Shown: positions 1-64,000 of the stretch, one piece after another
How the letters are laid out: each line of letters begins with the position of its first letter
Position numbering within the stretch: the first letter of the stretch is position 1
Origin: Acholeplasmatales bacterium
Lineage (GTDB): Bacteria > Bacillota_I > Bacilli_A > Acholeplasmatales > Anaeroplasmataceae
Reading direction: 5' to 3'
Assembly: GCA_017542485.1 (NCBI GenBank)
Contig: JAFXXC010000019.1
Coordinates: 1 to 64,000, forward strand
Length of the DNA stretch: 64,000 nucleotides
Translations under genes and position numbers: made by a program
The notes under the pieces: model-generated
The model's database searches: none
What the model was told of the DNA's origin: nothing
What the model saw: only the letters and a program-made list of their open reading frames with translations

Positions 1-2
1 CA

Positions 3-3000
3 TTTAATGAAAATTGTAATATCCTAGATAGATTAGCAAATTATGAAAATATTATTGGATATAATTATAAAAACCATCCACTTTATGGATTAATATTAAA
101 AGATTCTTCATATCAATCTAAAATAAAAATAAAAGAATATTTAGAAGAATGTAAAAATAATTCAATTAATTTATTTGATGAATTAACTAATATTAAAAAC
201 ACATATAATATTACACTTACAACAAAAGAAGAAATAATTAAATTTATTGAATTTATTAAATTTATTTCAAATAATAATTTTATTAATAATAATTTATATA
301 ATGATGAATTATTAGATAATTTAATAAATTCAATTCCACCATTAATTGAATTAGAAAATGAAATAAAAGATATCACAACAACTATTAATAAAAAATATAA
401 TGACAATATCTTTAATGAAGATATTAAGAGTATTTATGATGATTTTATTATATTTGGTACTAGTGCTATTAAAAGAATATTTAATTCAAAATTTAAATAT
501 TCAAATAATAAATTAACATCATATACATTAAATCATAAAAAGGTTAAATATAATGATGCTTTAGATGATTTAAGATTATTATTAAAAAGACAAAATAGTA
601 TTAATAAATATAATGAATTATCTAAAATATTTAAAGATTTATCAATTCCACAATTTGTATATTTAAATACAGATTGGGATAATCTTAAGTTATTATTAAA
701 TGAATTAAAAGAAAAAATAAATATTCTATTAATAAGTAAAGATTCATTTAAAAATATTAATTTAAAATCACATAATAATGATATTATTAATAATTTTCTA
801 GAATTATTTAATAAATACCTATCATCAGAATCAAATATTAATTCATATATTGATAATGAAATAATCAGTATTGATGAAATATATATTCATAATAAAAAAG
901 ATATTTATGAAAAATTTATTGATGGATTACCATATTTTGATGTATGGGTTGAATTTTCAAGATTATTAAAAGAATTAAATGATAATGATTTAATTTCATT
1001 TGTTGAGCTTGTAATTAAGCTTAATTATAAGCTTGATCATATTGGTGATTATTATAGATTATGTTTTTATAGACAATGGATTGATGAAATATTCTTGAAT
1101 AATCCTAAATTAAATGATTATTCAAGATTCAAGCATGATAATGATATTAATAAATTTAAATCTGATGATTTATTAGAGCTTAAAATATCTAAGGCTAAAA
1201 TCAATGAAAAACTATCTAAAATGCGTCCGGATGCAATGTTACAAATGACCGGATCACCTGCCAATATTATCGTTAGGGAACATGAAAAGAAAAGAAAACA
1301 AAAATCAATAAGAACATTAATAAATGAAATACCTGAATTCATTCAAAAATTAAAGCCTTGTTTTTTAATGTCTCCATTAAGTGTTAGTACATTTTTAACA
1401 GATGATTTTAATTTTGATGTGACTATATTTGATGAGGCATCTCAGGTATTCCCTGAGGATGCGATTGTTGCGATATATCGCTCTAAACAATTAATTGTAG
1501 TAGGCGACTCAAAACAAATGCCACCAACTAGCTTCTTTATGGCAAATGACAATAATGATGATGAATATATTGATGAGTCATCAGATGTTGATTCTTATGA
1601 ATCTATCTTAGATTTATGTTCATCATCATTTCCTACAAAATCATTATTATGTCATTATAGAAGTAAAGATGAAGGATTAATTAGCTTTTCTAATAAAAAC
1701 TTTTATGATTACAATTTAGTAACATATCCATCTATATATGAAAATAAAAAAGACTTGGGTGTTGATTTTATTTATGTAGAAAACGGTATTATGGATTCGC
1801 GTCTCAAGGCCAATATAGTTGAGGCAGAAAAAGTAGTTGATTTAATATTTGAGCATTATAAAACATATCCTAATAGGTCATTAGGAGTTGTGGCTTTTAA
1901 TATTAAACAACAAGATATTATTTTAAAATTATTAGAAAATAGAAGGATTAAAGATCCATCACTTGAAATGTATTTTAAGGATGATATTAAAGAACCATTC
2001 TTTGTTAAAAATTTAGAGACAGTTCAAGGTGATGAAAGAGATACTATTATATTTAGTATATCTTATGCTAAAAATGAAAAGGGTCAATTCTCTATGAGAT
2101 TTGGGCCACTTAATTTAGCTGGTGGTGAAAGAAGATTAAATGTTGCCATTACAAGAGCTAAATTAAATGTTAAGGTTGTATCATCAATAAAAGCCAAAGA
2201 TATTGATATTAATAAAGTAACTAATCTTGGTCCTAAATTATTACATGATTACCTAGATTATGCAGAACATGGTATTAAGCCTGTATTTGATTCTTCAAAT
2301 GAAGAAAATTATTCTTTATTTGAAGATGATATTTATGCTTTCTTAAAAGAAAATGGTTTTGATGTTGAAAAAGGTATTGGTTATTCTAAATATAGAATTG
2401 ATTTAGGATTAAAAAATAGCAAAAATGATTTTGTTTTAGCTATTGAATGTGATGGTGACACTTATCATAATAATAAGTCAGCAAGAGATAGAGATAGATT
2501 AAGAGAATCTATATTAGAGTCTATGTGCTGGAAATATTATAGAATATGGTCAATTGATTGGTATAAGAATAATAGTGTAGAGAAGAAGAAATTATTAGAT
2601 ATATGTAAATTAGCATTAGGTGATAATTTCACTAATACAAATGAAAATGACAAAAATATTGATATAAGTGATTATATAGAATCACAAAATATTAAAGTAG
2701 GTGCTTCTTTATATGATGAATATACTTTTTATGATGGTGAATTATTTACTGATCCACTATATATGGCAAGATTATATACAGATACAGAAGGACCTATATC
2801 AGTAGATTATTTATTAAAGAAAATATGTTCTTTATATAATTCAAATAAAGTAACATCAAAGATAAAAGAAACATTTATTAAAGATTTTAAGAGTGATATT
2901 AATTTCTATATAGAAAATGATTTTATTTACACTAAGAATCAAAAAAGATATGCAATGAGGGAAAACATTGCATCTAAATTAAATAATATAGATTATATAT

Positions 3001-3251
3001 CAGAATTTGAAATAAGAAATGGTATGTATCAAGCAATAGATTTAAATATGTCTTGTAAAAAAGAAGAATTATTCGCATTTATTAGAAATCATTTAGGATT
3101 TAATAGAATTAGTGATAAAATGACTAATAAATTTGAACTTGCATATTTATTATTAAAACCATATATCTTAATTGACTTTAATGGTAATATTACAATTAAT
3201 AAAGAAAAACCATTAAGAATAATTAAAAGAAGTGAATTATTAAATAAATAA
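3..3251 (+). CDS. DUF3320-type superfamily 1 helicase with C-terminal Vsr-like (MTES_1575) nuclease, 5' end outside window
   Basis: The frame is open from base 3, so the gene starts left of the window; 1082 residues are visible. Helicase motifs appear in order: DEASQ (motif II, base 1431), GDSKQMPP (motif III, about 1504), VQGDERD (about 2023) and RRLNVAITRAK (motif VI, about 2131). Walker A is not visible and should lie upstream. A PD-(D/E)XK nuclease of the MTES_1575/DUF559 type follows, with YRIDLG (about 2391), ECDGDTYH (about 2446) and the ARDRDRLRE and WSIDWY elements. The last 180 residues match DUF3320. The family order is DUF4011, AAA_11/AAA_12, nuclease, DUF3320, in proteins of about 1400-2000 residues often found near defence genes. 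An antiviral role is an inference. The internal TTG at 1095 is not the start. Confidence 0.85.
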   Translation, partial: FNENCNILDRLANYENIIGYNYKNHPLYGLILKDSSYQSKIKIKEYLEECKNNSINLFDELTNIKNTYNITLTTKEEIIKFIEFIKFISNNNFINNNLYNDELLDNLINSIPPLIELENEIKDITTTINKKYNDNIFNEDIKSIYDDFIIFGTSAIKRIFNSKFKYSNNKLTSYTLNHKKVKYNDALDDLRLLLKRQNSINKYNELSKIFKDLSIPQFVYLNTDWDNLKLLLNELKEKINILLISKDSFKNINLKSHNNDIINNFLELFNKYLSSESNINSYIDNEIISIDEIYIHNKKDIYEKFIDGLPYFDVWVEFSRLLKELNDNDLISFVELVIKLNYKLDHIGDYYRLCFYRQWIDEIFLNNPKLNDYSRFKHDNDINKFKSDDLLELKISKAKINEKLSKMRPDAMLQMTGSPANIIVREHEKKRKQKSIRTLINEIPEFIQKLKPCFLMSPLSVSTFLTDDFNFDVTIFDEASQVFPEDAIVAIYRSKQLIVVGDSKQMPPTSFFMANDNNDDEYIDESSDVDSYESILDLCSSSFPTKSLLCHYRSKDEGLISFSNKNFYDYNLVTYPSIYENKKDLGVDFIYVENGIMDSRLKANIVEAEKVVDLIFEHYKTYPNRSLGVVAFNIKQQDIILKLLENRRIKDPSLEMYFKDDIKEPFFVKNLETVQGDERDTIIFSISYAKNEKGQFSMRFGPLNLAGGERRLNVAITRAKLNVKVVSSIKAKDIDINKVTNLGPKLLHDYLDYAEHGIKPVFDSSNEENYSLFEDDIYAFLKENGFDVEKGIGYSKYRIDLGLKNSKNDFVLAIECDGDTYHNNKSARDRDRLRESILESMCWKYYRIWSIDWYKNNSVEKKKLLDICKLALGDNFTNTNENDKNIDISDYIESQNIKVGASLYDEYTFYDGELFTDPLYMARLYTDTEGPISVDYLLKKICSLYNSNKVTSKIKETFIKDFKSDINFYIENDFIYTKNQKRYAMRENIASKLNNIDYISEFEIRNGMYQAIDLNMSCKKEELFAFIRNHLGFNRISDKMTNKFELAYLLLKPYILIDFNGNITINKEKPLRIIKRSELLNK

Positions 3252-3260
3252 TTAGATTAA

Positions 3261-3282
3261 GGCGAACGATGTTCGTCTTTTC
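3261..3282 (+). terminator. Rho-independent terminator of the helicase gene
   Basis: GGCGAAC and GTTCGTC form a 7-bp stem with one G-U pair around a GAT loop, followed by TTTTCT. It starts 10 bases after the helicase stop codon. Confidence 0.7.
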
Positions 3283-3289
3283 TATTGAG

Positions 3290-3339
3290 CAAAGTATAAA
3301 AGAGTATAAAACAAAAACAAAGTATAAAAGAGTATAAAA
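3290..3339. repeat. Two copies of a 22-bp AT-rich direct repeat
   Basis: The 22-base unit at 3290-3311 (two AGTATAAAA steps) recurs exactly at 3318-3339, six bases apart. It sits between two terminators in the gap between convergent genes. No function can be read from it. Confidence 0.75.
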
Positions 3340-3340
3340 A

Positions 3341-3371
3341 AATAAACCCAGAACTGGGTTTATTTTTGTTT
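3341..3371 (-). terminator. Terminator for the leftward SDR-glycosyltransferase pair
   Basis: AATAAACCCAG (3341-3351) and CTGGGTTTATT (3354-3364) are perfect 11-base complements. Read leftward, the hairpin follows the SDR stop codon, which lies inside its right arm, and is followed by a T-run. Confidence 0.8.
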
Positions 3372-4124
3372 TCCTTTACGTTTATTTTGCGTATTATATA
3401 CAATTTTAGATTGAAATTTACTTGATGTAAATTTAGTAAATAGACGTATCAATTTGATTTTATATTGTGGGATAATATAAAACCTATTCATATGCTTTAC
3501 AGCATATTTGGCTATAAATTTACTATCTACACCATTAAAATTAAATTTGACATTAGCTTTAACCTCAAAATTAGTTTTAACTGGTCCTGGACATAATATG
3601 CTTATTTTTACTTTAGACTTTTTCCTTCTTAATTCCTCTCTAATTCCTTCTGATAGTCTTACTACATAATTTTTAGTAGCGTAATATGTAGTCATTAATG
3701 GACCTGGTAGGAATCCTGCAATAGATGCAGTATTTAATATATGTCCGCTATTTTTCTTTATCATTTTCGTTACGTATAGCTTACATAATATATGTAGTGC
3801 AGTAATGTTAGTATCTATCATAGCTAAATCTTTATCAAGATTTGTTTCATCAAAATATCCGTAATCACCAAATCCTGCATTATTTATTAATAAATCAATA
3901 TCTTTATGAGAATTGTATAATTCGATACAATTCTCTTTTTTTGATAAATCTGTTGATACAGTTTCTATTTTTAAATTATTATTTTTTTCTAATAATTCTT
4001 TTTTTAATTTAATTAATCTCTCTAAGTTTATTCCTACTAATACAAATTCATCATATTTGTCTACAAGTAGTCTTGTAATATCTCTTCCGATACCAGAAGA
4101 AGCACCTGTTATTAATGCTTTCAT
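3360..4124 (-). CDS. Short-chain dehydrogenase/reductase
   Basis: A 254-residue protein of normal size for a classical SDR. The N terminus has the NAD(P)-binding TGASSGIG motif (residues 7-14), followed by NNAG near residue 86, a catalytic serine in NTASIAG and the YATKN (YxxxK) pair. The PGPVKT segment matches the usual loop after beta-strand 6. The C terminus is basic (KRKGKQK). It is cytoplasmic and substrate unknown. It overlaps the upstream glycosyltransferase gene by four bases, so the two are probably co-translated. Lipid or sugar reduction is possible, but the sequence does not decide it. Confidence 0.88.
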   Translation of the reverse strand: MKALITGASSGIGRDITRLLVDKYDEFVLVGINLERLIKLKKELLEKNNNLKIETVSTDLSKKENCIELYNSHKDIDLLINNAGFGDYGYFDETNLDKDLAMIDTNITALHILCKLYVTKMIKKNSGHILNTASIAGFLPGPLMTTYYATKNYVVRLSEGIREELRRKKSKVKISILCPGPVKTNFEVKANVKFNFNGVDSKFIAKYAVKHMNRFYIIPQYKIKLIRLFTKFTSSKFQSKIVYNTQNKRKGKQK

Positions 4125-5161
4125 TTTTTTGACTCCTTTTTCTTGTTATAAATACCTGTATAGAATTCCTTCCATATATTAGCAACATTTTCTTTAGAAT
4201 AATATTGGCTAATATATTTTGAATCCTCAAGTGCATTATTATAAAAATCTTTATCATCTTTAAGCCTATTGATGATTTGTGAAAAATCATCATTATTTTC
4301 GCCTTTTTGATATTTATTAAACAAAATATCTTTATATAATTCCAAATCCCTTAATAATACAGGCTTACCAACTGAGGCAGCTTCTAATATAGACATAGGG
4401 AATAATTCGTTATAACTTGGCATAAATAATAAATCTGCCATATTAAACATTTGGTTCATTTCAGTTCTTGGAATTATGCCTAAGAAGTGTAAATTAGGAC
4501 ATGGTGGATTATCAACTATTTCCTTTAATTCTTTATATCCATCTGTTATCTTTGCGAAAGAGAAGCCACCACACCATACAAATTCTATATCGGGATTATT
4601 CTTGGCAACTTCAACAAAGTCAACTACACCCTTACGTGTTTGTACCTGACCACAGCCTAAAACAACAAATTTATCTTTATCAATATTGTATTTTTCTCTA
4701 ATTTTTAATTTAGCTTCATTATCTAATTCATAGAAATTTTCTTTTGATACATAATTAGGAATATAAACAATTCTTTCTTCCTTAACACCATGTTTAATTA
4801 AATCATTTTTAAATATTGGGTTAACTACAACAAGGTAGTCAGCCTTTTTATAAAATGACATTACATATTTTTTAAATATATTGAAAATAAGCTTAGGCAA
4901 TTTTATAGATCCATCTAATGTTTCAGGTAGGAAATGACAATACATTACTCTAACACCATTTTTCTTTTTGAATCTAAAATAAAAACCTAAATTAACAGAA
5001 TGCACATGTACAATATCAGCTTTTTTTCTTGAATTAATTCTTACTTCAAAGTCATCTGGCAGCATTTCTTTAATTAAAGCAACTTGTTCTAAATAAGCAC
5101 TACCTACACCTTGTCCTTCAACACTATCAGCCTTTGATAGCATATTAACTACAATTCTCAT
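4121..5161 (-). CDS. GT4 glycosyltransferase, probably of the glycolipid (glycosyl-diacylglycerol) type
   Basis: A 346-residue GT-B glycosyltransferase. A GT1-type donor domain is visible: GCGQVQTRKG, the FLGIIPRTEM segment and the E-x7-E region PMSILEAASVGKP. The N terminus, with GQGVGSAYLEQV, resembles enzymes that extend monoglucosyl-diacylglycerol in Firmicutes (CpoA-like); I recognise this from memory of the family and it is tentative. The open frame runs 45 codons further upstream into AT-rich repeats, but the ATG at 5161 has a GTGAGG ribosome site about eight bases before it and a typical beta-strand start (MRIVVNML), so I place the start there. Confidence 0.82.
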   Translation of the reverse strand: MRIVVNMLSKADSVEGQGVGSAYLEQVALIKEMLPDDFEVRINSRKKADIVHVHSVNLGFYFRFKKKNGVRVMYCHFLPETLDGSIKLPKLIFNIFKKYVMSFYKKADYLVVVNPIFKNDLIKHGVKEERIVYIPNYVSKENFYELDNEAKLKIREKYNIDKDKFVVLGCGQVQTRKGVVDFVEVAKNNPDIEFVWCGGFSFAKITDGYKELKEIVDNPPCPNLHFLGIIPRTEMNQMFNMADLLFMPSYNELFPMSILEAASVGKPVLLRDLELYKDILFNKYQKGENNDDFSQIINRLKDDKDFYNNALEDSKYISQYYSKENVANIWKEFYTGIYNKKKESKK

Positions 5162-5240
5162 ATTATCGACCTCACTAAATATTATATCATAAGTAAAAAA
5201 TAAAAATAAATAATAATAAAAATACCAGTAATAATTAATT

Positions 5241-5308
5241 CCAATATTCTGCCAATTTCCTGCCAATATGTCGCCAATTTTTTTAAAAAATCCCAATTTC
5301 CTGCCAAT
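5241..5308. repeat. Cluster of CCAAT-containing repeats upstream of the leftward glycosyltransferase
   Basis: The 16-mer CCAATTTCCTGCCAAT occurs exactly at 5252-5267 and 5293-5308. Further CCAAT copies lie at 5241 and within 5263-5278. On the minus strand these read as ATTGGC(AG) units in the leader of the GT4 gene. The spacing is irregular and the function unknown. The rest of 5162-5507 holds only the promoter described separately and a short inverted repeat (ATCACT/AGTGAT, 5407-5424). Confidence 0.6.
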
Positions 5309-5441
5309 TTTTCCTAATATTTATATAGTATTTTCTAATTCATAAATTATTGTTGGCTTAGATTTTATAGTGAAAATGATATGAAAGCGGTATATTTATA
5401 TTGATAATCACTATTAAAAGTGATAAAATATCTTGAAAAAT

Positions 5442-5470
5442 TTGCAGTTAATGTAAATTTATGTTATGAT
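5442..5470 (+). promoter_or_regulatory. Probable sigma-A promoter of polysaccharide locus 1
   Basis: TTGCAG (5442-5447), a 17-base spacer and TATGAT (5465-5470). An ATCACT-6-AGTGAT inverted repeat (5407-5424) lies just upstream and could be an operator. No other good promoter is seen before glmS. Confidence 0.55.
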
Positions 5471-5507
5471 TGTCTTAAATAATTTATTATTTAAAGGAGA
5501 AGAAGAA

Positions 5508-5993
5508 ATGATTAATTTTGTTATTGAATTTTTACAACGAAATTTAATAATAGTAGTAGCAATATTGTCATTTGCAATATTATTTTCTTTGTCCTTTAAA
5601 AAAATTAGACGAATAATGTATGGTGGAATCGCAACAGGAATAACTACATTAGGATTTGTGATACTCCACAGATTTGGATTAGGCTTTAATGCATTTTATG
5701 ATATATTCGTGAAGATAGCAACTAGTGTGATTAAGGTTATCGAAGGAATCCAAGAAACAATGATTGAAAATAGAATGGTTTTACAAATAGTGTCATTAGA
5801 AAGTGATTATTTAAATGATCAACTTTATGTATATGACACTTTTGCTGTTTATTATGCTAAGTGTTTTTTAACTCAAATTTATGATTATTTCTTTGAAATA
5901 AAGGATAAATTATTTAAAAATTTAGCTATTATAAGAGAGAATTTCATTAAGAAAATTAATTTATCAAAATACACATTTGCGTATAGATTGTAG
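5508..5993 (+). CDS. Small membrane protein of unknown function
   Basis: 161 residues from the ATG at 5508, which has a strong AAAGGAG site about nine bases upstream; an upstream ATG at 5466 in the same frame overlaps the promoter and is rejected. The N terminus has a hydrophobic segment (residues 10-27), a basic stretch (KKIRR) and a second weaker hydrophobic segment (about 36-52). The rest is amphipathic and helical, ending in a basic tail. I recognise no family. It is the first gene of the rightward series and ends 53 bases before glmS. A membrane role linked to cell-envelope synthesis is possible only by position. Confidence 0.6.
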   Translation: MINFVIEFLQRNLIIVVAILSFAILFSLSFKKIRRIMYGGIATGITTLGFVILHRFGLGFNAFYDIFVKIATSVIKVIEGIQETMIENRMVLQIVSLESDYLNDQLYVYDTFAVYYAKCFLTQIYDYFFEIKDKLFKNLAIIRENFIKKINLSKYTFAYRL

Positions 5994-6046
5994 TCTACAT
6001 AATCTATAAAAACGAAACTAATAATTAAAAAAGGAGATTTTAGATT

Positions 6047-7888
6047 ATGTGTGGAATAGTAGGATATGTTGGAAAAAATGATGCTAAGCCTATTTTGTTA
6101 AATGGTTTAAAGAAACTTGAATATAGAGGTTATGATTCAGCTGGTATTGCGATTAGAAATAATTTAGAACTACCTGTCATTGTTAAGGCAGAGGGAAAGC
6201 TAGTCAATCTTGTTGAAAAAACTAATAAATTAAATATTTTTACTACATCTGGAGTAGGACACAGTAGATGGGCAACTCATGGAAAGAGTAATGAGACTAA
6301 TGCTCACCCTCATCATAGTGATGATTATAATGTAATTGGTGTTCATAATGGAATAATTGAAAATTACCAAGAACTAAAAGATAAATTAACAAACAAAAAA
6401 TACAAGTTCTATTCAGAAACTGATACAGAAGTAATGATTAAGCTTATTGATTATTACTACAAAAAATACAAATTAGGACCAATCGATGCAATTAATAAAG
6501 CAATCGTTAGAGCAAGAGGTTCTTATGCACTTGCATTAATGTTTAAAGATTATCCTAATCAAGTATGGTTTGCTAAAAATGGTTCACCACTTATCGTAGC
6601 AAAAAGTGATGATTCAGCATACCTTGCATCAGATGTACCTGCAATATTAAATTATACTAACAAGGTTTATTATGTTAATGACCTTGAGTGTGGTGTGTTA
6701 GAAGCTGGAAAGGTAACATTCTATGACTTAAATGGTGATGATATCACTGATAAGAAGGAATTAGTTACAATTGACTGGAAAGCAGATTCTGCTGACTTAG
6801 GTGGCTTTGAGTATTACATGGATAAGGAGATTGCAGAACAACCTGAAGCAATCCAAAATACAATAAATGCATACTTAACAGCTGAAAATAAATTGGATTT
6901 CCATTCAATAGGTATTAAGCAAGAATATTTAAATGATCTTGATGAAATTTATATTTTTGCATGTGGTAGTGCATACCACGCTGGTATTGTTGCTCAACAT
7001 GTTATTGAGGATTTAGCTGGTGTAAATGTAAGAGTTGAACTAGCTTCTGAATTCAAATATAGAAACTACAAAATGAATCCAAAATCACTTGCGATAGTAA
7101 TTAGCCAATCAGGTGAAACTAAGGATACATATGAAGCAATGCTTAAAGCAAAGGCAAATGGCATTAAGACACTTGCTATATGTAATGTTAAGGGTTCAAC
7201 AATTACAAGAGATGCAGACTTTAACGCATACACTTATGCAGGACCTGAAATTGCAGTTGCAACTACAAAAGCATATTCATGTCAGTTAGTTGTTCTATAT
7301 TTGTTTGCATTATTCTTAGCAAGAACAAAATATAGAATCAATAAGGAAAATTATTACAAGCTTATTGATGAAGTAAAACAAATTCCAGCTTTAGTAAAAG
7401 AAACAATTGATCGTAAAGAAAATGTTCAAAGATTATCTGCAAGATTTACAGAAAAGACAAATGTATTCTTTATTGGACGTGGAATTGATTATGCTGTATG
7501 TATGGAAGGTGCCTTAAAATTAAAGGAAATTACTTACATTAATTCAAATGCATACGCTGCAGGAGAATTAAAGCATGGAACAATATCATTAATTCAAAAG
7601 GGTGTTGCAACAATTGCAATTGCTACACAACCTACATTAATTGAAAAGACTGTTTCAAATATGGTTGAGGTTAAGTCGAGAGATGGTAGTGTTGTTGCAT
7701 TAACTAATGATGGAAACAATGTTGAACAATCAAGTAAGTATCAACTATACATTCCAAAGATTAATCCAATGTTTGCAGCAAGTGTTGCAATCATTCCATT
7801 ACAACAGCTTTCATATTATGTTTGTTTAAATAAAGGTTTAAATCCAGATAAACCAAGAAATTTAGCTAAGAGTGTTACAGTGGAGTAA
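6047..7888 (+). CDS. glmS: Glutamine-fructose-6-phosphate aminotransferase (isomerizing)
   Basis: 613 residues, the usual GlmS length. It begins MCGIVGYVG, with the catalytic Cys2 of the class II glutamine amidotransferase domain, followed by HSRWATHG and HNGIIENY. Two SIS domains follow, with CGSAYHAG, ISQSGETKDT and the C-terminal PRNLAKSVTVE. It makes glucosamine-6-phosphate, the entry to UDP-GlcNAc, which is the substrate of at least two pathways encoded just downstream. The AAAGGAG site is well placed. Only 53 bases separate it from the previous gene, too few for the glmS ribozyme common in Bacillota, so this copy appears to be controlled with the polysaccharide genes. Confidence 0.97.
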   Translation: MCGIVGYVGKNDAKPILLNGLKKLEYRGYDSAGIAIRNNLELPVIVKAEGKLVNLVEKTNKLNIFTTSGVGHSRWATHGKSNETNAHPHHSDDYNVIGVHNGIIENYQELKDKLTNKKYKFYSETDTEVMIKLIDYYYKKYKLGPIDAINKAIVRARGSYALALMFKDYPNQVWFAKNGSPLIVAKSDDSAYLASDVPAILNYTNKVYYVNDLECGVLEAGKVTFYDLNGDDITDKKELVTIDWKADSADLGGFEYYMDKEIAEQPEAIQNTINAYLTAENKLDFHSIGIKQEYLNDLDEIYIFACGSAYHAGIVAQHVIEDLAGVNVRVELASEFKYRNYKMNPKSLAIVISQSGETKDTYEAMLKAKANGIKTLAICNVKGSTITRDADFNAYTYAGPEIAVATTKAYSCQLVVLYLFALFLARTKYRINKENYYKLIDEVKQIPALVKETIDRKENVQRLSARFTEKTNVFFIGRGIDYAVCMEGALKLKEITYINSNAYAAGELKHGTISLIQKGVATIAIATQPTLIEKTVSNMVEVKSRDGSVVALTNDGNNVEQSSKYQLYIPKINPMFAASVAIIPLQQLSYYVCLNKGLNPDKPRNLAKSVTVE

Positions 7889-7893
7889 TAATT

Positions 7894-9735
7894 ATGAAAA
7901 AAAGAGTTATTTATAATTTAGGCTTAGCATTCATAGATTTTCTAATGTTTTTCTTAATATGCATTTTAGGAATGTTCATTATTACGAAAGATGCTGATTA
8001 CCTAGATTCATATTTTATAATTTCATCTATTATAATTTCCTTTGTTAAGGTTGCAATAAGCTATGTGCTTGATGTTTACAATATGTTATGGATGTATTCT
8101 ATTAGAAAGAATCTATCTAAACTTATTGGTATAGCTATTGCAGTAGACTTAGTATTCTTAATATTATCAATTGTTCCTGCAATTGGTAATTATACTAAGA
8201 TGCGTACTACAATTTTCATCGTAGTAATGTTAATGGAATTTGCTTATATAATTACTTCTAGATTTGGATTATCAGTTTACTTTAATTATTTCTATCACCA
8301 AAAAGGAAAGGCAGATACACAAATTCCTACAGTTATTGTCGGTGCTGGTTCTGCAGGTGCGATGGTATTAAATGAAATTGGTAATAAAAAAGAATATGGT
8401 TATAAGATTGTTGGTTTTTTAGATGATAGTCATGATAAGATTGGTCAATTAATCAATAACGTTAAGGTATACGGACCTATATCTGATATCAATAACATTG
8501 TTAGAAAGCTTGGTGCCAAAAAGGTAATTATTGCAATGCCATCTGGTGGTATCGCTAAAATTAAGGAAATAACAAATCTAATTGAGTATAAGGATATTTC
8601 AGTTGAGATATTACCTGATAAAGCAAAATTACTACAAAAGGATTTATCAACTACTATTAGAAAAGTTGAAATTGCTGACCTTTTAGGTAGAACTCCAATT
8701 GAGCTTGATAAATCAAAATTAAATTCATTTTTGAATGATAAAGTGGTTTTGGTTACAGGTGGTGGAGGATCAATAGGATCTGAGATTTGTAGACAAGTAT
8801 TAGAATATAAGCCTAGAAAGCTAATAATATTTGATATTTATGAAAATACAACATATGAATTAAAAACAGAATTAGATTTAAAATATCGTAATAGTGACTA
8901 TACTCCTGATTATCTTGCTTTAATTGGTTCAGTTAGAGATGAAACAAGACTTGAGGAAGTATTTAGCAAATATAAACCAAATATTGTTTTCCATGCTGCA
9001 GCACATAAGCATGTACCTCTAATGGAGGATAGTCCATTTGAGGCAATTAAGAATAACATTAAGGGTACATATAATGTTGCAAAGATGGCTGACAAGTATG
9101 GCGTAGATAAAATGGTACTTATTTCTACAGATAAGGCAGTACGTCCAACAAATGTAATGGGTGCGTCAAAACGTTTCTGTGAAATGGTAGTAGAAGCTTG
9201 GAATGCAAAAAGTGAGCATACAAGATATTCAATGGTTAGATTTGGAAATGTACTTGGTTCTAATGGTTCAGTAATACCACTATTTAGAAAACAAATAGAG
9301 GCTGGTGGACCAGTTACAGTTACAAGCGCAGAAATCAATAGATTCTTTATGACAATACCTGAAGCATGTGGACTTGTTATTGAATCAGGTGCTTATGCTG
9401 AAGGTGGAGAAAAGTTTATCCTAGATATGGGTGAGCCAGTAAAGATTATCGATTTAGCAAAGAATATGATTAAGTTGTCAGGTCTTGAATTAGGCAAGGA
9501 TATCGAGATAGAAATAACTGGATTACGTCCAGGTGAAAAACTATATGAAGAATTATTATTAAAAACTGCTAATGCGACTAAAACACAAAATGACAAAATC
9601 TATGTTGAAAAAGGTATTCATCCATTCGAATTAGATAAGATTAATGAAATAATCAATCATTTAGTTGAGATTGGTCATGATAATAAAGCAGTACTAGAAT
9701 ATTTACAAGAATTAGAAGTTATCAAAAGAGGATAA
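7894..9735 (+). CDS. Membrane-anchored UDP-GlcNAc 4,6-dehydratase (PglF/CapD/FlaA1-like)
   Basis: 613 residues. Four predicted transmembrane helices (about residues 8-135) precede a nucleotide-binding region (GAGSAGAMV) and a C-terminal extended SDR domain with GGGGSIGSE and TDKAVRPTNVMGASK. In this family methionine replaces the usual catalytic tyrosine, as seen here in NVMGASK. Members convert UDP-GlcNAc to the 4-keto-2,4,6-trideoxy sugar. It lies five bases after glmS and is followed by an aminotransferase and a PglC-type transferase, matching a PglF-PglE-PglC order. The exact C5 stereochemistry cannot be told. Confidence 0.9.
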   Translation: MKKRVIYNLGLAFIDFLMFFLICILGMFIITKDADYLDSYFIISSIIISFVKVAISYVLDVYNMLWMYSIRKNLSKLIGIAIAVDLVFLILSIVPAIGNYTKMRTTIFIVVMLMEFAYIITSRFGLSVYFNYFYHQKGKADTQIPTVIVGAGSAGAMVLNEIGNKKEYGYKIVGFLDDSHDKIGQLINNVKVYGPISDINNIVRKLGAKKVIIAMPSGGIAKIKEITNLIEYKDISVEILPDKAKLLQKDLSTTIRKVEIADLLGRTPIELDKSKLNSFLNDKVVLVTGGGGSIGSEICRQVLEYKPRKLIIFDIYENTTYELKTELDLKYRNSDYTPDYLALIGSVRDETRLEEVFSKYKPNIVFHAAAHKHVPLMEDSPFEAIKNNIKGTYNVAKMADKYGVDKMVLISTDKAVRPTNVMGASKRFCEMVVEAWNAKSEHTRYSMVRFGNVLGSNGSVIPLFRKQIEAGGPVTVTSAEINRFFMTIPEACGLVIESGAYAEGGEKFILDMGEPVKIIDLAKNMIKLSGLELGKDIEIEITGLRPGEKLYEELLLKTANATKTQNDKIYVEKGIHPFELDKINEIINHLVEIGHDNKAVLEYLQELEVIKRG

Positions 9736-9760
9736 TATTTAAGAAAGAAAGTGAGTTAAC

Positions 9761-10972
9761 TTGGAAACAAGACAAATTAAATTTTCACCTCCTGATATTT
9801 CAGAAGAAGAAATCAACGAGGTAGTAGATACATTAAAGTCTGGTTGGATAACAACTGGTCCAAAGACAAAAAGATTCGAACAAGAAATAGCAAAATTCTG
9901 TCACACTAATAAAGCAGTTTGTTTAAATTCACAAACAGCAGCACAAGAATTGACATTACGTGTTTTAGGTATTGGCGAGGGTGACGAGGTAATCGTTCCC
10001 GCCTATACATATACTGCATCTGCTTCAGTAGTTGTACATGTCGGAGCAAAGGTAGTAATGATTGATTCTCAAAAGGATAATGTTGAGATGGATTATGATG
10101 CTTTAGAGGCAGCTATTACTGATAAAACTAAAGTAATAATTCCAGTTGATCTTGGTGGAGTTGTTTGTGACTATGATAGAATTTATGAAATAGTAAATAA
10201 AAAGAAGAATTTATTTAAGCCAAATAATGAAATCCAAAAAGCATTTGGTAGAATCATTGTTTGTGCTGATACAGCACACTCATTCGGTTCATCTAAAGAT
10301 GGTAAGATGGCAGGCGAGATTGCAGACTTTTCATCATTTAGCTTCCATGCAGTTAAAAACTTAACTACAGGCGAAGGTGGAGCAGTTACTTGGAAGGATA
10401 TTCCTGGTATCGATAATGATGAACTATATAAAGAATATCAATTATTATCACTTCATGGTCAAAACAAGGATGCACTTGCTAAGACTAAGTTAGGCGCATG
10501 GGAATATAATATTGTTGCACCATACTTTAAGTGTAATATGACTGATATTATGGCATCAATTGGATTAGCTCAATTGAAAAGATATCCTAGCATATTAGCA
10601 AGAAGAAAAGAAATAGTTGGTAAATATGATGAAGCAATGAAAAAATATAATGTTTCAGTTTTGAAGCATTATACAGATAATTCTTCATCATGTGGTCATT
10701 TATATATTGTTAGATTTAATGGTAAGAGTGTTGAATATAGGAATCAATTCATTATCAAAATGGCAGAACGTGGTGTAGCAACTAATGTACACTATAAGCC
10801 ACTTCCTATGCATACAGGATATATTAATTTAGGATTTGATATTAAGAATTATCCAAATGCATATCATATGTATGAAAATGCAATGACATTGCCACTTCAT
10901 ACATGCCTAACAGATGAAGATATTGATTATGTATTAAAAGCATTTAATGAAGTTTATGAGGAAATGAGATAA
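9761..10972 (+). CDS. DegT/DnrJ/EryC1 aminotransferase (PglE-like, UDP-4-amino sugar synthesis)
   Basis: 403 residues starting at a TTG with an AAGAAAGAAAGTG site upstream. The PLP-binding lysine lies in SFSFHAVKNLTTGEGG; the substrate-contact element GWITTGPKTK is near the N terminus, and AYTYTASASV and CADTAHSFG are conserved family elements. It should transfer an amino group to C4 of the keto-sugar made by the preceding dehydratase, giving a UDP-4-amino-trideoxy-HexNAc. No PglD-type N-acetyltransferase is adjacent, so the amino group may stay free. It shares one base with the next gene (stop TAA, start ATG). Confidence 0.88.
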   Translation: METRQIKFSPPDISEEEINEVVDTLKSGWITTGPKTKRFEQEIAKFCHTNKAVCLNSQTAAQELTLRVLGIGEGDEVIVPAYTYTASASVVVHVGAKVVMIDSQKDNVEMDYDALEAAITDKTKVIIPVDLGGVVCDYDRIYEIVNKKKNLFKPNNEIQKAFGRIIVCADTAHSFGSSKDGKMAGEIADFSSFSFHAVKNLTTGEGGAVTWKDIPGIDNDELYKEYQLLSLHGQNKDALAKTKLGAWEYNIVAPYFKCNMTDIMASIGLAQLKRYPSILARRKEIVGKYDEAMKKYNVSVLKHYTDNSSSCGHLYIVRFNGKSVEYRNQFIIKMAERGVATNVHYKPLPMHTGYINLGFDIKNYPNAYHMYENAMTLPLHTCLTDEDIDYVLKAFNEVYEEMR

Positions 10973-11640
10973 TGAAAAGCTTTGATAAACTTCCTAAAGA
11001 GTTTCAATGTGATGAAATAAAGCCATATTATGATGCTTTAAAAAAGAAAAAGTTATCAAGATTTTTTATGAGAATGTTTGATATTGTTTTGTCATTCTTC
11101 CCATTAATAATATTATCTTTATTCTTTATAATTATTGCTATCATAATAAAGCTAACTTCTAAAGGTCCTGTATTCTATAGACAAGTAAGAGTTACTAGAT
11201 ACAATAAGGACTTTAGAATATTTAAGTTTAGAACAATGATTCAAGATGCTGATAAGAAAGGCTCTTTAGTAACAACTAAGAATGACTCAAGAATTACTGG
11301 TATAGGTAAATTCTTAAGAAAGACTAAATTAGATGAATTACCACAATTGATAAATGTTCTTTTAGGACAAATGACATTTGTTGGTACAAGACCAGAGGTA
11401 AGAAAATATGTTGATAAGTATTCTACTGAAATGTTAGCAACATTATTAATGCCTGCTGGTATTACATCTTCAGCAAGTATCAAATATAAAGATGAGGCAT
11501 CTTTGATTGAAAATGCTACTGATGTTGATGATGTATATATTAATCAAATACTTCCAGATAAGATGAAATATAATTTGGAAGATATTAAAAAATACAATTT
11601 CTTTAGAGAGATTGGTTTGATATTTAAAACAGTATTGTAG
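10972..11640 (+). CDS. Initiating phosphoglycosyl transferase (PglC-like sugar transferase)
   Basis: 222 residues with one hydrophobic segment (about residues 33-57, the re-entrant membrane helix) and the PF02397 core: GPVFYRQVRV, FKFRTM, LRKTKLDELPQLINVLLGQMTFVGTRPE. The aspartate-glutamate pair in KLDELPQ is catalytic in the monotopic family. It moves a sugar-1-phosphate from a UDP-sugar to undecaprenyl phosphate, starting the repeat unit. Given its neighbours the likely donor is the UDP-4-amino-trideoxy sugar. The C terminus continues about 60 residues past the core, with an EASLIENATDVDDVYI segment. Confidence 0.92.
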   Translation: MKSFDKLPKEFQCDEIKPYYDALKKKKLSRFFMRMFDIVLSFFPLIILSLFFIIIAIIIKLTSKGPVFYRQVRVTRYNKDFRIFKFRTMIQDADKKGSLVTTKNDSRITGIGKFLRKTKLDELPQLINVLLGQMTFVGTRPEVRKYVDKYSTEMLATLLMPAGITSSASIKYKDEASLIENATDVDDVYINQILPDKMKYNLEDIKKYNFFREIGLIFKTVL

Positions 11641-11650
11641 GTGATTTAAT

Positions 11651-12907
11651 TTGAAAATATTATATATAAATCACTATGCCGGTTCTTTAACAATGGGTAT
11701 GGAGTTTAGGCCATATTATATATCTAGAGAGTTTATCAAGCATGGTCATAGTGTTGATATAATTGCAAGTGATTTTTCACACTTAAGGACTAATAATCCT
11801 AATATAAAAAATAGTAAAATTGATGAAATTGATGGAATAAAATATCATTGGATTCACACATTTAAATATAATCATAATGGCGTAAAGAGAATTGCATCAA
11901 TGTATCAGTTTGTCCATAAAATTAAAAGAAGTGCTAAAAAAATAGCAAAGGATATAAACCCAGATGTAATTATTACATCATCAACTTATCCACTTGATAC
12001 ATACGCTGGACAAAAGATTAAAAAAATGTGCAAAAAAATTCATAATAAAGATGTGATGCTTATACATGAAATTCATGATATGTGGCCTATTACACCAATG
12101 GAACTTTATGGTATGTCAAAGTTTAATCCATTTATAATGTCATTGCAACGTGCTGAAAATTCATTTTGTAAGAAATCAGATAAAGTTGTATCGATTTTAC
12201 CATGTGCAAAAGAATATTTGTGTGAACATGGAATGAGGGATGATAAATTTCATTTTATTCCAAATGGCATTAACATTTTAGATTGGAACGAAAAAATTCC
12301 ACTTTTAGATGAATATAGAAAAACCTTGGAAAAAATAAAAAATGAAGGAAAATTTATATTATGTTTTTTTGGTAGCCATACGAAATCATACTCTCTTGAT
12401 TATTTACTAAAAGCACTTAATAAAAAAGATAGAGATAATTTATTTACGATTTTTGTTGGTGGTGGTAATTATAAAGATGAACTTATTTCGCTTGCAAAAG
12501 AATTAGACTTGTTGGAAAAAAATGTGTTGTTTTTTGATTCAATTCAAAAGAAAATGATTCCAAATCTATTAGATTATTGTGATGCAATATATGTTGGAGC
12601 AATAAAAAATAAGATGTTTAAATACGGAATTGGCATGAATAAGTTATTTGATTCTATGATGTCAGGTAAGCCAATTCTTTATGCAGTAGAAGCCCCAAAT
12701 AACTATATTGATGAATTTTCTTGTGGAATATCTGTTCCTGCAGAGAATGTAGATGAACTTAGTTTAGGAATTGATAAGTTATTGAGTCTCTCTAAAGATG
12801 AATTGACTACAATGGGTCAAAACGGAAGAAATGCTGTAATGAAAAAGTTTAATTATGTTTCGATAGGTAATGAATTTTGTAAGCTTATTGAAAAGGATGG
12901 TAAGTAG
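11651..12907 (+). CDS. GT4 glycosyltransferase (WbuB-like)
   Basis: 418 residues from a TTG start 10 bases after the previous stop, with a TAGGTGAT site. The N terminus (LYINHYAGS, EFRPYYIS) matches the WbuB-type subgroup that adds amino sugars to lipid-linked intermediates. The GT1 donor half has IPNGI, FFGSHTKSYSLDYLL and the SGKPILY acid-rich region. It probably adds the second sugar of the repeat unit on the cytoplasmic face. The donor and linkage cannot be predicted. Confidence 0.85.
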   Translation: MKILYINHYAGSLTMGMEFRPYYISREFIKHGHSVDIIASDFSHLRTNNPNIKNSKIDEIDGIKYHWIHTFKYNHNGVKRIASMYQFVHKIKRSAKKIAKDINPDVIITSSTYPLDTYAGQKIKKMCKKIHNKDVMLIHEIHDMWPITPMELYGMSKFNPFIMSLQRAENSFCKKSDKVVSILPCAKEYLCEHGMRDDKFHFIPNGINILDWNEKIPLLDEYRKTLEKIKNEGKFILCFFGSHTKSYSLDYLLKALNKKDRDNLFTIFVGGGNYKDELISLAKELDLLEKNVLFFDSIQKKMIPNLLDYCDAIYVGAIKNKMFKYGIGMNKLFDSMMSGKPILYAVEAPNNYIDEFSCGISVPAENVDELSLGIDKLLSLSKDELTTMGQNGRNAVMKKFNYVSIGNEFCKLIEKDGK

Positions 12908-12911
12908 ATAT

Positions 12912-14000
12912 ATGAAGATATTAACAGTTATAGGTGCTCGTCCACAGTTTATTAAGGCGGCCATTGGTTCAAGGGCTATAAGAAAATATCACAAGGAAAT
13001 ATTAGTGCATACTGGACAGCATTTTGATAGCAATATGTCAGATATATTTTTTAAGGAAATGGGGATACCTGAGCCAGATTATAATTTGGGTATATCTGGT
13101 GGATCACATGCTGAAATGACATCAAAAATGCTAATTGAACTTGAAAAAATAATGGTTTATGAAAAACCAGATGGTGTACTTGTTTATGGTGATACGAATT
13201 CTACTTTAGCTGCCGCTCTTGCTGCTAGTAAGTTAGGAATCCCTATTTTTCATATTGAGGCTGGAAATAGATTGGGAACATTATCAAATCCTGAGGAAAT
13301 AAATAGAACTTGTACAGATCATCTTTCAACAATGAATTTTGCAGCTACAGAAAGCGCATATAATAATTTAGTTAAAGAAAATTTGGCCAATAGATCATAT
13401 TTTGTTGGAAATATTATGTATGATGCCTTTATGTATTTTTCATCTAAGCCAGCAAACTATGATTCAATTATTGATTTCGATGGAAACAAAGTGACTATTC
13501 CTGATAAATATTACTATATGACATGTCATAGACAAGAAAATACTTTTTCTGATGAACCATTAACAGAAATTTTATCAGCAATGAATAGTTTAGAATATCC
13601 AACTATTTATTCTGTTCATCCTAGAAATAGAGAACGAGCTCTTAGAATTTGTAAAGATAATAACTTTACTAAAATAAAGCTTATTCAACCAGTTGGATAT
13701 ATTGAATCAATTCATTTAACTAAAAACGCTCAAAAGATTGTTACTGATTCGGGAGGCCTTCAATGCGAAGCATTTTATGCAAAGGTACAATGTTTATTTG
13801 TCCTAGACTTTGTAGTATGGCCTGAAACGATGGTTGATAACCGAAATCAATTAGTAAAACCTAACAAGAATGATATTTTATCTAAGTTTTCTAAAACACA
13901 AATTATAGATGAAGAATATCAACCTTTTGGAGATGGTAATTCTGCTGAAAAAATAGTTGATATAATAAATAAATGGGGTGTAGAAAATGGAAAATGTTAA
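12912..14000 (+). CDS. wbpI: Non-hydrolysing UDP-sugar 2-epimerase, WbpI/WecB-like
   Basis: 362 residues starting at MKILTVIGARPQF; an in-frame ATG 14 codons upstream lies in the previous gene and is rejected. Family motifs visible are GARPQF, HTGQHFD, GDTNSTLA, HIEAGNR and DSGGLQ. The segment NMSDIFFKEMGIPEPDYNL and the four following sugar genes favour the WbpI/WlbD subgroup, which turns UDP-GlcNAc(3NAc)A into UDP-ManNAc(3NAc)A, rather than plain WecB (UDP-GlcNAc to UDP-ManNAc). The 3' end overlaps the next gene by 14 bases. Confidence 0.9.
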   Translation: MKILTVIGARPQFIKAAIGSRAIRKYHKEILVHTGQHFDSNMSDIFFKEMGIPEPDYNLGISGGSHAEMTSKMLIELEKIMVYEKPDGVLVYGDTNSTLAAALAASKLGIPIFHIEAGNRLGTLSNPEEINRTCTDHLSTMNFAATESAYNNLVKENLANRSYFVGNIMYDAFMYFSSKPANYDSIIDFDGNKVTIPDKYYYMTCHRQENTFSDEPLTEILSAMNSLEYPTIYSVHPRNRERALRICKDNNFTKIKLIQPVGYIESIHLTKNAQKIVTDSGGLQCEAFYAKVQCLFVLDFVVWPETMVDNRNQLVKPNKNDILSKFSKTQIIDEEYQPFGDGNSAEKIVDIINKWGVENGKC

Positions 14001-15078
14001 ATATGCATTAATAGGATGTGGAAGGATAGCTATAAATCATATTCTTGCCGCGTTAGATAATAAACTTGAAATAGTTGCAGTATGTGATATTGAAGAAAAC
14101 AAGATGCAAACATTACTTGAAAAATATAATCTTCAGAATGCAGATATTAAAAGATATACAGACTACAAGAAATTAGTAGATGAAAATAAGAATTTAGAAT
14201 TAATATCAATTGCTACTGAAAGTGGTGTTCATGCTGAAATAGCTAAATACTGCATTAAGAATAAAATAAATGTAATTATTGAAAAGCCTATGGCTATGAA
14301 TATTAAAGATGCAAATGAAATTATTGCATTATCAGATGAATTACATGTTAAGGTTGCTGCTTGTCATCAAAACAGATTTAATTTAGCTGTTCAAGAAATG
14401 AGAAGAGCTCTTGAAAATGGTAGATTTGGTAAATTATCACATGGTTCAATCAATGTTAGATGGAATCGTGGTAAGGAATACTATGACCAAGCTAAATGGC
14501 GTGGTACTTGGAAGTCTGATGGTGGTGCATTAATGAATCAATGTATTCATGGTATTGACTTACTAAGATGGATGATGGGCGATGAAATTGAAGAAGTTTA
14601 TGGTCAAACTAGACAACAATTTCATCATTATTTAGAAGCTGAAGATATTGGTATGGCAATTGTTAAATTTAAAAATGGAGCAATTGGTACTATTGAAGGA
14701 ACAACAAATGTTTATCCTAAAAATTTAGAAGAAACATTATACTTATTTGGTGAGAATGGGACTTGTAAATTAGGTGGTAAGAGTTGTAATGCAATTGAGG
14801 CTTGGAATTTTAAGGATGATGATCCAAAGGATGAAGAGTTTAGAACATTATATGAGCAAACAATAAATGTTTATGGAAATGGACATGGAAGACTATTTGC
14901 TAATATGATTGATTGTATTAAAAACGATAAACAACCACTTGTAGATGCAAGAGCAGGTAAAAGAGCATTAGAATTAGTTCTTGCTATTTATAAAAGCCAA
15001 AAAGAACAAAAGCCTGTTAAGTTACCTCTTGATGAATTCTCATCATTAGATATGGTTGGTGAATTTGATAATGAGTAA
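13987..15078 (+). CDS. wbpB: Gfo/Idh/MocA oxidoreductase, WbpB/WlbA-like
   Basis: 363 residues with an N-terminal Rossmann motif (ALIGCGRIAINH), the EKPMAMN signature at residues 99-105, and NQCIHGIDLLRWMMG carrying the conserved histidine of the C-terminal domain. WbpB/WlbA oxidises C3 of UDP-GlcNAcA to a 3-keto intermediate, usually recycling NAD with 2-oxoglutarate. The family assignment comes from sequence; the substrate is inferred from the complete set of partners next to it. It overlaps the genes on both sides, so translation is probably coupled. Confidence 0.9.
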   Translation: MENVKYALIGCGRIAINHILAALDNKLEIVAVCDIEENKMQTLLEKYNLQNADIKRYTDYKKLVDENKNLELISIATESGVHAEIAKYCIKNKINVIIEKPMAMNIKDANEIIALSDELHVKVAACHQNRFNLAVQEMRRALENGRFGKLSHGSINVRWNRGKEYYDQAKWRGTWKSDGGALMNQCIHGIDLLRWMMGDEIEEVYGQTRQQFHHYLEAEDIGMAIVKFKNGAIGTIEGTTNVYPKNLEETLYLFGENGTCKLGGKSCNAIEAWNFKDDDPKDEEFRTLYEQTINVYGNGHGRLFANMIDCIKNDKQPLVDARAGKRALELVLAIYKSQKEQKPVKLPLDEFSSLDMVGEFDNE

Positions 15079-15634
15079 TTATTTTGTACATGAATCATCA
15101 TATGTTGATGATAATGTTGAAATTGGAGAAAACACTAAAATATGGCATTTCTGTCATATACAAAGTGGTGCAAAAATTGGTAGTAATTGCTCATTTGGAC
15201 AAAATGTAAATGTTTCAAACAACGTTAAGATAGGAAATGGAGTTAAGGTACAAAACAATGTTTCTATCTATGAAGGTGTTGAAATAGAAGATTATGTTTT
15301 CTGTGGTCCATCTTGCGTATTTACTAATGATATTAATCCAAGGGCTAAATATCCTAAGGGGCACAAATACCTTAAGACATTAGTTAAGAAAGGAGCATCA
15401 ATTGGTGCAAATGCTACTATTGTATGTGGACATACAGTAGGTAAGTGGGCACTTATTGGTTCTGGTGCAGTTGTTTCAAAGGATGTATTAGATCATGCAA
15501 TTATGGTAGGAGTTCCTGCAAAAAGAATCGGATGGATTTGTGAATGTGGCGAATTCTTAAAAAATGGATTAGTATGCCAAAAATGTGGTAGAAAATATAC
15601 TGAAAAAGAAACTGGTCTTGAGGAGGTAAGGTAA
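15071..15634 (+). CDS. wbpD: Left-handed beta-helix N-acetyltransferase, WbpD/WlbB-like
   Basis: 187 residues from the ATG at 15071, which overlaps the stop of the previous gene; an ATG-like start five codons upstream is less likely. Hexapeptide repeats ([LIV]GxxxX) cover about residues 10-150. A short C-terminal zinc-ribbon-like tail has CECG and CQKCG pairs, common in this subgroup. It should acetylate the 3-amino group made by the aminotransferase downstream, giving UDP-GlcNAc(3NAc)A. It might also serve the 4-amino sugar made upstream, which lacks its own acetyltransferase. Confidence 0.9.
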   Translation: MSNYFVHESSYVDDNVEIGENTKIWHFCHIQSGAKIGSNCSFGQNVNVSNNVKIGNGVKVQNNVSIYEGVEIEDYVFCGPSCVFTNDINPRAKYPKGHKYLKTLVKKGASIGANATIVCGHTVGKWALIGSGAVVSKDVLDHAIMVGVPAKRIGWICECGEFLKNGLVCQKCGRKYTEKETGLEEVR

Positions 15635-16761
15635 TGCAATTTAGAGATTTACATGCTCAATATGAAGCATTAAAAAGTGAGATTGATAAAGGAATAAATG
15701 ATGTTATCAATTCAACCTCATTTATTTTAGGGCGTCAAGTTACTGAATTAGAAAATGAATTAGCTAGTTATGTTGGAAGAAAGCATTGTGTATCTTGTGG
15801 TAATGGTACTGATGCATTAGTACTTGCACTTAAGGCACATAATGTTGGTGCAGGAGATGCAGTATTTACTGCAGACTTTACTTATATTGCTTCTGCAAGC
15901 TGTGCTGAACTTGTAGGTGCAACATCAGTTTTTGCAGATATTGACTTAAATACATTTAATATTTGTCCTAAATCATTAGAAGAACAAATACAAAAAGTAA
16001 TTAAAGAAGGAAAATTGAAACCAAAAGCAATTGTGCCTGTTGATTTATTTAGACTTCCTGCTAATTTTGAAGAAATTGAAAAAATAGCTAAGAAATACAA
16101 TTTAATAATTGTTGAAGATGCAGCACAAGGTTTTGGTGGAAATATAAATGGCAAGATGGCTTGCTCATTTGGTGACATTTCATGTACATCATTCTTCCCA
16201 GCTAAACCATTAGGCTGTTATGGAGATGGTGGCGCAATATTTACTGATGATGATAGTATTGCAGAAAGATTAAGATCATTAAGAGCTGGAGGTAAGTCAC
16301 CAGTAGATAAATACGACAATCGTGAAATTGGTACTAATTCAAGACTTGATACTATTCAAGCTGCAATATTACTACCTAAATTCCATGCATTTAAGGATTA
16401 TGAAGTAAATGATGTTAATAAAGTTGCTGGTTGGTATACTGAACTATTAAAGGATAAAGTAGTAACACCAAAAGTACCATCTGGATATTTATCTAGCTGG
16501 GCACAATATACTATTTTACTAAAGAATAGTGAAGAAAGATCAAAAGTACAATCAAAACTAAAAGAAAATGGCATTCCATCTATGATTTATTATCCAAGAG
16601 GAATGCATCAGCAACAAGCATTTAAGAATTTAAATTTAAAGGATAGTGACTATCCAAATGCCATAGAGGCAACAAAAAGAGTGCTAAGTCTTCCAATGCA
16701 CCCTTATATGAAAAAGGAAGATGTTGAACTTATTTGTTCAGTAATTTTAAAGGAGATATAA
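15634..16761 (+). CDS. wbpE: DegT-family aminotransferase, WbpE/WlbC-like
   Basis: 375 residues. The PLP lysine is in SFFPAKPLGCYGDGG, the aspartate in VEDAAQGFGG, and the N terminus (FRDLHAQYEAL, SFILGRQVTELE) is typical of the WbpE/WlbC group. It transfers an amino group from glutamate to the 3-keto sugar produced by the WbpB-like enzyme. It shares one base with the acetyltransferase gene and ends four bases before the dehydrogenase gene. This is the second of two DegT enzymes in the locus; the one at 9.8 kb belongs to the 4-amino pathway. Confidence 0.93.
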   Translation: MQFRDLHAQYEALKSEIDKGINDVINSTSFILGRQVTELENELASYVGRKHCVSCGNGTDALVLALKAHNVGAGDAVFTADFTYIASASCAELVGATSVFADIDLNTFNICPKSLEEQIQKVIKEGKLKPKAIVPVDLFRLPANFEEIEKIAKKYNLIIVEDAAQGFGGNINGKMACSFGDISCTSFFPAKPLGCYGDGGAIFTDDDSIAERLRSLRAGGKSPVDKYDNREIGTNSRLDTIQAAILLPKFHAFKDYEVNDVNKVAGWYTELLKDKVVTPKVPSGYLSSWAQYTILLKNSEERSKVQSKLKENGIPSMIYYPRGMHQQQAFKNLNLKDSDYPNAIEATKRVLSLPMHPYMKKEDVELICSVILKEI

Positions 16762-16765
16762 GGAT

Positions 16766-18091
16766 ATGAAATTTGATAATATTTATAATGGTTTAATTAA
16801 TGGAACTGAAAAATTAGCTTTAGTTGGTTTGGGATACGTTGGTATGCCAATTGCAGTTGAATTTGCAAAGCATATTTCTGTAATAGGCTTTGATATTAAT
16901 GAAAAAAGAGTAAATGAATATAGAAATGGTATCGACTCTACAAATGAAGTTGGACCTGCTATTAAGAATACAACTGTAGACTTTACTGCAGACCCTAAAA
17001 AATTAAAAGAATCTAAATTTATTATTGTAGCTGTACCTACACCAGTTAATGTTGATAATACACCTGACTTAAGACCTGTTGAGGGTGCATCAAAGATTGT
17101 TGGTCAAAATTTAACTCCAGGTACAATTGTTGTATTTGAATCTACTGTTTACCCAGGAGTAACAGAAGATGTATGTGTACCTATTATCGAAAAGGAATCA
17201 GGATTAAAGTGTGGTGTTGATTGGAAGATTGGTTACTCACCTGAAAGAATCAACCCAGGCGATAGAGTACATACATTAACTACTATTCGTAAGATTGTAT
17301 CTGGTATGGATGATGAATCTGCAAGAGAAATCAAGAAGGTATATGATATCGTAATCAAGGCTGGTACATTCCCTGTATCAACAATTAAGACTGCTGAAGC
17401 CGTAAAGGTTGTTGAAAATAGCCAAAGAGATATTAATATTGCATTCATGAATGAAATCGCAATGATTTGCGATAAGATGGGCATTGATACTGATGAAGTA
17501 TTAGCTGGTATGAATACTAAGTGGAATGCATTAGGCTTTAAGCCAGGTCTAGTTGGTGGACACTGCATTGGCGTTGACCCTTATTATTTAACAAACGCAG
17601 CTGAAATGTTAGGATACCATTCTCAAATTATTTTAAATGGTAGAAAAGTAAATGACAGTATGGGTGGATTTGTTGCTGATGCAGCAATCAAGCAAATGAT
17701 TGAAGCAGGTTTAGCACCTAAGAAAGCAACAGTAGTTATTTTAGGTATTACATTTAAAGAAAACTGCCCTGATACAAGAAATAGTAAGGTAGTTGATATT
17801 ATTAAAAGATTAAAAGAATATGACATCAATCCAATTGTTACAGATTCATGGGCTGATAAGGCAGTAGCTAAGCATGAATATGGTGTTGATTTAGTTGAAT
17901 TTGATAAATTACCAAAGGCAGATTGTGTAATTGTTGCTGTAGGTCATAATGAATTTAGATCAATGTCAATGATGCAATTAAAGTCATTATTTAGAGATTC
18001 TGCTGATAATGAAAAAGTTCTTGTTGACGTAAAGAGCTTATATAGAATGGATGAATTAAAAGCATCTGGAATGAGATTCTGGAGACTATAA
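16766..18091 (+). CDS. wbpA: UDP-N-acetylhexosamine 6-dehydrogenase, WbpA/TviB-like
   Basis: 441 residues of the UDP-Glc/GDP-Man dehydrogenase family. Visible are the NAD-binding LVGLGYVGMP (about residue 20), FESTVYPGVTED, and the catalytic cysteine in GGHCIGVDPYYL. The three family domains (NAD-binding, central, UDP-binding) fit the length. The TviB/WbpO/WbpA subgroup oxidises UDP-GlcNAc or UDP-GalNAc to the uronic acid. With the four preceding genes it completes the route UDP-GlcNAc to UDP-ManNAc(3NAc)A. A good GGAGATATAAGG site precedes the ATG. Confidence 0.93.
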   Translation: MKFDNIYNGLINGTEKLALVGLGYVGMPIAVEFAKHISVIGFDINEKRVNEYRNGIDSTNEVGPAIKNTTVDFTADPKKLKESKFIIVAVPTPVNVDNTPDLRPVEGASKIVGQNLTPGTIVVFESTVYPGVTEDVCVPIIEKESGLKCGVDWKIGYSPERINPGDRVHTLTTIRKIVSGMDDESAREIKKVYDIVIKAGTFPVSTIKTAEAVKVVENSQRDINIAFMNEIAMICDKMGIDTDEVLAGMNTKWNALGFKPGLVGGHCIGVDPYYLTNAAEMLGYHSQIILNGRKVNDSMGGFVADAAIKQMIEAGLAPKKATVVILGITFKENCPDTRNSKVVDIIKRLKEYDINPIVTDSWADKAVAKHEYGVDLVEFDKLPKADCVIVAVGHNEFRSMSMMQLKSLFRDSADNEKVLVDVKSLYRMDELKASGMRFWRL

Positions 18092-18114
18092 TTCAAGAGA
18101 AAAATGTTTTTATT

Positions 18115-18154
18115 TAAGGAGAACTAATCAACACTGATTAGTATAAAGATTATG
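18115..18154 (+). promoter_or_regulatory. Ribosome site separated from its start codon by a hairpin
   Basis: An AAGGAGA site ends at 18122, 29 bases before the ATG at 18152, too far for normal initiation. ACTAATCA (18123-18130) and TGATTAGT (18135-18142) form a perfect 8-bp stem with an ACAC loop exactly between them. If folded, the gap shrinks to about nine bases, the normal spacing. A CTG at 18134 is the only alternative start near the site. Confidence 0.55.
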
Positions 18155-19105
18155 GTAGGTATTATTATTTTAAATTATAACACTGCAGATGATGCAATTG
18201 AATGTGTAGAATCAATAGAAAAAACCACAAAGTTAGATCATAAAATATATATAGTCGATAATTGTTCAAAGGACAATTCGTTTGATGTTTTAAGAACAGA
18301 ATATGATGGCAATCCAAAGGTTGAAGTTATTCAAAGCGAAATTAATGGTGGTTTTTCTTACGGCAATAATGTAGGTATTAAAGTCGCTGAAAAAGATGGA
18401 TGTGATTACTTATTAATATCTAACCCTGATGTAATTTATTATGATGGTACTATTGATGTGATGTGTGATAGATTAAAATCTGATAGTAGAATAGGTATTA
18501 TTGGACCATCTACCCCATCTATTGATCAAGATGAATCTCAATTATTAAGAAAAGTTTATACATCATCTTTATACTTTTTTAGTAAAAAACCATTTAGATA
18601 TTTAGCAAAAGTGTTCAAATCATTAAGAACAGAATATCCATATCCCAATACAAAGTCTGATTCATTGTTTCTTTTTAAAGGAATGGTCAGAGGATGTTGT
18701 TTTATGATCTCAACTAAATTATTTAAAGAAATTGGATATTTTGATGATAATTTGTTTTTGTATTCCGAGGAATGGATTATTGCTAAAAAAATATATGATA
18801 AAGGTCTATTGTGTGCATTTGATAATAGCGTTAAGGCTCTTCACAAAGAGGCTACAAGTACAAAAAAAGTTGGTACTGGATTTCAATCTTTCCATTTGTA
18901 TTTGAGCGCATTTTATTATTTAAAATATTATGCTCATTCTAGTAAAATATATTTATTGTTTGTATGTGTTCAAAACAAGACTAATTATTTTATAAAGAGT
19001 ATATTTAGCAAATCTTATAGGAAATTATATAAAAAGTTTAAAAGCTCGCAAAATGCATTATGTTTTAAGAAAAAGAAAAAAATAGTATTTGATCATGTGG
19101 AGTGA
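18152..19105 (+). CDS. GT2 glycosyltransferase (rhamnosyltransferase-like)
   Basis: 317 residues of GT-A fold, family 2. The N terminus IIILNYNTADDAIECVESI, VDNCSKDNS, NGGFSYGNNVGI and the SNPDVI motif (the DxD equivalent) are all present, with the acceptor-side GYFDDNLFLYSEEW. This pattern is common in enzymes that use dTDP-rhamnose, consistent with rfbACDB downstream. The C-terminal 60 residues are basic and may contact the membrane. The ribosome site is unusual: a hairpin separates it from the start (see 18115-18154). Confidence 0.9.
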   Translation: MVGIIILNYNTADDAIECVESIEKTTKLDHKIYIVDNCSKDNSFDVLRTEYDGNPKVEVIQSEINGGFSYGNNVGIKVAEKDGCDYLLISNPDVIYYDGTIDVMCDRLKSDSRIGIIGPSTPSIDQDESQLLRKVYTSSLYFFSKKPFRYLAKVFKSLRTEYPYPNTKSDSLFLFKGMVRGCCFMISTKLFKEIGYFDDNLFLYSEEWIIAKKIYDKGLLCAFDNSVKALHKEATSTKKVGTGFQSFHLYLSAFYYLKYYAHSSKIYLLFVCVQNKTNYFIKSIFSKSYRKLYKKFKSSQNALCFKKKKKIVFDHVE

Positions 19106-19109
19106 TTTT

Positions 19110-20378
19110 ATGGGATTCTTTGTTTTCTTATATAGTATAACTGGCATTGGAATGATTGTTAGTAATTACAAACTTAATAGAAGAATTCTAAGCTCAATTA
19201 ATATTTATTTAATCATATGGGTTTTAATGGTTTTGTTATTTGGAGCGAGATGGATTAATTATTATTATATTTCTGAAAAAACTATGCTGTTTATATATAT
19301 ATCCACAGTTTTGGTATTTTTAGGATATAGATTAGGTTCTAAAATAAAATTATCTAATAAGCCAAAGCCACCAAAAACTAAAAAATCATTTTTTAAAAAC
19401 AAAAGGAAATTAAAAAATGAAATATTAATTATATCTTTTATTTCTATGCTTGCAATTATACCTAATACAATATTCTTGATGCAAAGATATGGTTTTAATT
19501 TACTTTCAAAAACCACACAAATATATTATGATAATGTCGCTGGAACTGCTCCTTTTTCAATTCCGTATATTGGTGCACTTGCTCAAGTGGCTTGTATATT
19601 GGCAGGAATATATTTTGCATTATATGGATTTAAGAAGTTTTTGTTACTCCCTTTAGTTTTAGCAATGGTAGGAATATTACCTTCTGGCTCTAGAGGATGG
19701 TTGATATTAACAATATTATTTGTTTTATTTCCTACATTTATTACTAAAAGATTTGGAATCAAAACAAAGTTATCAAAAGGTAAAATTGTTTTCATTATAG
19801 GTATTCTTTTAACATTTGTTTTGTTTTTGATATTAACAATTAATCGTTCTAAGTACTTGGATCCAAACATATATAAATATATGTCACCAGGTATGATAAA
19901 GGTGGCTAATTCTGCACCGTGGCTATTTAAATTGTATCAGTATTTTGCCAGTCCGATTGGCGTATATAACGCATATTTAGCTGAACCAAATTATTATTTT
20001 GGAAAAAATACATTCGCAGTATTATATAATTTTTTAAACAAAATGGGTGTTGATGTTGTATATGATAGATATCAAAAGTTTTATTCGATACCAATTGAAA
20101 CTAATGTTGGAACATGGTTATTAGAATTGACTCAGGATTTTACATATATTGGGTTAATGTATGTGGTATTTTTGTTTTCTATATTTGTAGGCTATTTTGA
20201 AAGAAAGGCTGTAATATATAAGAAAGCTGAAGATTTGATGATATCAAGCCTTTTAAACACTGTATTAGTAATGAGTTTCTTTGTATGGTATTTTAGAGAA
20301 GGAACTATGATTGTTGTTTTATTAGTATGTTTGCTAATTAAAGTATTTTCTAAAATACGTATTCCAATTAGAATTTGA
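19110..20378 (+). CDS. Polysaccharide polymerase (Wzy-like, O-antigen polymerase family)
   Basis: About 422 residues with ten or more hydrophobic segments and a large outside loop near residues 250-330, the normal Wzy layout. The GILPSGSRGWL segment is typical of the oligosaccharide repeat unit polymerase group. I start at the ATG at 19110, which has a GTGGAGTG site six bases before it, rather than an ATG 21 bases upstream inside the previous gene. It would join lipid-linked repeat units on the outer face of the membrane. Wzy sequences vary widely, so the call rests on topology and context. Confidence 0.75.
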   Translation: MGFFVFLYSITGIGMIVSNYKLNRRILSSINIYLIIWVLMVLLFGARWINYYYISEKTMLFIYISTVLVFLGYRLGSKIKLSNKPKPPKTKKSFFKNKRKLKNEILIISFISMLAIIPNTIFLMQRYGFNLLSKTTQIYYDNVAGTAPFSIPYIGALAQVACILAGIYFALYGFKKFLLLPLVLAMVGILPSGSRGWLILTILFVLFPTFITKRFGIKTKLSKGKIVFIIGILLTFVLFLILTINRSKYLDPNIYKYMSPGMIKVANSAPWLFKLYQYFASPIGVYNAYLAEPNYYFGKNTFAVLYNFLNKMGVDVVYDRYQKFYSIPIETNVGTWLLELTQDFTYIGLMYVVFLFSIFVGYFERKAVIYKKAEDLMISSLLNTVLVMSFFVWYFREGTMIVVLLVCLLIKVFSKIRIPIRI

Positions 20379-20392
20379 GAGGGTTAATTTAT

Positions 20393-21637
20393 ATGAAAAA
20401 AATGATTTATTTTACAGGACAAGTTGATTCACCATTTTTGACGAATGAAATATCAAAATTTGTAAATGAATTTGATGAAGTAATGGTTATAGCTTATGAT
20501 GGTGATAAAACTATTTGTGATAAAATAGCGGAAGAATATAAATTTAAATATCATTTTGTTAAGGACATTAGAATTGGTTTAGGCTTTTTATCAAAATTAA
20601 GATCAATAAAAAAGAATAATTTTGTTAAAGATGAATTTAAAAAAGTTAAATTATCAAAGTCAAGAGTTTTTAAAAAGAAGCTGTATTTGTATTATTATTG
20701 TATTTATTTATTGAAGGTTGATAAGTATTTAAGGAACTATATGAATGATGATAATTGTGAATATTATTTATATTCTTTTTGGTTAAGTAGACCTGCATTT
20801 GCAGTTTCATATATTTCAAATAAGTATAAAAATGTTGTACGTGGTGTATCTAGAACGCACAGATATGATTTATATGAAGAGGAAAATGATTTAAACTACT
20901 TACCTTTTAGAAAATATATATGCGAGAATATCGATACTATTTATTTTTCAAGTATTGATACTGTCACTTATTTTGATAATAAAAACTATTCCATCAAAAA
21001 ACCTAGTTATAAATTATCATATTTAGGTACAAAAGATTATGGTAGAAAAAAAGAAAAGTCTACTGATAGTATTGTAATTGCTTCATGTTCATATATTATA
21101 AAAAGAAAAAGATTAGATTTGATTATATCACTAGTAAGTGAAATATCTAAACTCCATTCCGTTAAATGGATTCACATAGGTAATGGTGAAGATGAACAAA
21201 AAATGATTGAATTGGCAAATGAAAAATTGGAAAATGTAGATTATCAATTTTTGGGTAAAATGAGCGATGAAGAGATTTATGATAATTATAAGAAGTATAA
21301 TGTTGATTTCTTTGTTAATTTAAGTGATTCAGAAGGTATTCCTGTTTCTATATTAGAAGCAATGTCAATGGGTATCCCAGTAATAGCAAGAAATGTTGGT
21401 GGTATTTCGGATGCAATTGATGATGAATGCGGTATATTAATTAAAAATGATGCTAATTCGCTAGATGTTTTAAAAGATGTAGCAAAAAAGATTGTTTGCA
21501 TTTTTGATGATAACAATGAATACCAAAAATATAGTAATGCAATTTATGACAAATGGTTTGTTAAGTTTAATAGTGATAAGAATATAGAAAAAGTAGCTAA
21601 AGATATTATTAGTAATGATGTAATAAATCAACTTTAA
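20393..21637 (+). CDS. GT4 glycosyltransferase
   Basis: 414 residues from the ATG at 20393, preceded by a GAGAGGG site; a TTG at 20375 overlaps the previous stop and is not favoured. The C-terminal half is a GT1 donor domain, with SCSYIIKRKRLDLII, HIGNGEDEQKM, FLGKMSDEEIYDNY and the E-x7-E region SEGIPVSILEAMSMGIPVIA. The N-terminal half contains many basic and aromatic residues. It acts in the cytoplasm on lipid-linked intermediates. Donor and acceptor are unknown. Confidence 0.87.
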   Translation: MKKMIYFTGQVDSPFLTNEISKFVNEFDEVMVIAYDGDKTICDKIAEEYKFKYHFVKDIRIGLGFLSKLRSIKKNNFVKDEFKKVKLSKSRVFKKKLYLYYYCIYLLKVDKYLRNYMNDDNCEYYLYSFWLSRPAFAVSYISNKYKNVVRGVSRTHRYDLYEEENDLNYLPFRKYICENIDTIYFSSIDTVTYFDNKNYSIKKPSYKLSYLGTKDYGRKKEKSTDSIVIASCSYIIKRKRLDLIISLVSEISKLHSVKWIHIGNGEDEQKMIELANEKLENVDYQFLGKMSDEEIYDNYKKYNVDFFVNLSDSEGIPVSILEAMSMGIPVIARNVGGISDAIDDECGILIKNDANSLDVLKDVAKKIVCIFDDNNEYQKYSNAIYDKWFVKFNSDKNIEKVAKDIISNDVINQL

Positions 21638-21655
21638 TTATAAAAAGGAGTACTT

Positions 21656-22594
21656 ATGGGAAAAAATGCGCTTGTGATAGGTGCGACAGGATTATTGGGA
21701 TATAATGTTGCCGTGGAATTGAGTAAAAGTGGATGGAAGGTAAGAGCTATTGGTAAAGAAGCTGTTTCAAACTTTGGGTTATTTGGTTCTAATATTGAAT
21801 ATATGTCAGGTGATTTTTATGATCAGACTTTTTTAGAAAGTAACCTAGAGGGAATTGACAAGGTGTTTTTTTTCCTATCTACTACTTTTCCTTCTTCAAA
21901 TGTTAACGATTTAGAATTAGAGGTATCAAAAACGTTTTTTGGGTTAGATTATCTTCTAAGGAACATGATTAAGAAAAATGTGAAAGAAATAGTTTTTCCA
22001 TCATCAGGAGGAACTATATATGGAAATATTGAAAAAGAATGTGTTTGTGAAACTGATATAACCAATCCTTCTACACCTTATGGTGTTGGAAAAAAAATAA
22101 GTGAAGAAATATTAAAATTTTATAGCACTAAAGGTATTTCAAGTACTGTTGTAAGAGTTGGTAATGTATATGGTGGTCGCTTTTCTAGAAATACAAATCA
22201 AGGAGTTATTGATATTTTTATTCAAAAAGCATTAAATCATGAACAAGTTTCAGTATGGGGTAATTCTTTGCATAATACAAGAGATTATATTTTTGTTGAT
22301 GATTTAGCAGATGCAATAGTTAAATTAGCTGAATATAAACCAGAAGGATTTGAAATATATAATTTAAGTTCTGGAGTTGGTACGACATTAGAAGAAATTA
22401 TAAATATTATAAATGATAATCTTGAATCCCCACTTGATGTCAAATATGTAGATAACAAAGCAACTGATTCAATAAGAAAGATTGTTTTGGATATTAGTAA
22501 AATAGAAAAGAAAATATTATGGAAACCAAAGTATTCTATTAAAAATGGAATCATAGAAACAATTAAGAGGAAAAAGAATTTAAGAGGTGAATAG
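21656..22594 (+). CDS. NAD-dependent epimerase/dehydratase (extended SDR)
   Basis: 312 residues. NAD-binding [11 protein letters not shown] at the N terminus, the serine-threonine pair in PSSGGTIYG and the catalytic YxxxK as [10 protein letters not shown], followed by RVGNVYGG. The G-x-x-G-x-x-G motif and length match UDP-hexose 4-epimerase-like enzymes. It may supply a UDP-galactose- or fucose-type sugar; the sequence does not say which. It is preceded by a clear AAAAGGAG site and lies directly before rfbA. Confidence 0.87.
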
Positions 22595-22596
22595 TT

Positions 22597-23481
22597 ATGA
22601 AAGGTATAATTTTAGCAGGTGGTTCAGGAACACGTCTATATCCACTAACAATGGTAACATCTAAACAATTATTACCAGTTTATGATAAACCAATGATTTA
22701 TTATCCATTAAGTATATTAATGCTTGCGGGTATTAAGGATATATTAATCATATCTACACCAGAAGATACTCCAAGAATGGAAGCATTACTTGGTAATGGT
22801 AATCATTTTGGATTAAACCTACAATATAAGGTTCAACCATCACCAGATGGTTTAGCACAAGCATTCCTACTAGGTGAAGAATTCATAGGTGATGATGCTT
22901 GTTGTATGATTTTAGGTGATAATGTATTATATGGAAACGGTCTAAAAGGTAACCTAAAGGAAGCAGTAAAGAATGCAGAAGCAGGTAAGGCAACTGTATT
23001 TGGATATTACGTACCAGATCCTGAAAGATTTGGCGTTGTTGAATTTGATTCAAAGGGTAAGGCTATTTCAATTGAAGAAAAACCGAAGCAACCAAAATCA
23101 AATTATGCAGTAATTGGTCTTTATTTCTATCCAAAGGGAGTATCAGCTAAGGCACATCAAGTTAAGCCTTCAGCTCGTGGAGAATTAGAAATAACAACAT
23201 TAAATAATATGTATTTAGATGATAATAATTTAAATGTTATTACATTTGGTAGAGGTTTAACATGGTTAGATGCAGGTACTCATGAGTCTTTAGCAGAAGC
23301 TACAGCATTTGTTAAGATGATTGAAGAACATCAAGGATTAATGATTTCATGTCCTGAAGAAATTGCATTTGATAATGGTTGGATTACAAAGGAGAAAATA
23401 TTAGAAATAGGTAAGACAATGGCTAAGAATACATATGGACAACATTTAATTAATGTCGCAGAAGGTAAGGTATTAAAATAA
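22597..23481 (+). CDS. rfbA: Glucose-1-phosphate thymidylyltransferase, copy 1
   Basis: 294 residues, the standard RmlA length. It starts [16 protein letters not shown] (nucleotide-binding loop) with [17 protein letters not shown], and has the metal-binding aspartate in ILGDNVLYG and [18 protein letters not shown]. It makes dTDP-glucose, step one to dTDP-L-rhamnose. A close paralogue lies at 38111-38995, almost identical in protein but different at many silent positions. It shares one base with rfbC. Confidence 0.97.
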
Positions 23482-24044
23482 TGAGTAAAACATTTGGTAA
23501 CTTTACTTTTAATGAAACATCAATAAAAGATGTATATACAATTGATGTTAAAAAGTATGGTGATAATCGTGGTTACTTTATGGAAACATATAAGGAAACT
23601 GATTTTAAGGCTGCAGGTTTGAATTATAATTTTGTTCAAGATAATCAATCTAAATCTAAAGTAGGAGTATTAAGGGGCTTACATTTTCAAAAGACATTCC
23701 CTCAAGCAAAGTTAGTTAGATGCTTAGAAGGTGAAGTATTTGATGTAGCAGTAGACCTACGTGCTGGTTCACCTACTTATGGTAAATGGGAAGGCGTAGT
23801 ATTATCTGCTGAAAAAGGTAATATGTTTATGATTCCAAGAGGCTTCGCTCATGGATTTGTGGTATTAAGTGATACTGCAACATTTACATATAAATGTGAT
23901 GAATTATATCACCCAGAGGATGAAGGTGGTATTATGTGGAATGACCCTGAAATTGGTATAGAGTGGCCATATAAGGGTGAAGTATTATTATCCGAAAAGG
24001 ATAAAGTACATCCTGCATTAAAAGATAGTAAGATTAAGTTTTAA
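23481..24044 (+). CDS. rfbC: dTDP-4-dehydrorhamnose 3,5-epimerase, copy 1
   Basis: 187 residues of cupin fold. RmlC signatures are DNRGYFMETY, VQDNQSKSK, GVLRGLHFQ (catalytic His) and FMIPRGFAHGF, with the conserved DELYHPEDEGGI near the C terminus. It epimerises C3 and C5 of dTDP-4-keto-6-deoxyglucose. It lies in the order A-C-D-B, with the other three rhamnose genes contiguous. The second copy is at 38995-39558. Confidence 0.97.
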   Translation: MSKTFGNFTFNETSIKDVYTIDVKKYGDNRGYFMETYKETDFKAAGLNYNFVQDNQSKSKVGVLRGLHFQKTFPQAKLVRCLEGEVFDVAVDLRAGSPTYGKWEGVVLSAEKGNMFMIPRGFAHGFVVLSDTATFTYKCDELYHPEDEGGIMWNDPEIGIEWPYKGEVLLSEKDKVHPALKDSKIKF

Positions 24045-24061
24045 TTGAGGTGAGCATAATT

Positions 24062-24940
24062 ATGTCAAATGATATGAAAATCTTAGTTACAGGAGTAAAG
24101 GGTCAATTAGGTTATGACTGTGTAAGAGAATTAACTCTACGTGGCTATACAAATGTAAAAGGAATAGACATTGATGACTTAGATTTGACTAAGGAAGATG
24201 ATGTAAAAAAATATATAAATGAATATAAACCAGATGTAGTTATGCATAACGCGGCATGGACAGCTGTTGATAAGGCAGAAGAAAATGAGAATAAAGTGTA
24301 CGAAGTAAATGCTTTAGCACCTAAATACATTGCAGAAGCTTGTAAAGAAGTTAATGCTAAAATGGTATACATATCTACAGATTATGTATTTAATGGTTTA
24401 GGTGATAAACCATTTAACGTTGATGACCCTAAAGAAGGTTTATCAGTATATGGTAAAACAAAGGCTCAAGGTGAAGATTTTGTTACATCTACTATAGATA
24501 AATATTTTATAGTAAGAATATCTTGGGTATTTGGTAAGAATGGTAATAATTTTGTTAAGACTATGTTAAAACTTGCAAATATGGGTAAGAATGAATTAAA
24601 TGTTGTATGTGATCAAATAGGTTCAGTAACATATACATATGATTTATCAAAATTATTATGTGATATGATAGAAACTGATAAATACGGAATATATCATGCA
24701 ACAAATGAAGGATATATATCTTGGGCAGAATTTGCATACGAAATATTTAAACAAGCAAACAAAAATGTTAAAGTAAATCCTATTACAACAGAGGAATACT
24801 TGAAGTTAGTTCCACAACAGGCAAAACGCCCATTAAATTCAAGAATGTCTAAAGACAGTCTAGATAAAGCTGGCTTTAAGAGACTTCCAGATTGGAAGGA
24901 TGCATTATCACGTTATTTAAAAGAATTGGAGGAAAAATAA
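24062..24940 (+). CDS. rfbD: dTDP-4-dehydrorhamnose reductase, copy 1
   Basis: 292 residues from the ATG at 24062, preceded by GAGGTG; a GTG at 24050 overlaps that site and is rejected. SDR motifs are VTGVKGQLGYD, HNAAWTAVDKAE, STDYVFNG and YGKTKAQGE (YxxxK), with the RISWVFG segment typical of RmlD. It performs the last step to dTDP-L-rhamnose. Near-identical paralogue at 39583-40464. Confidence 0.96.
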   Translation: MSNDMKILVTGVKGQLGYDCVRELTLRGYTNVKGIDIDDLDLTKEDDVKKYINEYKPDVVMHNAAWTAVDKAEENENKVYEVNALAPKYIAEACKEVNAKMVYISTDYVFNGLGDKPFNVDDPKEGLSVYGKTKAQGEDFVTSTIDKYFIVRISWVFGKNGNNFVKTMLKLANMGKNELNVVCDQIGSVTYTYDLSKLLCDMIETDKYGIYHATNEGYISWAEFAYEIFKQANKNVKVNPITTEEYLKLVPQQAKRPLNSRMSKDSLDKAGFKRLPDWKDALSRYLKELEEK

Positions 24941-24941
24941 T

Positions 24942-25964
24942 ATGGCAAAATTTTTAGTAACAGGTGGAGCAGGTTTCATTGGAGGAAACTTCCTACACAT
25001 AATGGTAAATAAATATCCTAATGACGAGTATGTTTGTATTGATGCCTTAACATATGCAGGTAATATGGAGACATTAGCTCCAATTATGGATAAGCCTAAT
25101 TTTAAGTTTGTACATGAAAATATATGTAATAGAGATGCAGTATTTAAATTATTTGAAGAAGAAAAATTTGATTATGTAATTAATTTCGCTGCTGAATCTC
25201 ATGTAGATAGATCTATAGAAAATCCACGTATTTTCTTAGAGACAAATATATTAGGTACACAAACATTAATGGACGCATGTAGAAAGTATGGTATTAAAAG
25301 ATACCATCAAGTATCTACAGATGAAGTATATGGAGACTTACCTCTTGATAGACCAGATCTATTCTTTACAGAGAATACTCCAATTCATACATCATCACCA
25401 TATAGTGCAAGTAAGGCAAGTGCTGATTTATTAGTACAAGCTTATCATAGAACATTTGGTTTACCTATAACAATTTCTAGATGTTCTAATAACTATGGTC
25501 CATATCATTTCCCTGAAAAGTTAATACCTTTAATGATTCAAAAGGCGTTAAGAGGCGAAAAATTACCAGTATATGGTAAAGGTGAAAATGTACGTGACTG
25601 GCTATATGTAGGAGATCACTGTACTGCCATTGATTTAATTGTTAGAAATGGTAGAGATGGTGAAGTATATAATATTGGTGGACATAATGAAAGAACTAAC
25701 CTTCAAGTAGTTAAAACAATATTAAAAGAATTAGGAAAGCCTGAAACATTAATTAATTATGTAACAGATAGACCTGGACATGACCTAAGATATGCAATGG
25801 ACCCAACAAAGATTGAAACAGAGCTTGGTTGGAAACCAGAACATAATTTTGATACAGGTATTATCGCAACAATTAAATGGAATTTAGAAAACCAAGAATG
25901 GTTACGCCATGTAGAATCTGGAGAATACATGAATTGGTTAGATAAGAATTATAATAAGAGATAG
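24942..25964 (+). CDS. rfbB: dTDP-glucose 4,6-dehydratase, copy 1
   Basis: 340 residues. NAD-binding VTGGAGFIGGNF, NFAAESHVDRSI, VSTDEVYGDL with the catalytic Asp-Glu pair, YSASKASAD (YxxxK) and RCSNNYGPYHFPEKLIP are all present and diagnostic of RmlB. It lies one base after rfbD and completes the first rhamnose set. The second copy (44776-45798) is almost the same protein and, by eye at its 5' end, closer at the DNA level than the rfbA pair. Confidence 0.97.
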   Translation: MAKFLVTGGAGFIGGNFLHIMVNKYPNDEYVCIDALTYAGNMETLAPIMDKPNFKFVHENICNRDAVFKLFEEEKFDYVINFAAESHVDRSIENPRIFLETNILGTQTLMDACRKYGIKRYHQVSTDEVYGDLPLDRPDLFFTENTPIHTSSPYSASKASADLLVQAYHRTFGLPITISRCSNNYGPYHFPEKLIPLMIQKALRGEKLPVYGKGENVRDWLYVGDHCTAIDLIVRNGRDGEVYNIGGHNERTNLQVVKTILKELGKPETLINYVTDRPGHDLRYAMDPTKIETELGWKPEHNFDTGIIATIKWNLENQEWLRHVESGEYMNWLDKNYNKR

Positions 25965-25977
25965 AAGAGTGATATTA

Positions 25978-27498
25978 ATGAATCAGCAGGAGATACAAGC
26001 TGAAGAAGAATTGAATATTGAAGAATCAATTGTATCTGCTGATTCAGTTGATATTGAGAAGGGAAAAAACGATACAGTAGATAAGAAAGCATTTTTTAAA
26101 AACGTAATTGTAGTGTTGATAAGTAATATTATATCAGTATTGTCAGGAGTCTTGGTTGGCTTTATTGTTCCTAAAATGTTAGGTGTAACAGAATATGGAT
26201 ATTATAAAACATTTACTTTATATTCTTCATATATTGGTATACTTCATTTTGGATTTATTGATGGTATTTATTTGAAGTTCGCTGGAAAGAAATATGAGGA
26301 TTTAGATAAAAATAAATTTAGAACGTATACTAGATTTTTGTTTTTAATGGAACTTATTGTTTCTTTATTGGTTTTATCCTTTTCATTTGTGTTTATTGGA
26401 ACAAATTATTTCACATTAATTTTATTTGTTGCATTAAATGTATTTGCAACAAATATAATTACGTATTTTGAATTTATTAGTCAAGTTACAATGAAATTCA
26501 AAAGAATAACAATTAGAAATGTAATTAGGTGTTCTTTTAATATTATTTCTGTATTATTTTTGTATTTTTTATATAGATTTAATGATGTAGAAATTTATAA
26601 TACAATCTATGTTGTTATTGTATTATCAATTACTTATATATTAGCTATATGGTACGCATTTACTTATAGAGAATTAATATTTGGTAAAGCGAATAAATTT
26701 AAAGAAGAGCGTAAAGAATTATTATATTTTTTTAAAGTGGGAATACCATTGTTAATGGCAAATCTAATAGGACAATTGGTATTTGTTGTTGACCAACAAT
26801 TTGTTAATATACTTTTCGATAATGATACATATTCAACATATGCTTTTGCATATACATTAATAAATTTGGTTACAATAGCCACAAGCGCAATATCTGTTGT
26901 ACTGTATCCAACATTAAGAAATATGAATGATGAATCTATTACAAAGAATTATTCTAATATTAATTCATATTTGTTAATTTTTGTATCTTTATGTTTAATT
27001 GCATATTTTCCATTAGATGTAATTGTAAGACATTTTTTACCTAATTATTCTCAGTCGTTAGACGTGTTAATTATAATAATTCCAGGTGTACTAATTTCAT
27101 CAAGTATATCTGTTATTAAATATAATTGTTATAAAACATTTAATAAGATATTAAATTATTTCTTTAAGTCATTAGCAATTTTGATTATTGCGATATTAGC
27201 TGACTTGATTGTTTACTTTATATTCAAAAACACTGCATCAATTTCTATTGTCTCAATTGCAGTATTAATCGTATGGTATTTATTAGTAGAAATGTATTTT
27301 GTTAGAGTGTATAAGGTTGGATGGATAAAGAATTTTATCTATTTGTTATTAACTATTGCTGGATTTTATGGTGCAACATTTGTTCCTAATATTTACTTAG
27401 CTGGTGTTACATATTTGGCATACTTTTTAGTCATTACTGTTGCTTTATATTTTAGATTGTTACAATCAATATTGGTTAAGGTTAAAAATAGAGGTTAG
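25978..27498 (+). CDS. Wzx-type polysaccharide flippase, locus 1
   Basis: About 506 residues. A 35-residue acidic N-terminal tail precedes about 12-14 hydrophobic segments, typical of the MOP/MATE-like Wzx family (oligosaccharide flippase). The KMLGVTEYGYYKTFTLYSSYIG segment after the first helix is characteristic. It flips lipid-linked repeat units across the membrane. The paralogue in locus 2 (41397-42905) shares the same layout and several segments (YGYYKTFTLY, FGIIDGIYLK) but is clearly diverged. Start taken at the ATG at 25978, after an AGAAGAGTG site. Confidence 0.9.
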   Translation: MNQQEIQAEEELNIEESIVSADSVDIEKGKNDTVDKKAFFKNVIVVLISNIISVLSGVLVGFIVPKMLGVTEYGYYKTFTLYSSYIGILHFGFIDGIYLKFAGKKYEDLDKNKFRTYTRFLFLMELIVSLLVLSFSFVFIGTNYFTLILFVALNVFATNIITYFEFISQVTMKFKRITIRNVIRCSFNIISVLFLYFLYRFNDVEIYNTIYVVIVLSITYILAIWYAFTYRELIFGKANKFKEERKELLYFFKVGIPLLMANLIGQLVFVVDQQFVNILFDNDTYSTYAFAYTLINLVTIATSAISVVLYPTLRNMNDESITKNYSNINSYLLIFVSLCLIAYFPLDVIVRHFLPNYSQSLDVLIIIIPGVLISSSISVIKYNCYKTFNKILNYFFKSLAILIIAILADLIVYFIFKNTASISIVSIAVLIVWYLLVEMYFVRVYKVGWIKNFIYLLLTIAGFYGATFVPNIYLAGVTYLAYFLVITVALYFRLLQSILVKVKNRG

Positions 27499-27499
27499 T

Positions 27500-28633
27500 A
27501 TGGAAAATCAAGTTGTGAATAATACCAAAAGAAAATCAAATTTTGAATTACTAAGAATAATATCGATATTATTTATAATTGGTCATCATTTCGCTATACA
27601 CGGAGTTCATATTTTTAACTCAGGTGCATATGAAAATGCAAGTCTAGTTAATAGAGCATTTGTCGATTTAATGCTTCCTGGTGGATTTGTTGGTGTGGCG
27701 TTATTTTTCATGATAACCGGATATTTTTTTATTGATAATAATAGGATTAAAATTTTGAAATATATTATTGAAGCAATATTTTATGGCTTGGTCATATTTA
27801 TTTTGCTAATAATAATTAATTTAACTGGTTATCAATATCCAGAGTTATCGTCTTTGCAAAAAACTCAAGTTGTTATGGCTATGATATTTAATCCAGCAAC
27901 AAGTTATGCATGGTGGTTCTTGTGTTCATATATTCTTTTGATATTGATGTCCCCTGTAATTAATAAATTGTTTAATAAACTTGATAAGAAAGGATATCTT
28001 ATCTTATTAATCTTGTTTTGGATTCTTGTATATTCAATTGATAAGTTTTCATCATCATACTATTACAATTTGACAAGAGGAGTAATGTTTTATTTAATAG
28101 GTGGTTTTATCAAAAAGTATTATGTAAATGGTGTATGCAATTGTTGGTATAAAATGATGCTATTGCTTGTTGCTTTTTTTGTGGGATGGGTATCTTTTGC
28201 TTTTGGTGAATATTATTATTATAATGTTTCTATTGATGGATTTAATGTTATACTTAAAAATAGTGAATACTTATCTTTAATAGAATCATCAATACTCACA
28301 CCTATATGTGCAATTTCTTTGTTTTTGTTTTTTACAAGTTTCAGTTTTTATAGTAAAACAATAAATTTTGTAGCTAAAACGACATTCGGCATTTATTTGT
28401 TACACGATAGCTATATTTCTAGACATTTTATATGGCATTTATTACTTGGTGATGGGACAATCATTACCAAAGCAATCTTCCCGCTATACGGATTATTTTG
28501 CGTATTATTAGCTTTTATAGTTTGCATGCTTATTGATATTTTTAGAATGTTATTTATTGAAAAGCATTTATTAAAGTTGGCCACTAAGATAGTTGATGAT
28601 TTTAGCAAAAAACATGTTGTAGATGAGGAATAA
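27500..28633 (+). CDS. Membrane O-acyltransferase (acyltransferase family 3)
   Basis: 377 residues, around ten transmembrane segments. The N terminus has NFELLRIISILFIIGHH, with the catalytic histidine in the FIIGHHF element of the family, and PGGFVGVALFFMITGYFF follows. Proteins of this kind (OafA/WecH-like) acetylate surface polysaccharides. The start at 27500 is one base after the Wzx stop codon; an upstream ATG inside the Wzx gene is rejected. It likely decorates the repeat unit of locus 1. Confidence 0.9.
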   Translation: MENQVVNNTKRKSNFELLRIISILFIIGHHFAIHGVHIFNSGAYENASLVNRAFVDLMLPGGFVGVALFFMITGYFFIDNNRIKILKYIIEAIFYGLVIFILLIIINLTGYQYPELSSLQKTQVVMAMIFNPATSYAWWFLCSYILLILMSPVINKLFNKLDKKGYLILLILFWILVYSIDKFSSSYYYNLTRGVMFYLIGGFIKKYYVNGVCNCWYKMMLLLVAFFVGWVSFAFGEYYYYNVSIDGFNVILKNSEYLSLIESSILTPICAISLFLFFTSFSFYSKTINFVAKTTFGIYLLHDSYISRHFIWHLLLGDGTIITKAIFPLYGLFCVLLAFIVCMLIDIFRMLFIEKHLLKLATKIVDDFSKKHVVDEE

Positions 28634-28678
28634 TCAAAGTTAACTTTATTTATTAATAGAATTAGCAGGTGATGAAAA

Positions 28679-30079
28679 GTGATATCAATATTTGATAGAA
28701 GAATAAAAAAATTAAATAATAGTTGGATATTCGAATATGTCATTGTATTACTTTTTATTGTATTCGGTTTTATTGGTTGGAAATATTCATTTAGTTATTC
28801 TGGTATGGGAATAATAGTTTTGACAATATTGTTGCTTTTTGTATTTAATGATTTTAAATATATTATTCCAGCTGGTATATCATTATTATTTTCATATAAT
28901 TCTGGTTATGAAGTCACAAGTTTTCCTGTTAAAATAGCTGTTTATGGTGGATTGCTAATATTTATTGTAGTATTATTTTCATTACTTAATTTTAAATTAG
29001 AAAATTTTAAAAAGCCAAAATCATATATTGGTATTGTTTTACTTTCAATATCATGTATGATTCCAATATTTTGGAATAGTGTTATTACAAAAGAATCAAG
29101 TTTAATGTATTTTATATATTTTACTTGGGTTTTATATGTAGTATTATATTTTGTATTTGGAGTAAATTTAGGAAAGAATTCTTTAAGGATTGCTATATTT
29201 ACTTTTAGTAGTCTTATTATATTATTAAGTTCTGAATGTTTACTTACAGTATTAAAAATGCATAATGAGAATCCAAATGAAAATATATTATCATTTACAT
29301 ATTCATTAGGATGGGGAATATGTAATGAAGCTGGTATTATGTTATGTTTTTGTTTACCATTTGTTTTTTATGAATTAATAAAAACTAAGAATTCTATTAT
29401 ATCAATTATTTGTGTTCTAAAGGTATTTGCATGTTTAGTTGGAATAGTACTAACTACATCACGTGCTGCATTACTTGTTGGTGGGTTTGAGGCATTAGTA
29501 TTCTTTATCTTAACAATGATTTTCTCTAAGAAGAAAATAACTAATTTAGTGTTCTTTATATTATTAGGATTGTTATCAATACTATTTATTCATTTATATT
29601 ATGGATTTGAAAGATTGTTTGAAGATATTAAGAATGTTGTTTTTGAATATGGCTTTGGTGGCGATGGTAGAGAAAGATTATATAAAGGTGCTTATGAATT
29701 ATGGAGTAAGAATTGGTTAAATAGAATATTAGGTAGTGGTATAGTAAGTGAACTTGAGCATAGAGTATCATATGGTAGAGAAGATGCGTTAGTATTTACT
29801 GTATATCATTCAACATTCTTTGAAACATTAGTAATGGGTGGTATATTTGGTATTTTATGTTTATTATTCCATTTTTATGAAAAATATAAACAGTTATGGA
29901 AAAAAGAATTGCCATTTGTATTAGTTATGTTAGTTGGATATTTAGCAGTAGATGCATATGGTATGTTAGATAATACATATGGTATGTATTATTATATGGT
30001 GCCACTTGTTATACTTATGGCTTCACTTGATAATGATAAGAATACTGATATATTTAATTATGAACTTATAGGAGCGTAA
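28679..30079 (+). CDS. O-antigen ligase/polymerase-like membrane protein
   Basis: 466 residues from a GTG start with a GCAGGTGATG site about eight bases upstream. Ten or more hydrophobic segments and a large loop holding GGDGRERLYKGAYELW and the HSTFFETLVMGGIFG helix match the Wzy/WaaL superfamily (R-x-W and H-x-x-F/Y patterns). Since a Wzy candidate is already encoded at 19.1 kb, this may be a ligase or a second polymerase. The sequence alone does not separate these. Confidence 0.8.
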   Translation: MISIFDRRIKKLNNSWIFEYVIVLLFIVFGFIGWKYSFSYSGMGIIVLTILLLFVFNDFKYIIPAGISLLFSYNSGYEVTSFPVKIAVYGGLLIFIVVLFSLLNFKLENFKKPKSYIGIVLLSISCMIPIFWNSVITKESSLMYFIYFTWVLYVVLYFVFGVNLGKNSLRIAIFTFSSLIILLSSECLLTVLKMHNENPNENILSFTYSLGWGICNEAGIMLCFCLPFVFYELIKTKNSIISIICVLKVFACLVGIVLTTSRAALLVGGFEALVFFILTMIFSKKKITNLVFFILLGLLSILFIHLYYGFERLFEDIKNVVFEYGFGGDGRERLYKGAYELWSKNWLNRILGSGIVSELEHRVSYGREDALVFTVYHSTFFETLVMGGIFGILCLLFHFYEKYKQLWKKELPFVLVMLVGYLAVDAYGMLDNTYGMYYYMVPLVILMASLDNDKNTDIFNYELIGA

Positions 30080-30084
30080 ATACT

Positions 30085-31587
30085 ATGAATGTATCAATAT
30101 TAAATAAAATAAAACAATTTAATATTAATCATCATAATATGTCATTAATATTCATTGCAATATTAATGGCTTTTTTTACTGGCATATTATCTGATCAGGT
30201 AACATCATTTATATATCCAATGGCTACTGGTAATTCATATACTAATGACCCTAATATGTTTTATTATATGGGTAAATTGTTTATAAATGGTTATAAGCCT
30301 TATTATGGTTTTTTTGACCATAAGGGGCCATATATATTTTATTTTACTGGACTTGCACATATACTAGGTGGCAGGTTCGGTATGATATTATTACATACTA
30401 TTATATTTGGTATATTTTATTATTTCCTATTTAAAATATATGAAGAATACAAATATAATAAAACAATATCAATATGTATGACATTACTATTAATGTCAAT
30501 AATCATTATATGTGGACAGAATCCATCAGATTCTGAAATAGAATATCCTTTAATTAGTTCAGGATTATATTTTTATATTAAAGCTATTAATAATAAAGAA
30601 GATAAGTATTTTTTATATGGGAATATAATAGCTGGATTATGTGCAGGTATTGCTATACATTTAAGATTAACTGAGGCAATAGTGCCATTTGGTATGGTAG
30701 TATATTTTGGTATAAGAGAATTAATTAATAAAAAATACCAAAACATAATAATTAATGCATTAGTATGTTTTGGTGGTTTATTAATAACAAGTCTACCACC
30801 ACTTATACATTCATTATGTGGTGGATTTACTGGTATTATGTATGAATCAATAATTTTTAATAATATGTCTTATGCAGGTGGATTATTTAGTAGTTATAGT
30901 ATAGAAAGTATTACATCTAGGTTAGTTATTATTGGTTTATTAATATTAGTTAGTATATGCATAGTAGTACTAAAGAAGAAAAATAAAATCTCATTAGATG
31001 AGACTTTATTTTATGGAATAGTATTTGGAATAACATTAGTACTTGAATTTATAACTGCATATTATTTACATTATTTATTAATCGTATTTCCTTTAGTATT
31101 TATATTTATAGGAAGAGTATTATCATTTATAGATTTTAATAAGGTAATTAAAAATATATGTTTATTAACTACTTTTATTATTTTTATAATATCTTCATTA
31201 ATTTTCCCAATATTAAATTACTCAACACAAATTAAAAAAGATAAGGCTATTAATGAATATATTAATTTAGTAATACCAGAAGAATCTAAAAATAAGCAAG
31301 TATTATGTTATGTCACTTCAGCATCTATTTATACAAATAATGATATATTAGTTGGTTATCCTGATTTTGCATCTCAGGATAATCATATTAGATTTTCTAA
31401 AGAATATACATTAGATAGATTAATTGATTATGCAATAAATAGTGAATGTAAATATATAATAATTGATAATGAAATTAGCAGTGGTAGTTTTGTTGATTGG
31501 TTAAATAATAATGATTATTATAAGAAAGATAATAGTGATATAGAAGGAAAGAAGTATATTAGTATTTATTTAAAAACTAATTTATAA
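30085..31587 (+). CDS. GT39-like membrane glycosyltransferase (polyprenol-phosphate-sugar user)
   Basis: 500 residues with about ten hydrophobic segments. The first outside loop has DPNMFYYMGKLFINGYKPY then FDHKGPYIFYF, the D and H/D pair expected for GT39/GT83-type (ArnT, PMT-like) transferases. The C-terminal 100 residues form a soluble domain. Such enzymes add side sugars outside the cell from a lipid-phosphate donor. No dolichol-phosphate-sugar synthase type gene was recognised in the window to supply it. It is the last gene of locus 1. Confidence 0.75.
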   Translation: MNVSILNKIKQFNINHHNMSLIFIAILMAFFTGILSDQVTSFIYPMATGNSYTNDPNMFYYMGKLFINGYKPYYGFFDHKGPYIFYFTGLAHILGGRFGMILLHTIIFGIFYYFLFKIYEEYKYNKTISICMTLLLMSIIIICGQNPSDSEIEYPLISSGLYFYIKAINNKEDKYFLYGNIIAGLCAGIAIHLRLTEAIVPFGMVVYFGIRELINKKYQNIIINALVCFGGLLITSLPPLIHSLCGGFTGIMYESIIFNNMSYAGGLFSSYSIESITSRLVIIGLLILVSICIVVLKKKNKISLDETLFYGIVFGITLVLEFITAYYLHYLLIVFPLVFIFIGRVLSFIDFNKVIKNICLLTTFIIFIISSLIFPILNYSTQIKKDKAINEYINLVIPEESKNKQVLCYVTSASIYTNNDILVGYPDFASQDNHIRFSKEYTLDRLIDYAINSECKYIIIDNEISSGSFVDWLNNNDYYKKDNSDIEGKKYISIYLKTNL

Positions 31588-31657
31588 TTCATATAAATAC
31601 TATAAATTTTCCTAAGATATTCAAAAATATTTTCGAAAATTTGAGAAAAATTAGATA

Positions 31658-31695
31658 TTGTTTGTGATTTTAGATATATTATGCTAAAATATAAT
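31658..31695 (+). promoter_or_regulatory. Probable promoter of polysaccharide locus 2
   Basis: TTGTTT (31658-31663), a 16-base spacer and TATGCT (31680-31685); a perfect TATAAT follows at 31690-31695 without a clear -35 at normal distance. Either would start a transcript near 31692-31702, giving a leader of about 160 bases before the first gene. Confidence 0.5.
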
Positions 31696-31755
31696 GAGTC
31701 TTTTTATAATTGTATTATAAAAGAGACGACTAGATAAAAACCCAGTCTTCCTTGT

Positions 31756-31766
31756 GGGGGGGGGGG
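31756..31766. repeat. Homopolymer of 11 G
   Basis: A G11 run in very AT-rich DNA. It lies in the leader upstream of the terminator of locus 2. Such runs are prone to slippage; it could also be an assembly or sequencing error hotspot. Confidence 0.85.
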
Positions 31767-31793
31767 TAATTTTAGCAAAAAAAATTACTCAGG

Positions 31794-31828
31794 TGGCCTA
31801 GGGTTTATATAATTCTAGGCCATTTTTA
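31794..31828 (+). terminator. Intrinsic terminator between promoter and first gene of locus 2
   Basis: TGGCCTAG (31794-31801) and CTAGGCCA (31815-31822) form a perfect 8-bp GC-rich stem with an AT-rich loop, followed by TTTTTATA. It sits downstream of the candidate promoter and 30 bases before the sugar transferase start. Confidence 0.85.
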
Positions 31829-31857
31829 TATAATAGTTTACATTTGGGGTAATAAAT

Positions 31858-32571
31858 ATGGAGAATAATTCGAACGTCAGTAACAATGAAGTTACTGCTA
31901 AAAATTTGAATAGAGAAGAAATAAAGTTAGATAAAATCAAAGGTAACAATTGGTGGTATAGATTCACTAAAAGATGTTTTGATTTTATATCATCATTAAT
32001 CGTCATATTATTAATTTCTTGGTTTTTACTAATATTATGGTTCATTAACCTAATAGCAACTAAAGGACATCCAATCTACAAAGATAAAAGAGTTGGATAT
32101 AAAGGTAAAGAGATTAGCGTTTATAAATTTAGATCAATGTATTTTGATGCCAATGATAAACCAGAAAAATATTTTACTAAAGAGCAAATGGAAGTTTGGT
32201 TAAGAGAAAGAAAAGTAGATGATGATCCTAGAATAACTAAATTTGGTAAATTCTTAAGAAAAACTTCTTTAGATGAATTACCACAATTATTTAATATTTT
32301 ATTTGGAACACTTTCGGTAATCGGCTGGAGGCCTATTCCTGCTCATGAATTGGATGGGAATTATTTTGATTATGAAAAAAATATTTTGTTATCAGGTAAA
32401 CCAGGTTTAACAGGATATTGGCAAGTGAAAGCACGAAGTAATGCAGATTATGAATCTGGAGAAAGACAAAAATTGGAATTAGAGTATTTCACTAAAAGAG
32501 GATTCTGGTATGATCTAGGTTTAATTTTTAGAACTATTCCTGCAGTATTAAAGGGAAGAGGTGCGGAATAA
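31858..32571 (+). CDS. Initiating phosphoglycosyl transferase of locus 2
   Basis: 237 residues. A polar N-terminal tail of about 45 residues is followed by one hydrophobic segment (about 46-66), then KGHPIYKDKRVGYKG, YKFRSMYFDA, LRKTSLDELPQLFNILFGTLSVIGWRPIPAHE and GLTGYWQVKARS. This is the PF02397 core with the catalytic Asp-Glu in LDELPQ. It differs from the PglC-like enzyme of locus 1, having the WQV-type C terminus seen in enzymes using UDP-glucose or UDP-galactose. It starts the second repeat unit on undecaprenyl phosphate. Confidence 0.92.
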   Translation: MENNSNVSNNEVTAKNLNREEIKLDKIKGNNWWYRFTKRCFDFISSLIVILLISWFLLILWFINLIATKGHPIYKDKRVGYKGKEISVYKFRSMYFDANDKPEKYFTKEQMEVWLRERKVDDDPRITKFGKFLRKTSLDELPQLFNILFGTLSVIGWRPIPAHELDGNYFDYEKNILLSGKPGLTGYWQVKARSNADYESGERQKLELEYFTKRGFWYDLGLIFRTIPAVLKGRGAE

Positions 32572-32573
32572 TT

Positions 32574-33692
32574 ATGAGTGATGATAAAATAATTAGAGTA
32601 GCACAAATTATCGGAATGAGTGATGGCGGAGTAGCATCTATAATAATGTCATTATACCGTGCTATGGATAAATCAAAAGTTCAATTTGATTTCTTTGTTG
32701 AAAGTGAATCTAAAATTATAAATAAAAAAGAAATTGAATCAATGGGTGGTAAAGTAATATTTATTCCTTCCTATAGTCATGTTTTCAAATATATTAAAAC
32801 TTTAAAGAAACTATTTATAGAGGGTAAATATGACATAGTTCATTCTAATATGAGTACTTTATCAATTTTTTCACTAAAAGCTGCCAAAAAGGCAGGAATT
32901 AAAGTAAGAATATGTCATTCACATTCAACTTCAAATAAAAAAGAATGGAAAAAGAATATTATGAAAAATATGCTAAGACCATTCTCAAAAAAATATGCAA
33001 CACATTATTTTGCGTGTTCTGAATTGGCTGGAAGATATTTGTTTGGTAATATGACATTTGATAAAGGTTTAGTTAAAATTATTAATAACGCAATTGATTT
33101 GGATAAATTTAAATTTAATAATGAGATAAGAAATGAGATAAGAAATGAATTAGCAATTTCTAATGATACTTTTGTTGTTGGTCATATTGGTAGATTTATG
33201 CCGCAAAAAAATCATAAATTTTTAATTGAAATTTTTAATGAATTTCAAAAAAAGACACCAAACTCAAAATTATTGTTAATTGGTGATGGTGAATTATTAA
33301 ATGATTGTAAAAAACAAGTAAAAGATTTAAACATAGAAAATAAAGTGATTTTTTATGGTACTTCAAATGTTGCTTATAAATTTTATAATGCTATGGATTG
33401 TTTTGTGTTACCAAGTTTATATGAGGGATTGCCAATTGTAGGGGTTGAAGCGCAAACTAATGGTTTGCCAGTTTTCTTTTCAAATCGTGTTACGTTAGAA
33501 ACTAAAATAAATGAAAATGTTAAATTTATTTCTATAGAACAAGGTATTGAAATATGGAGAAAAGAACTCGATGGATGCAAATATAATGATCGTATAAAAG
33601 TTGTATCTTCTGAAATATTAGGTTCTAAATACAATGTTGCTTTAGAAGCAAAAAAATTATTTGAAAAATATACGGAACTGCTGGATAAATAA
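32574..33692 (+). CDS. GT4 glycosyltransferase (EpsF-like)
   Basis: 372 residues. N-terminal VAQIIGMSDGGVASIIM and HSNMSTLSIFSLKAAKKAG are typical of the EpsF/CapM group. The donor half has INNAIDLDKF, GHIGRFMPQKNHKFLIEI, LIGDGEL, FYGTSNVAYKFYNAMDCFVLPSL split across family positions, and EGLPIVGVEAQTNGLPV. It starts two bases after the phosphoglycosyl transferase gene, so it probably adds the second sugar of repeat unit 2. A small in-frame duplication (NEIRNEIRN) is visible near residue 187. Confidence 0.9.
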   Translation: MSDDKIIRVAQIIGMSDGGVASIIMSLYRAMDKSKVQFDFFVESESKIINKKEIESMGGKVIFIPSYSHVFKYIKTLKKLFIEGKYDIVHSNMSTLSIFSLKAAKKAGIKVRICHSHSTSNKKEWKKNIMKNMLRPFSKKYATHYFACSELAGRYLFGNMTFDKGLVKIINNAIDLDKFKFNNEIRNEIRNELAISNDTFVVGHIGRFMPQKNHKFLIEIFNEFQKKTPNSKLLLIGDGELLNDCKKQVKDLNIENKVIFYGTSNVAYKFYNAMDCFVLPSLYEGLPIVGVEAQTNGLPVFFSNRVTLETKINENVKFISIEQGIEIWRKELDGCKYNDRIKVVSSEILGSKYNVALEAKKLFEKYTELLDK

Positions 33693-33729
33693 TAACATTT
33701 TATAAAAGAGGGATATTGGAAAATTAATT

Positions 33730-34248
33730 ATGGTTGATAAATATAGTAAGAGTATAAAAAAATTTAAAGAGCTTGCTTTTTGTAACGGTGATTTCTTTTT
33801 AAGTTTTTTTTCTAAAAATCAAAAATACCTTAGGTATAGTTTATATAAAAATTATTGTCTTTGCTTTAAATATAAAAATAGTAATATGATTGGAAAAATT
33901 ATTTATTTATATAGAAAATTTAAATATTTAAGAATATCCTCTAAAATAAATGTTCAGCTTCCTTTCAATGAATTTGTAGATCATTTTTATTTTAATCATT
34001 ATAATATCGTTATTTCAAAAAAAGCAATTATAGGGAAAAATTGTAATTTTGTAGGTAACAATTGTGTTGGTGGTAATTCTAAAGGCGAACCTAAACTTGG
34101 TGAAGGTGTATATCTTGGATATGGTGCTATTGTTATCGGGAATGTAGAAATTGCTGAAAAAACTGTTATTGGGGCCGGTGCAATTATTACAAAAGATATT
34201 CTAAAACCAGGTTCATATGTCGTTGGATTAGACGAGGTTTTAAAATAA
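33730..34248 (+). CDS. Left-handed beta-helix acetyltransferase (serine-acetyltransferase-like)
   Basis: 172 residues. About 70 N-terminal basic and aromatic residues are followed by hexapeptide repeats from about residue 95 (AIIGKNCNFVGNNCVGG, PKLGEGVYLGYGAIVIGNV, TVIGAGAIITKDILKPGSYVVG). The pattern matches CysE/EpsH-like O-acetyltransferases found in capsule clusters. It probably acetylates a sugar of repeat unit 2. The ribosome site (AGAGGG) is some 18 bases from the ATG, a little far. Confidence 0.82.
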   Translation: MVDKYSKSIKKFKELAFCNGDFFLSFFSKNQKYLRYSLYKNYCLCFKYKNSNMIGKIIYLYRKFKYLRISSKINVQLPFNEFVDHFYFNHYNIVISKKAIIGKNCNFVGNNCVGGNSKGEPKLGEGVYLGYGAIVIGNVEIAEKTVIGAGAIITKDILKPGSYVVGLDEVLK

Positions 34249-34279
34249 AAAAACATAGTTATTGAGGTGTTTGTGAAAA

Positions 34280-34969
34280 ATGATATCTAAAAAAATACAT
34301 TATTGTTGGTTTGGTGAAAATAAAAAAAGTAAATCAATATTGAGAATGATTGAAACGTGGAAGAAAAAACTTCCTGATTATGAAATTATTGAATGGAATG
34401 AAAAAAATTTTGATATTGAAAATTCAAATGATTTTGTAAAAATGGCATATGCAAACAAAAAATGGGCTTTTGTTTCTGATTATGTAAGACTTTATGCTTT
34501 AAAAAAAGAAGGTGGTATTTATCTTGACACAGATGTTGAAGTAATAAAATCGTTCGATGATTTTTTAAAATATGACTTTTTTATTTCTCAAGAAGCAGAT
34601 ACTTCTTTTTGTACTGCTGTAATTGGCGCTAAATCAGACAATGAAATAATAACAAATTTTTTGAAAACATATGATAATAAAAAATTTTCATTAAATGGAC
34701 CCGATAAAATTCAACCAAATTCTATTGAAATAAAAAATTTTTTTGAAAAGTTTACAGGATTAAATGCTTCGTTTAATAATGAAATTCATTATAAAAATAA
34801 TATTGTTTTGCCAAGAACATATTTTTGTGCAAAAGATATTCATAATTATAAACTAGATGTGACTAAAGTTACTATTAGTATCCATCACCTAGATGCATCA
34901 TGGTATAGCCCATGGCATAAGTTTCTTCATAATTGCAAAAAAATATTGTTTAGTCTTTTGAAACGATAA
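34280..34969 (+). CDS. GT32-like glycosyltransferase with DxD motif
   Basis: 229 residues. The N terminus KKIHYCWFGENKKSK, then WAFVSDYVRLYALKKEGGIYLDTDVE, gives the Gly-Gly-x-Tyr-x-Asp-x-Asp signature of the GT32 (OCH1-like) family, with the DTD metal site. The HHLDASWYSPW element near the C terminus is also typical. It is a soluble GT-A enzyme that adds a hexose in repeat unit 2; the donor is unknown. Confidence 0.9.
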   Translation: MISKKIHYCWFGENKKSKSILRMIETWKKKLPDYEIIEWNEKNFDIENSNDFVKMAYANKKWAFVSDYVRLYALKKEGGIYLDTDVEVIKSFDDFLKYDFFISQEADTSFCTAVIGAKSDNEIITNFLKTYDNKKFSLNGPDKIQPNSIEIKNFFEKFTGLNASFNNEIHYKNNIVLPRTYFCAKDIHNYKLDVTKVTISIHHLDASWYSPWHKFLHNCKKILFSLLKR

Positions 34970-34996
34970 TTCCATTCAAGTAGGGGGAAATAAAAT

Positions 34997-36337
34997 ATGA
35001 TTTTTTATATTTTGGTTTTGGTTGATGTCATTTTTCTTTTAACACATACATTAGACAAATCAAGAAATTTTAATATTATTCTTTCAATTTGCACAGCGTT
35101 ATTTATGAATTCAGCAGATCCTTTTATAGGTTTGCCACTAGAATTTGTTTTTATGTTTCTTGCGTTGATTTTTGGACTTATATATAATTGTCGAAATGGC
35201 ATTTGTATTGAAAAGAAATACTATTTTCTTATTTTACTTTTGATAATTGTTCTTTTAGTACCGATTGCAGAAATTTCTCTTGGAATTAATCAACAAAAAA
35301 TGCTTATATTGAAAGAAAGCAGTTCGGATACGTTAGATTTAGAATCTGAAATGCTTTATGCATCCGTTGATTTTTATGTTATAAAACATTTTATTTTCTT
35401 GATTGCCTTTCTTATTTTTTTGATGATTAATAAAAATGTTTTTCATGATAAAAATTTCATTTGTATACTTATTAAATCAATAAAAGTAGTAGGTGTTATA
35501 TTTTTTATTGGTGTTTTTGTTGAATGGCTTTTTGTTAATATCACAGGAATATATGATAGAAATATAATGATATTTATATTCAATATAAAGTATAGCCGAC
35601 AACTTGTTCTTTGGCAGACTTGGGGAAGTTATGCAGTTCCTTTTAGTTTAAGCGAAAGATCTAAAATTGCAACAGGTGTTCTTGCATTTTTAATAATTTT
35701 ATTTAGAGAAAAAATAAACAAGAAAACTATTTTAGAATTGTTGCTTGTTTTATTAGCTGTTTATTGTTCTGGATCTTCGTCTGCATTATTTATCTCTGTT
35801 ATTTTCTCGTCATTAATTTTGATGAAAGTTGTTTATTTTTCAAATAATTCAATATTGAAAATTTCAGCAATACTAGTATTATGTATTGGTGCTATTCTAC
35901 TTATTATATATAATGAAACTTTTTTTGAAAAGATAGTGAATTATGTTGATGAAAATGAAACATCAGGGTCTGCTTTTTATCGAGCTCAAGCAAATGATGC
36001 AGCAACTAAAGTCTTACAATATCATTTTTTGTTTGGAACTGGTATCGGGACTCTATATTGTCATAGTCTTATTCTTCAGACCGTTGGTAATATTGGAATA
36101 CTTGGGTTTGGTTTGGTACTATATTTCACATTTTCTATTGTTGGCTATAAACCATCAAAAATAGATTTGTTATATTGGATTATTCTTGCGGTATTTTTTT
36201 ACAATTATTCCACAGTACAAGATTTTACATCTGTAAAATTATTGAATGTTGTTTTATTAATGAGTCCAAGTTCATATATGCAAACCACTCAATTAAAAAT
36301 GGTGATTTTCAAAAAAAATATGGTCAGAAAGATGTAG
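34997..36337 (+). CDS. Polysaccharide polymerase (Wzy-like), locus 2
   Basis: 446 residues with around ten hydrophobic segments. Family-type elements are LAVYCSGSSSALFISVIFS and the HFLFGTGIGTLYCHSLILQ region after a YRAQANDAA helix, similar to the O-antigen polymerase/ligase superfamily. A TAGGGGG site precedes the ATG. As locus 2 has its own Wzx and initiating enzyme, this is the expected polymerase of that pathway. Confidence 0.75.
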   Translation: MIFYILVLVDVIFLLTHTLDKSRNFNIILSICTALFMNSADPFIGLPLEFVFMFLALIFGLIYNCRNGICIEKKYYFLILLLIIVLLVPIAEISLGINQQKMLILKESSSDTLDLESEMLYASVDFYVIKHFIFLIAFLIFLMINKNVFHDKNFICILIKSIKVVGVIFFIGVFVEWLFVNITGIYDRNIMIFIFNIKYSRQLVLWQTWGSYAVPFSLSERSKIATGVLAFLIILFREKINKKTILELLLVLLAVYCSGSSSALFISVIFSSLILMKVVYFSNNSILKISAILVLCIGAILLIIYNETFFEKIVNYVDENETSGSAFYRAQANDAATKVLQYHFLFGTGIGTLYCHSLILQTVGNIGILGFGLVLYFTFSIVGYKPSKIDLLYWIILAVFFYNYSTVQDFTSVKLLNVVLLMSPSSYMQTTQLKMVIFKKNMVRKM

Positions 36338-36356
36338 TTTTTAAGGGAAATATTTT

Positions 36357-37193
36357 ATGAATAAAGTAGAAGTAAAAAAAAGATTGAATATTATTTTAAC
36401 AAAGTTACATTTGTTAGTTATATTTAAAAAAATTTATAATTTCAAGTATGTATTTCGACATAGAAAACATTTTAAAGAAGAAAAAAAACGTAGAAATGGT
36501 AAAAATTACAATAAATTTATAAAACTGAAATCTCTTGAAAATGTATATTTAGGGAAAAGATGTTTTATTGTTGCAACAGGTCCTAGTCTTACTGTAAACG
36601 ATGTTGAACTTTTATCTAATGAATATACATTTGGAGTTAATTCTATAATAAAGATATTTTCGAAAACATCTTGGAGACCGACATTTTATGCAATTCAAGA
36701 TTCCAAAGTATATAATAGTTTTAAAAACGATCCTGATTTCATTAGTATTAATAATAAATTTATTTCTGATTATGTTACTGAAGAATTAAAAATCAAAGAA
36801 GAACACATTAAATTTCCATTAGAATTATTTGATCATATGTCTTATGGTAAAAAGGGAAAATACGATACTAAATTTTCGGATAATGCTTATGCAAATGTTT
36901 ATGATGGTTCCAGTATAACATATTCTGTTATGCAAATTGCTTATTATATGGGATTTAGAGAAATATATCTTTTAGGTTGTGATTGTAATTTTTCTGGTGA
37001 TAAGGTTCATTTTGCTGATTGTGGATATAGTTATTTTTCGGATAATCCTGAATATAGAATGATTTTTTCATATAATGTTGCTTTAAATTTTACAAAGGAT
37101 CATGATTTAAAAATATATAACGTAACTAGAGGAGGAAAACTTGAGGTTTTTGAAAGGAAAAGATTAGAGGATGTTTTGGGAGGGGAAAAATAG
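36357..37193 (+). CDS. DUF115 (MptE-like / MAF-type) protein
   Basis: 278 residues. A very basic N-terminal 60 residues precede the DUF115 core: LGKRCFIVATGPSL (phosphate-binding-type loop), FGVNSI, WRPTFYAIQDS, and GFREIYLLGCDCNF. DUF115 occurs in 6-hydroxymethylpterin kinases and in MAF proteins tied to flagellin and surface glycosylation. In a polysaccharide cluster a glycosyltransferase-like role is more likely than pterin synthesis, but this is an inference. It is followed two bases later by a GT2 gene. Confidence 0.78.
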   Translation: MNKVEVKKRLNIILTKLHLLVIFKKIYNFKYVFRHRKHFKEEKKRRNGKNYNKFIKLKSLENVYLGKRCFIVATGPSLTVNDVELLSNEYTFGVNSIIKIFSKTSWRPTFYAIQDSKVYNSFKNDPDFISINNKFISDYVTEELKIKEEHIKFPLELFDHMSYGKKGKYDTKFSDNAYANVYDGSSITYSVMQIAYYMGFREIYLLGCDCNFSGDKVHFADCGYSYFSDNPEYRMIFSYNVALNFTKDHDLKIYNVTRGGKLEVFERKRLEDVLGGEK

Positions 37194-37195
37194 TA

Positions 37196-38065
37196 ATGAG
37201 CACTTTAGGTATTGTTATTTTAAACTATGGAACACCCAAATTAACTTTAGAACTTCTAAGGATTTCATTGGATATTTCATTATTTAATAAAATTGTAATT
37301 GTAGATAATAATTCAGTAGATGATTCTAAGAAAATAATAGGAGATTATATATTGAATCTTGGAGATGATAGAGTTGAATTTTTGGAAACAGGAGAAAATT
37401 TGGGATATGCAAGAGGCAATAATGTTGGATTAAGATATTTAGTTGACAGAGGTATTGACTTTTGTTATGTGGCAAATCCAGATACCTTTTTTGAATATAG
37501 TACAATTTACGAAATTGCAGCTTTGTTAGAAACTGATGAGTATGGTCTAGTTACGTGTTCGAGAAAATATAAAACCGGAAATCAAATCAGACAATTTTGG
37601 GATTTTCCTTCATTCACTGATATTTTGATGGAAAATTCGTTCATTGGTTCAAAAATTAAAGCAAAAAAGTATATATATAATGTTAATGGGACAAAACCTT
37701 TTGAGATAGAGGTTTCTCCAGGAGCGTTTTTTGCTATTAAAAGCAAAGTTTTAACTCTTATTGATTATTTAGATTCAAATACTTTCTTATGGTATGAAGA
37801 AAACTGTTTGGCTGCAAAATTAAGAATGTATGGCATAAAGATAGGATTCATTCCTTCTGTTGAATATATTATTATAAATGATGTTGAGAACTCAACAAAA
37901 AAATTTAGAAAAAATAAAAAAAGCAACTCACTAAAAATAAGTTGTCAATCAAAAATGTATTTTGCAAAGAAGTATTTAAAAATTGGTTTTATAAAAAAAA
38001 CGATTTTAAAATTTAGTAATTTTATTTTTGTGGTTGAGAGAAAAATCATTAATTTATTTAAATAA
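37196..38065 (+). CDS. GT2 glycosyltransferase
   Basis: 289 residues. It begins LGIVILNYGTPKLTLELL, followed by IVDNNSVDDS, NLGYARGNNVGLRYL and VANPDTFF (DxD-equivalent position), with PGAFFAIKS and FLWYEENCLAAKLRMYG in the acceptor part. This is the same rhamnosyltransferase-like subgroup as the protein at 18152-19105. The C-terminal 50 residues are rich in lysine with two hydrophobic patches. It fits the rfb genes immediately downstream. Confidence 0.9.
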   Translation: MSTLGIVILNYGTPKLTLELLRISLDISLFNKIVIVDNNSVDDSKKIIGDYILNLGDDRVEFLETGENLGYARGNNVGLRYLVDRGIDFCYVANPDTFFEYSTIYEIAALLETDEYGLVTCSRKYKTGNQIRQFWDFPSFTDILMENSFIGSKIKAKKYIYNVNGTKPFEIEVSPGAFFAIKSKVLTLIDYLDSNTFLWYEENCLAAKLRMYGIKIGFIPSVEYIIINDVENSTKKFRKNKKSNSLKISCQSKMYFAKKYLKIGFIKKTILKFSNFIFVVERKIINLFK

Positions 38066-38110
38066 TCAAATATAACTTACTATGTTTCAAAGTTTGGAGG
38101 TTTTTTTCAC

Positions 38111-38995
38111 ATGAAAGGAATTATATTAGCAGGTGGATCAGGAACACGTCTTTATCCACTTACAACAGTAACATCTAAACAATTATTACCTGTTTATGAT
38201 AAACCAATGATTTATTATCCTTTATCTATATTAATGCTTGCAGGTATAAAAGATATATTAATTATATCAACACCAGAAGATACGCCAAGAATGGAAGCTC
38301 TACTTGGAAATGGTAATCATTTTGGACTTAATTTACAATATAAGGTTCAGCCATCTCCAGATGGTTTAGCTCAAGCATTCTTACTAGGTGAAGAATTTAT
38401 TGGTGATGATGCATGCTGTATGATATTAGGAGATAATGTACTTTATGGTAATGGCTTAAAAGGTAATTTAAAGGATGCAGTTAAAAACGCTGAATCTGGT
38501 AAAGCTACTGTATTTGGTTATTATGTACCAGATCCAGAAAGATTTGGTGTTGTAGAATTTGATTCAAAAGGTAAGGCAATATCTATTGAAGAAAAGCCTA
38601 AACAACCTAAATCAAATTATGCTGTAATTGGTTTATATTTCTATCCAAAGGGAGTATCTAAAAAGGCACATCTAGTTAAACCGTCAGCTCGTGGAGAGTT
38701 AGAAATTACAACATTAAATAATATGTATTTAGATGATAATAATTTAAATGTTATTACATTCGGTCGTGGTTTAACTTGGTTAGATGCAGGTACTCATGAA
38801 TCTTTAGCTGAGGCAACAGCATTTGTAAAAATGGTTGAAGAACATCAAGGCTTAATGATTTCATGTCCTGAAGAAATAGCATTTGAAAATGGTTGGATTA
38901 CTAAAGAGAAACTTTTAGAGATTGGTAATACAATGGCTAAAAATAATTATGGTAAGCATTTAATTAATGTTGCAGAAGGCAAGGTGTTAAAATAA
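38111..38995 (+). CDS. rfbA: Glucose-1-phosphate thymidylyltransferase, copy 2
   Basis: 294 residues, the same length as copy 1 and differing at only a few positions (for example TTVTSK for TMVTSK, KKAHLV for AKAHQV). All RmlA motifs are intact: [22 protein letters not shown] and ILGDNVLYG. Many third codon positions differ from copy 1, so this is not a recent copy. It has its own GGAGG site in a 45-base gap. Confidence 0.97.
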
Positions 38996-39558
38996 TGGCT
39001 AAGACATTTGGTAATTTCACTTTCAATGAAACTGAAATTGAAGGCGTTTATATTATTGATGTAAAAAAATATGGAGATAACCGTGGCTATTTTATGGAAA
39101 CATATAAAGAAGCTGATTTTAAAGCTGCTGGTTTAGATTATAATTTTGTTCAAGATAATCAATCTAAATCTAAAGCTGGTGTATTAAGAGGCCTACACTT
39201 CCAAAAGACTTTCCCTCAAGCAAAACTTGTTAGATGTTTAGAAGGAGAAGTATTTGATGTCGCAGTAGACCTACGTGCTAATTCTAAGACATATGGTAAA
39301 TGGGTTGGAGTAGTATTATCTGTAGAAAAGGGTAACCAATTTATGATTCCAAGAGGATTTGCCCATGGATTTGTAGTATTAACTGAAACTGCAACATTTG
39401 CATATAAATGTGATGAATTATATCACCCAGAAGATGAGGGTGGTATCATGTGGAATGATCCTGAAATTGGTATTGAGTGGCCTTATAAGGGTGAAGTATT
39501 ATTATCTGAAAAAGATAAAATACATCCTGCATTAAAAGATAGTAAGATAAAGTTTTAA
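38995..39558 (+). CDS. rfbC: dTDP-4-dehydrorhamnose 3,5-epimerase, copy 2
   Basis: 187 residues with all RmlC motifs (DNRGYFMETY, GVLRGLHFQ, MIPRGFAHGF). Compared with copy 1 the changes are conservative (EGVYIID for KDVYTID near the N terminus, VGVVLSVEKG for EGVVLSAEKG). It shares one base with rfbA, the same junction as in copy 1, which suggests that A-C-D was duplicated or acquired as a block. Confidence 0.97.
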   Translation: MAKTFGNFTFNETEIEGVYIIDVKKYGDNRGYFMETYKEADFKAAGLDYNFVQDNQSKSKAGVLRGLHFQKTFPQAKLVRCLEGEVFDVAVDLRANSKTYGKWVGVVLSVEKGNQFMIPRGFAHGFVVLTETATFAYKCDELYHPEDEGGIMWNDPEIGIEWPYKGEVLLSEKDKIHPALKDSKIKF

Positions 39559-39582
39559 TATATTTAATTTGGAGGCATAATT

Positions 39583-40464
39583 ATGTCTAAGAATATGAAA
39601 ATCCTAGTTACAGGAGTAAAAGGCCAATTAGGTTATGATTGTGTAAGAGAATTAACTCTAAGAGGCTATACAAATGTAAAAGGAATTGACATCGATGATT
39701 TAGATTTAACTAAAGAAGATGATGTAAAAAAATATATAAATGAATATAGACCAGATGTAGTTATGCATAATGCGGCATGGACAGCTGTTGATAAAGCTGA
39801 ACTTATGCCTGAAAAAGTATATGAGGTAAATGCTTTAGCACCTAAATACATTGCAGAGGCATGTAAAGAAATAAATGCTAAAATGATATACATATCTACA
39901 GATTATGTATTTGATGGTTTAGGTGATAAACCATTTAACGTTGATGATCCTAAGAAAGGATTATCAGTATATGGTAAAACAAAAGCGCAAGGCGAAGATT
40001 TTGTAACATCAACTATTGATAAATATTTTATTGTTAGAATATCATGGGTATTTGGTAAGAATGGCAATAATTTTGTTAAGACAATGTTAAAACTTGCAAA
40101 TATGGGTAAGACCGAGCTAAATGTGGTTTCTGATCAAATAGGTTCTGTAACTTATACATATGATTTATCAAAATTATTATGTGACATGATAGAAACAGAT
40201 AAATATGGAATATATCATGCAACTAATGAAGGGTATATTTCATGGGCTGAATTTGCAGAAGAAATATTTAAACAAAAGAATTTAAATGTAAAAGTTAATT
40301 ATGTAACTACTGAGGAATATTTAAAATTAGTTCCTCAACAAGCAAAAAGACCATTAAATTCAAGAATGTCAAAAGACAGTCTTGATAAGGCTGGATTTAA
40401 AAGACTTCCTGATTGGAAAGATGCTTTAAATAGATTTATGACTGAAATAGGAGAATTAAGATGA
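39583..40464 (+). CDS. rfbD: dTDP-4-dehydrorhamnose reductase, copy 2
   Basis: 293 residues with VTGVKGQLGYD, HNAAWTAVDKAE, STDYVFDG and YGKTKAQGE. A GGAGG site lies just before the ATG. In copy 1 rfbB follows at once; here the gene overlaps by four bases (ATGA) with an acetyltransferase gene instead, and rfbB lies 4.3 kb further on. Confidence 0.96.
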   Translation: MSKNMKILVTGVKGQLGYDCVRELTLRGYTNVKGIDIDDLDLTKEDDVKKYINEYRPDVVMHNAAWTAVDKAELMPEKVYEVNALAPKYIAEACKEINAKMIYISTDYVFDGLGDKPFNVDDPKKGLSVYGKTKAQGEDFVTSTIDKYFIVRISWVFGKNGNNFVKTMLKLANMGKTELNVVSDQIGSVTYTYDLSKLLCDMIETDKYGIYHATNEGYISWAEFAEEIFKQKNLNVKVNYVTTEEYLKLVPQQAKRPLNSRMSKDSLDKAGFKRLPDWKDALNRFMTEIGELR

Positions 40465-41096
40465 TATATTTTGTTAAGTTATTAAAACGATTTAGAAATG
40501 ATTTTAGGCTTCATAAAATACAAAACAATTTTATAAAAAAAAATAAACATAATAATGTAAGAGTTTTATCTGGAAATCCATCGACAAATATTAGTGTCGG
40601 CAATTATTCTTATGGTGGCATTAATTATCTTGATTATTATGTGGGGTGTTTTTTGAAAATTGGAAATTTTTGTTCTATTGCTAGAAATAATTTCTTTTGT
40701 ATGGGTGGTGAACATGATTTTAAGTGCTTTTCATCTTTTCCTTTTGAACAACAAATTAATAAAAAAAATTGTTCCCATGCGAAAGGTGATATTGTAATAG
40801 ATGATGATGTATGGATTGGTGTAAATTGTATAATTCTATCAGGAGTTCATATTGGGCAAGGAGCAATTATTGGTGCGGGTAGCGTAGTTACTGGTAATGT
40901 TGAGCCATACTCAATTTATGGAGGTGCTCCTGCAAAATTAATAAAAAAAAGATTTAGTGATAATGTTATTCAAAAGATGATGAAAATTGATTTTTCAAAA
41001 CTTGATTTTGATAAATATGAAAAATATAAAAATCTTTTATCATCTGAAATAGATGAAAAAAACGTTGATGAGATTGTGAATGTTATTAATTCATAA
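40461..41096 (+). CDS. CatB-like O-acetyltransferase (xenobiotic acetyltransferase class)
   Basis: 211 residues with hexapeptide repeats. The IGNFCSIARNNFFCMGGEHDF stretch, with the histidine of the XAT class, is followed by IDDDVWIGVNCIILSGVHIG and GAGSVVTGNVEPYSIYGGAPAK, all typical of CatB/WbbJ-type sugar O-acetyltransferases. It is co-translated with rfbD (ATGA overlap) and is the first of four genes between rfbD and rfbB. It probably modifies repeat unit 2. Confidence 0.88.
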   Translation: MIYFVKLLKRFRNDFRLHKIQNNFIKKNKHNNVRVLSGNPSTNISVGNYSYGGINYLDYYVGCFLKIGNFCSIARNNFFCMGGEHDFKCFSSFPFEQQINKKNCSHAKGDIVIDDDVWIGVNCIILSGVHIGQGAIIGAGSVVTGNVEPYSIYGGAPAKLIKKRFSDNVIQKMMKIDFSKLDFDKYEKYKNLLSSEIDEKNVDEIVNVINS

Positions 41097-41396
41097 TTGG
41101 TTTATTATTGTAAAGTTGTGCTTTTTTTGTATTACAATTTTTTATAGGAGAATATTTATTAAAGGAACTATTTGTTCACGTTCTATATGTATTTATATTA
41201 AGCATGCTTGATTTATCTGACAAATACCAGGATTAACAGTTGTAAATGTGGACTGATAACAAATCATTAAATGTGAAGATTAAAGCTATAATTGATATTA
41301 GTTCTAATGATATTATGTCTAAACAAGTCTTTGTTTAATGCATAGTATTTGATTAAATATCTAAAAAAATAGTAAAAATATTTAAAAGGGAAACTT
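41097..41396 (+). other. Non-coding gap of 300 bases before the second Wzx gene
   Basis: ATTGTAA (41107-41113) pairs with TTACAAT (41132-41138) followed by TTTTTT, a weak terminator-like hairpin with a long loop. The remaining bases show no coding frame of useful length and no clear promoter. An AAAGGGAAAC ribosome site stands just before the Wzx ATG at 41397. Confidence 0.45.
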
Positions 41397-42905
41397 ATGG
41401 AAGAAAAAAAGAATATGCCTGATAACAATGTAAAGGCAAAAAAAACAATTAAAGATATAATAAAAGTTTCTATAAGTAACATAATTAAACTTTTATCAGG
41501 TGTTTTAGTGGGCTTTGTTCTTCCACGCCTTATAGGTATAACGGATTATGGTTACTATAAAACATTTACTCTTTATGCTTCGTATGTTGGACTATTTGCT
41601 TTTGGTATAATAGATGGCATATATCTTAAGTATGGTGGTCTTGACTATAAAGAATTGAGTAAATCAGATTTTAGATTTTATACAAGAATTCTTGCTTTAT
41701 TACACTTAGTAATAGCTATTTCAGGAATCGGAATTTCGCTTTTGTTTCTTTCAGGAGAGTATAAATTTATATTTGTGTCTATATCATGTTATTTGATTTT
41801 TAGTAATATGACTGGGTATTATCAACAAGTTTCACAAATAACAGGAAGATTTAATGAATTATCTACTAGAAATATAATTCAATCTATTTTTGTTAGTCTT
41901 TCTGTTATAGTTATTTGGTTGGTAAATAAATTAAATGGATTTGTAATAACTTATAACATATATTTATTTATCTATGTTTCGATATTTGCTGTGTTAACTT
42001 TATGGTATATAATAACTTATAAGGATATTACATTTGGAAGTGATAAAGAGACACATGATAAAGCAAAGAAAATTTTTAATTTGATTAAAATTGGTTTTCC
42101 TTTGTTAATTGCAAATTTATGTAGCACATTAATTTTATCCATGGATCGCCAATTCGTAAATATTTTATGGCCTGTAGATGAAACTAACAATACATATTCT
42201 ATTTATGCTTTTGCTTATAACATGCTTTCGCTTGTTACTACTGCGACAGCAGCCATATCTACAGTTTTGTATCCATCATTAAAAAGAACAAGTCAAGAAA
42301 CATTAAAATCTAATTATTCTAAATTATTGGCAATTATTATTTCTTTAATTTCTTGTGCTTTAGTTGTTTATTACCCTTTATGTTGGTTTGTCGATTGGTT
42401 TTTACCAAAATATCATGACTCGTTAATGATTTTTAGAATTATTTTTCCTGGACTTATAACTAGTTCGGCAATTACGATTATTATGCATAATTATTACAAA
42501 GTTTTTGGGGAAAGTTTCAGGTTTTTTATCATTACAATTATTGTTTTGTTAATTTCCTTTGTTGCAAATTTGATTGCATATTTGATTTTTAAATCCGTTA
42601 GTGCAATCTCTATTGCAAGTATAATTACTATGTTAATCTGGTATATTATTTCAGAATTTTATTTTATTAGGCATTATAATGTTAATTGGATTAAAAATTT
42701 TGTGTTTATGATAGTTATGATGGGAAGTTTTTACGTAATTACTTTCATTTCAAATTATTATATTGGATTTACAATGCATTTTATTTCGATTATTACTTTA
42801 GTTTATTTGTTTAACTTAAAAGATATAAATGTTTTTATTAAAAGGAAATTAAAATCAAAAAAATTAAATAGCAAATTAAAAAATGATGATATATCAGAAA
42901 TTTAA
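41397..42905 (+). CDS. Wzx-type polysaccharide flippase, locus 2
   Basis: 502 residues with 12-14 hydrophobic segments. After a lysine-rich N-terminal tail come ISNIIKLLSGVLVGFVLPRL and GITDYGYYKTFTLYASYVGLFAFGIIDG (read in two steps), the MOP-family start also seen in the first Wzx. The mid-protein RQFVNILW and C-terminal YNVNWIKNFVF elements are shared with copy 1 too. It exports repeat unit 2. The two Wzx proteins are paralogues with the same plan but only moderate similarity, as expected if each handles a different repeat unit. Confidence 0.9.
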   Translation: MEEKKNMPDNNVKAKKTIKDIIKVSISNIIKLLSGVLVGFVLPRLIGITDYGYYKTFTLYASYVGLFAFGIIDGIYLKYGGLDYKELSKSDFRFYTRILALLHLVIAISGIGISLLFLSGEYKFIFVSISCYLIFSNMTGYYQQVSQITGRFNELSTRNIIQSIFVSLSVIVIWLVNKLNGFVITYNIYLFIYVSIFAVLTLWYIITYKDITFGSDKETHDKAKKIFNLIKIGFPLLIANLCSTLILSMDRQFVNILWPVDETNNTYSIYAFAYNMLSLVTTATAAISTVLYPSLKRTSQETLKSNYSKLLAIIISLISCALVVYYPLCWFVDWFLPKYHDSLMIFRIIFPGLITSSAITIIMHNYYKVFGESFRFFIITIIVLLISFVANLIAYLIFKSVSAISIASIITMLIWYIISEFYFIRHYNVNWIKNFVFMIVMMGSFYVITFISNYYIGFTMHFISIITLVYLFNLKDINVFIKRKLKSKKLNSKLKNDDISEI

Positions 42906-42964
42906 TAAATCAAGATATAAATAAATTAAATTACTTAGATAATAAACAAATATAAGGAGGATAA

Positions 42965-43684
42965 ATGAATATGAAAATTTGTTGTTTATTAACAGGCAGG
43001 GGAAATAATTCGTTAAAAGATAAAAACGTGCTTGATGTTTTGGGTCACCCTGTTTTGTACTACGGAGCTAATGCTTGTGTTAAAGCAGAAGTATTTGATC
43101 ATTTTTACTGCAGTAGTGATGATGAAAAAATACTTAATGCATCTAAAAAATTGGGGTATAAAAGCATTATTAGGCCACTTGAACTTGGTGCTCCTACAGC
43201 TCAGCACATTGATTGTATTATGCATGCTTTAAAAGTAATGAAAGAGGAAGATGATTATGTTCCTGATATTCTTTGTGTATTGCTTGCTAATAATGTTACA
43301 GTAACTTCAACTATGGTAAGAGATTGCGTTAATGAATTAAAAGATAACTATGACATACTTAGTTCAGTATGTCCTGTATATTGTGATAACGATCATCATC
43401 CTCTAAGGTGTAAGAAAGTTGATGAAAAAGGTAATCTAGTATCATATACTGGAGAAGTTTGTAAATCGACTAATAGACAGGATTTGCCTAAATGTTATTT
43501 TTTATCACATAATATTTGGGTAATAAATACAAAAAAATTGCTTGCTGGAGAGAAAGGCGATATGCCTTGGAGCTTCTTAGGGAAAAATGTTAAGCCTTAT
43601 GTAATTGATGAATCAATAGATATCCACGATGAACTTGATTTAATTAAGGCTGCATATTGGATAAAATATAATTATAAGGATTAA
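42965..43684 (+). CDS. CMP-sugar synthetase-like protein (NeuA family cytidylyltransferase)
   Basis: 239 residues of the acylneuraminate cytidylyltransferase family: a nucleotide-binding N terminus LLTGRGNNSLKDKNVLDVLGHPVLYY, HFYCSSDDEKIL, RPLELGAPTAQHIDCIMHAL and the closing IDIHDELDLIKAAYW. The usual ARGGSKG(I/L)xxKN loop is altered to GRGNNSLKDKN. No NeuB/NeuC, pseudaminic or Kdo synthesis gene is present, so its sugar substrate is unclear. The ATG at 42965 is four bases from a GGAGG; an ATG two codons later (42971) is also possible. An NAD-dependent epimerase follows 14 bases downstream. Confidence 0.8.
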   Translation: MNMKICCLLTGRGNNSLKDKNVLDVLGHPVLYYGANACVKAEVFDHFYCSSDDEKILNASKKLGYKSIIRPLELGAPTAQHIDCIMHALKVMKEEDDYVPDILCVLLANNVTVTSTMVRDCVNELKDNYDILSSVCPVYCDNDHHPLRCKKVDEKGNLVSYTGEVCKSTNRQDLPKCYFLSHNIWVINTKKLLAGEKGDMPWSFLGKNVKPYVIDESIDIHDELDLIKAAYWIKYNYKD

Positions 43685-43698
43685 GAGGAAGGTATATT

Positions 43699-44631
43699 AT
43701 GGCTAATTATTTAGTTACTGGAGCTGCAGGATTCATCGGTTCTGCACTTGCTAAAGATTTAATATTAAAAGGAAATACGGTGGTTACAATTGATAATTTA
43801 TCGACTGGTAAAGAATCTAACATACCTACTGGTTGTAAATTCATTAAAGGTAATACATATGATAAAGACATTATTTCAAAACTTGATGATTATAGTTTTG
43901 ATGCTGTTTTTCATATAGCTGGACAATCTAGTGGTGAAATTTCTTTTGAGAATCCTATTTATGATTTGAGTACGAATACGGCTTCTACGTTATTACTTCT
44001 TGAATATTGCAAAAAACATGGCGTAAAGAAATTTGTTTATGCTTCATCAATGTCAACTTATGGTGATCATGAGGAGGAACTTGTTGATGAAAATAGTAAG
44101 ACTGAACCTAAATCTTTTTATGCTGTAGGAAAACTTGCTTCTGAAAATTATATGAGAATTTTTTCCTCATTTGGAATTCAATGCACTGCTTTAAGATTTT
44201 TTAATGTATTTGGTTATGGACAAAATCTTGATAATCTTAAGCAAGGAATGGCATCAATTTATCTAGCTATGGCGTTAAAAGATGGTCATATTGTTGTTAA
44301 AGGAAGTAAGGATAGATTCAGAGATTTTGTACATGTAAAAGACGTTGTTTCAGCATGTGAACTTGCGATTACTATTCCTAGGGATGAAAAATTTGATGTA
44401 TTTAATGTGGCAAATTGTAGAAAAATTAAAGTTGAATATATTATTAAAACTATACAAAGTAATATACCTGGTACTACAGTAGAATATATCTTGGGGACAC
44501 CAGGAGATCAGTTTGGTATTTATGGTAAAAACGATAAGATTAGACATAAACTTGGATGGAATCCTACAATAAATTTTGAAGAAGGTATGAAAGATTTCAT
44601 AGAAAAAACAAAAACATATTTTCAAAATTAA
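43699..44631 (+). CDS. NAD-dependent epimerase/dehydratase (UDP-glucose 4-epimerase-like)
   Basis: 310 residues. VTGAAGFIGSALA binds NAD; the catalytic serine is in ASSMSTYGD and the YxxxK in YAVGKLASE; RFFNVFGYGQ and FRDFVHVKDV are standard extended-SDR elements. It follows the cytidylyltransferase-like gene closely and may work on the same sugar. The exact reaction is not readable from sequence. Confidence 0.87.
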   Translation: MANYLVTGAAGFIGSALAKDLILKGNTVVTIDNLSTGKESNIPTGCKFIKGNTYDKDIISKLDDYSFDAVFHIAGQSSGEISFENPIYDLSTNTASTLLLLEYCKKHGVKKFVYASSMSTYGDHEEELVDENSKTEPKSFYAVGKLASENYMRIFSSFGIQCTALRFFNVFGYGQNLDNLKQGMASIYLAMALKDGHIVVKGSKDRFRDFVHVKDVVSACELAITIPRDEKFDVFNVANCRKIKVEYIIKTIQSNIPGTTVEYILGTPGDQFGIYGKNDKIRHKLGWNPTINFEEGMKDFIEKTKTYFQN

Positions 44632-44775
44632 TTTTATTGAAAATTTATTATGTGCTTTATTTAACTATGTTGGATTTCAAAAAATGTCTCGATTGAAAAA
44701 GTAAACGAGTAGATGAACTTTAAATCTATGTTTGATTGGGATAATAATATTTTTATTATTTAAGGAGTTTTAATT

Positions 44776-45798
44776 ATGGCAAAATTTTTAGTAACAGGTG
44801 GAGCTGGTTTCATTGGAGGAAACTTCCTACATATTATGGTAAATAAATATCCTAAGGACCAATATGTATGTATTGATGCATTAACTTATGCAGGTAATAT
44901 GGAAACATTAGCTCCAATTATGGATAAGCCTAATTTTAAATTTGTACATGAAAATATTTGTAATAGAGAGGCAGTATTTAAATTATTCGAAGAAGAAAAA
45001 TTTGATTACGTAATTAATTTCGCTGCTGAATCTCATGTAGATAGATCTATAGAAAATCCTCGTATTTTCTTAGAGACAAATATTTTAGGTACACAAACAT
45101 TAATGGATGCGTGCCGTAAATATGGCATTAAAAGATACCATCAGGTATCTACAGATGAAGTATATGGAGACCTACCTCTTGATAGACCAGATTTATTCTT
45201 TACTGAGGATACTCCAATTCATACATCATCACCTTATAGTGCATCTAAAGCTTCAGCTGATTTATTAGTACAAGCTTATCATAGAACATTTGGATTACCT
45301 TGTACTATATCTAGATGTTCTAATAACTATGGCCCATATCATTTCCCTGAAAAATTAATACCTTTAATGATTCAAAAGGCATTAAGAAATGAAAAATTAC
45401 CAGTATATGGTAAGGGTGAAAATGTAAGAGACTGGTTATATGTAGGAGACCACTGTACAGCCATTGACTTAATTGTTCGTAAAGGTCGAGATGGTGAAGT
45501 TTATAATATCGGTGGACATAATGAAAGAACTAATCTACAAGTAGTTAAGACTATCTTAAAAGAATTAGGAAAACCTGAAACATTAATTAATTATGTTACA
45601 GATAGACCTGGTCATGATTTAAGATATGCAATGGACCCAACAAAGATTGAAACAGAGCTAGGTTGGAAGCCTGAACATAACTTTGATACAGGTATAATCG
45701 CAACAATTAAATGGAATTTAGAAAACCAAGAATGGTTAAGTCATGTTGAATCTGGCGAATATATGAATTGGTTAGATAAGAATTATAATAAGAGATAA
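44776..45798 (+). CDS. rfbB: dTDP-glucose 4,6-dehydratase, copy 2
   Basis: 340 residues, differing from copy 1 by only a few residues (KDQY for NDEY, CNREAV for CNRDAV, RNEKL for RGEKL, LSHVES for LRHVES). All RmlB motifs are intact. It has its own AAGGAG site and a 144-base gap upstream with no promoter that I can name. It is the last intact gene of polysaccharide locus 2, detached from its rfbACD partners. Confidence 0.97.
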   Translation: MAKFLVTGGAGFIGGNFLHIMVNKYPKDQYVCIDALTYAGNMETLAPIMDKPNFKFVHENICNREAVFKLFEEEKFDYVINFAAESHVDRSIENPRIFLETNILGTQTLMDACRKYGIKRYHQVSTDEVYGDLPLDRPDLFFTEDTPIHTSSPYSASKASADLLVQAYHRTFGLPCTISRCSNNYGPYHFPEKLIPLMIQKALRNEKLPVYGKGENVRDWLYVGDHCTAIDLIVRKGRDGEVYNIGGHNERTNLQVVKTILKELGKPETLINYVTDRPGHDLRYAMDPTKIETELGWKPEHNFDTGIIATIKWNLENQEWLSHVESGEYMNWLDKNYNKR

Positions 45799-46013
45799 TA
45801 TTAATTATTTTTATAAATTTGTTTTAATTAGAGCAAGGACATTACTAACCTGGAGGAAAATAATAATGCCCTTGTAAATTCATTATAAGGCAAACAAGCA
45901 CATTTGCAAAATCGATACATGCTTATAAAGCACAGAAAGTGTTGTTGACTTGTAATAATAATATATCTTTTTTATAAAAGCATTGAAAAAAGCTTAAGTG
46001 GAGAGCAATAAAT

Positions 46014-46186
46014 ATGAAAAATAGACCAAAGTATAATATTAATGATGGATATAAAACAAATTATATAGTAATAGATTCATTTGATATGCCAGTTGATTTC
46101 TATGAATTTGGTAAAATGAATATGGTGTAAATAAGAAAAGAATAATTAATTCTATTCCTATTAGAATGGCAGTAGAAAATGAATAG
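46014..46186 (+). pseudogene. Short broken gene after locus 2, family unknown
   Basis: An ATG at 46014 with a GTGGAGAG site opens a 38-codon frame (to 46130). A one-base shift at its end would continue the reading as GVNKKRIINSIPIRMAVENE to a stop at 46184-46186, just before a terminator. This looks like the decayed tail of a gene, but I do not recognise the family. The rest of 45799-46013 has no coding frame of useful length. Confidence 0.4.
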
Positions 46187-46191
46187 TAAAT

Positions 46192-46225
46192 AAAAGTCTA
46201 ATTTTAGTATGAATTAGGCTTTTTT
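46192..46225 (+). terminator. Terminator ending polysaccharide locus 2
   Basis: AAAAGTCTAATT (46192-46203) and AATTAGGCTTTT (46212-46223) form a 12-bp stem with one G-U pair, and the right arm runs into a T-tract. A TATAAT box (46243-46248) for the next unit follows, with TTGACT at 46228 but at too short a distance to be its -35. Confidence 0.8.
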
Positions 46226-46316
46226 GTTTGACTTAAATAATGTATAATTTAAATCAGTAGTGTTAAAACGTTTTTACTATACAAATAAAATTATTTTGAA
46301 ATTAGGGTGATTAATA

Positions 46317-47303
46317 ATGGATATTTATACATACGAAAGGTTTGAGACGTGTGTTGCACAGATATTTAAGGAAGCTGGATATGAGATCTCCCGCTGGTAT
46401 GGTAAAGAAGGTGAGATAGATATTACAGCTAGAATGAATGAAGAAAAATATGCTATAGAGGTAAAGTATCGTGTTATAGATAGAAGACCTATAGATAAGA
46501 TAATAAAGCTAGCTAATGAGCATAATATGAAACCTGTTATTGTATATGGTTGTGAAGCTAATTCAAGAATGCTTAAATTCGAAAAAGAGTATTCGAATGT
46601 TTTATTCATTGATCTTTCAAATTTGCTTTACGCTGTTAAGTCAAACCAAAAACTAAGAAATGAGCTTATGTCATGTTTGGAGGTATCTACTACTAATATA
46701 GAACCTAAATCATCACCAATACAACTTAGCTCAGTTAAACATTCTGAATATACTAGAAACCTGATAATGCAAATGGAACAATGTGAAAAAGGACATAATG
46801 AATTTGCAAAATATGAAGATCTTTGTGTGGAATTATTGAAAAACATTTTTTCTGAAGAATTGAATTTATGGTATACACAAGCGGTAGCTTCATGTGGTAT
46901 GTTTAGGTTTGATTTAATATGCAGGATTAAAGATAGGATGGTTAATAATGAACCCCAATATGGCCAGTTTTGGAAAATTATAGAAAATTATTTTAATTCT
47001 ATATATATTGTTTTTGAATTTAAAAACTATAATAATAAAGTCACTCAAAAAGAAATATTTATGACGGAAAGATATTTATATGCTAAATCAATAAGAAGTG
47101 TTGCAATTATTTTTTCACAAAATGAATATGATGATAATTCTAAAATTGCAGCCAAAGGTTGTCTTAGGGAAAACGGGAAACTAATTTTACTCCTAACAAC
47201 TAAAGATTTAATAACTATGAATGAAATGAAAGAAAATGGTGATGAACCATCGGATTATTTACTAGATAAGTTAGATAATTTTTTATTAGATATTGAAAAA
47301 TAA
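46317..47303 (+). CDS. Mrr-like restriction endonuclease with two PD-(D/E)XK-type domains
   Basis: 328 residues. The N-terminal half is an Mrr_cat-like nuclease: FETCVAQIFKEAGYEI, then GEIDITARMNEEKYAIEVKYR giving D-x9-E-x-K spacing. The second half (from about residue 165) repeats the pattern with YEDLCVELLKNIF, MFRFDLICRI and IYIVFEFKNYNN (D...E-x-K). Two such domains in one short protein are unusual. A GGGTGATT site precedes the ATG. It sits directly upstream of a DUF4145 gene, and restriction of foreign DNA is the likely role (inference). Confidence 0.8.
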   Translation: MDIYTYERFETCVAQIFKEAGYEISRWYGKEGEIDITARMNEEKYAIEVKYRVIDRRPIDKIIKLANEHNMKPVIVYGCEANSRMLKFEKEYSNVLFIDLSNLLYAVKSNQKLRNELMSCLEVSTTNIEPKSSPIQLSSVKHSEYTRNLIMQMEQCEKGHNEFAKYEDLCVELLKNIFSEELNLWYTQAVASCGMFRFDLICRIKDRMVNNEPQYGQFWKIIENYFNSIYIVFEFKNYNNKVTQKEIFMTERYLYAKSIRSVAIIFSQNEYDDNSKIAAKGCLRENGKLILLLTTKDLITMNEMKENGDEPSDYLLDKLDNFLLDIEK

Positions 47304-47334
47304 CAGACAGTAAGAGTGATGAAAGGATAAGAAT

Positions 47335-47985
47335 ATGTATAAAGCAAAAAATCAATATTTAGTTGAATGTAATCATTGTGGAAACAAAGGATTAGCTAAT
47401 TTGAAAGGAAATTTTGATAATATAGAAGAATATGTTGATGAAGAAACTAAAGTAAGGAGTATGGTTTCTATTACAACATGGCTTTTTTTAGAATGTCCTG
47501 TTTGTCATAATGGAATTGTGATAACACATGAATACTATGGCCAATCTGATGAAGAGGATGATGATAGCTTTATTAAATTAATCTATCCTTTGAAATCAAT
47601 TGATATGAAAAATACCCCCAAAGATATAAAACAAAAATTTAATGCTGCTGTGAAGAATTATAACATTGATACTGATATTTGTATGATTGCTTTAAGAAAA
47701 GTTTTAGAGATGATATGTGAAGACCAGGGGGTATCTGAAGGAAATCTTGTTGGTAAAATAAATGATTTATCTACCAAAGGAATCTTTCCTCAAGAACTTA
47801 AGGATTGCGGTCATTTAATTAGACGAATTGGAAACGATGGAGCTCATAGTGAAGTTAATAAAATCTCAAAGTGGGAAATAAAAGATGTTATTTCTTTAGT
47901 CGAGTTTATAATTCAATATTTATATGAAATTCCTACTAAAATAAGTAATTTAGAAAAGAAGTATGAAAAGAAAGATTTGAAATAG
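47335..47985 (+). CDS. DUF4145 domain protein (HEPN-like) with N-terminal zinc ribbon
   Basis: 216 residues. The N terminus has CNHCG (residues 11-15) and CPVCH (about 59-63), a likely zinc ribbon. The C-terminal helical half has TDICMIALRKVLEMICED and HLIRRIGNDGAHSE, the DUF4145 signature, which fits the R-x6-H pattern of HEPN-type proteins. Members often neighbour restriction nucleases. It follows the Mrr-like gene by 31 bases with an AAAGGAT site, so the two look like one operon. Confidence 0.85.
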   Translation: MYKAKNQYLVECNHCGNKGLANLKGNFDNIEEYVDEETKVRSMVSITTWLFLECPVCHNGIVITHEYYGQSDEEDDDSFIKLIYPLKSIDMKNTPKDIKQKFNAAVKNYNIDTDICMIALRKVLEMICEDQGVSEGNLVGKINDLSTKGIFPQELKDCGHLIRRIGNDGAHSEVNKISKWEIKDVISLVEFIIQYLYEIPTKISNLEKKYEKKDLK

Positions 47986-48118
47986 ATTTTATACTCGTAA
48001 TATTAGTTATAGTAGTAATGATATATTTGAAAAAGAACTAGTAACGTTTTATTCTAGATTTATGCTAAAATCAACATTATTTTATTCGTTTGTATTTTTA
48101 TGCAACTTAATTATGAAT

Positions 48119-48188
48119 ATTATAAAAAAGTGATTCCAATTTTAAAATAGTAAAATAGACCCTATATTTTGAACCACTTTTTTATAAT
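48119..48188. repeat. Perfect 14-bp inverted repeat, 42 bases apart
   Basis: ATTATAAAAAAGTG (48119-48132) and CACTTTTTTATAAT (48175-48188) are exact complements. The pair sits in the 305-base gap after the DUF4145 gene, which otherwise shows no coding frame. It could be a terminator-like structure or a remnant of a small mobile element. Confidence 0.7.
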
Positions 48189-48205
48189 TGCCACAAAACA
48201 AGTAA

Positions 48206-48254
48206 AAAAAGCGTTACAAATTGTTTGAAACAACAAATTTGTAACGCTTTTTTG
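48206..48254 (+). promoter_or_regulatory. Inverted repeat GCGTTACAAATT upstream of the ATPase gene (terminator or operator)
   Basis: GCGTTACAAATT (48211-48222) and AATTTGTAACGC (48236-48247) are perfect 12-bp complements, with A-run before and T-run after, so it would work as a terminator in either direction. A TATAAT box (48265-48270) follows, and its -35 region would overlap the right arm. The same core GTTACAAATT/AATTTGTAAC recurs right after the gene (49517-49549). Confidence 0.75.
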
Positions 48255-48290
48255 TTTTTTGTGATATAATGTATTTGTAGGTGAACGATC

Positions 48291-49514
48291 ATGCTAATTA
48301 AAAGAATGCAATATTTAGAAAATATTAGAAGATTTTATGAATCTAATTTAATTAAAGTATTAACAGGTATAAGAAGATGTGGAAAAAGTGTAATACTTGA
48401 GCAGATAAGAAATGAATTAATTAAAGATTATAACGCAAAGTTAGATCATATAATCTCAATAAATTTTGAAGATGTAAAATATTCTAATATCAAGGATTAT
48501 AAAAAATTAAACGAATATATAGTAAAACTAATAATTGATGATAAAAAATACTATATATTTTTAGATGAGATTCAACATGTAAAACAATTTGAAAAGACTC
48601 TTGCTTCACTTAAGGCTACTAAAAATGTTTCTATATTTGTGACAGGTAGTAACAGTAAACTTTTATCTGGAAGACTTGCAACTTTATTAGTTGGAAGATG
48701 TAAGGAATTTAAGATTATGCCTTTTACTTATAATGAATATATTAATTATTTCAGAGAGAATAAGATGAATCTTCCAGAAAAACCACTTCAAAACTATATA
48801 AGATATGGTGGAATGCCTCAGCGTTTAGATTATTATTTAGAAGAAGATATTAAAGACTATTTAAAATCAATTTATTATGGAATAATTGATAAAGATATTT
48901 GTAGTGGACAATCTAAAATTAATAAAGAAACATTTATCACAATTTCTAAATATATTATCACTAATTCTTCTAAAGAATTTTCTGCCCAAAATATAGTTGA
49001 TTATTATAATCAAAATAATCCTGATACAATATATAGAGAAACTGTATATAGGATATTAGATAAACTTGAGCAAGCTTGTTTAATTTCAAGAGTTAAACGT
49101 TATGATATTGCCACAAAAAGAACATTAAAACAAGTTGAAAAACAATTCGTAATTGATAATGGTTTTGTATTGGCTTGTAATGATTCTAATAAAGTTTTTG
49201 TGTCGCATTCATTAGAAAATTTAGTGTATAATGAATTGATATATAGAGGATATGAGGTTAAAATTGGAAAAACTTATAAAGGCGAAATTGATTTTGTTGC
49301 AATGAAAGATGGGAAAAAGTGTTTCATTCAAGTTGCTTATTTATTATCAAGCGATGATGTGATTGAAAGAGAGTTTGGAGCTTTTAAATCGGTAAGAGAT
49401 GCTTCCCCAAAGTTTGTATTAAGTCTAGATGAATTTGATATGTCTCAAGATGGAATTACTCATATGAATATTGAGGATTGGTTAACAAACAAAGTTGATT
49501 TATCACTATCTTAA
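48291..49514 (+). CDS. AAA ATPase with DUF4143 C-terminal (nuclease-like) domain
   Basis: 407 residues. Walker A is GIRRCGKS (about residues 24-31), Walker B FLDEIQHV and the sensor VTGSNSKLLSG. The C-terminal DUF4143 part has ENLVYNELIYRGYEVKIG, KGEIDFVA and KCFIQVAYLL, an archaeal-ATPase/PD-(D/E)XK-like layout (E...D...Q-V). The role of this abundant family is not settled; mobile or defence functions have been proposed. It has its own TATAAT box and GTAGGTGAAC site. Both flanks carry the same inverted motif (see 48206 and 49517), which suggests a self-contained cassette. Confidence 0.9.
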   Translation: MLIKRMQYLENIRRFYESNLIKVLTGIRRCGKSVILEQIRNELIKDYNAKLDHIISINFEDVKYSNIKDYKKLNEYIVKLIIDDKKYYIFLDEIQHVKQFEKTLASLKATKNVSIFVTGSNSKLLSGRLATLLVGRCKEFKIMPFTYNEYINYFRENKMNLPEKPLQNYIRYGGMPQRLDYYLEEDIKDYLKSIYYGIIDKDICSGQSKINKETFITISKYIITNSSKEFSAQNIVDYYNQNNPDTIYRETVYRILDKLEQACLISRVKRYDIATKRTLKQVEKQFVIDNGFVLACNDSNKVFVSHSLENLVYNELIYRGYEVKIGKTYKGEIDFVAMKDGKKCFIQVAYLLSSDDVIEREFGAFKSVRDASPKFVLSLDEFDMSQDGITHMNIEDWLTNKVDLSLS

Positions 49515-49516
49515 TT

Positions 49517-49549
49517 GTTACAAATTAGCAATTTTTAACAATTTGTAAC
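49517..49549. repeat. Inverted repeat GTTACAAATT...AATTTGTAAC downstream of the ATPase gene
   Basis: GTTACAAATT (49517-49526) and AATTTGTAAC (49540-49549) are exact complements, 13 bases apart, starting three bases after the ATPase stop codon. The arms equal the inner ten bases of the pair upstream of the gene at 48213-48245. No T-run follows this copy. Confidence 0.75.
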
Positions 49550-49850
49550 GTTATTCAATAAATGATAGAGGTGGGTATAAAATAAGAAACTTAAGTAATA
49601 TGCCTCAAAAATAAAAAAGCAACTGCAAATAATGCTAGATTATTAGGAGGAAATATAAGTTATAATTTAAGTGAAAATCTTTCAAATACACAAAAAGAAT
49701 TATTAAATTATATTGATTCGAATATTTTGATTAACGAACGAGTAATCTTTTTAGTAAAGAAGGTAGTTTTGGCGCTGAATACGCAATGCATTATTCGCCA
49801 AATAAAAATTGAAAGTATAGTTTTATCACGAAAGGAGATTAATATCCTAA
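49550..49850. other. Gap with a decayed coding-like stretch, no gene identified
   Basis: A frame without a start (about 49615-49850) reads NARLLGGNISYNLSENL and later NTQKELLNYIDSNI, which looks like the remains of a gene of unknown family. A TTGGCG/CGCCAA inverted repeat lies at about 49768-49801. A GAAAGGAG site precedes the next gene. Confidence 0.4.
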
Positions 49851-50791
49851 ATGAATAACAAAAAGAGATTAGAGTTTTGGACTGAATTAGATAAGCCAAC
49901 TAATGAAATAGATTTGATGAAATTTGATGAGTATATTCCCAAACAGTTATTTAGATATAGAAAGGTTGACTCCAATAGCTTATCAGCATTATTAAATAAT
50001 AGATTATATTTTTCTACATCTAATTATTATGATGACCATTTGATACTTTGTTTTGTATTGATAAAACAAAATTAAGAAATGAAATTATTGCTTTATTGAA
50101 TGATCCGAATGCTCAAGTAGAATTTAATCGTTTTCAAGAAATGAATAATATAAAATTCAATTTTGATATAGAATATGCATTAAAGAATAAAGAAAAAATA
50201 TTTGAGTGGATTGATAACACTATAGAAAATATACAATATACTTTTAAAAATGAAATATATTCTATATGTTTTAGTGAAAGTGATTTAAATCAAGATTTAT
50301 GGTTGAAATATGCAAATAATTATACTGGATTTGTGATTGAATATGATGTTGAAAGCATTAGGAATTCCTATAATAATACATATGCATCTGATGATAAATT
50401 AATAGATAATTGTAGAAATTATTTATATCCTATTGTTTATTATAATAAACCTTTCTATGCTAATGAACTTTTCAAATGCATTATATATAGGCTTTCAAAA
50501 ATGGAACATTTCATTAAAGATTGGAACAGATTTTTAATTGATAGAAGACGTGTTTGTTTAGTAAAAGATAGGTATCATTCAAAAGATAAAGAGTGGAGAG
50601 TTTTTGTTGATAATAAAACGTCATATATTAATGTTGTTCCAAAAGCTGTAATTATGGGTTTGAAAATATGTAATTCAGATAAGACTTTATTATATGAAAT
50701 ATGCCAAAAAAACAAAATCGATTTGTATCAAACCTATATATCTGGTAATTATAAGTTAAAGAAAAAATGCTTAATTAAATTTAATAAATAA
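49851..50791 (+). pseudogene. DUF2971 gene broken by a one-base frameshift
   Basis: The first frame (from ATG 49851) encodes the DUF2971 start, QLFRYRKVDSNSLSALLNNRLYFSTSNYYDDH, described here in parts: RYRKVD, LLNNRLYFS and NYYDD. At about 50040 the family continues with FDTLFCID in the +2 frame and runs open to 50791 with ICFSESDLNQDLWLKYA and WRVFVD. The expected DD-P/H-FD motif is restored by adding one T in CATTTGAT. Total length would be about 313 residues, normal for the family. The gene is probably inactive, unless the shift is a sequencing error. Confidence 0.85.
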
Positions 50792-50794
50792 AAC

Positions 50795-50962
50795 GATACG
50801 ATTATAGAATGTGTTAAAAATGGTATTGATAGTGGAAGTAAGGTAGATGCTTCTGGTGGATTTATAGAATGGTTTAGTAAAAGAAATGATGTATATGCAT
50901 ATCTTATGCCAGGTAAAAGAATAGATATAGGTAATTTAGAAGATTATTATAAAATTAAGTAA
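50795..50962 (+). pseudogene. 3' fragment of a sugar nucleotidyltransferase gene, copy 1
   Basis: Fifty-five codons and a stop encode KVDASGGFIEWFSKRNDVYAY-type sequence ending in LMPGKRIDIGNLEDYYKIK. This is the C-terminal end of a GalU/RfbA-like sugar-phosphate nucleotidyltransferase (the KRxDIGxLExYxK ending is typical). The rest of the gene is missing. Nearly the same DNA occurs at 56417-56563 (about six differences over 140 bases). Confidence 0.8.
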
Positions 50963-50993
50963 TTTGATATTTTATATACTTATTATTAGGAAA

Positions 50994-51128
50994 GATTATA
51001 TAAAAGAATTAAGTAGAAAAGACTTTGATTCAAGCTATGGTGGGATTTCAAAACCATTATTAACTAATGGCACATTATTGTCTTTTCATATACCATTAGA
51101 TGATAATAAATATTTAAAATATTTTTAA
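50994..51128 (+). pseudogene. N-terminal fragment of an Nmad3-like gene
   Basis: The frame reads ELSRKDFDSSYGGISKPL and TNGTLLSFHIPLDD before a stop at 51126. This matches the start of Nmad3 (nucleotide modification associated domain 3) proteins, which open with LSRKGFDSxxGGxxSP and DGTxLSLPIP. No ATG is in place and only about 44 codons remain, so it is a remnant. Identification is from memory of the family. Confidence 0.65.
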
Positions 51129-51158
51129 CAAGCATTGTTTTAAAAGTGTGGTGATTAT

Positions 51159-51509
51159 ATGAATGATTTAATAAATGATTCACTTAAGCAAATAGATAGA
51201 ATGAATCAACAACTTCATAATAAAAAAATTGAAGACCTTCAAGTTAATTCAAACATTTCAATTATGAATGTTGCATTAGCCACTCAACAATTAGCAATGG
51301 AGCAGCAAAACGCAAATGCATTACAGCAAAGCACTATTGAAGTTTTAAAAGAACATCAAAAAGAATTGAAAAAGAGAAATGATATATTAGAAGATGAAAT
51401 ACGCAGTACAAATAAACATAATAAGATAATGCTTTCTATAACTATTATATCTACTTGTGTTGCGATTGCATCTTTGATTACAACAATAATAATTGCAATT
51501 TTAAAATAA
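51159..51509 (+). CDS. Small coiled-coil protein with C-terminal membrane helix
   Basis: 116 residues with a GTGTGGTGAT site. Residues 1-85 are rich in Q, N, E and K with heptad-like spacing (coiled coil), and residues about 92-115 form one strong hydrophobic helix ending LITTIIIAILK. This is a tail-anchored layout. No family is recognised. It sits among remnants and defence genes. Confidence 0.6.
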   Translation: MNDLINDSLKQIDRMNQQLHNKKIEDLQVNSNISIMNVALATQQLAMEQQNANALQQSTIEVLKEHQKELKKRNDILEDEIRSTNKHNKIMLSITIISTCVAIASLITTIIIAILK

Positions 51510-51665
51510 TAATTAGTATAAAAATATTTTATGTTTTGAATAAAAAAATATATGCAATGAATTTATTGTTTGATTTAGAGTATTAATAAATAATATTAAG
51601 AGTATACGGAATGATTATTGATTTGATAAGAATAAGTATTATAGGTGTCTTTTTAAAGCATAAGG

Positions 51666-51697
51666 TTGACAAAATGTTGACATTTTAACTTTATAAA
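51666..51697 (+). promoter_or_regulatory. Tandem TTGACA boxes upstream of a small gene
   Basis: TTGACA occurs twice, at 51666-51671 and 51677-51682, with TATAAA at 51692-51697 and AATAAT at 51699-51704. The first TTGACA to TATAAA gap is 20 bases and the second to AATAAT is 16, so two overlapping weak promoters are possible. Confidence 0.4.
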
Positions 51698-51760
51698 TAA
51701 TAATGCTGGCATAAGTAGATTATTCATGATACAATCGAACAAAGGAGGAGTGATTGTATT

Positions 51761-51976
51761 ATGAATTTTAATGATAAATTTTCTATTGAAGTATTTAAAT
51801 GTTTTGTGATGTGTTTAAATTATCCTTTTTATATTAAACAAGATATTATTAGAGAAATAGATAAATTAAGTCTTATTAATGATTCTATGAGGCAAAACGA
51901 TTATTATAGAAATTTTATTTGGTATAGTGTAAAAGAGTTATTTATTAGAGCTGGAATTATACCAGGTTATTATTAA
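51761..51976 (+). CDS. Small hypothetical protein
   Basis: 71 residues, acidic-basic mixed, with YYRNFIWYSVKELFIRAGI near the end. It has one of the strongest ribosome sites in the window (AAAGGAGG, 51741-51748, about 12 bases before the ATG) and promoter-like boxes upstream, which supports a real gene. I recognise no family. It lies in a stretch of gene remnants. Confidence 0.5.
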   Translation: MNFNDKFSIEVFKCFVMCLNYPFYIKQDIIREIDKLSLINDSMRQNDYYRNFIWYSVKELFIRAGIIPGYY

Positions 51977-52034
51977 TATGGTTAGTATTAGTAAAAAGAA
52001 AATATAATTAAGAATATATTATTCTTTATAGAAT

Positions 52035-52679
52035 TCAAAAGCATTATATGATAATCTATATCCATCAAGAATTATTGTTGGATGTCCAAAAGATGATGCA
52101 AGAGTATTAGAATGTGCTAATAAGTTTGCTAAGCTTTTACAAGAAGGTGCAATTAAAGAAGATATAACAACTTTAATTATGGAGCCAACTGAAGCTGAAG
52201 CAGTTAAGTTATTTGCTAATACATATTTAGCACTTCGAGTAGCTTATTTTAATGAATTAGATACCTATGCTGAATCAAAGAATTTAAATACTAAATCTAT
52301 TATTGATGGTGTATGCTTAGATCCAAGAATTGGTACACATTATAACAACCCATCATTTGGTTATGGTGGTTATTGTTTACCAAAGGATACAAAGCAATTA
52401 AAAGCAAACTTTCAAAATGTACCAGAAAATCTTATTTCTGCAATAGTAGAATCAAATAGAACGAGAAAAGATTTTATTGCAGAAGAAATATTAAAAGCGG
52501 CTGGATTCTTTGATGATAATAAGAAGATTACTGTAGGTATATATTGATTAACTATGAAATCTAATAGTGATAACTTTAGACAATCAGCAATACAAGGAGT
52601 CATTAAAAGAATTAGAGCTGAAGGCGCTAATGTTGTAATTTATGAGCCAACATTAAATGATGTTATAAATAAAGTATAA
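52035..52679 (+). pseudogene. Decayed UDP-glucose 6-dehydrogenase gene (3' part, frameshifted)
   Basis: From 52035 the frame reads [19 protein letters not shown], then [17 protein letters not shown] and the catalytic-cysteine region [14 protein letters not shown], all typical of Ugd. At about 52543 one extra T creates a TGA; the next frame continues [22 protein letters not shown] and ends at 52679. The N-terminal NAD-binding part is absent. This gene is dead. Confidence 0.88.
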
Positions 52680-52692
52680 ACAAGAGTTTTAT

Positions 52693-52722
52693 TTGGAAGG
52701 AATTAATTTATATTTTGATAAT
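52693..52722 (+). promoter_or_regulatory. Possible promoter of the ATPase-HNH genes
   Basis: TTGGAA (52693-52698), an 18-base spacer and GATAAT (52717-52722), 55 bases before the ATPase start. Confidence 0.4.
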
Positions 52723-52777
52723 ATTGGATTAGAATAAGATAATGAAATAATGAAATTTATTTTAGAAAGAGGAAATA

Positions 52778-54271
52778 ATGAACTTTTATATTAATGAAAA
52801 GCATAATTATGATAATGGTTTATACGTTTTTTTAAAGTCGGATAATTGGAACGATTATGGATATATTACAATGTTCAGTGCATATCTTTATAAATCATCC
52901 AAAATGATTGAAGAACTTGGAAACATCAAAATAGCTTTTTTGGGAGAAAAAAATGGTATCCAATCTGAAAAAAATAATGTAAACCATTATATTGCAAAAA
53001 AATTCTCCAAATTAGATAATAATTTTTGCTCTTTATGGCAATCTCTTGAATCTTATAAAAAGGTGAAGAATTCCGAAAAGGAATATGGGATAAATATTTT
53101 CAGTTCACTTAATGATATAGTAGTTCAAATTGACAAATTAAATGAATTACTTCAAAACGATATGGTTTCAACTTCATTATTTAGATTTATATCACCTTTT
53201 GAATGTGAAAATCAATTTTATAGAGTGTATATTGGTAAAGAACCTCTTGATAACTATGAATATTCTTTTATCTATGCTGATAAAGATAAGAATTCTGATA
53301 ACACTCTTGTTTTTGAAGTTAATGTTGAATCATGCCCTCCAACAAATATACACGTATTAATCGGCTCTAATGGGTGTGGCAAAACTTATACTATTAAAGA
53401 AATAGTAACGCAATTTATACGTGCTGATATTGCTGATAAAAAGTTTGAATCCATATTTTTGATATCATTTAATCCATTTGATGATTATAGCACATTTTAT
53501 AATGTTAAAAATAGTGATATAAGTCATATAAAAAAAGATTTTTATTATATAGGAGCTAGGAATATTAACGATTTAAATAAAAATAAAGATGTTAATGAAT
53601 TGACCCAGCAATTTATTGAGAACTATTATGCATGTTGTAAAAACGAAAAAAAGATACTTGAATGGAATAGTTTTATTAATGATATGTCTAATACCTTTCC
53701 AAATGCTAAATATATTAATGAGCTAATTATACTAAATGATTTTTATAAAAAATCTTCAAACATCAGTACAATATTTAATTTATTAAGTGCAGGTTATAAA
53801 GAAGTTGTTTCAATAGTATGCGGAACAATTGCAACTATGGTTGAAAAAAGCTTAATAATTATGGATGAACCTGAAAACCATTTGCATCCGCCTCTCTTAT
53901 CTATGTTGATTAGATGGTTATCAAATATTCTTGTAGAAAGAAATGCTTTTTCAATTATAGCCACTCATTCACCTATAATTTTGCAAGAAGTGCCTAAATC
54001 ATGTGTTTGGATTATTCAAAGATTTGGAAATGTGAGAAAAGTATATAGACCTACTATAGAAACATTTGGAACAAACTTGTCAACACTTACATATGAGGTA
54101 TTTAAATATGAAATAGAGAATTCTGGTTTTAATACACTTTTAAAGAAAGTTGCAAATGAATCTCAAAATTATGAAGATGCATTAAGAAAATTTGGTGGAT
54201 GTTTAGGAGATGAAGCTAAAAGCAGATTACGTCTACTATGTTATAAAGAGGATAAAAATGAGAAAAATTAA
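52778..54271 (+). CDS. Septu-like (PtuA-type) AAA/ABC ATPase
   Basis: 497 residues. Walker A is IGSNGCGKT (near residue 196), late for such a protein, after about 190 residues of unknown N-terminal sequence. A signature-like LLSAGYKEV and Walker B LIIMDEPENHLHPP are followed by the H-loop TIATHSP-type segment IIATHSPIILQEVP. This is the SMC/ABC-type layout of PtuA and related defence ATPases. The next gene encodes an HNH nuclease and overlaps by 14 bases, the PtuA-PtuB order of Septu. An AGAGGAAAT site precedes the ATG. Confidence 0.82.
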   Translation: MNFYINEKHNYDNGLYVFLKSDNWNDYGYITMFSAYLYKSSKMIEELGNIKIAFLGEKNGIQSEKNNVNHYIAKKFSKLDNNFCSLWQSLESYKKVKNSEKEYGINIFSSLNDIVVQIDKLNELLQNDMVSTSLFRFISPFECENQFYRVYIGKEPLDNYEYSFIYADKDKNSDNTLVFEVNVESCPPTNIHVLIGSNGCGKTYTIKEIVTQFIRADIADKKFESIFLISFNPFDDYSTFYNVKNSDISHIKKDFYYIGARNINDLNKNKDVNELTQQFIENYYACCKNEKKILEWNSFINDMSNTFPNAKYINELIILNDFYKKSSNISTIFNLLSAGYKEVVSIVCGTIATMVEKSLIIMDEPENHLHPPLLSMLIRWLSNILVERNAFSIIATHSPIILQEVPKSCVWIIQRFGNVRKVYRPTIETFGTNLSTLTYEVFKYEIENSGFNTLLKKVANESQNYEDALRKFGGCLGDEAKSRLRLLCYKEDKNEKN

Positions 54272-55091
54272 AAACCAATTGGATTCTTCTAGAATACAGG
54301 AAATATTTGATACTTGTAATACTTTTATTAATGAACCTATGAAGTCTATTATATTTAAAAATAAAAATATAATTTTACAAGAATCTAAAAATTATAATTT
54401 ATATGTACCTAAAATGCTGGATAAATATCCTCTTACAAATTTCGCTAAAGCTGAAATCGATGAAATAAAGAAGTTATATACTTATAAGTTTTCTCCCAAA
54501 AATTCGGAAGGTAGAATCTATTATGATTTGTTGTTGTCTAATGCTGGATTAAGTTGCCCCATCTGTGGTTGTGCAACAGCAAATACTTTAGATCATTTTA
54601 TTCCTAAAACAAAATATCCACAACTATGTATAACGCCAAATAATTTGATTCCTGTCTGTTCGAATTGTAATGAAAAAAAACAAATTAAGTATTCTAATAA
54701 TTATTTGGAGGTTCCTTTTCATCCGTATTTTGAAGAGATGAATGAAAAATGGTTAGAATGTAAAATAGTTTTTGATGTATCAAAAATATATAAATATATA
54801 TTTTATTGTGGCAATTTAACTTCAAAACTAGTTGATAAGTATAAAGTCCATTTAGATATTTATAAATTAAATGATACATTTCAAGGATACTGCAACAGCG
54901 AAATAGTGAGTAGTAACGATAGACATAGAAGATTACTTGACATAAGCAAGGAAGAGTTAATTGCGTTCATAAAAGAAACCGCCAAAGATAATGAAAAAGT
55001 TGATTGCAATGGATGGAAAGCGGCCCTTTATAGAGGATTAGAAAGACAAATTGATGATTATTGTATTTATTTGAAAAATCGATATAATTAG
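54258..55091 (+). CDS. Septu-like (PtuB-type) HNH endonuclease
   Basis: 277 residues from the ATG at 54258, with an AGAGGAT site inside the ATPase gene; a longer frame from 54210 is rejected. The HNH core holds CPICGC (about residue 99), LDHFIPKTKYP (the DH pair), TPNNLIPVCSNCNEKK (N and the second zinc CxxC). Flanking regions are helical. The ATPase-HNH pair matches Septu, in which the ATPase restrains or guides the nuclease until phage infection. Whether this subtype behaves likewise is inferred. Confidence 0.85.
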   Translation: MRKIKNQLDSSRIQEIFDTCNTFINEPMKSIIFKNKNIILQESKNYNLYVPKMLDKYPLTNFAKAEIDEIKKLYTYKFSPKNSEGRIYYDLLLSNAGLSCPICGCATANTLDHFIPKTKYPQLCITPNNLIPVCSNCNEKKQIKYSNNYLEVPFHPYFEEMNEKWLECKIVFDVSKIYKYIFYCGNLTSKLVDKYKVHLDIYKLNDTFQGYCNSEIVSSNDRHRRLLDISKEELIAFIKETAKDNEKVDCNGWKAALYRGLERQIDDYCIYLKNRYN

Positions 55092-55162
55092 CAGATCAAT
55101 ATAGAAATTATATGGCTAGTAATATAATTTTTATAATAGAGATAATCAAGAGGTGACAAATT

Positions 55163-56299
55163 ATGAAGGAAATATCACTTGTAGATGGAAAGACTGTTCA
55201 ATTTAATATTTCTAAAGAATTAAAGGATATAAGAGTTCTAGGAACTGGTGGGACAGGTGATACACATCTTTTTTACGATGAAATAGCAGAAAAGTATTTC
55301 GCAATAAAAAAATTTGTTCCAAAAGGAAGTAATGACTCTGAAGATTGTTATAAAAGATTTGTAGAAGAAATTAAAATTTTAATGGATATTTCTCACAAAA
55401 ATATAGTCCGTATTTACAATTATTATTTGTATCCTAAAAACAAAACAGGGTATATACAAATGGAATATGTGGAAGGTAAAAGTATTGATAAATTTGTTCC
55501 TTCAAAGAATAAGAGTTTGGATGATTTATTTGTTGATACGATTGATGCTTTCTGTTATCTTGAAAGCAAAGGAATCCTTCATAGGGACATTAGACCAAGT
55601 AATTTTTTGATAAATGAAGATGATGAATTAAAAATAATAGATTTTGGCTTTGGGAAAAAGTATGATACTGAAAATATTGATGAGAATAGTGTCTTATTGG
55701 ATTGGCCTGGTACTCAGAAACCTGAAGAAATAATTGTAGATAAAAAGTACGACGTTAGAACAGAGATTTATTATCTTGGTGTTTTATTTAAAAACATAAT
55801 TAATAATATAGATGGTTTTTCTTATGTAAGTATTCTTGAAAAAATGTGTTATGTTCAAACTTCATTAAGGTATCAAAGTTTTAATGAGATAAAAGATGAC
55901 TTAAGCAAATCCTTATTTTCAAAAATCAATTTTACTGAAAATGATAAGACAATATATAAAAATTTTTCTAGTCAATTGTCGGATTCTATTACAAGATTTA
56001 TTGATAATAGAGTTTTTGAAAATGATATAAATTTGATAATGAAGAATCTTGAAAAGGTTATAGAATCTAGTTCGTTAGAAGACATTGTCCAGGGTAATAA
56101 TAAAGTTATTAGTTGTTTTGTTAAATCTAATTATAGCTATATAAAAGAAAATATAATATTTTTTACTAATTTATTAGATTTTTACAAAATGATGCTGAAT
56201 ATGTCTAATTCAAAAAAAGAAATAATAATCAAAAATATTCAATCTAGACTATCTATTAAGGAAATTGAATATAGATATGATGATGAGCTACCTTTTTAA
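55163..56299 (+). CDS. Ser/Thr protein kinase with helical C-terminal domain
   Basis: 378 residues. The kinase domain (about 20-245) has a glycine loop LGTGGTGDTH, the lysine in YFAIKKF, HRDIRPSNFLI (catalytic Asp, with R for the usual K), IDFGFGKK (DFG) and PEEI for APE. These residues are all present, so it is probably active. The C-terminal 130 residues are helical and unrecognised, without membrane segments. It starts 71 bases after the HNH gene with an AAGAGGTGA site and no terminator between. It may be a third component of the ATPase-HNH set. Confidence 0.88.
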   Translation: MKEISLVDGKTVQFNISKELKDIRVLGTGGTGDTHLFYDEIAEKYFAIKKFVPKGSNDSEDCYKRFVEEIKILMDISHKNIVRIYNYYLYPKNKTGYIQMEYVEGKSIDKFVPSKNKSLDDLFVDTIDAFCYLESKGILHRDIRPSNFLINEDDELKIIDFGFGKKYDTENIDENSVLLDWPGTQKPEEIIVDKKYDVRTEIYYLGVLFKNIINNIDGFSYVSILEKMCYVQTSLRYQSFNEIKDDLSKSLFSKINFTENDKTIYKNFSSQLSDSITRFIDNRVFENDINLIMKNLEKVIESSSLEDIVQGNNKVISCFVKSNYSYIKENIIFFTNLLDFYKMMLNMSNSKKEIIIKNIQSRLSIKEIEYRYDDELPF

Positions 56300-56416
56300 T
56301 AAATAGTTTTATTAGGTGCATTATAATAAGGTATTATGCAAGAATTAATTAAATATTTAAGTGCAAATAAAAATTATAAATTGAATTTTTAAAATGATAA
56401 TAGATTACGAAAACTT

Positions 56417-56563
56417 AAAAATGGCATTGATAGTGGATGTAAGGTAGATGCTCCTGGTGGATTTATAGAATGGTTTAGTAAAAGAAATGATGTATATGCA
56501 TATCTTATGCCAGGTAAAAGAATAGATATAGGTAATTTAGAAGATTATTATAGAATTAAATAG
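56417..56563 (+). pseudogene. 3' fragment of a sugar nucleotidyltransferase gene, copy 2
   Basis: Forty-eight codons and a stop, almost the same DNA as 50820-50962; differences include SGGF to PGGF and the final codons. The ending YLMPGKRIDIGNLEDYYRIK is that of a GalU/RfbA-like enzyme. The two copies bracket the segment holding the Nmad3 and ugd remnants, the ATPase-HNH pair and the kinase. Confidence 0.8.
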
Positions 56564-56729
56564 AAGAATTATAACCTATTTTATCACTATGATTATCTAA
56601 ATCATCTTTTAATAAATAATCATATGAATGAGGGATAGAGACGAGTAATTTAGTTTATTTGAAGTTGATAGCCCGACCCTTGTGGTCATTAAATTATGTA
56701 TTTATAAATAATATCTACAAGATAAATGA

Positions 56730-57026
56730 GATGACTATGTATTTGCAACAGGTGAAAGTCATACTGTTAGAGAATTAATAGAAGCAGCATTTAAAGTAAT
56801 AGGTATTAGAATAACATGGAAAGGTGAAGGAATTGATACTAAAGGTATTAACGATGTAACTGGAAATGTATTAGTTGAAATTGACCCTAACCTATATCGT
56901 GTAAACGATAATAAATATTTAAAAGGTGATTCAACAAAAGCTAAAGAAACACTTGGTTGGGAACCTAAACATAAATTTGTAGATATAGTAGAAAAGATGG
57001 TTAGAACTGAGATTACTAATAAATAG
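56730..57026 (+). pseudogene. 3' remnant of GDP-mannose 4,6-dehydratase (gmd)
   Basis: The frame reads DDYVFATGESHTVRELIEAAF, then VLVEIDPNLYRVNDNKYLKGD and AKETLGWEPKHKFVDIVEKM, ending at a TAG. This is the C-terminal 98 residues of Gmd. The NAD-binding and catalytic part is missing. The gmd gene makes the GDP-4-keto-6-deoxymannose precursor of GDP-fucose, so a former polysaccharide operon is implied. The stretch 56564-56729 has no gene. Confidence 0.85.
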
Positions 57027-57052
57027 TATTTAAATTAAATTATAATAAAAAA

Positions 57053-57103
57053 ATAATACCTCGGATATAGTTCAACAAGCGAACTAATACCGAGGTTATT
57101 TTA
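57053..57103 (+). terminator. Strong terminator after the gmd remnant
   Basis: ACCTCGG (57058-57064) pairs with CCGAGGT (57090-57096) and TAGTTC (57068-57073) with GAACTA (57081-57086), flanked by an A-run and TTATTTT. Confidence 0.85.
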
Positions 57104-57300
57104 ATATATTAAAAATACTAGTTATGAATATAATAGTATTGTATAATAATAAGTAGTATTTATGTCTATTCCTGATGTTTATTTAATAGATATATGTTTT
57201 TGGAATTTTAAAAAAGATGTTTAATGTAGTAGTAACTAATAGATAAGAAGAAAAATTAAATGATGCGATTGAGTAGAGTTCTTGGAGGTGGTTAATAATT

Positions 57301-58284
57301 ATGAAAAAAAAGTATAAATTTCCATTTCCTGATATTCCTGATATGCCCGAAGAAATAATTAATGCCATCGATAGTGGTAAATTATTATTGTTTATTGGCG
57401 CTGGCATATCTAAATTAATTGGATATCCATTATGGTTTGAGTTGGGTAAAAGACTTGTAAATAAAGCGGTTGAAGAGAAAATACTATCAAATTCAGAAAA
57501 AGAAGTATTACTTTCTAGTGGATTTACGCCAATGCAAATTGTAACTATTATTTCTAAAAGATTTGATTCTGCCGGAAAGAGAGGAATTGAATATATAGTA
57601 GAAGAACTAAGCAATAACAAAGATATAAATTTGTCAATAGCTAAGCAAATTGCAAAATATTTATCTGCTTATAATGCTACAATTGTTACGACAAATGCTG
57701 ATGAAACTCTTGAAAACACAAAGCCACTTAATGATAGAAAAGTAATAAAATCATTTGTAGATTATGACGATGAGAATAATCGTGATTATTCATTTATTCA
57801 TCTCCATGGCAGTATTAGTGAACCTGAGAATATGGTATTTACAAGTGAAGATTATGCCAAGGCATATTCTGTTGAACGTATATTTGGCATAAAATTAAAA
57901 AAATTAATGGATTATAAATGGACAATTCTTTTTGTTGGATATGGAGTTAGTGAATTTGAATTAATAAGATATTTTTTAAATGATGACGATTCAAAGGATA
58001 GACGACTTTTTATGTTAGATGGCTATTTGTATAAAGATTTAATAAAATATGAATTTGATAAAGAATACTTTAAATCACTCGGAATATATTTGTTACCTTA
58101 TTCGAGAGAAAAAGATAATTATAATGCATTAATTAATGTTCTAAAAAAATGGGATAAAATTGTTGAAACAAAAACATTTGCTAGTACATCAAGGAAGGTG
58201 AGTATTATAAATAAAATTGTTTCAAATATGCCAACTGACGAAAATGTACAAATTATAGAAAAGTTGGTGAATAATAATGAATGA
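57301..58284 (+). CDS. SIR2-family NADase-like protein
   Basis: 327 residues with the SIR2 core near the N terminus: LLFIGAGISKLIGYPLW (NAD-binding GAGxS), TTNADETLE (TTNxD, usually TTNYD), FIHLHGSISEP with the catalytic histidine, and ILFVGYGVSEFEL. This SIR2_2-type pattern is shared with defence sirtuins that deplete NAD during infection. A GGAGGTGG site precedes the ATG. It overlaps the following 839-residue gene by eight bases, so the two are likely made together. Confidence 0.9.
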   Translation: MKKKYKFPFPDIPDMPEEIINAIDSGKLLLFIGAGISKLIGYPLWFELGKRLVNKAVEEKILSNSEKEVLLSSGFTPMQIVTIISKRFDSAGKRGIEYIVEELSNNKDINLSIAKQIAKYLSAYNATIVTTNADETLENTKPLNDRKVIKSFVDYDDENNRDYSFIHLHGSISEPENMVFTSEDYAKAYSVERIFGIKLKKLMDYKWTILFVGYGVSEFELIRYFLNDDDSKDRRLFMLDGYLYKDLIKYEFDKEYFKSLGIYLLPYSREKDNYNALINVLKKWDKIVETKTFASTSRKVSIINKIVSNMPTDENVQIIEKLVNNNE

Positions 58285-60796
58285 TTTAAAGGAGATTATT
58301 AATAATTTATGTAAATCGGAATTTCTTCCCGATTGGATTCTAAAACTAAAGGAAAATGAAAGACTATTTTCTCCAAAAATTAATATAAAACCATGTGTTA
58401 AGATCGATGATAATCATGTAAGGTCTAGTGTTTGGGATGGCTTGCTTCTTATTGATTGTTATTGTAGAAGAAATATCGAAAATTCTAATGTTGATAATTT
58501 TATAGTATCCCTAATAAATGAATCTATTAAATTATATGAAAGCGATAAAGAAGAAGCTCCATATTTAAAATTGAACAGTAGTAATATTATTTTACAATTA
58601 TTATTAGAAATATTACTATCAAAACCTAAATTTGTTAATGAAACTAAATTTGTTTCTTTTGTTGAAATATACCTTAATGGTGTCCTATCTTGGCCATTCT
58701 CTTTAGTTTACGATTTATATATGAATAGAAATGTGTTAGTTAATGTTAATCCAAATGTCATTTTTTTAGTATATAAAACAATAGTTGAGAAGAGAAATAA
58801 TAAAAATGATTATGATAAATATTTGATTGTGCCAGAGTTAATTAGTTTGAATCCGTTAGAATATTATAATTATTCAAAAGAAGTAATATTGTCTTTTAAC
58901 AATAAATTTTTTTATGATATGTCATCATTTAATGGGTACAAATCACATTCACATCAGTACGAAATTACATATTTTGAATGGCTTAAAATTGCTTCAAAAA
59001 AAATTGATACGCAAGTTTTAAAAAAAGATATATTATTTTTCATAAATAGTAGTCAAGATTTATTCAAAAAAATAGGATTGTGTTTATTGAATATCAGTTT
59101 CGATAGATTTGTCTCACTATTTTTTGAAAACTTTAGTCTTTTTGTAAATGATGAGTCTTTTTATGCGGATTTAAGGATTATATTCAATGAAAAATTAAGT
59201 TCTGATTTAATCAAAACCAATTTAAAATTGATTCAAAAAACATTAAATGAAGCAACATTTGGTTGTGAAAAAGATTCTACTATTATGATTTTAAAAAATC
59301 ATTTATATGGTATTTTAAACAAAAAAATAAATATTTTTCCTTATATGAGTGAAAAAACTGAGCAAATAGATTTTGTAAATAATTTTAACAAGAAGATTTA
59401 TTCTGTTAATTATGATTCACAAGAAGAAGAAAACAGAATATATGATAAAATTAAAGATATGGATATTAATGATGCCATAGATGTTTTTCACAAAATGATA
59501 GGAGGTTCTTATTATTTTGATGATGTAATTCATAATTCGTTTAGAAGATATATTCATGAAAATTTTTATAACGATTTAGATAATTATATTGAAAAATTTG
59601 ATTCAGGATTATTAATTCATTTAATTCACTATTATTCTAATGATTCTAAAAATTTATATATATTAATACGTTTATTAAAAAAGTCTGTTTTTTTAATAAG
59701 TACAAATGAATTTAACGCAGCAACTTCGTCTGTATTATTTGCTTTAAAACAAATATATAATCAAATAACAATTGATGAATTGACAGAAATAGTTAATAAT
59801 ATTGATTATAATATTCTATCTGTTGATGAGTATGAGTATTATGATAGGATTGTAACAATATGTATAAATGAAAATATACATTCGTATTTAGATATCGTTA
59901 TTTATTTATGCGAATGCAAAAGTATCAGTGTGATAAAGTTAGAAGAAATCATCACGTGTTTTATAAAAAAATATGATTGTAAGAAACTAAAATCCATTAT
60001 AGCATCTATATACCCAAAATTGTTGTATTTGGACTTTGAATACGGAATTTCATTGGAAAATTACATTTTTGATAATATACATGAAAACCATAATTTGTCA
60101 TATCCGTTAATATCCATTTCTAACTATCATTCCATTGTATTACTCGATAGAATATCGTCTCAAGATAAGTTTATTGAATATATTAAGATGAATGAAAGCG
60201 ATAATGATATTCAAATGAGTAAGCAAGTAATACTATCATGGTATTTAAAAAGTTATATTTTTGATGATAAATATGATAATATAATTGATCTATTATTTGA
60301 ATGTAAAAAATATGATGTTATCCTTGAAAATATGAGAACAGTTAATTATTGGATTCAAAAACATTATCTTAAGAAAGATAACATAAATAGATATTACAAA
60401 TATCTAGAAAATTTTGACAAGTCGTTTACTTTCTTTGAAAAAGATGAATATGAATCTGATCAATTTATCCGAGAAATTGCAAATTCAATGGTTTTGTTAA
60501 ATGAATCTAAAGATTTTTTATGGGGATTAATTTTTAAAATGTTTAGGAATTTTAATCATTATTTTTCTGATGAATGTGTAGAATTAATAAAAAAGTATAA
60601 AGATAATGAAATACAAAATATATCAAAATTACTAGATTTATATTTTGATAAATATGATCGATATATGTCATTTGAAGATACTGTTGTTGAGGTTTTCAAT
60701 ATTATAAAACCAGACAAAAACTATAAAGATAAAATTAAAAAATGGCAAGTTGCATTAACGAAAAAGAATATTGATATAAAAAGTAAAATTTGTTAA
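58277..60796 (+). CDS. Large protein of unknown function coupled to SIR2
   Basis: 839 residues, mostly helical, with a repetitive look of paired helices (possible alpha-solenoid) rich in D, N, I and Y. I see no Walker motif, zinc site, nuclease motif or membrane helix. Its start lies inside the SIR2 gene and a GTTGGTGAAT site stands upstream. It may be the sensor or scaffold that controls the SIR2 enzyme; a DUF4020-type relationship is worth testing but is not visible to me. It ends 100 bases before a terminator. Confidence 0.85.
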   Translation: MNDLKEIINNLCKSEFLPDWILKLKENERLFSPKINIKPCVKIDDNHVRSSVWDGLLLIDCYCRRNIENSNVDNFIVSLINESIKLYESDKEEAPYLKLNSSNIILQLLLEILLSKPKFVNETKFVSFVEIYLNGVLSWPFSLVYDLYMNRNVLVNVNPNVIFLVYKTIVEKRNNKNDYDKYLIVPELISLNPLEYYNYSKEVILSFNNKFFYDMSSFNGYKSHSHQYEITYFEWLKIASKKIDTQVLKKDILFFINSSQDLFKKIGLCLLNISFDRFVSLFFENFSLFVNDESFYADLRIIFNEKLSSDLIKTNLKLIQKTLNEATFGCEKDSTIMILKNHLYGILNKKINIFPYMSEKTEQIDFVNNFNKKIYSVNYDSQEEENRIYDKIKDMDINDAIDVFHKMIGGSYYFDDVIHNSFRRYIHENFYNDLDNYIEKFDSGLLIHLIHYYSNDSKNLYILIRLLKKSVFLISTNEFNAATSSVLFALKQIYNQITIDELTEIVNNIDYNILSVDEYEYYDRIVTICINENIHSYLDIVIYLCECKSISVIKLEEIITCFIKKYDCKKLKSIIASIYPKLLYLDFEYGISLENYIFDNIHENHNLSYPLISISNYHSIVLLDRISSQDKFIEYIKMNESDNDIQMSKQVILSWYLKSYIFDDKYDNIIDLLFECKKYDVILENMRTVNYWIQKHYLKKDNINRYYKYLENFDKSFTFFEKDEYESDQFIREIANSMVLLNESKDFLWGLIFKMFRNFNHYFSDECVELIKKYKDNEIQNISKLLDLYFDKYDRYMSFEDTVVEVFNIIKPDKNYKDKIKKWQVALTKKNIDIKSKIC

Positions 60797-60894
60797 AATC
60801 AATATTTAAAATAATTAATTCACAAAAACAATTATGATTTTTTATAATATAATGGTATGCTTGAATGTGAAGTAAAATATGAGTTTACTCATAG

Positions 60895-60928
60895 AGTGAA
60901 AAATATATTTATATAGTTTTCACTTTTG
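60895..60928 (+). terminator. Terminator-like hairpin after the 839-aa gene
   Basis: AGTGAAAA (60895-60902) pairs with TTTTCACT (60917-60924), followed by TTTG. The stem is AT-rich. Its GTGAAAA arms also match the half-sites of the abiE operator region described next. Confidence 0.5.
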
Positions 60929-61009
60929 TTCTCAAAAAGCTATCATCTCGGAGATTGAATGACCGAGGATTACCGCTTTAATATCCTAAAATGTACTATT
61001 TGCTCCGCT

Positions 61010-61114
61010 AACTGCTGTTCAATAGCAGTACAAGGTGAAAATTATACAAAAGTATTGTTGAAATACTTGATTTTCACCAACAACTGCTATAAAATAGTAG
61101 TGTGAGGTGAAAAT
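61010..61114 (+). promoter_or_regulatory. abiE operator region: two 33-bp direct repeats plus inverted GTGAAAA sites
   Basis: A 33-base unit (AACTGCT...AATAG.AGT...GGTGAAAAT) occurs at 61010-61042 and 61082-61114, differing at about eight positions. Each holds an ACTGCT/AG(C/T)AGT inverted repeat. Between them, AAGTATT and AATACTT form another inverted pair and ATTTTCACC (61070-61078) mirrors GGTGAAAAT (61034-61042). The second copy covers the promoter -10 and the abiEi ribosome site. AbiEi antitoxins are known to bind inverted repeats in their own promoter. Confidence 0.7.
61067..61093 (+). promoter_or_regulatory. abiE promoter with extended -10
   Basis: TTGATT (61067-61072), a 15-base spacer and TATAAA (61088-61093) preceded by TGC, making an extended -10 (TGnTATAAA). 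It is embedded in the second 33-bp repeat, about 25 bases before the abiEi start. Confidence 0.5.
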
Positions 61115-61116
61115 AA

Positions 61117-61707
61117 ATGATTTTGAGTACGAATGTTATCTTAGATCAACTAAAGAATTATGTCAATCCTTACGGAAAGATGGGCCGCCTTGTGAAGGAA
61201 GGAAAACTTATCCCTCTAACGAAGGGATTGTACGAGAACAACGCAAATGTATCCGGAGTATATTTGGCCAATGCAATCTATGGACCATCCTATATTTCAT
61301 TCAATTATGCTTTGGCATATTATGGATTAATCCCGGAAGCAGTGTATGAGTTTACAAGTGCAACCACTGAAAAGAAAAAGAAGAAGTCGTTCAACAACCG
61401 TTTTGGGACCTTTTCTTATAGAGATGTACCTGTTGATGCGTACCCATATGGGGTCAACATCATTGAAGAAGGTGGTTATTCATTCATGATGGCCTCAAAA
61501 GAGAAGGCTCTTTGCGATAAGCTATACGAGCTTCCTCCGGTAAAAAACCTAAAGGAACTTGAAGAATTATTGTTCAATGACATGAGGATTGATGAAGTTG
61601 AATTTGATAACCTCAATAGAGAGGACATTTATTTTATCGCACCGAAATATCATGTCAATAATCTTAAGCACCTGGCAAATTACCTAAGGAGGAGACACCA
61701 TGAATAG
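61117..61707 (+). CDS. abiEi: Type IV antitoxin of the AbiEi family
   Basis: 196 residues. The N-terminal wing-helix part has TNVILDQLKNYVNPYGKMGRLVKEGKLIPLTKGLY (described in parts: DQL, KMGRLVKEGKL, LTKGLY) and the YISFNYALAYYGLIPEAVYEFTSAT region is typical of AbiEi. The C-terminal part has KALCDKLYELPPVKNL and LRRRHHE at the end. It represses its own promoter in characterised systems. It overlaps the toxin gene by eight bases. GC is higher than the neighbours (24 of 60 bases at 61681-61740, against 18 of 60 at 60001-60060). Confidence 0.9.
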   Translation: MILSTNVILDQLKNYVNPYGKMGRLVKEGKLIPLTKGLYENNANVSGVYLANAIYGPSYISFNYALAYYGLIPEAVYEFTSATTEKKKKKSFNNRFGTFSYRDVPVDAYPYGVNIIEEGGYSFMMASKEKALCDKLYELPPVKNLKELEELLFNDMRIDEVEFDNLNREDIYFIAPKYHVNNLKHLANYLRRRHHE

Positions 61708-62566
61708 CATAATCGACGAGATGTTGAAGAATTACCAAACGGAGACTTTGGACGAAAAGAAGAACGCCGTAAAGGAAATAATCCAGGAAGTCGTTCTATG
61801 TGGGCTTGCGAGGGCAAAGTTTTTTGAAAAGGCTGCATTTTACGGTGGAACAGCATTAAGAATTTTTTATGGTCTAGATAGGTTTAGCGAGGATTTGGAT
61901 TTCTCTCTTAAGAAACCAGATAAGAATTTTGACCTTTCCTCTTACTTCCCGATTCTAGAGAAAGAGGTTAGGGCGTTTGGCTTGAATCTGAAGGTTGAGG
62001 AAAAGCAAAAGATAGCGGATTCGAATGTCAAATCAGCTTTCTTAAAAGGAAACACTAAAGAGCATTTGCTTTTATTCTATACCAAAGAGGATTTTTCATC
62101 AGGAATCAATAGGGATGAGGTTTTAAGGATTAAATTCGAGGTAGATACTAATCCGCCTAGTGGGGCTAGATACGAATACAGGTATTCTCTTAAACCTGCT
62201 CCATATGAAGCGACGCTTTATGATTTGCCATCACTTTTCGCAGGGAAAGTGCATGCTGTCCTTTGTAGAGGCTGGAAGAATAGAATCAAGGGAAGAGACC
62301 TATATGATTATGTCTTCTATTTGCAAAGAGGTGCAGCTTTGAATATGGAGAACCTTAAGCAAAAGCTTATCCAATCAAACGCGTGGAAAGAGGAAGACGA
62401 ATTAACTCTGGATGAAGTAAAGAAAATGCTTTGCGAGCGATTCGACGGGATTGATTTCGAAAAAGCAAAAGATGATGTCAAAGATTTCATAAAAGATAAA
62501 GCGGCTTTGGACGTGTGGTCGATTGACTTCTTCAAAGCCATCACAAAAGAATTGAAAGAAAAATAG
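61700..62566 (+). CDS. abiEii: Type IV toxin, AbiEii nucleotidyltransferase
   Basis: 288 residues. The nucleotidyltransferase core is visible: AAFYGGTALRIFYGLDRFSEDLDFSLKKP (GGT...L and the S-E-D-L-D-F motif) near residue 50, followed by LRIKFEVDTNPP and PSLFAGKVHAVLCRGWKNRIKGRDLYDYVFYL, the conserved K/R-x-x-R-D-x-x-D region. AbiEii enzymes block growth by modifying tRNA ends or related targets. It is co-translated with AbiEi. A classical phage-defence type IV pair. Confidence 0.92.
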   Translation: MNSIIDEMLKNYQTETLDEKKNAVKEIIQEVVLCGLARAKFFEKAAFYGGTALRIFYGLDRFSEDLDFSLKKPDKNFDLSSYFPILEKEVRAFGLNLKVEEKQKIADSNVKSAFLKGNTKEHLLLFYTKEDFSSGINRDEVLRIKFEVDTNPPSGARYEYRYSLKPAPYEATLYDLPSLFAGKVHAVLCRGWKNRIKGRDLYDYVFYLQRGAALNMENLKQKLIQSNAWKEEDELTLDEVKKMLCERFDGIDFEKAKDDVKDFIKDKAALDVWSIDFFKAITKELKEK

Positions 62567-62715
62567 TGAACAAACTATCATCAGCAAGCGGTAAATTTTC
62601 CCTAAGGAACTAAGGCAATCTTAGCCGGTCGTCTTTTTTATCCATTAGGAAATTCTATCAACACATGTAGAAACTGTTTGTTTGCTGACAATAAAAAATT
62701 AAAAATAATCAACCC

Positions 62716-62763
62716 CCCATTTTAATCAAAAAAATTAAGATTTGAGATGGGCTTTTTCTTTTT
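62716..62763 (+). terminator. Terminator downstream of abiE
   Basis: CCCAT (62716-62720) with ATGGG (62747-62751) closes a hairpin whose inner arms (TTTAATC, GATTTGAG) pair imperfectly; a T-rich run (62752-62763) follows. Confidence 0.65.
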
Positions 62764-62840
62764 ATAAGTTTGTCAGTACTAAGCCCCCCTTTTTGCAGTT
62801 TCAACTCATATTTAGATGGAAACATATCAAAAAGCACTTA

Positions 62841-62960
62841 TCAGCACTTATATAGACTCGACCTCGAGTTGCAAAATTAACAAAATAATTGGTGCTTTTA
62901 GTCGATTTTATGGTCGATATGTCACTCACGGACTTGAGGTGTAAATGATATAAGTGCTGA
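62841..62960. repeat. Inverted repeat TCAGCACTTATAT, 120 bases end to end, with inner palindrome
   Basis: TCAGCACTTATAT (62841-62853) and ATATAAGTGCTGA (62948-62960) are exact complements. Inside lies ACTCGACCTCGAGT (62856-62869), a palindrome with a CC centre. The surrounding 62567-63163 has no gene; this structure is its main content. It could be a recombination or regulatory site. Confidence 0.7.
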
Positions 62961-63163
62961 CAACTCTTTTTAATGGGTCAAAATAGTTTTATCAAAAATC
63001 AAAAATATTCCTATCTAAATTAATTGTTATCTAAAAAATTTCTCAATTCTATGGCTATTTATAGTGTTCTTTGATATAATTTAATGAAAATTATATCAAG
63101 CGATGAAAAACTTTTATTATCAAATATGTATTTAATGTTTTTTGCGTTTCATACTCATAAACA

Positions 63164-63283
63164 ATGAAAGATTTGGGTGAATTTATGAAGCTAACAAAAG
63201 AAGAAAAAAATTCTCTAATTGAAAAAATTAAGAATGAATATAATAAACAGGTGGTGGTTATATGGATAAGAATAAACAAATAA
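63164..63283 (+). CDS. Possible small leader protein upstream of AbiTii-like gene
   Basis: A 39-codon frame from ATG 63164 (or 32 codons from ATG 63185, which has a GGGTGA site six bases upstream). It encodes KLTKEEKNSLIEKIKNEYNK, lysine-glutamate rich and helical, then VVVIWIRINK. It overlaps the next start by 22 bases. It may be a small real gene or just a leader. Confidence 0.4.
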   Translation: MKDLGEFMKLTKEEKNSLIEKIKNEYNKQVVVIWIRINK

Positions 63284-64000
63284 TAGAAGCTTGCGAAAAA
63301 GTAATGGATGGGATTGAAGATGACAAAATTACAGGTTCTTCAGCATTATTGTTGTGCCAAAAAATAGCAAGATTAACAAATGATTCAGATGCAATGATAT
63401 GGCTTAATTACGAAGCTGGTGGTTATAAAAGAACAAAAGATGGAAAACATATTGATAGTAGTGCCTTTGAAATTGCTTGGATTCACAATAGAGGATATGT
63501 AGAAAATGAAAAACAGTATATTTTTACAGAACTAATTTCACAATTAGAAAATGCTATTGATGCGAATAAAATTTCTTTAAAAAGTTTTTCTACTCAAGGA
63601 GCCTCTGTTAGTGGTGAATATGCATATGTAGCTATGAATAGATTAGTTGGTGGAGTACAAGCCAGCGTATCAAATCTAAATTCCGATATAAAGACTAATA
63701 GCAGAAAAAGAGCGATACTTATGAATGAGTATTATAATTATGCACATAAGAAATATATAAGTTTGCAGTTTGGAAATTATAATTTAGGAATTTTTAATAA
63801 TTATCAGGCAAAGGTTAATAACTATTTTAGTACTTTAGATAAAGATTTACTTTTAAAATTAGATGCTATTCAAAATGCAATTAATAGTGATAATAAAGAA
63901 AATTTTTCTCAAGCATTAACTACTTGTAGAAAACTGTATGATGTAATTGCAAAGGATTTATTTTCTAAATTGTTCCCAAATTATTCGGAGAAAAAATATA
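63262..64000 (+). CDS. AbiTii-like helical protein, 3' end outside window
   Basis: 246 residues are visible from the ATG at 63262 (GGTGGTGG site) with an open frame to the window edge. The opening ITGSSALLLCQKIARLTND followed by MIWLNYEAGGY resembles the AbiTii domain (a helical N terminus, then E-x-x-G-Y). A second helical stretch near residue 215 (FSQALTTCRKLYDVIAKDLF) follows, as in that family. The assignment is from pattern only. It would extend the defence island to the right. Confidence 0.65.
   Translation, partial: MDKNKQIIEACEKVMDGIEDDKITGSSALLLCQKIARLTNDSDAMIWLNYEAGGYKRTKDGKHIDSSAFEIAWIHNRGYVENEKQYIFTELISQLENAIDANKISLKSFSTQGASVSGEYAYVAMNRLVGGVQASVSNLNSDIKTNSRKRAILMNEYYNYAHKKYISLQFGNYNLGIFNNYQAKVNNYFSTLDKDLLLKLDAIQNAINSDNKENFSQALTTCRKLYDVIAKDLFSKLFPNYSEKKY

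Follow-up and report, generated by a model that had tools for sequence, protein, structure and literature searches.

A Septu-like ATPase-HNH pair beside a mobile Hanks-type kinase with an SSB-like C-terminal tip

The window, the whole 64,000-nucleotide stretch analysed here, carries an ATPase-HNH pair followed by a protein kinase from a family that recurs in mobile contexts and has a conserved SSB-like tip. The reading we favour, with moderate confidence, is that these are two independent units lying next to each other in a defence island, and that mimicry of the SSB C-terminal tip (SSB-Ct) would dock the mobile kinase onto SSB partners and so serve phage exclusion or defence. The features, in window coordinates, are these:

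52778..54271, forward strand: ATPase gene, PDC-M01A / PtuA-like / lambda Ea59-like, 497 aa (PADLOC PDLC04235 and tblastn to lambda ea59)
53360..53386, forward strand: Walker A IGSNGCGKT, residues 195-203 (core G-x-N-G-x-GKT invariant, alignment A1)
53864..53875, forward strand: Walker B / DEPE, residues 363-366 (invariant, A1)
53963..53974, forward strand: H-loop THSP, residues 396-399 (invariant, A1)
54258..55091, forward strand: HNH nuclease gene, PDC-M01B / lambda Ea31-like, 277 aa (PADLOC PDLC04251, E 2.3e-60; Pfam HNH, 1e-4)
54258..54271, forward strand: 14-base overlap of the ATPase and HNH genes (ORF coordinates)
54555..54680, forward strand: HNH motif CxxC...DH...N...CxxCN (C100, C103, D112, H113, N129, C134, C137 and N138 invariant, alignment A2)
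55092..55162, forward strand: 71-base spacer from HNH gene to kinase gene, with ribosome-binding site GAGGTG ahead of the kinase; terminator not found
55163..56299, forward strand: Hanks-type protein kinase gene, 378 aa (Pfam Pkinase, E 1.5e-32; family alignment A7, nine members)
55913..56263, forward strand: kinase C-terminal domain, residues 251-367, aligned in all nine members
56279..56296, forward strand: SSB-Ct-like tip DDELPF, the last six residues of the kinase (tip-pattern searches, A7)

Pfam, PADLOC and NCBIfam profile searches back the three gene assignments, and the ORF coordinates bear out the places, the 14-base overlap and the 71-base gap given in a preliminary description of this DNA. 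The HNH gene starts with the ATG at 54258. That description saw no terminator between the pair and the kinase, and we likewise found no terminator-like hairpin in 52500-56700. A scan around the three genes returned 36 promoter-like matches against 35.6 in shuffles, no more than expected, and is thus neutral on a separate kinase promoter. GC and GC3 are alike across the three genes, and no flanking repeats marking an insertion were found. A nucleotide-sugar dehydrogenase relic (52060-52660) lies on one flank and the relic of a dehydratase/epimerase C-terminus (56740-57030) on the other, and the block looks as if it had landed in a decayed polysaccharide cluster.

The same island holds further candidate defence genes, an AAA_14/DUF4143 protein (PDC-S01, 48291-49514) and a DUF2971 protein (PDC-S31, 50048-50791). 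At 57301-60796 a 327-aa SIR2 gene, which matches the N-terminal part of Dsr1 at 8e-56, overlaps an 839-aa gene that fits no family clearly; the two may represent Dsr1 divided between two genes. An AbiEi-AbiEii pair at 61117-62566 has a GC3 of 0.42, against about 0.17 in the surrounding genes, and was probably acquired recently.

The ATPase matches the PADLOC model PDC-M01A (PDLC04235) at E 1.2e-132 over residues 5-494 of 497, and one PADLOC PtuA1 model (PDLC00282) more weakly, at E 2.5e-111; the product of the adjoining HNH gene matches PDC-M01B (PDLC04251). The NCBIfam curated PtuA/PtuB (retron Ec78) cut-offs were not reached (38.8 of 500 bits for the ATPase, 13.2 of 150 for the HNH protein). 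In alignment A1, which compares ATPase motifs across nine relatives, the core of the Walker A and the THSP of the H-loop, both features noted before, prove invariant. Judged by these matches, the two genes are a genuine pair, PDC-M01, overlapping Septu and in the family of lambda Ea59-Ea31, and the earlier call of a Septu-like pair stands. Published surveys show that PDC-M01 and Septu calls overlap (PMC11811056), and tRNA-Tyr cleavage has been reported for one Septu (PMC13096335).

When phage records were searched by tblastn, lambda Ea59 matched at 33% identity over 96% of the ATPase, and in lambda, too, an HNH gene, ea31, comes next and overlaps ea59 (L009:2941-5405). This homology assigns lambda Ea59-Ea31 to the ATPase-HNH family of PDC-M01 / Septu-like pairs, which places it in a Septu-like defence family; the literature searched gave no assigned role for it.

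Scans for ATPase relatives yielded 160 loci. In all 147 of those whose sequence runs 900 nt or more past the ATPase, an HNH gene came next on the same strand, and no broadly recurring third gene was found among the loci surveyed, which makes the pair a two-gene unit. No other PDC-M01A turned up in 395 genomes sampled from the host's class, so the pair was probably acquired. The search space for the kinase or the pair was about 1,900 genomes plus a viral collection, whose scan picks up close relatives only.

The kinase retains a glycine loop, GxGGTG, at residues 27-32, K49, E69, HRD at 140-142, N147 and DFG at 160-162, all invariant in the nine family members except at inner glycine-loop positions (A7). 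The catalytic loop reads HRDIR in 9/9, where Ser/Thr kinases usually have HRDxK, so Ser/Thr specificity is not established for this Hanks-type kinase; the glycine loop, Lys, HRD and DFG named in the preliminary description are present. That description's remark that the C-terminal 130 residues are unusual was well founded: they have no Pfam match and form a domain found only in this kinase family. The SSB-like tip had been overlooked. No SSB or OB-fold match was found in the kinase by hmmscan, and its AlphaFold model, with a pLDDT of 43, is of too low quality for use. The best PADLOC matches, PD-T4-6 and mad6, do not reach beyond the kinase domain (residues 16-208 and 14-209).

A search of Clostridia-type genomes and viral contigs turned up eight full-length relatives, 34-47% identical to the window kinase. 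The nine form one clade, with support of 100/99 against other kinases, and each has the kinase domain, the C-terminal domain of about 130 residues and a Pro-Phe end. With the C-terminal domain alone as query, matches in Bacilli-type relatives stayed at chance level, and searches of plasmid and phage records with the kinase gave kinase-domain matches only, or none. The eight relatives lie in these contexts:

L205: IS-rich region
L206/L266: with a bSEFIR gene (PDLC03957, 5.5e-92) 67 bp upstream of the kinase
L270: in a phage, with terminase genes directly downstream of the kinase
L272: in a viral contig, 2.6 kb past Lamassu LmuA-LmuB
L273: in a podophage, with a head-tail adaptor gene on one side and ribonucleotide reductase genes on the other
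L275: contig end
L278/L280: near a phage integrase
L279/L281: in an island that also encodes Abi_alpha, a STAND-like NTPase and an HNH protein

Three of the eight are thus in viral contigs and one is beside a phage integrase. These positions, in phages, close to an integrase and within defence islands, point to phage exclusion or defence, or else to control of a mobile element. We propose that the role is probably phage exclusion or defence. That the kinase is instead a phage or mobile-element regulator, controlling lysogeny or induction in the manner of Pf KKP, seems unlikely but deserves weight, and would be compatible with docking of the tip. The members beside the integrase, beside the terminase and in the podophage fit such a regulator, as does the KKP precedent (PMC11341870). 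Against it, the kinase also occurs in defence islands, in the window and at L279/L281, where no prophage genes could be recognised close by.

The window kinase ends DDELPF, the host genome's main SSB ends DVADDDLPF, and the eight relatives end DDDLPF, EPDYPF, VDDLPF, DDDMPF, DDDIPF, DDELPF, DDDMPF and DDEIPF (A7). The Pro-Phe end is present in 9/9 and acidic residues followed by [LIM]PF in 8/9, the weak tip being the EPDYPF of L206, though the nine kinases are homologous and so are not independent draws for tip conservation. At 34-47% identity to the window kinase, Pro and Phe have outlasted most of the C-terminal domain, and the linker ahead of the tip varies in both length and sequence across the nine. 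In the host's own genome the pattern [DE][DE][DE]-x-PF-stop matches SSB and the kinase only; a reversed control pattern had zero matches in 60 genomes. Among 7,575 distinct ORFs of at least 80 aa, a [DE][DE][LIVM]PF end is limited to the kinases of this family, proteins of SSB type and two of NYN type, the last two having entered the set through the tip-pattern search itself; 0/28 of the other sampled Hanks kinases have it. These two NYN/PIN-type proteins (L245:1501-2319 and L250:1501-2349; 272 and 282 aa), from two same-genus genomes, end DDDDLPF.

In SSB partners a hydrophobic pocket receives the terminal Phe, a basic lip its carboxylate and a basic ridge the acidic residues; without the Phe, or with the Pro changed, binding is lost or weakened (PMC10164576). 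A point against the proposal is that a tip of this kind can be dispensable, as has been reported for DdrB (PMC3834827). As the invariant terminal Phe and penultimate Pro of the kinases are the determinants that SSB partners require, docking on these partners at single-stranded DNA seems the most likely working of the tip. The non-subscription literature searched contained no SSB-tipped kinase.

It is improbable that the tip only resembles SSB-Ct and serves another function, such as pseudosubstrate autoinhibition or a C-terminal recognition tag. In its favour, one member has diverged to EPDYPF yet keeps PF; against it stand the eight acidic tips, and the spread of forms, with DDDIPF in the proteobacterial-type phage member (L273), L, M and I forms in Firmicutes members, and L in the host's own SSB. 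We give still less credence to the kinase as a competitive decoy, its tip filling the SSB-Ct pockets and blocking partners while kinase activity is secondary. The invariant Phe and Pro, as binding determinants, speak for a decoy, but the equal invariance of the catalytic residues is an argument that catalysis matters, and a decoy with one tip per protein would be up against abundant tetrameric SSB.

The preliminary description had also grouped all three genes, with the kinase as a possible third component. Of 136 other pairs whose sequence continues 1.3 kb or more past the HNH gene, none has a kinase of this family, and 0/8 of the full-length kinase relatives have an ATPase-HNH neighbour within the sequence examined around each. 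A trio of ATPase, HNH protein and kinase is rejected by co-occurrence both ways: the search for the three genes in order, proposed with the grouping, failed to find them together elsewhere, and the kinase occurs without the pair in all eight relatives, an outcome that the preliminary description itself had named as refuting the grouping. On the comparisons made here, the kinase is an independent mobile family and not part of the ATPase-HNH pair. That it is a true third component, sensing infection or phosphorylating the ATPase or HNH protein, is scarcely credible: the shared strand, the short gap with no terminator found, the similar GC and GC3 and the member 67 bp downstream of bSEFIR speak for it, but not one of the other pairs has the kinase, the pair is absent from every relative, and three relatives are in viral contigs. 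The bSEFIR adjacency suggests that the kinase may have settled behind effectors more than once; it leaves room for opportunistic coupling to neighbouring effectors, and at this locus the kinase could be co-transcribed with the pair.

The only kinase matches near the surveyed pairs (L024, L033 and a weak one at L082) are unrelated to the window kinase. The L024 kinase lies on the opposite strand, 1.3 kb past the HNH gene, is without the family's C-terminal domain and ends ILEV. That Lachnospiraceae locus (L024:8443-11228) consists of a PDC-M01 pair and a convergent three-gene set with this other kinase.

We therefore return to two units. In the first, the PDC-M01 pair, the ABC/OLD-type ATPase would sense infection and control the HNH nuclease. 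The second is a mobile, active-looking Hanks-type kinase whose tip copies the SSB-Ct peptide and would dock into the SSB-Ct pockets of SSB partners, with RecG, PriA, RecO, RecQ, RecJ and DnaG as candidates. Docking would bring the kinase to replication forks and to single-stranded DNA that lies exposed; there it could phosphorylate fork proteins or phage replication proteins, and phosphorylation might block a competing or infecting phage. In E. coli, some twenty proteins of DNA replication and repair are organised through docking on SSB-Ct. We advance more tentatively, at slightly under even confidence, the wider idea that a phage- and island-borne kinase family, not described in the literature searched, hijacks the SSB hub by tip mimicry; during infection the kinase, delivered to the fork, would phosphorylate proteins of phage replication or of genome maintenance. 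If true, phages or defence islands would have a direct route for putting a signalling enzyme at the fork, and the SSB docking tag would predict where the kinase's substrates should be sought.

Compared with known systems, the pair is closest to the PADLOC candidate PDC-M01: both proteins match near full length, in the same order and with the overlap, and we found no difference. It shares with Septu (PtuA-PtuB, including the retron Ec78 effector) the ATPase and HNH operon and the PtuA1 match, but is far under the NCBIfam cut-offs, and its PDB matches are local only. The KKP kinase-kinase-phosphatase module is likewise a kinase system on mobile DNA, prophage-borne with an antiphage role, whereas here there is a single kinase and no phosphatase was seen. 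The anti-phage Hanks kinases PD-T4-6 and MADS mad6 share the kinase domain, while the C-terminal domain and SSB-like tip are unmatched by PADLOC models; Stk2 is another anti-phage Hanks kinase. The tip resembles SSB-Ct in its acidic residues followed by L/I/M-P-F at the very end, but is carried by a kinase without an OB-fold match. Phage lambda Ea59-Ea31 has the same ATPase gene and then overlapping HNH gene, on a temperate phage, whereas the pair described here is in a bacterial island.
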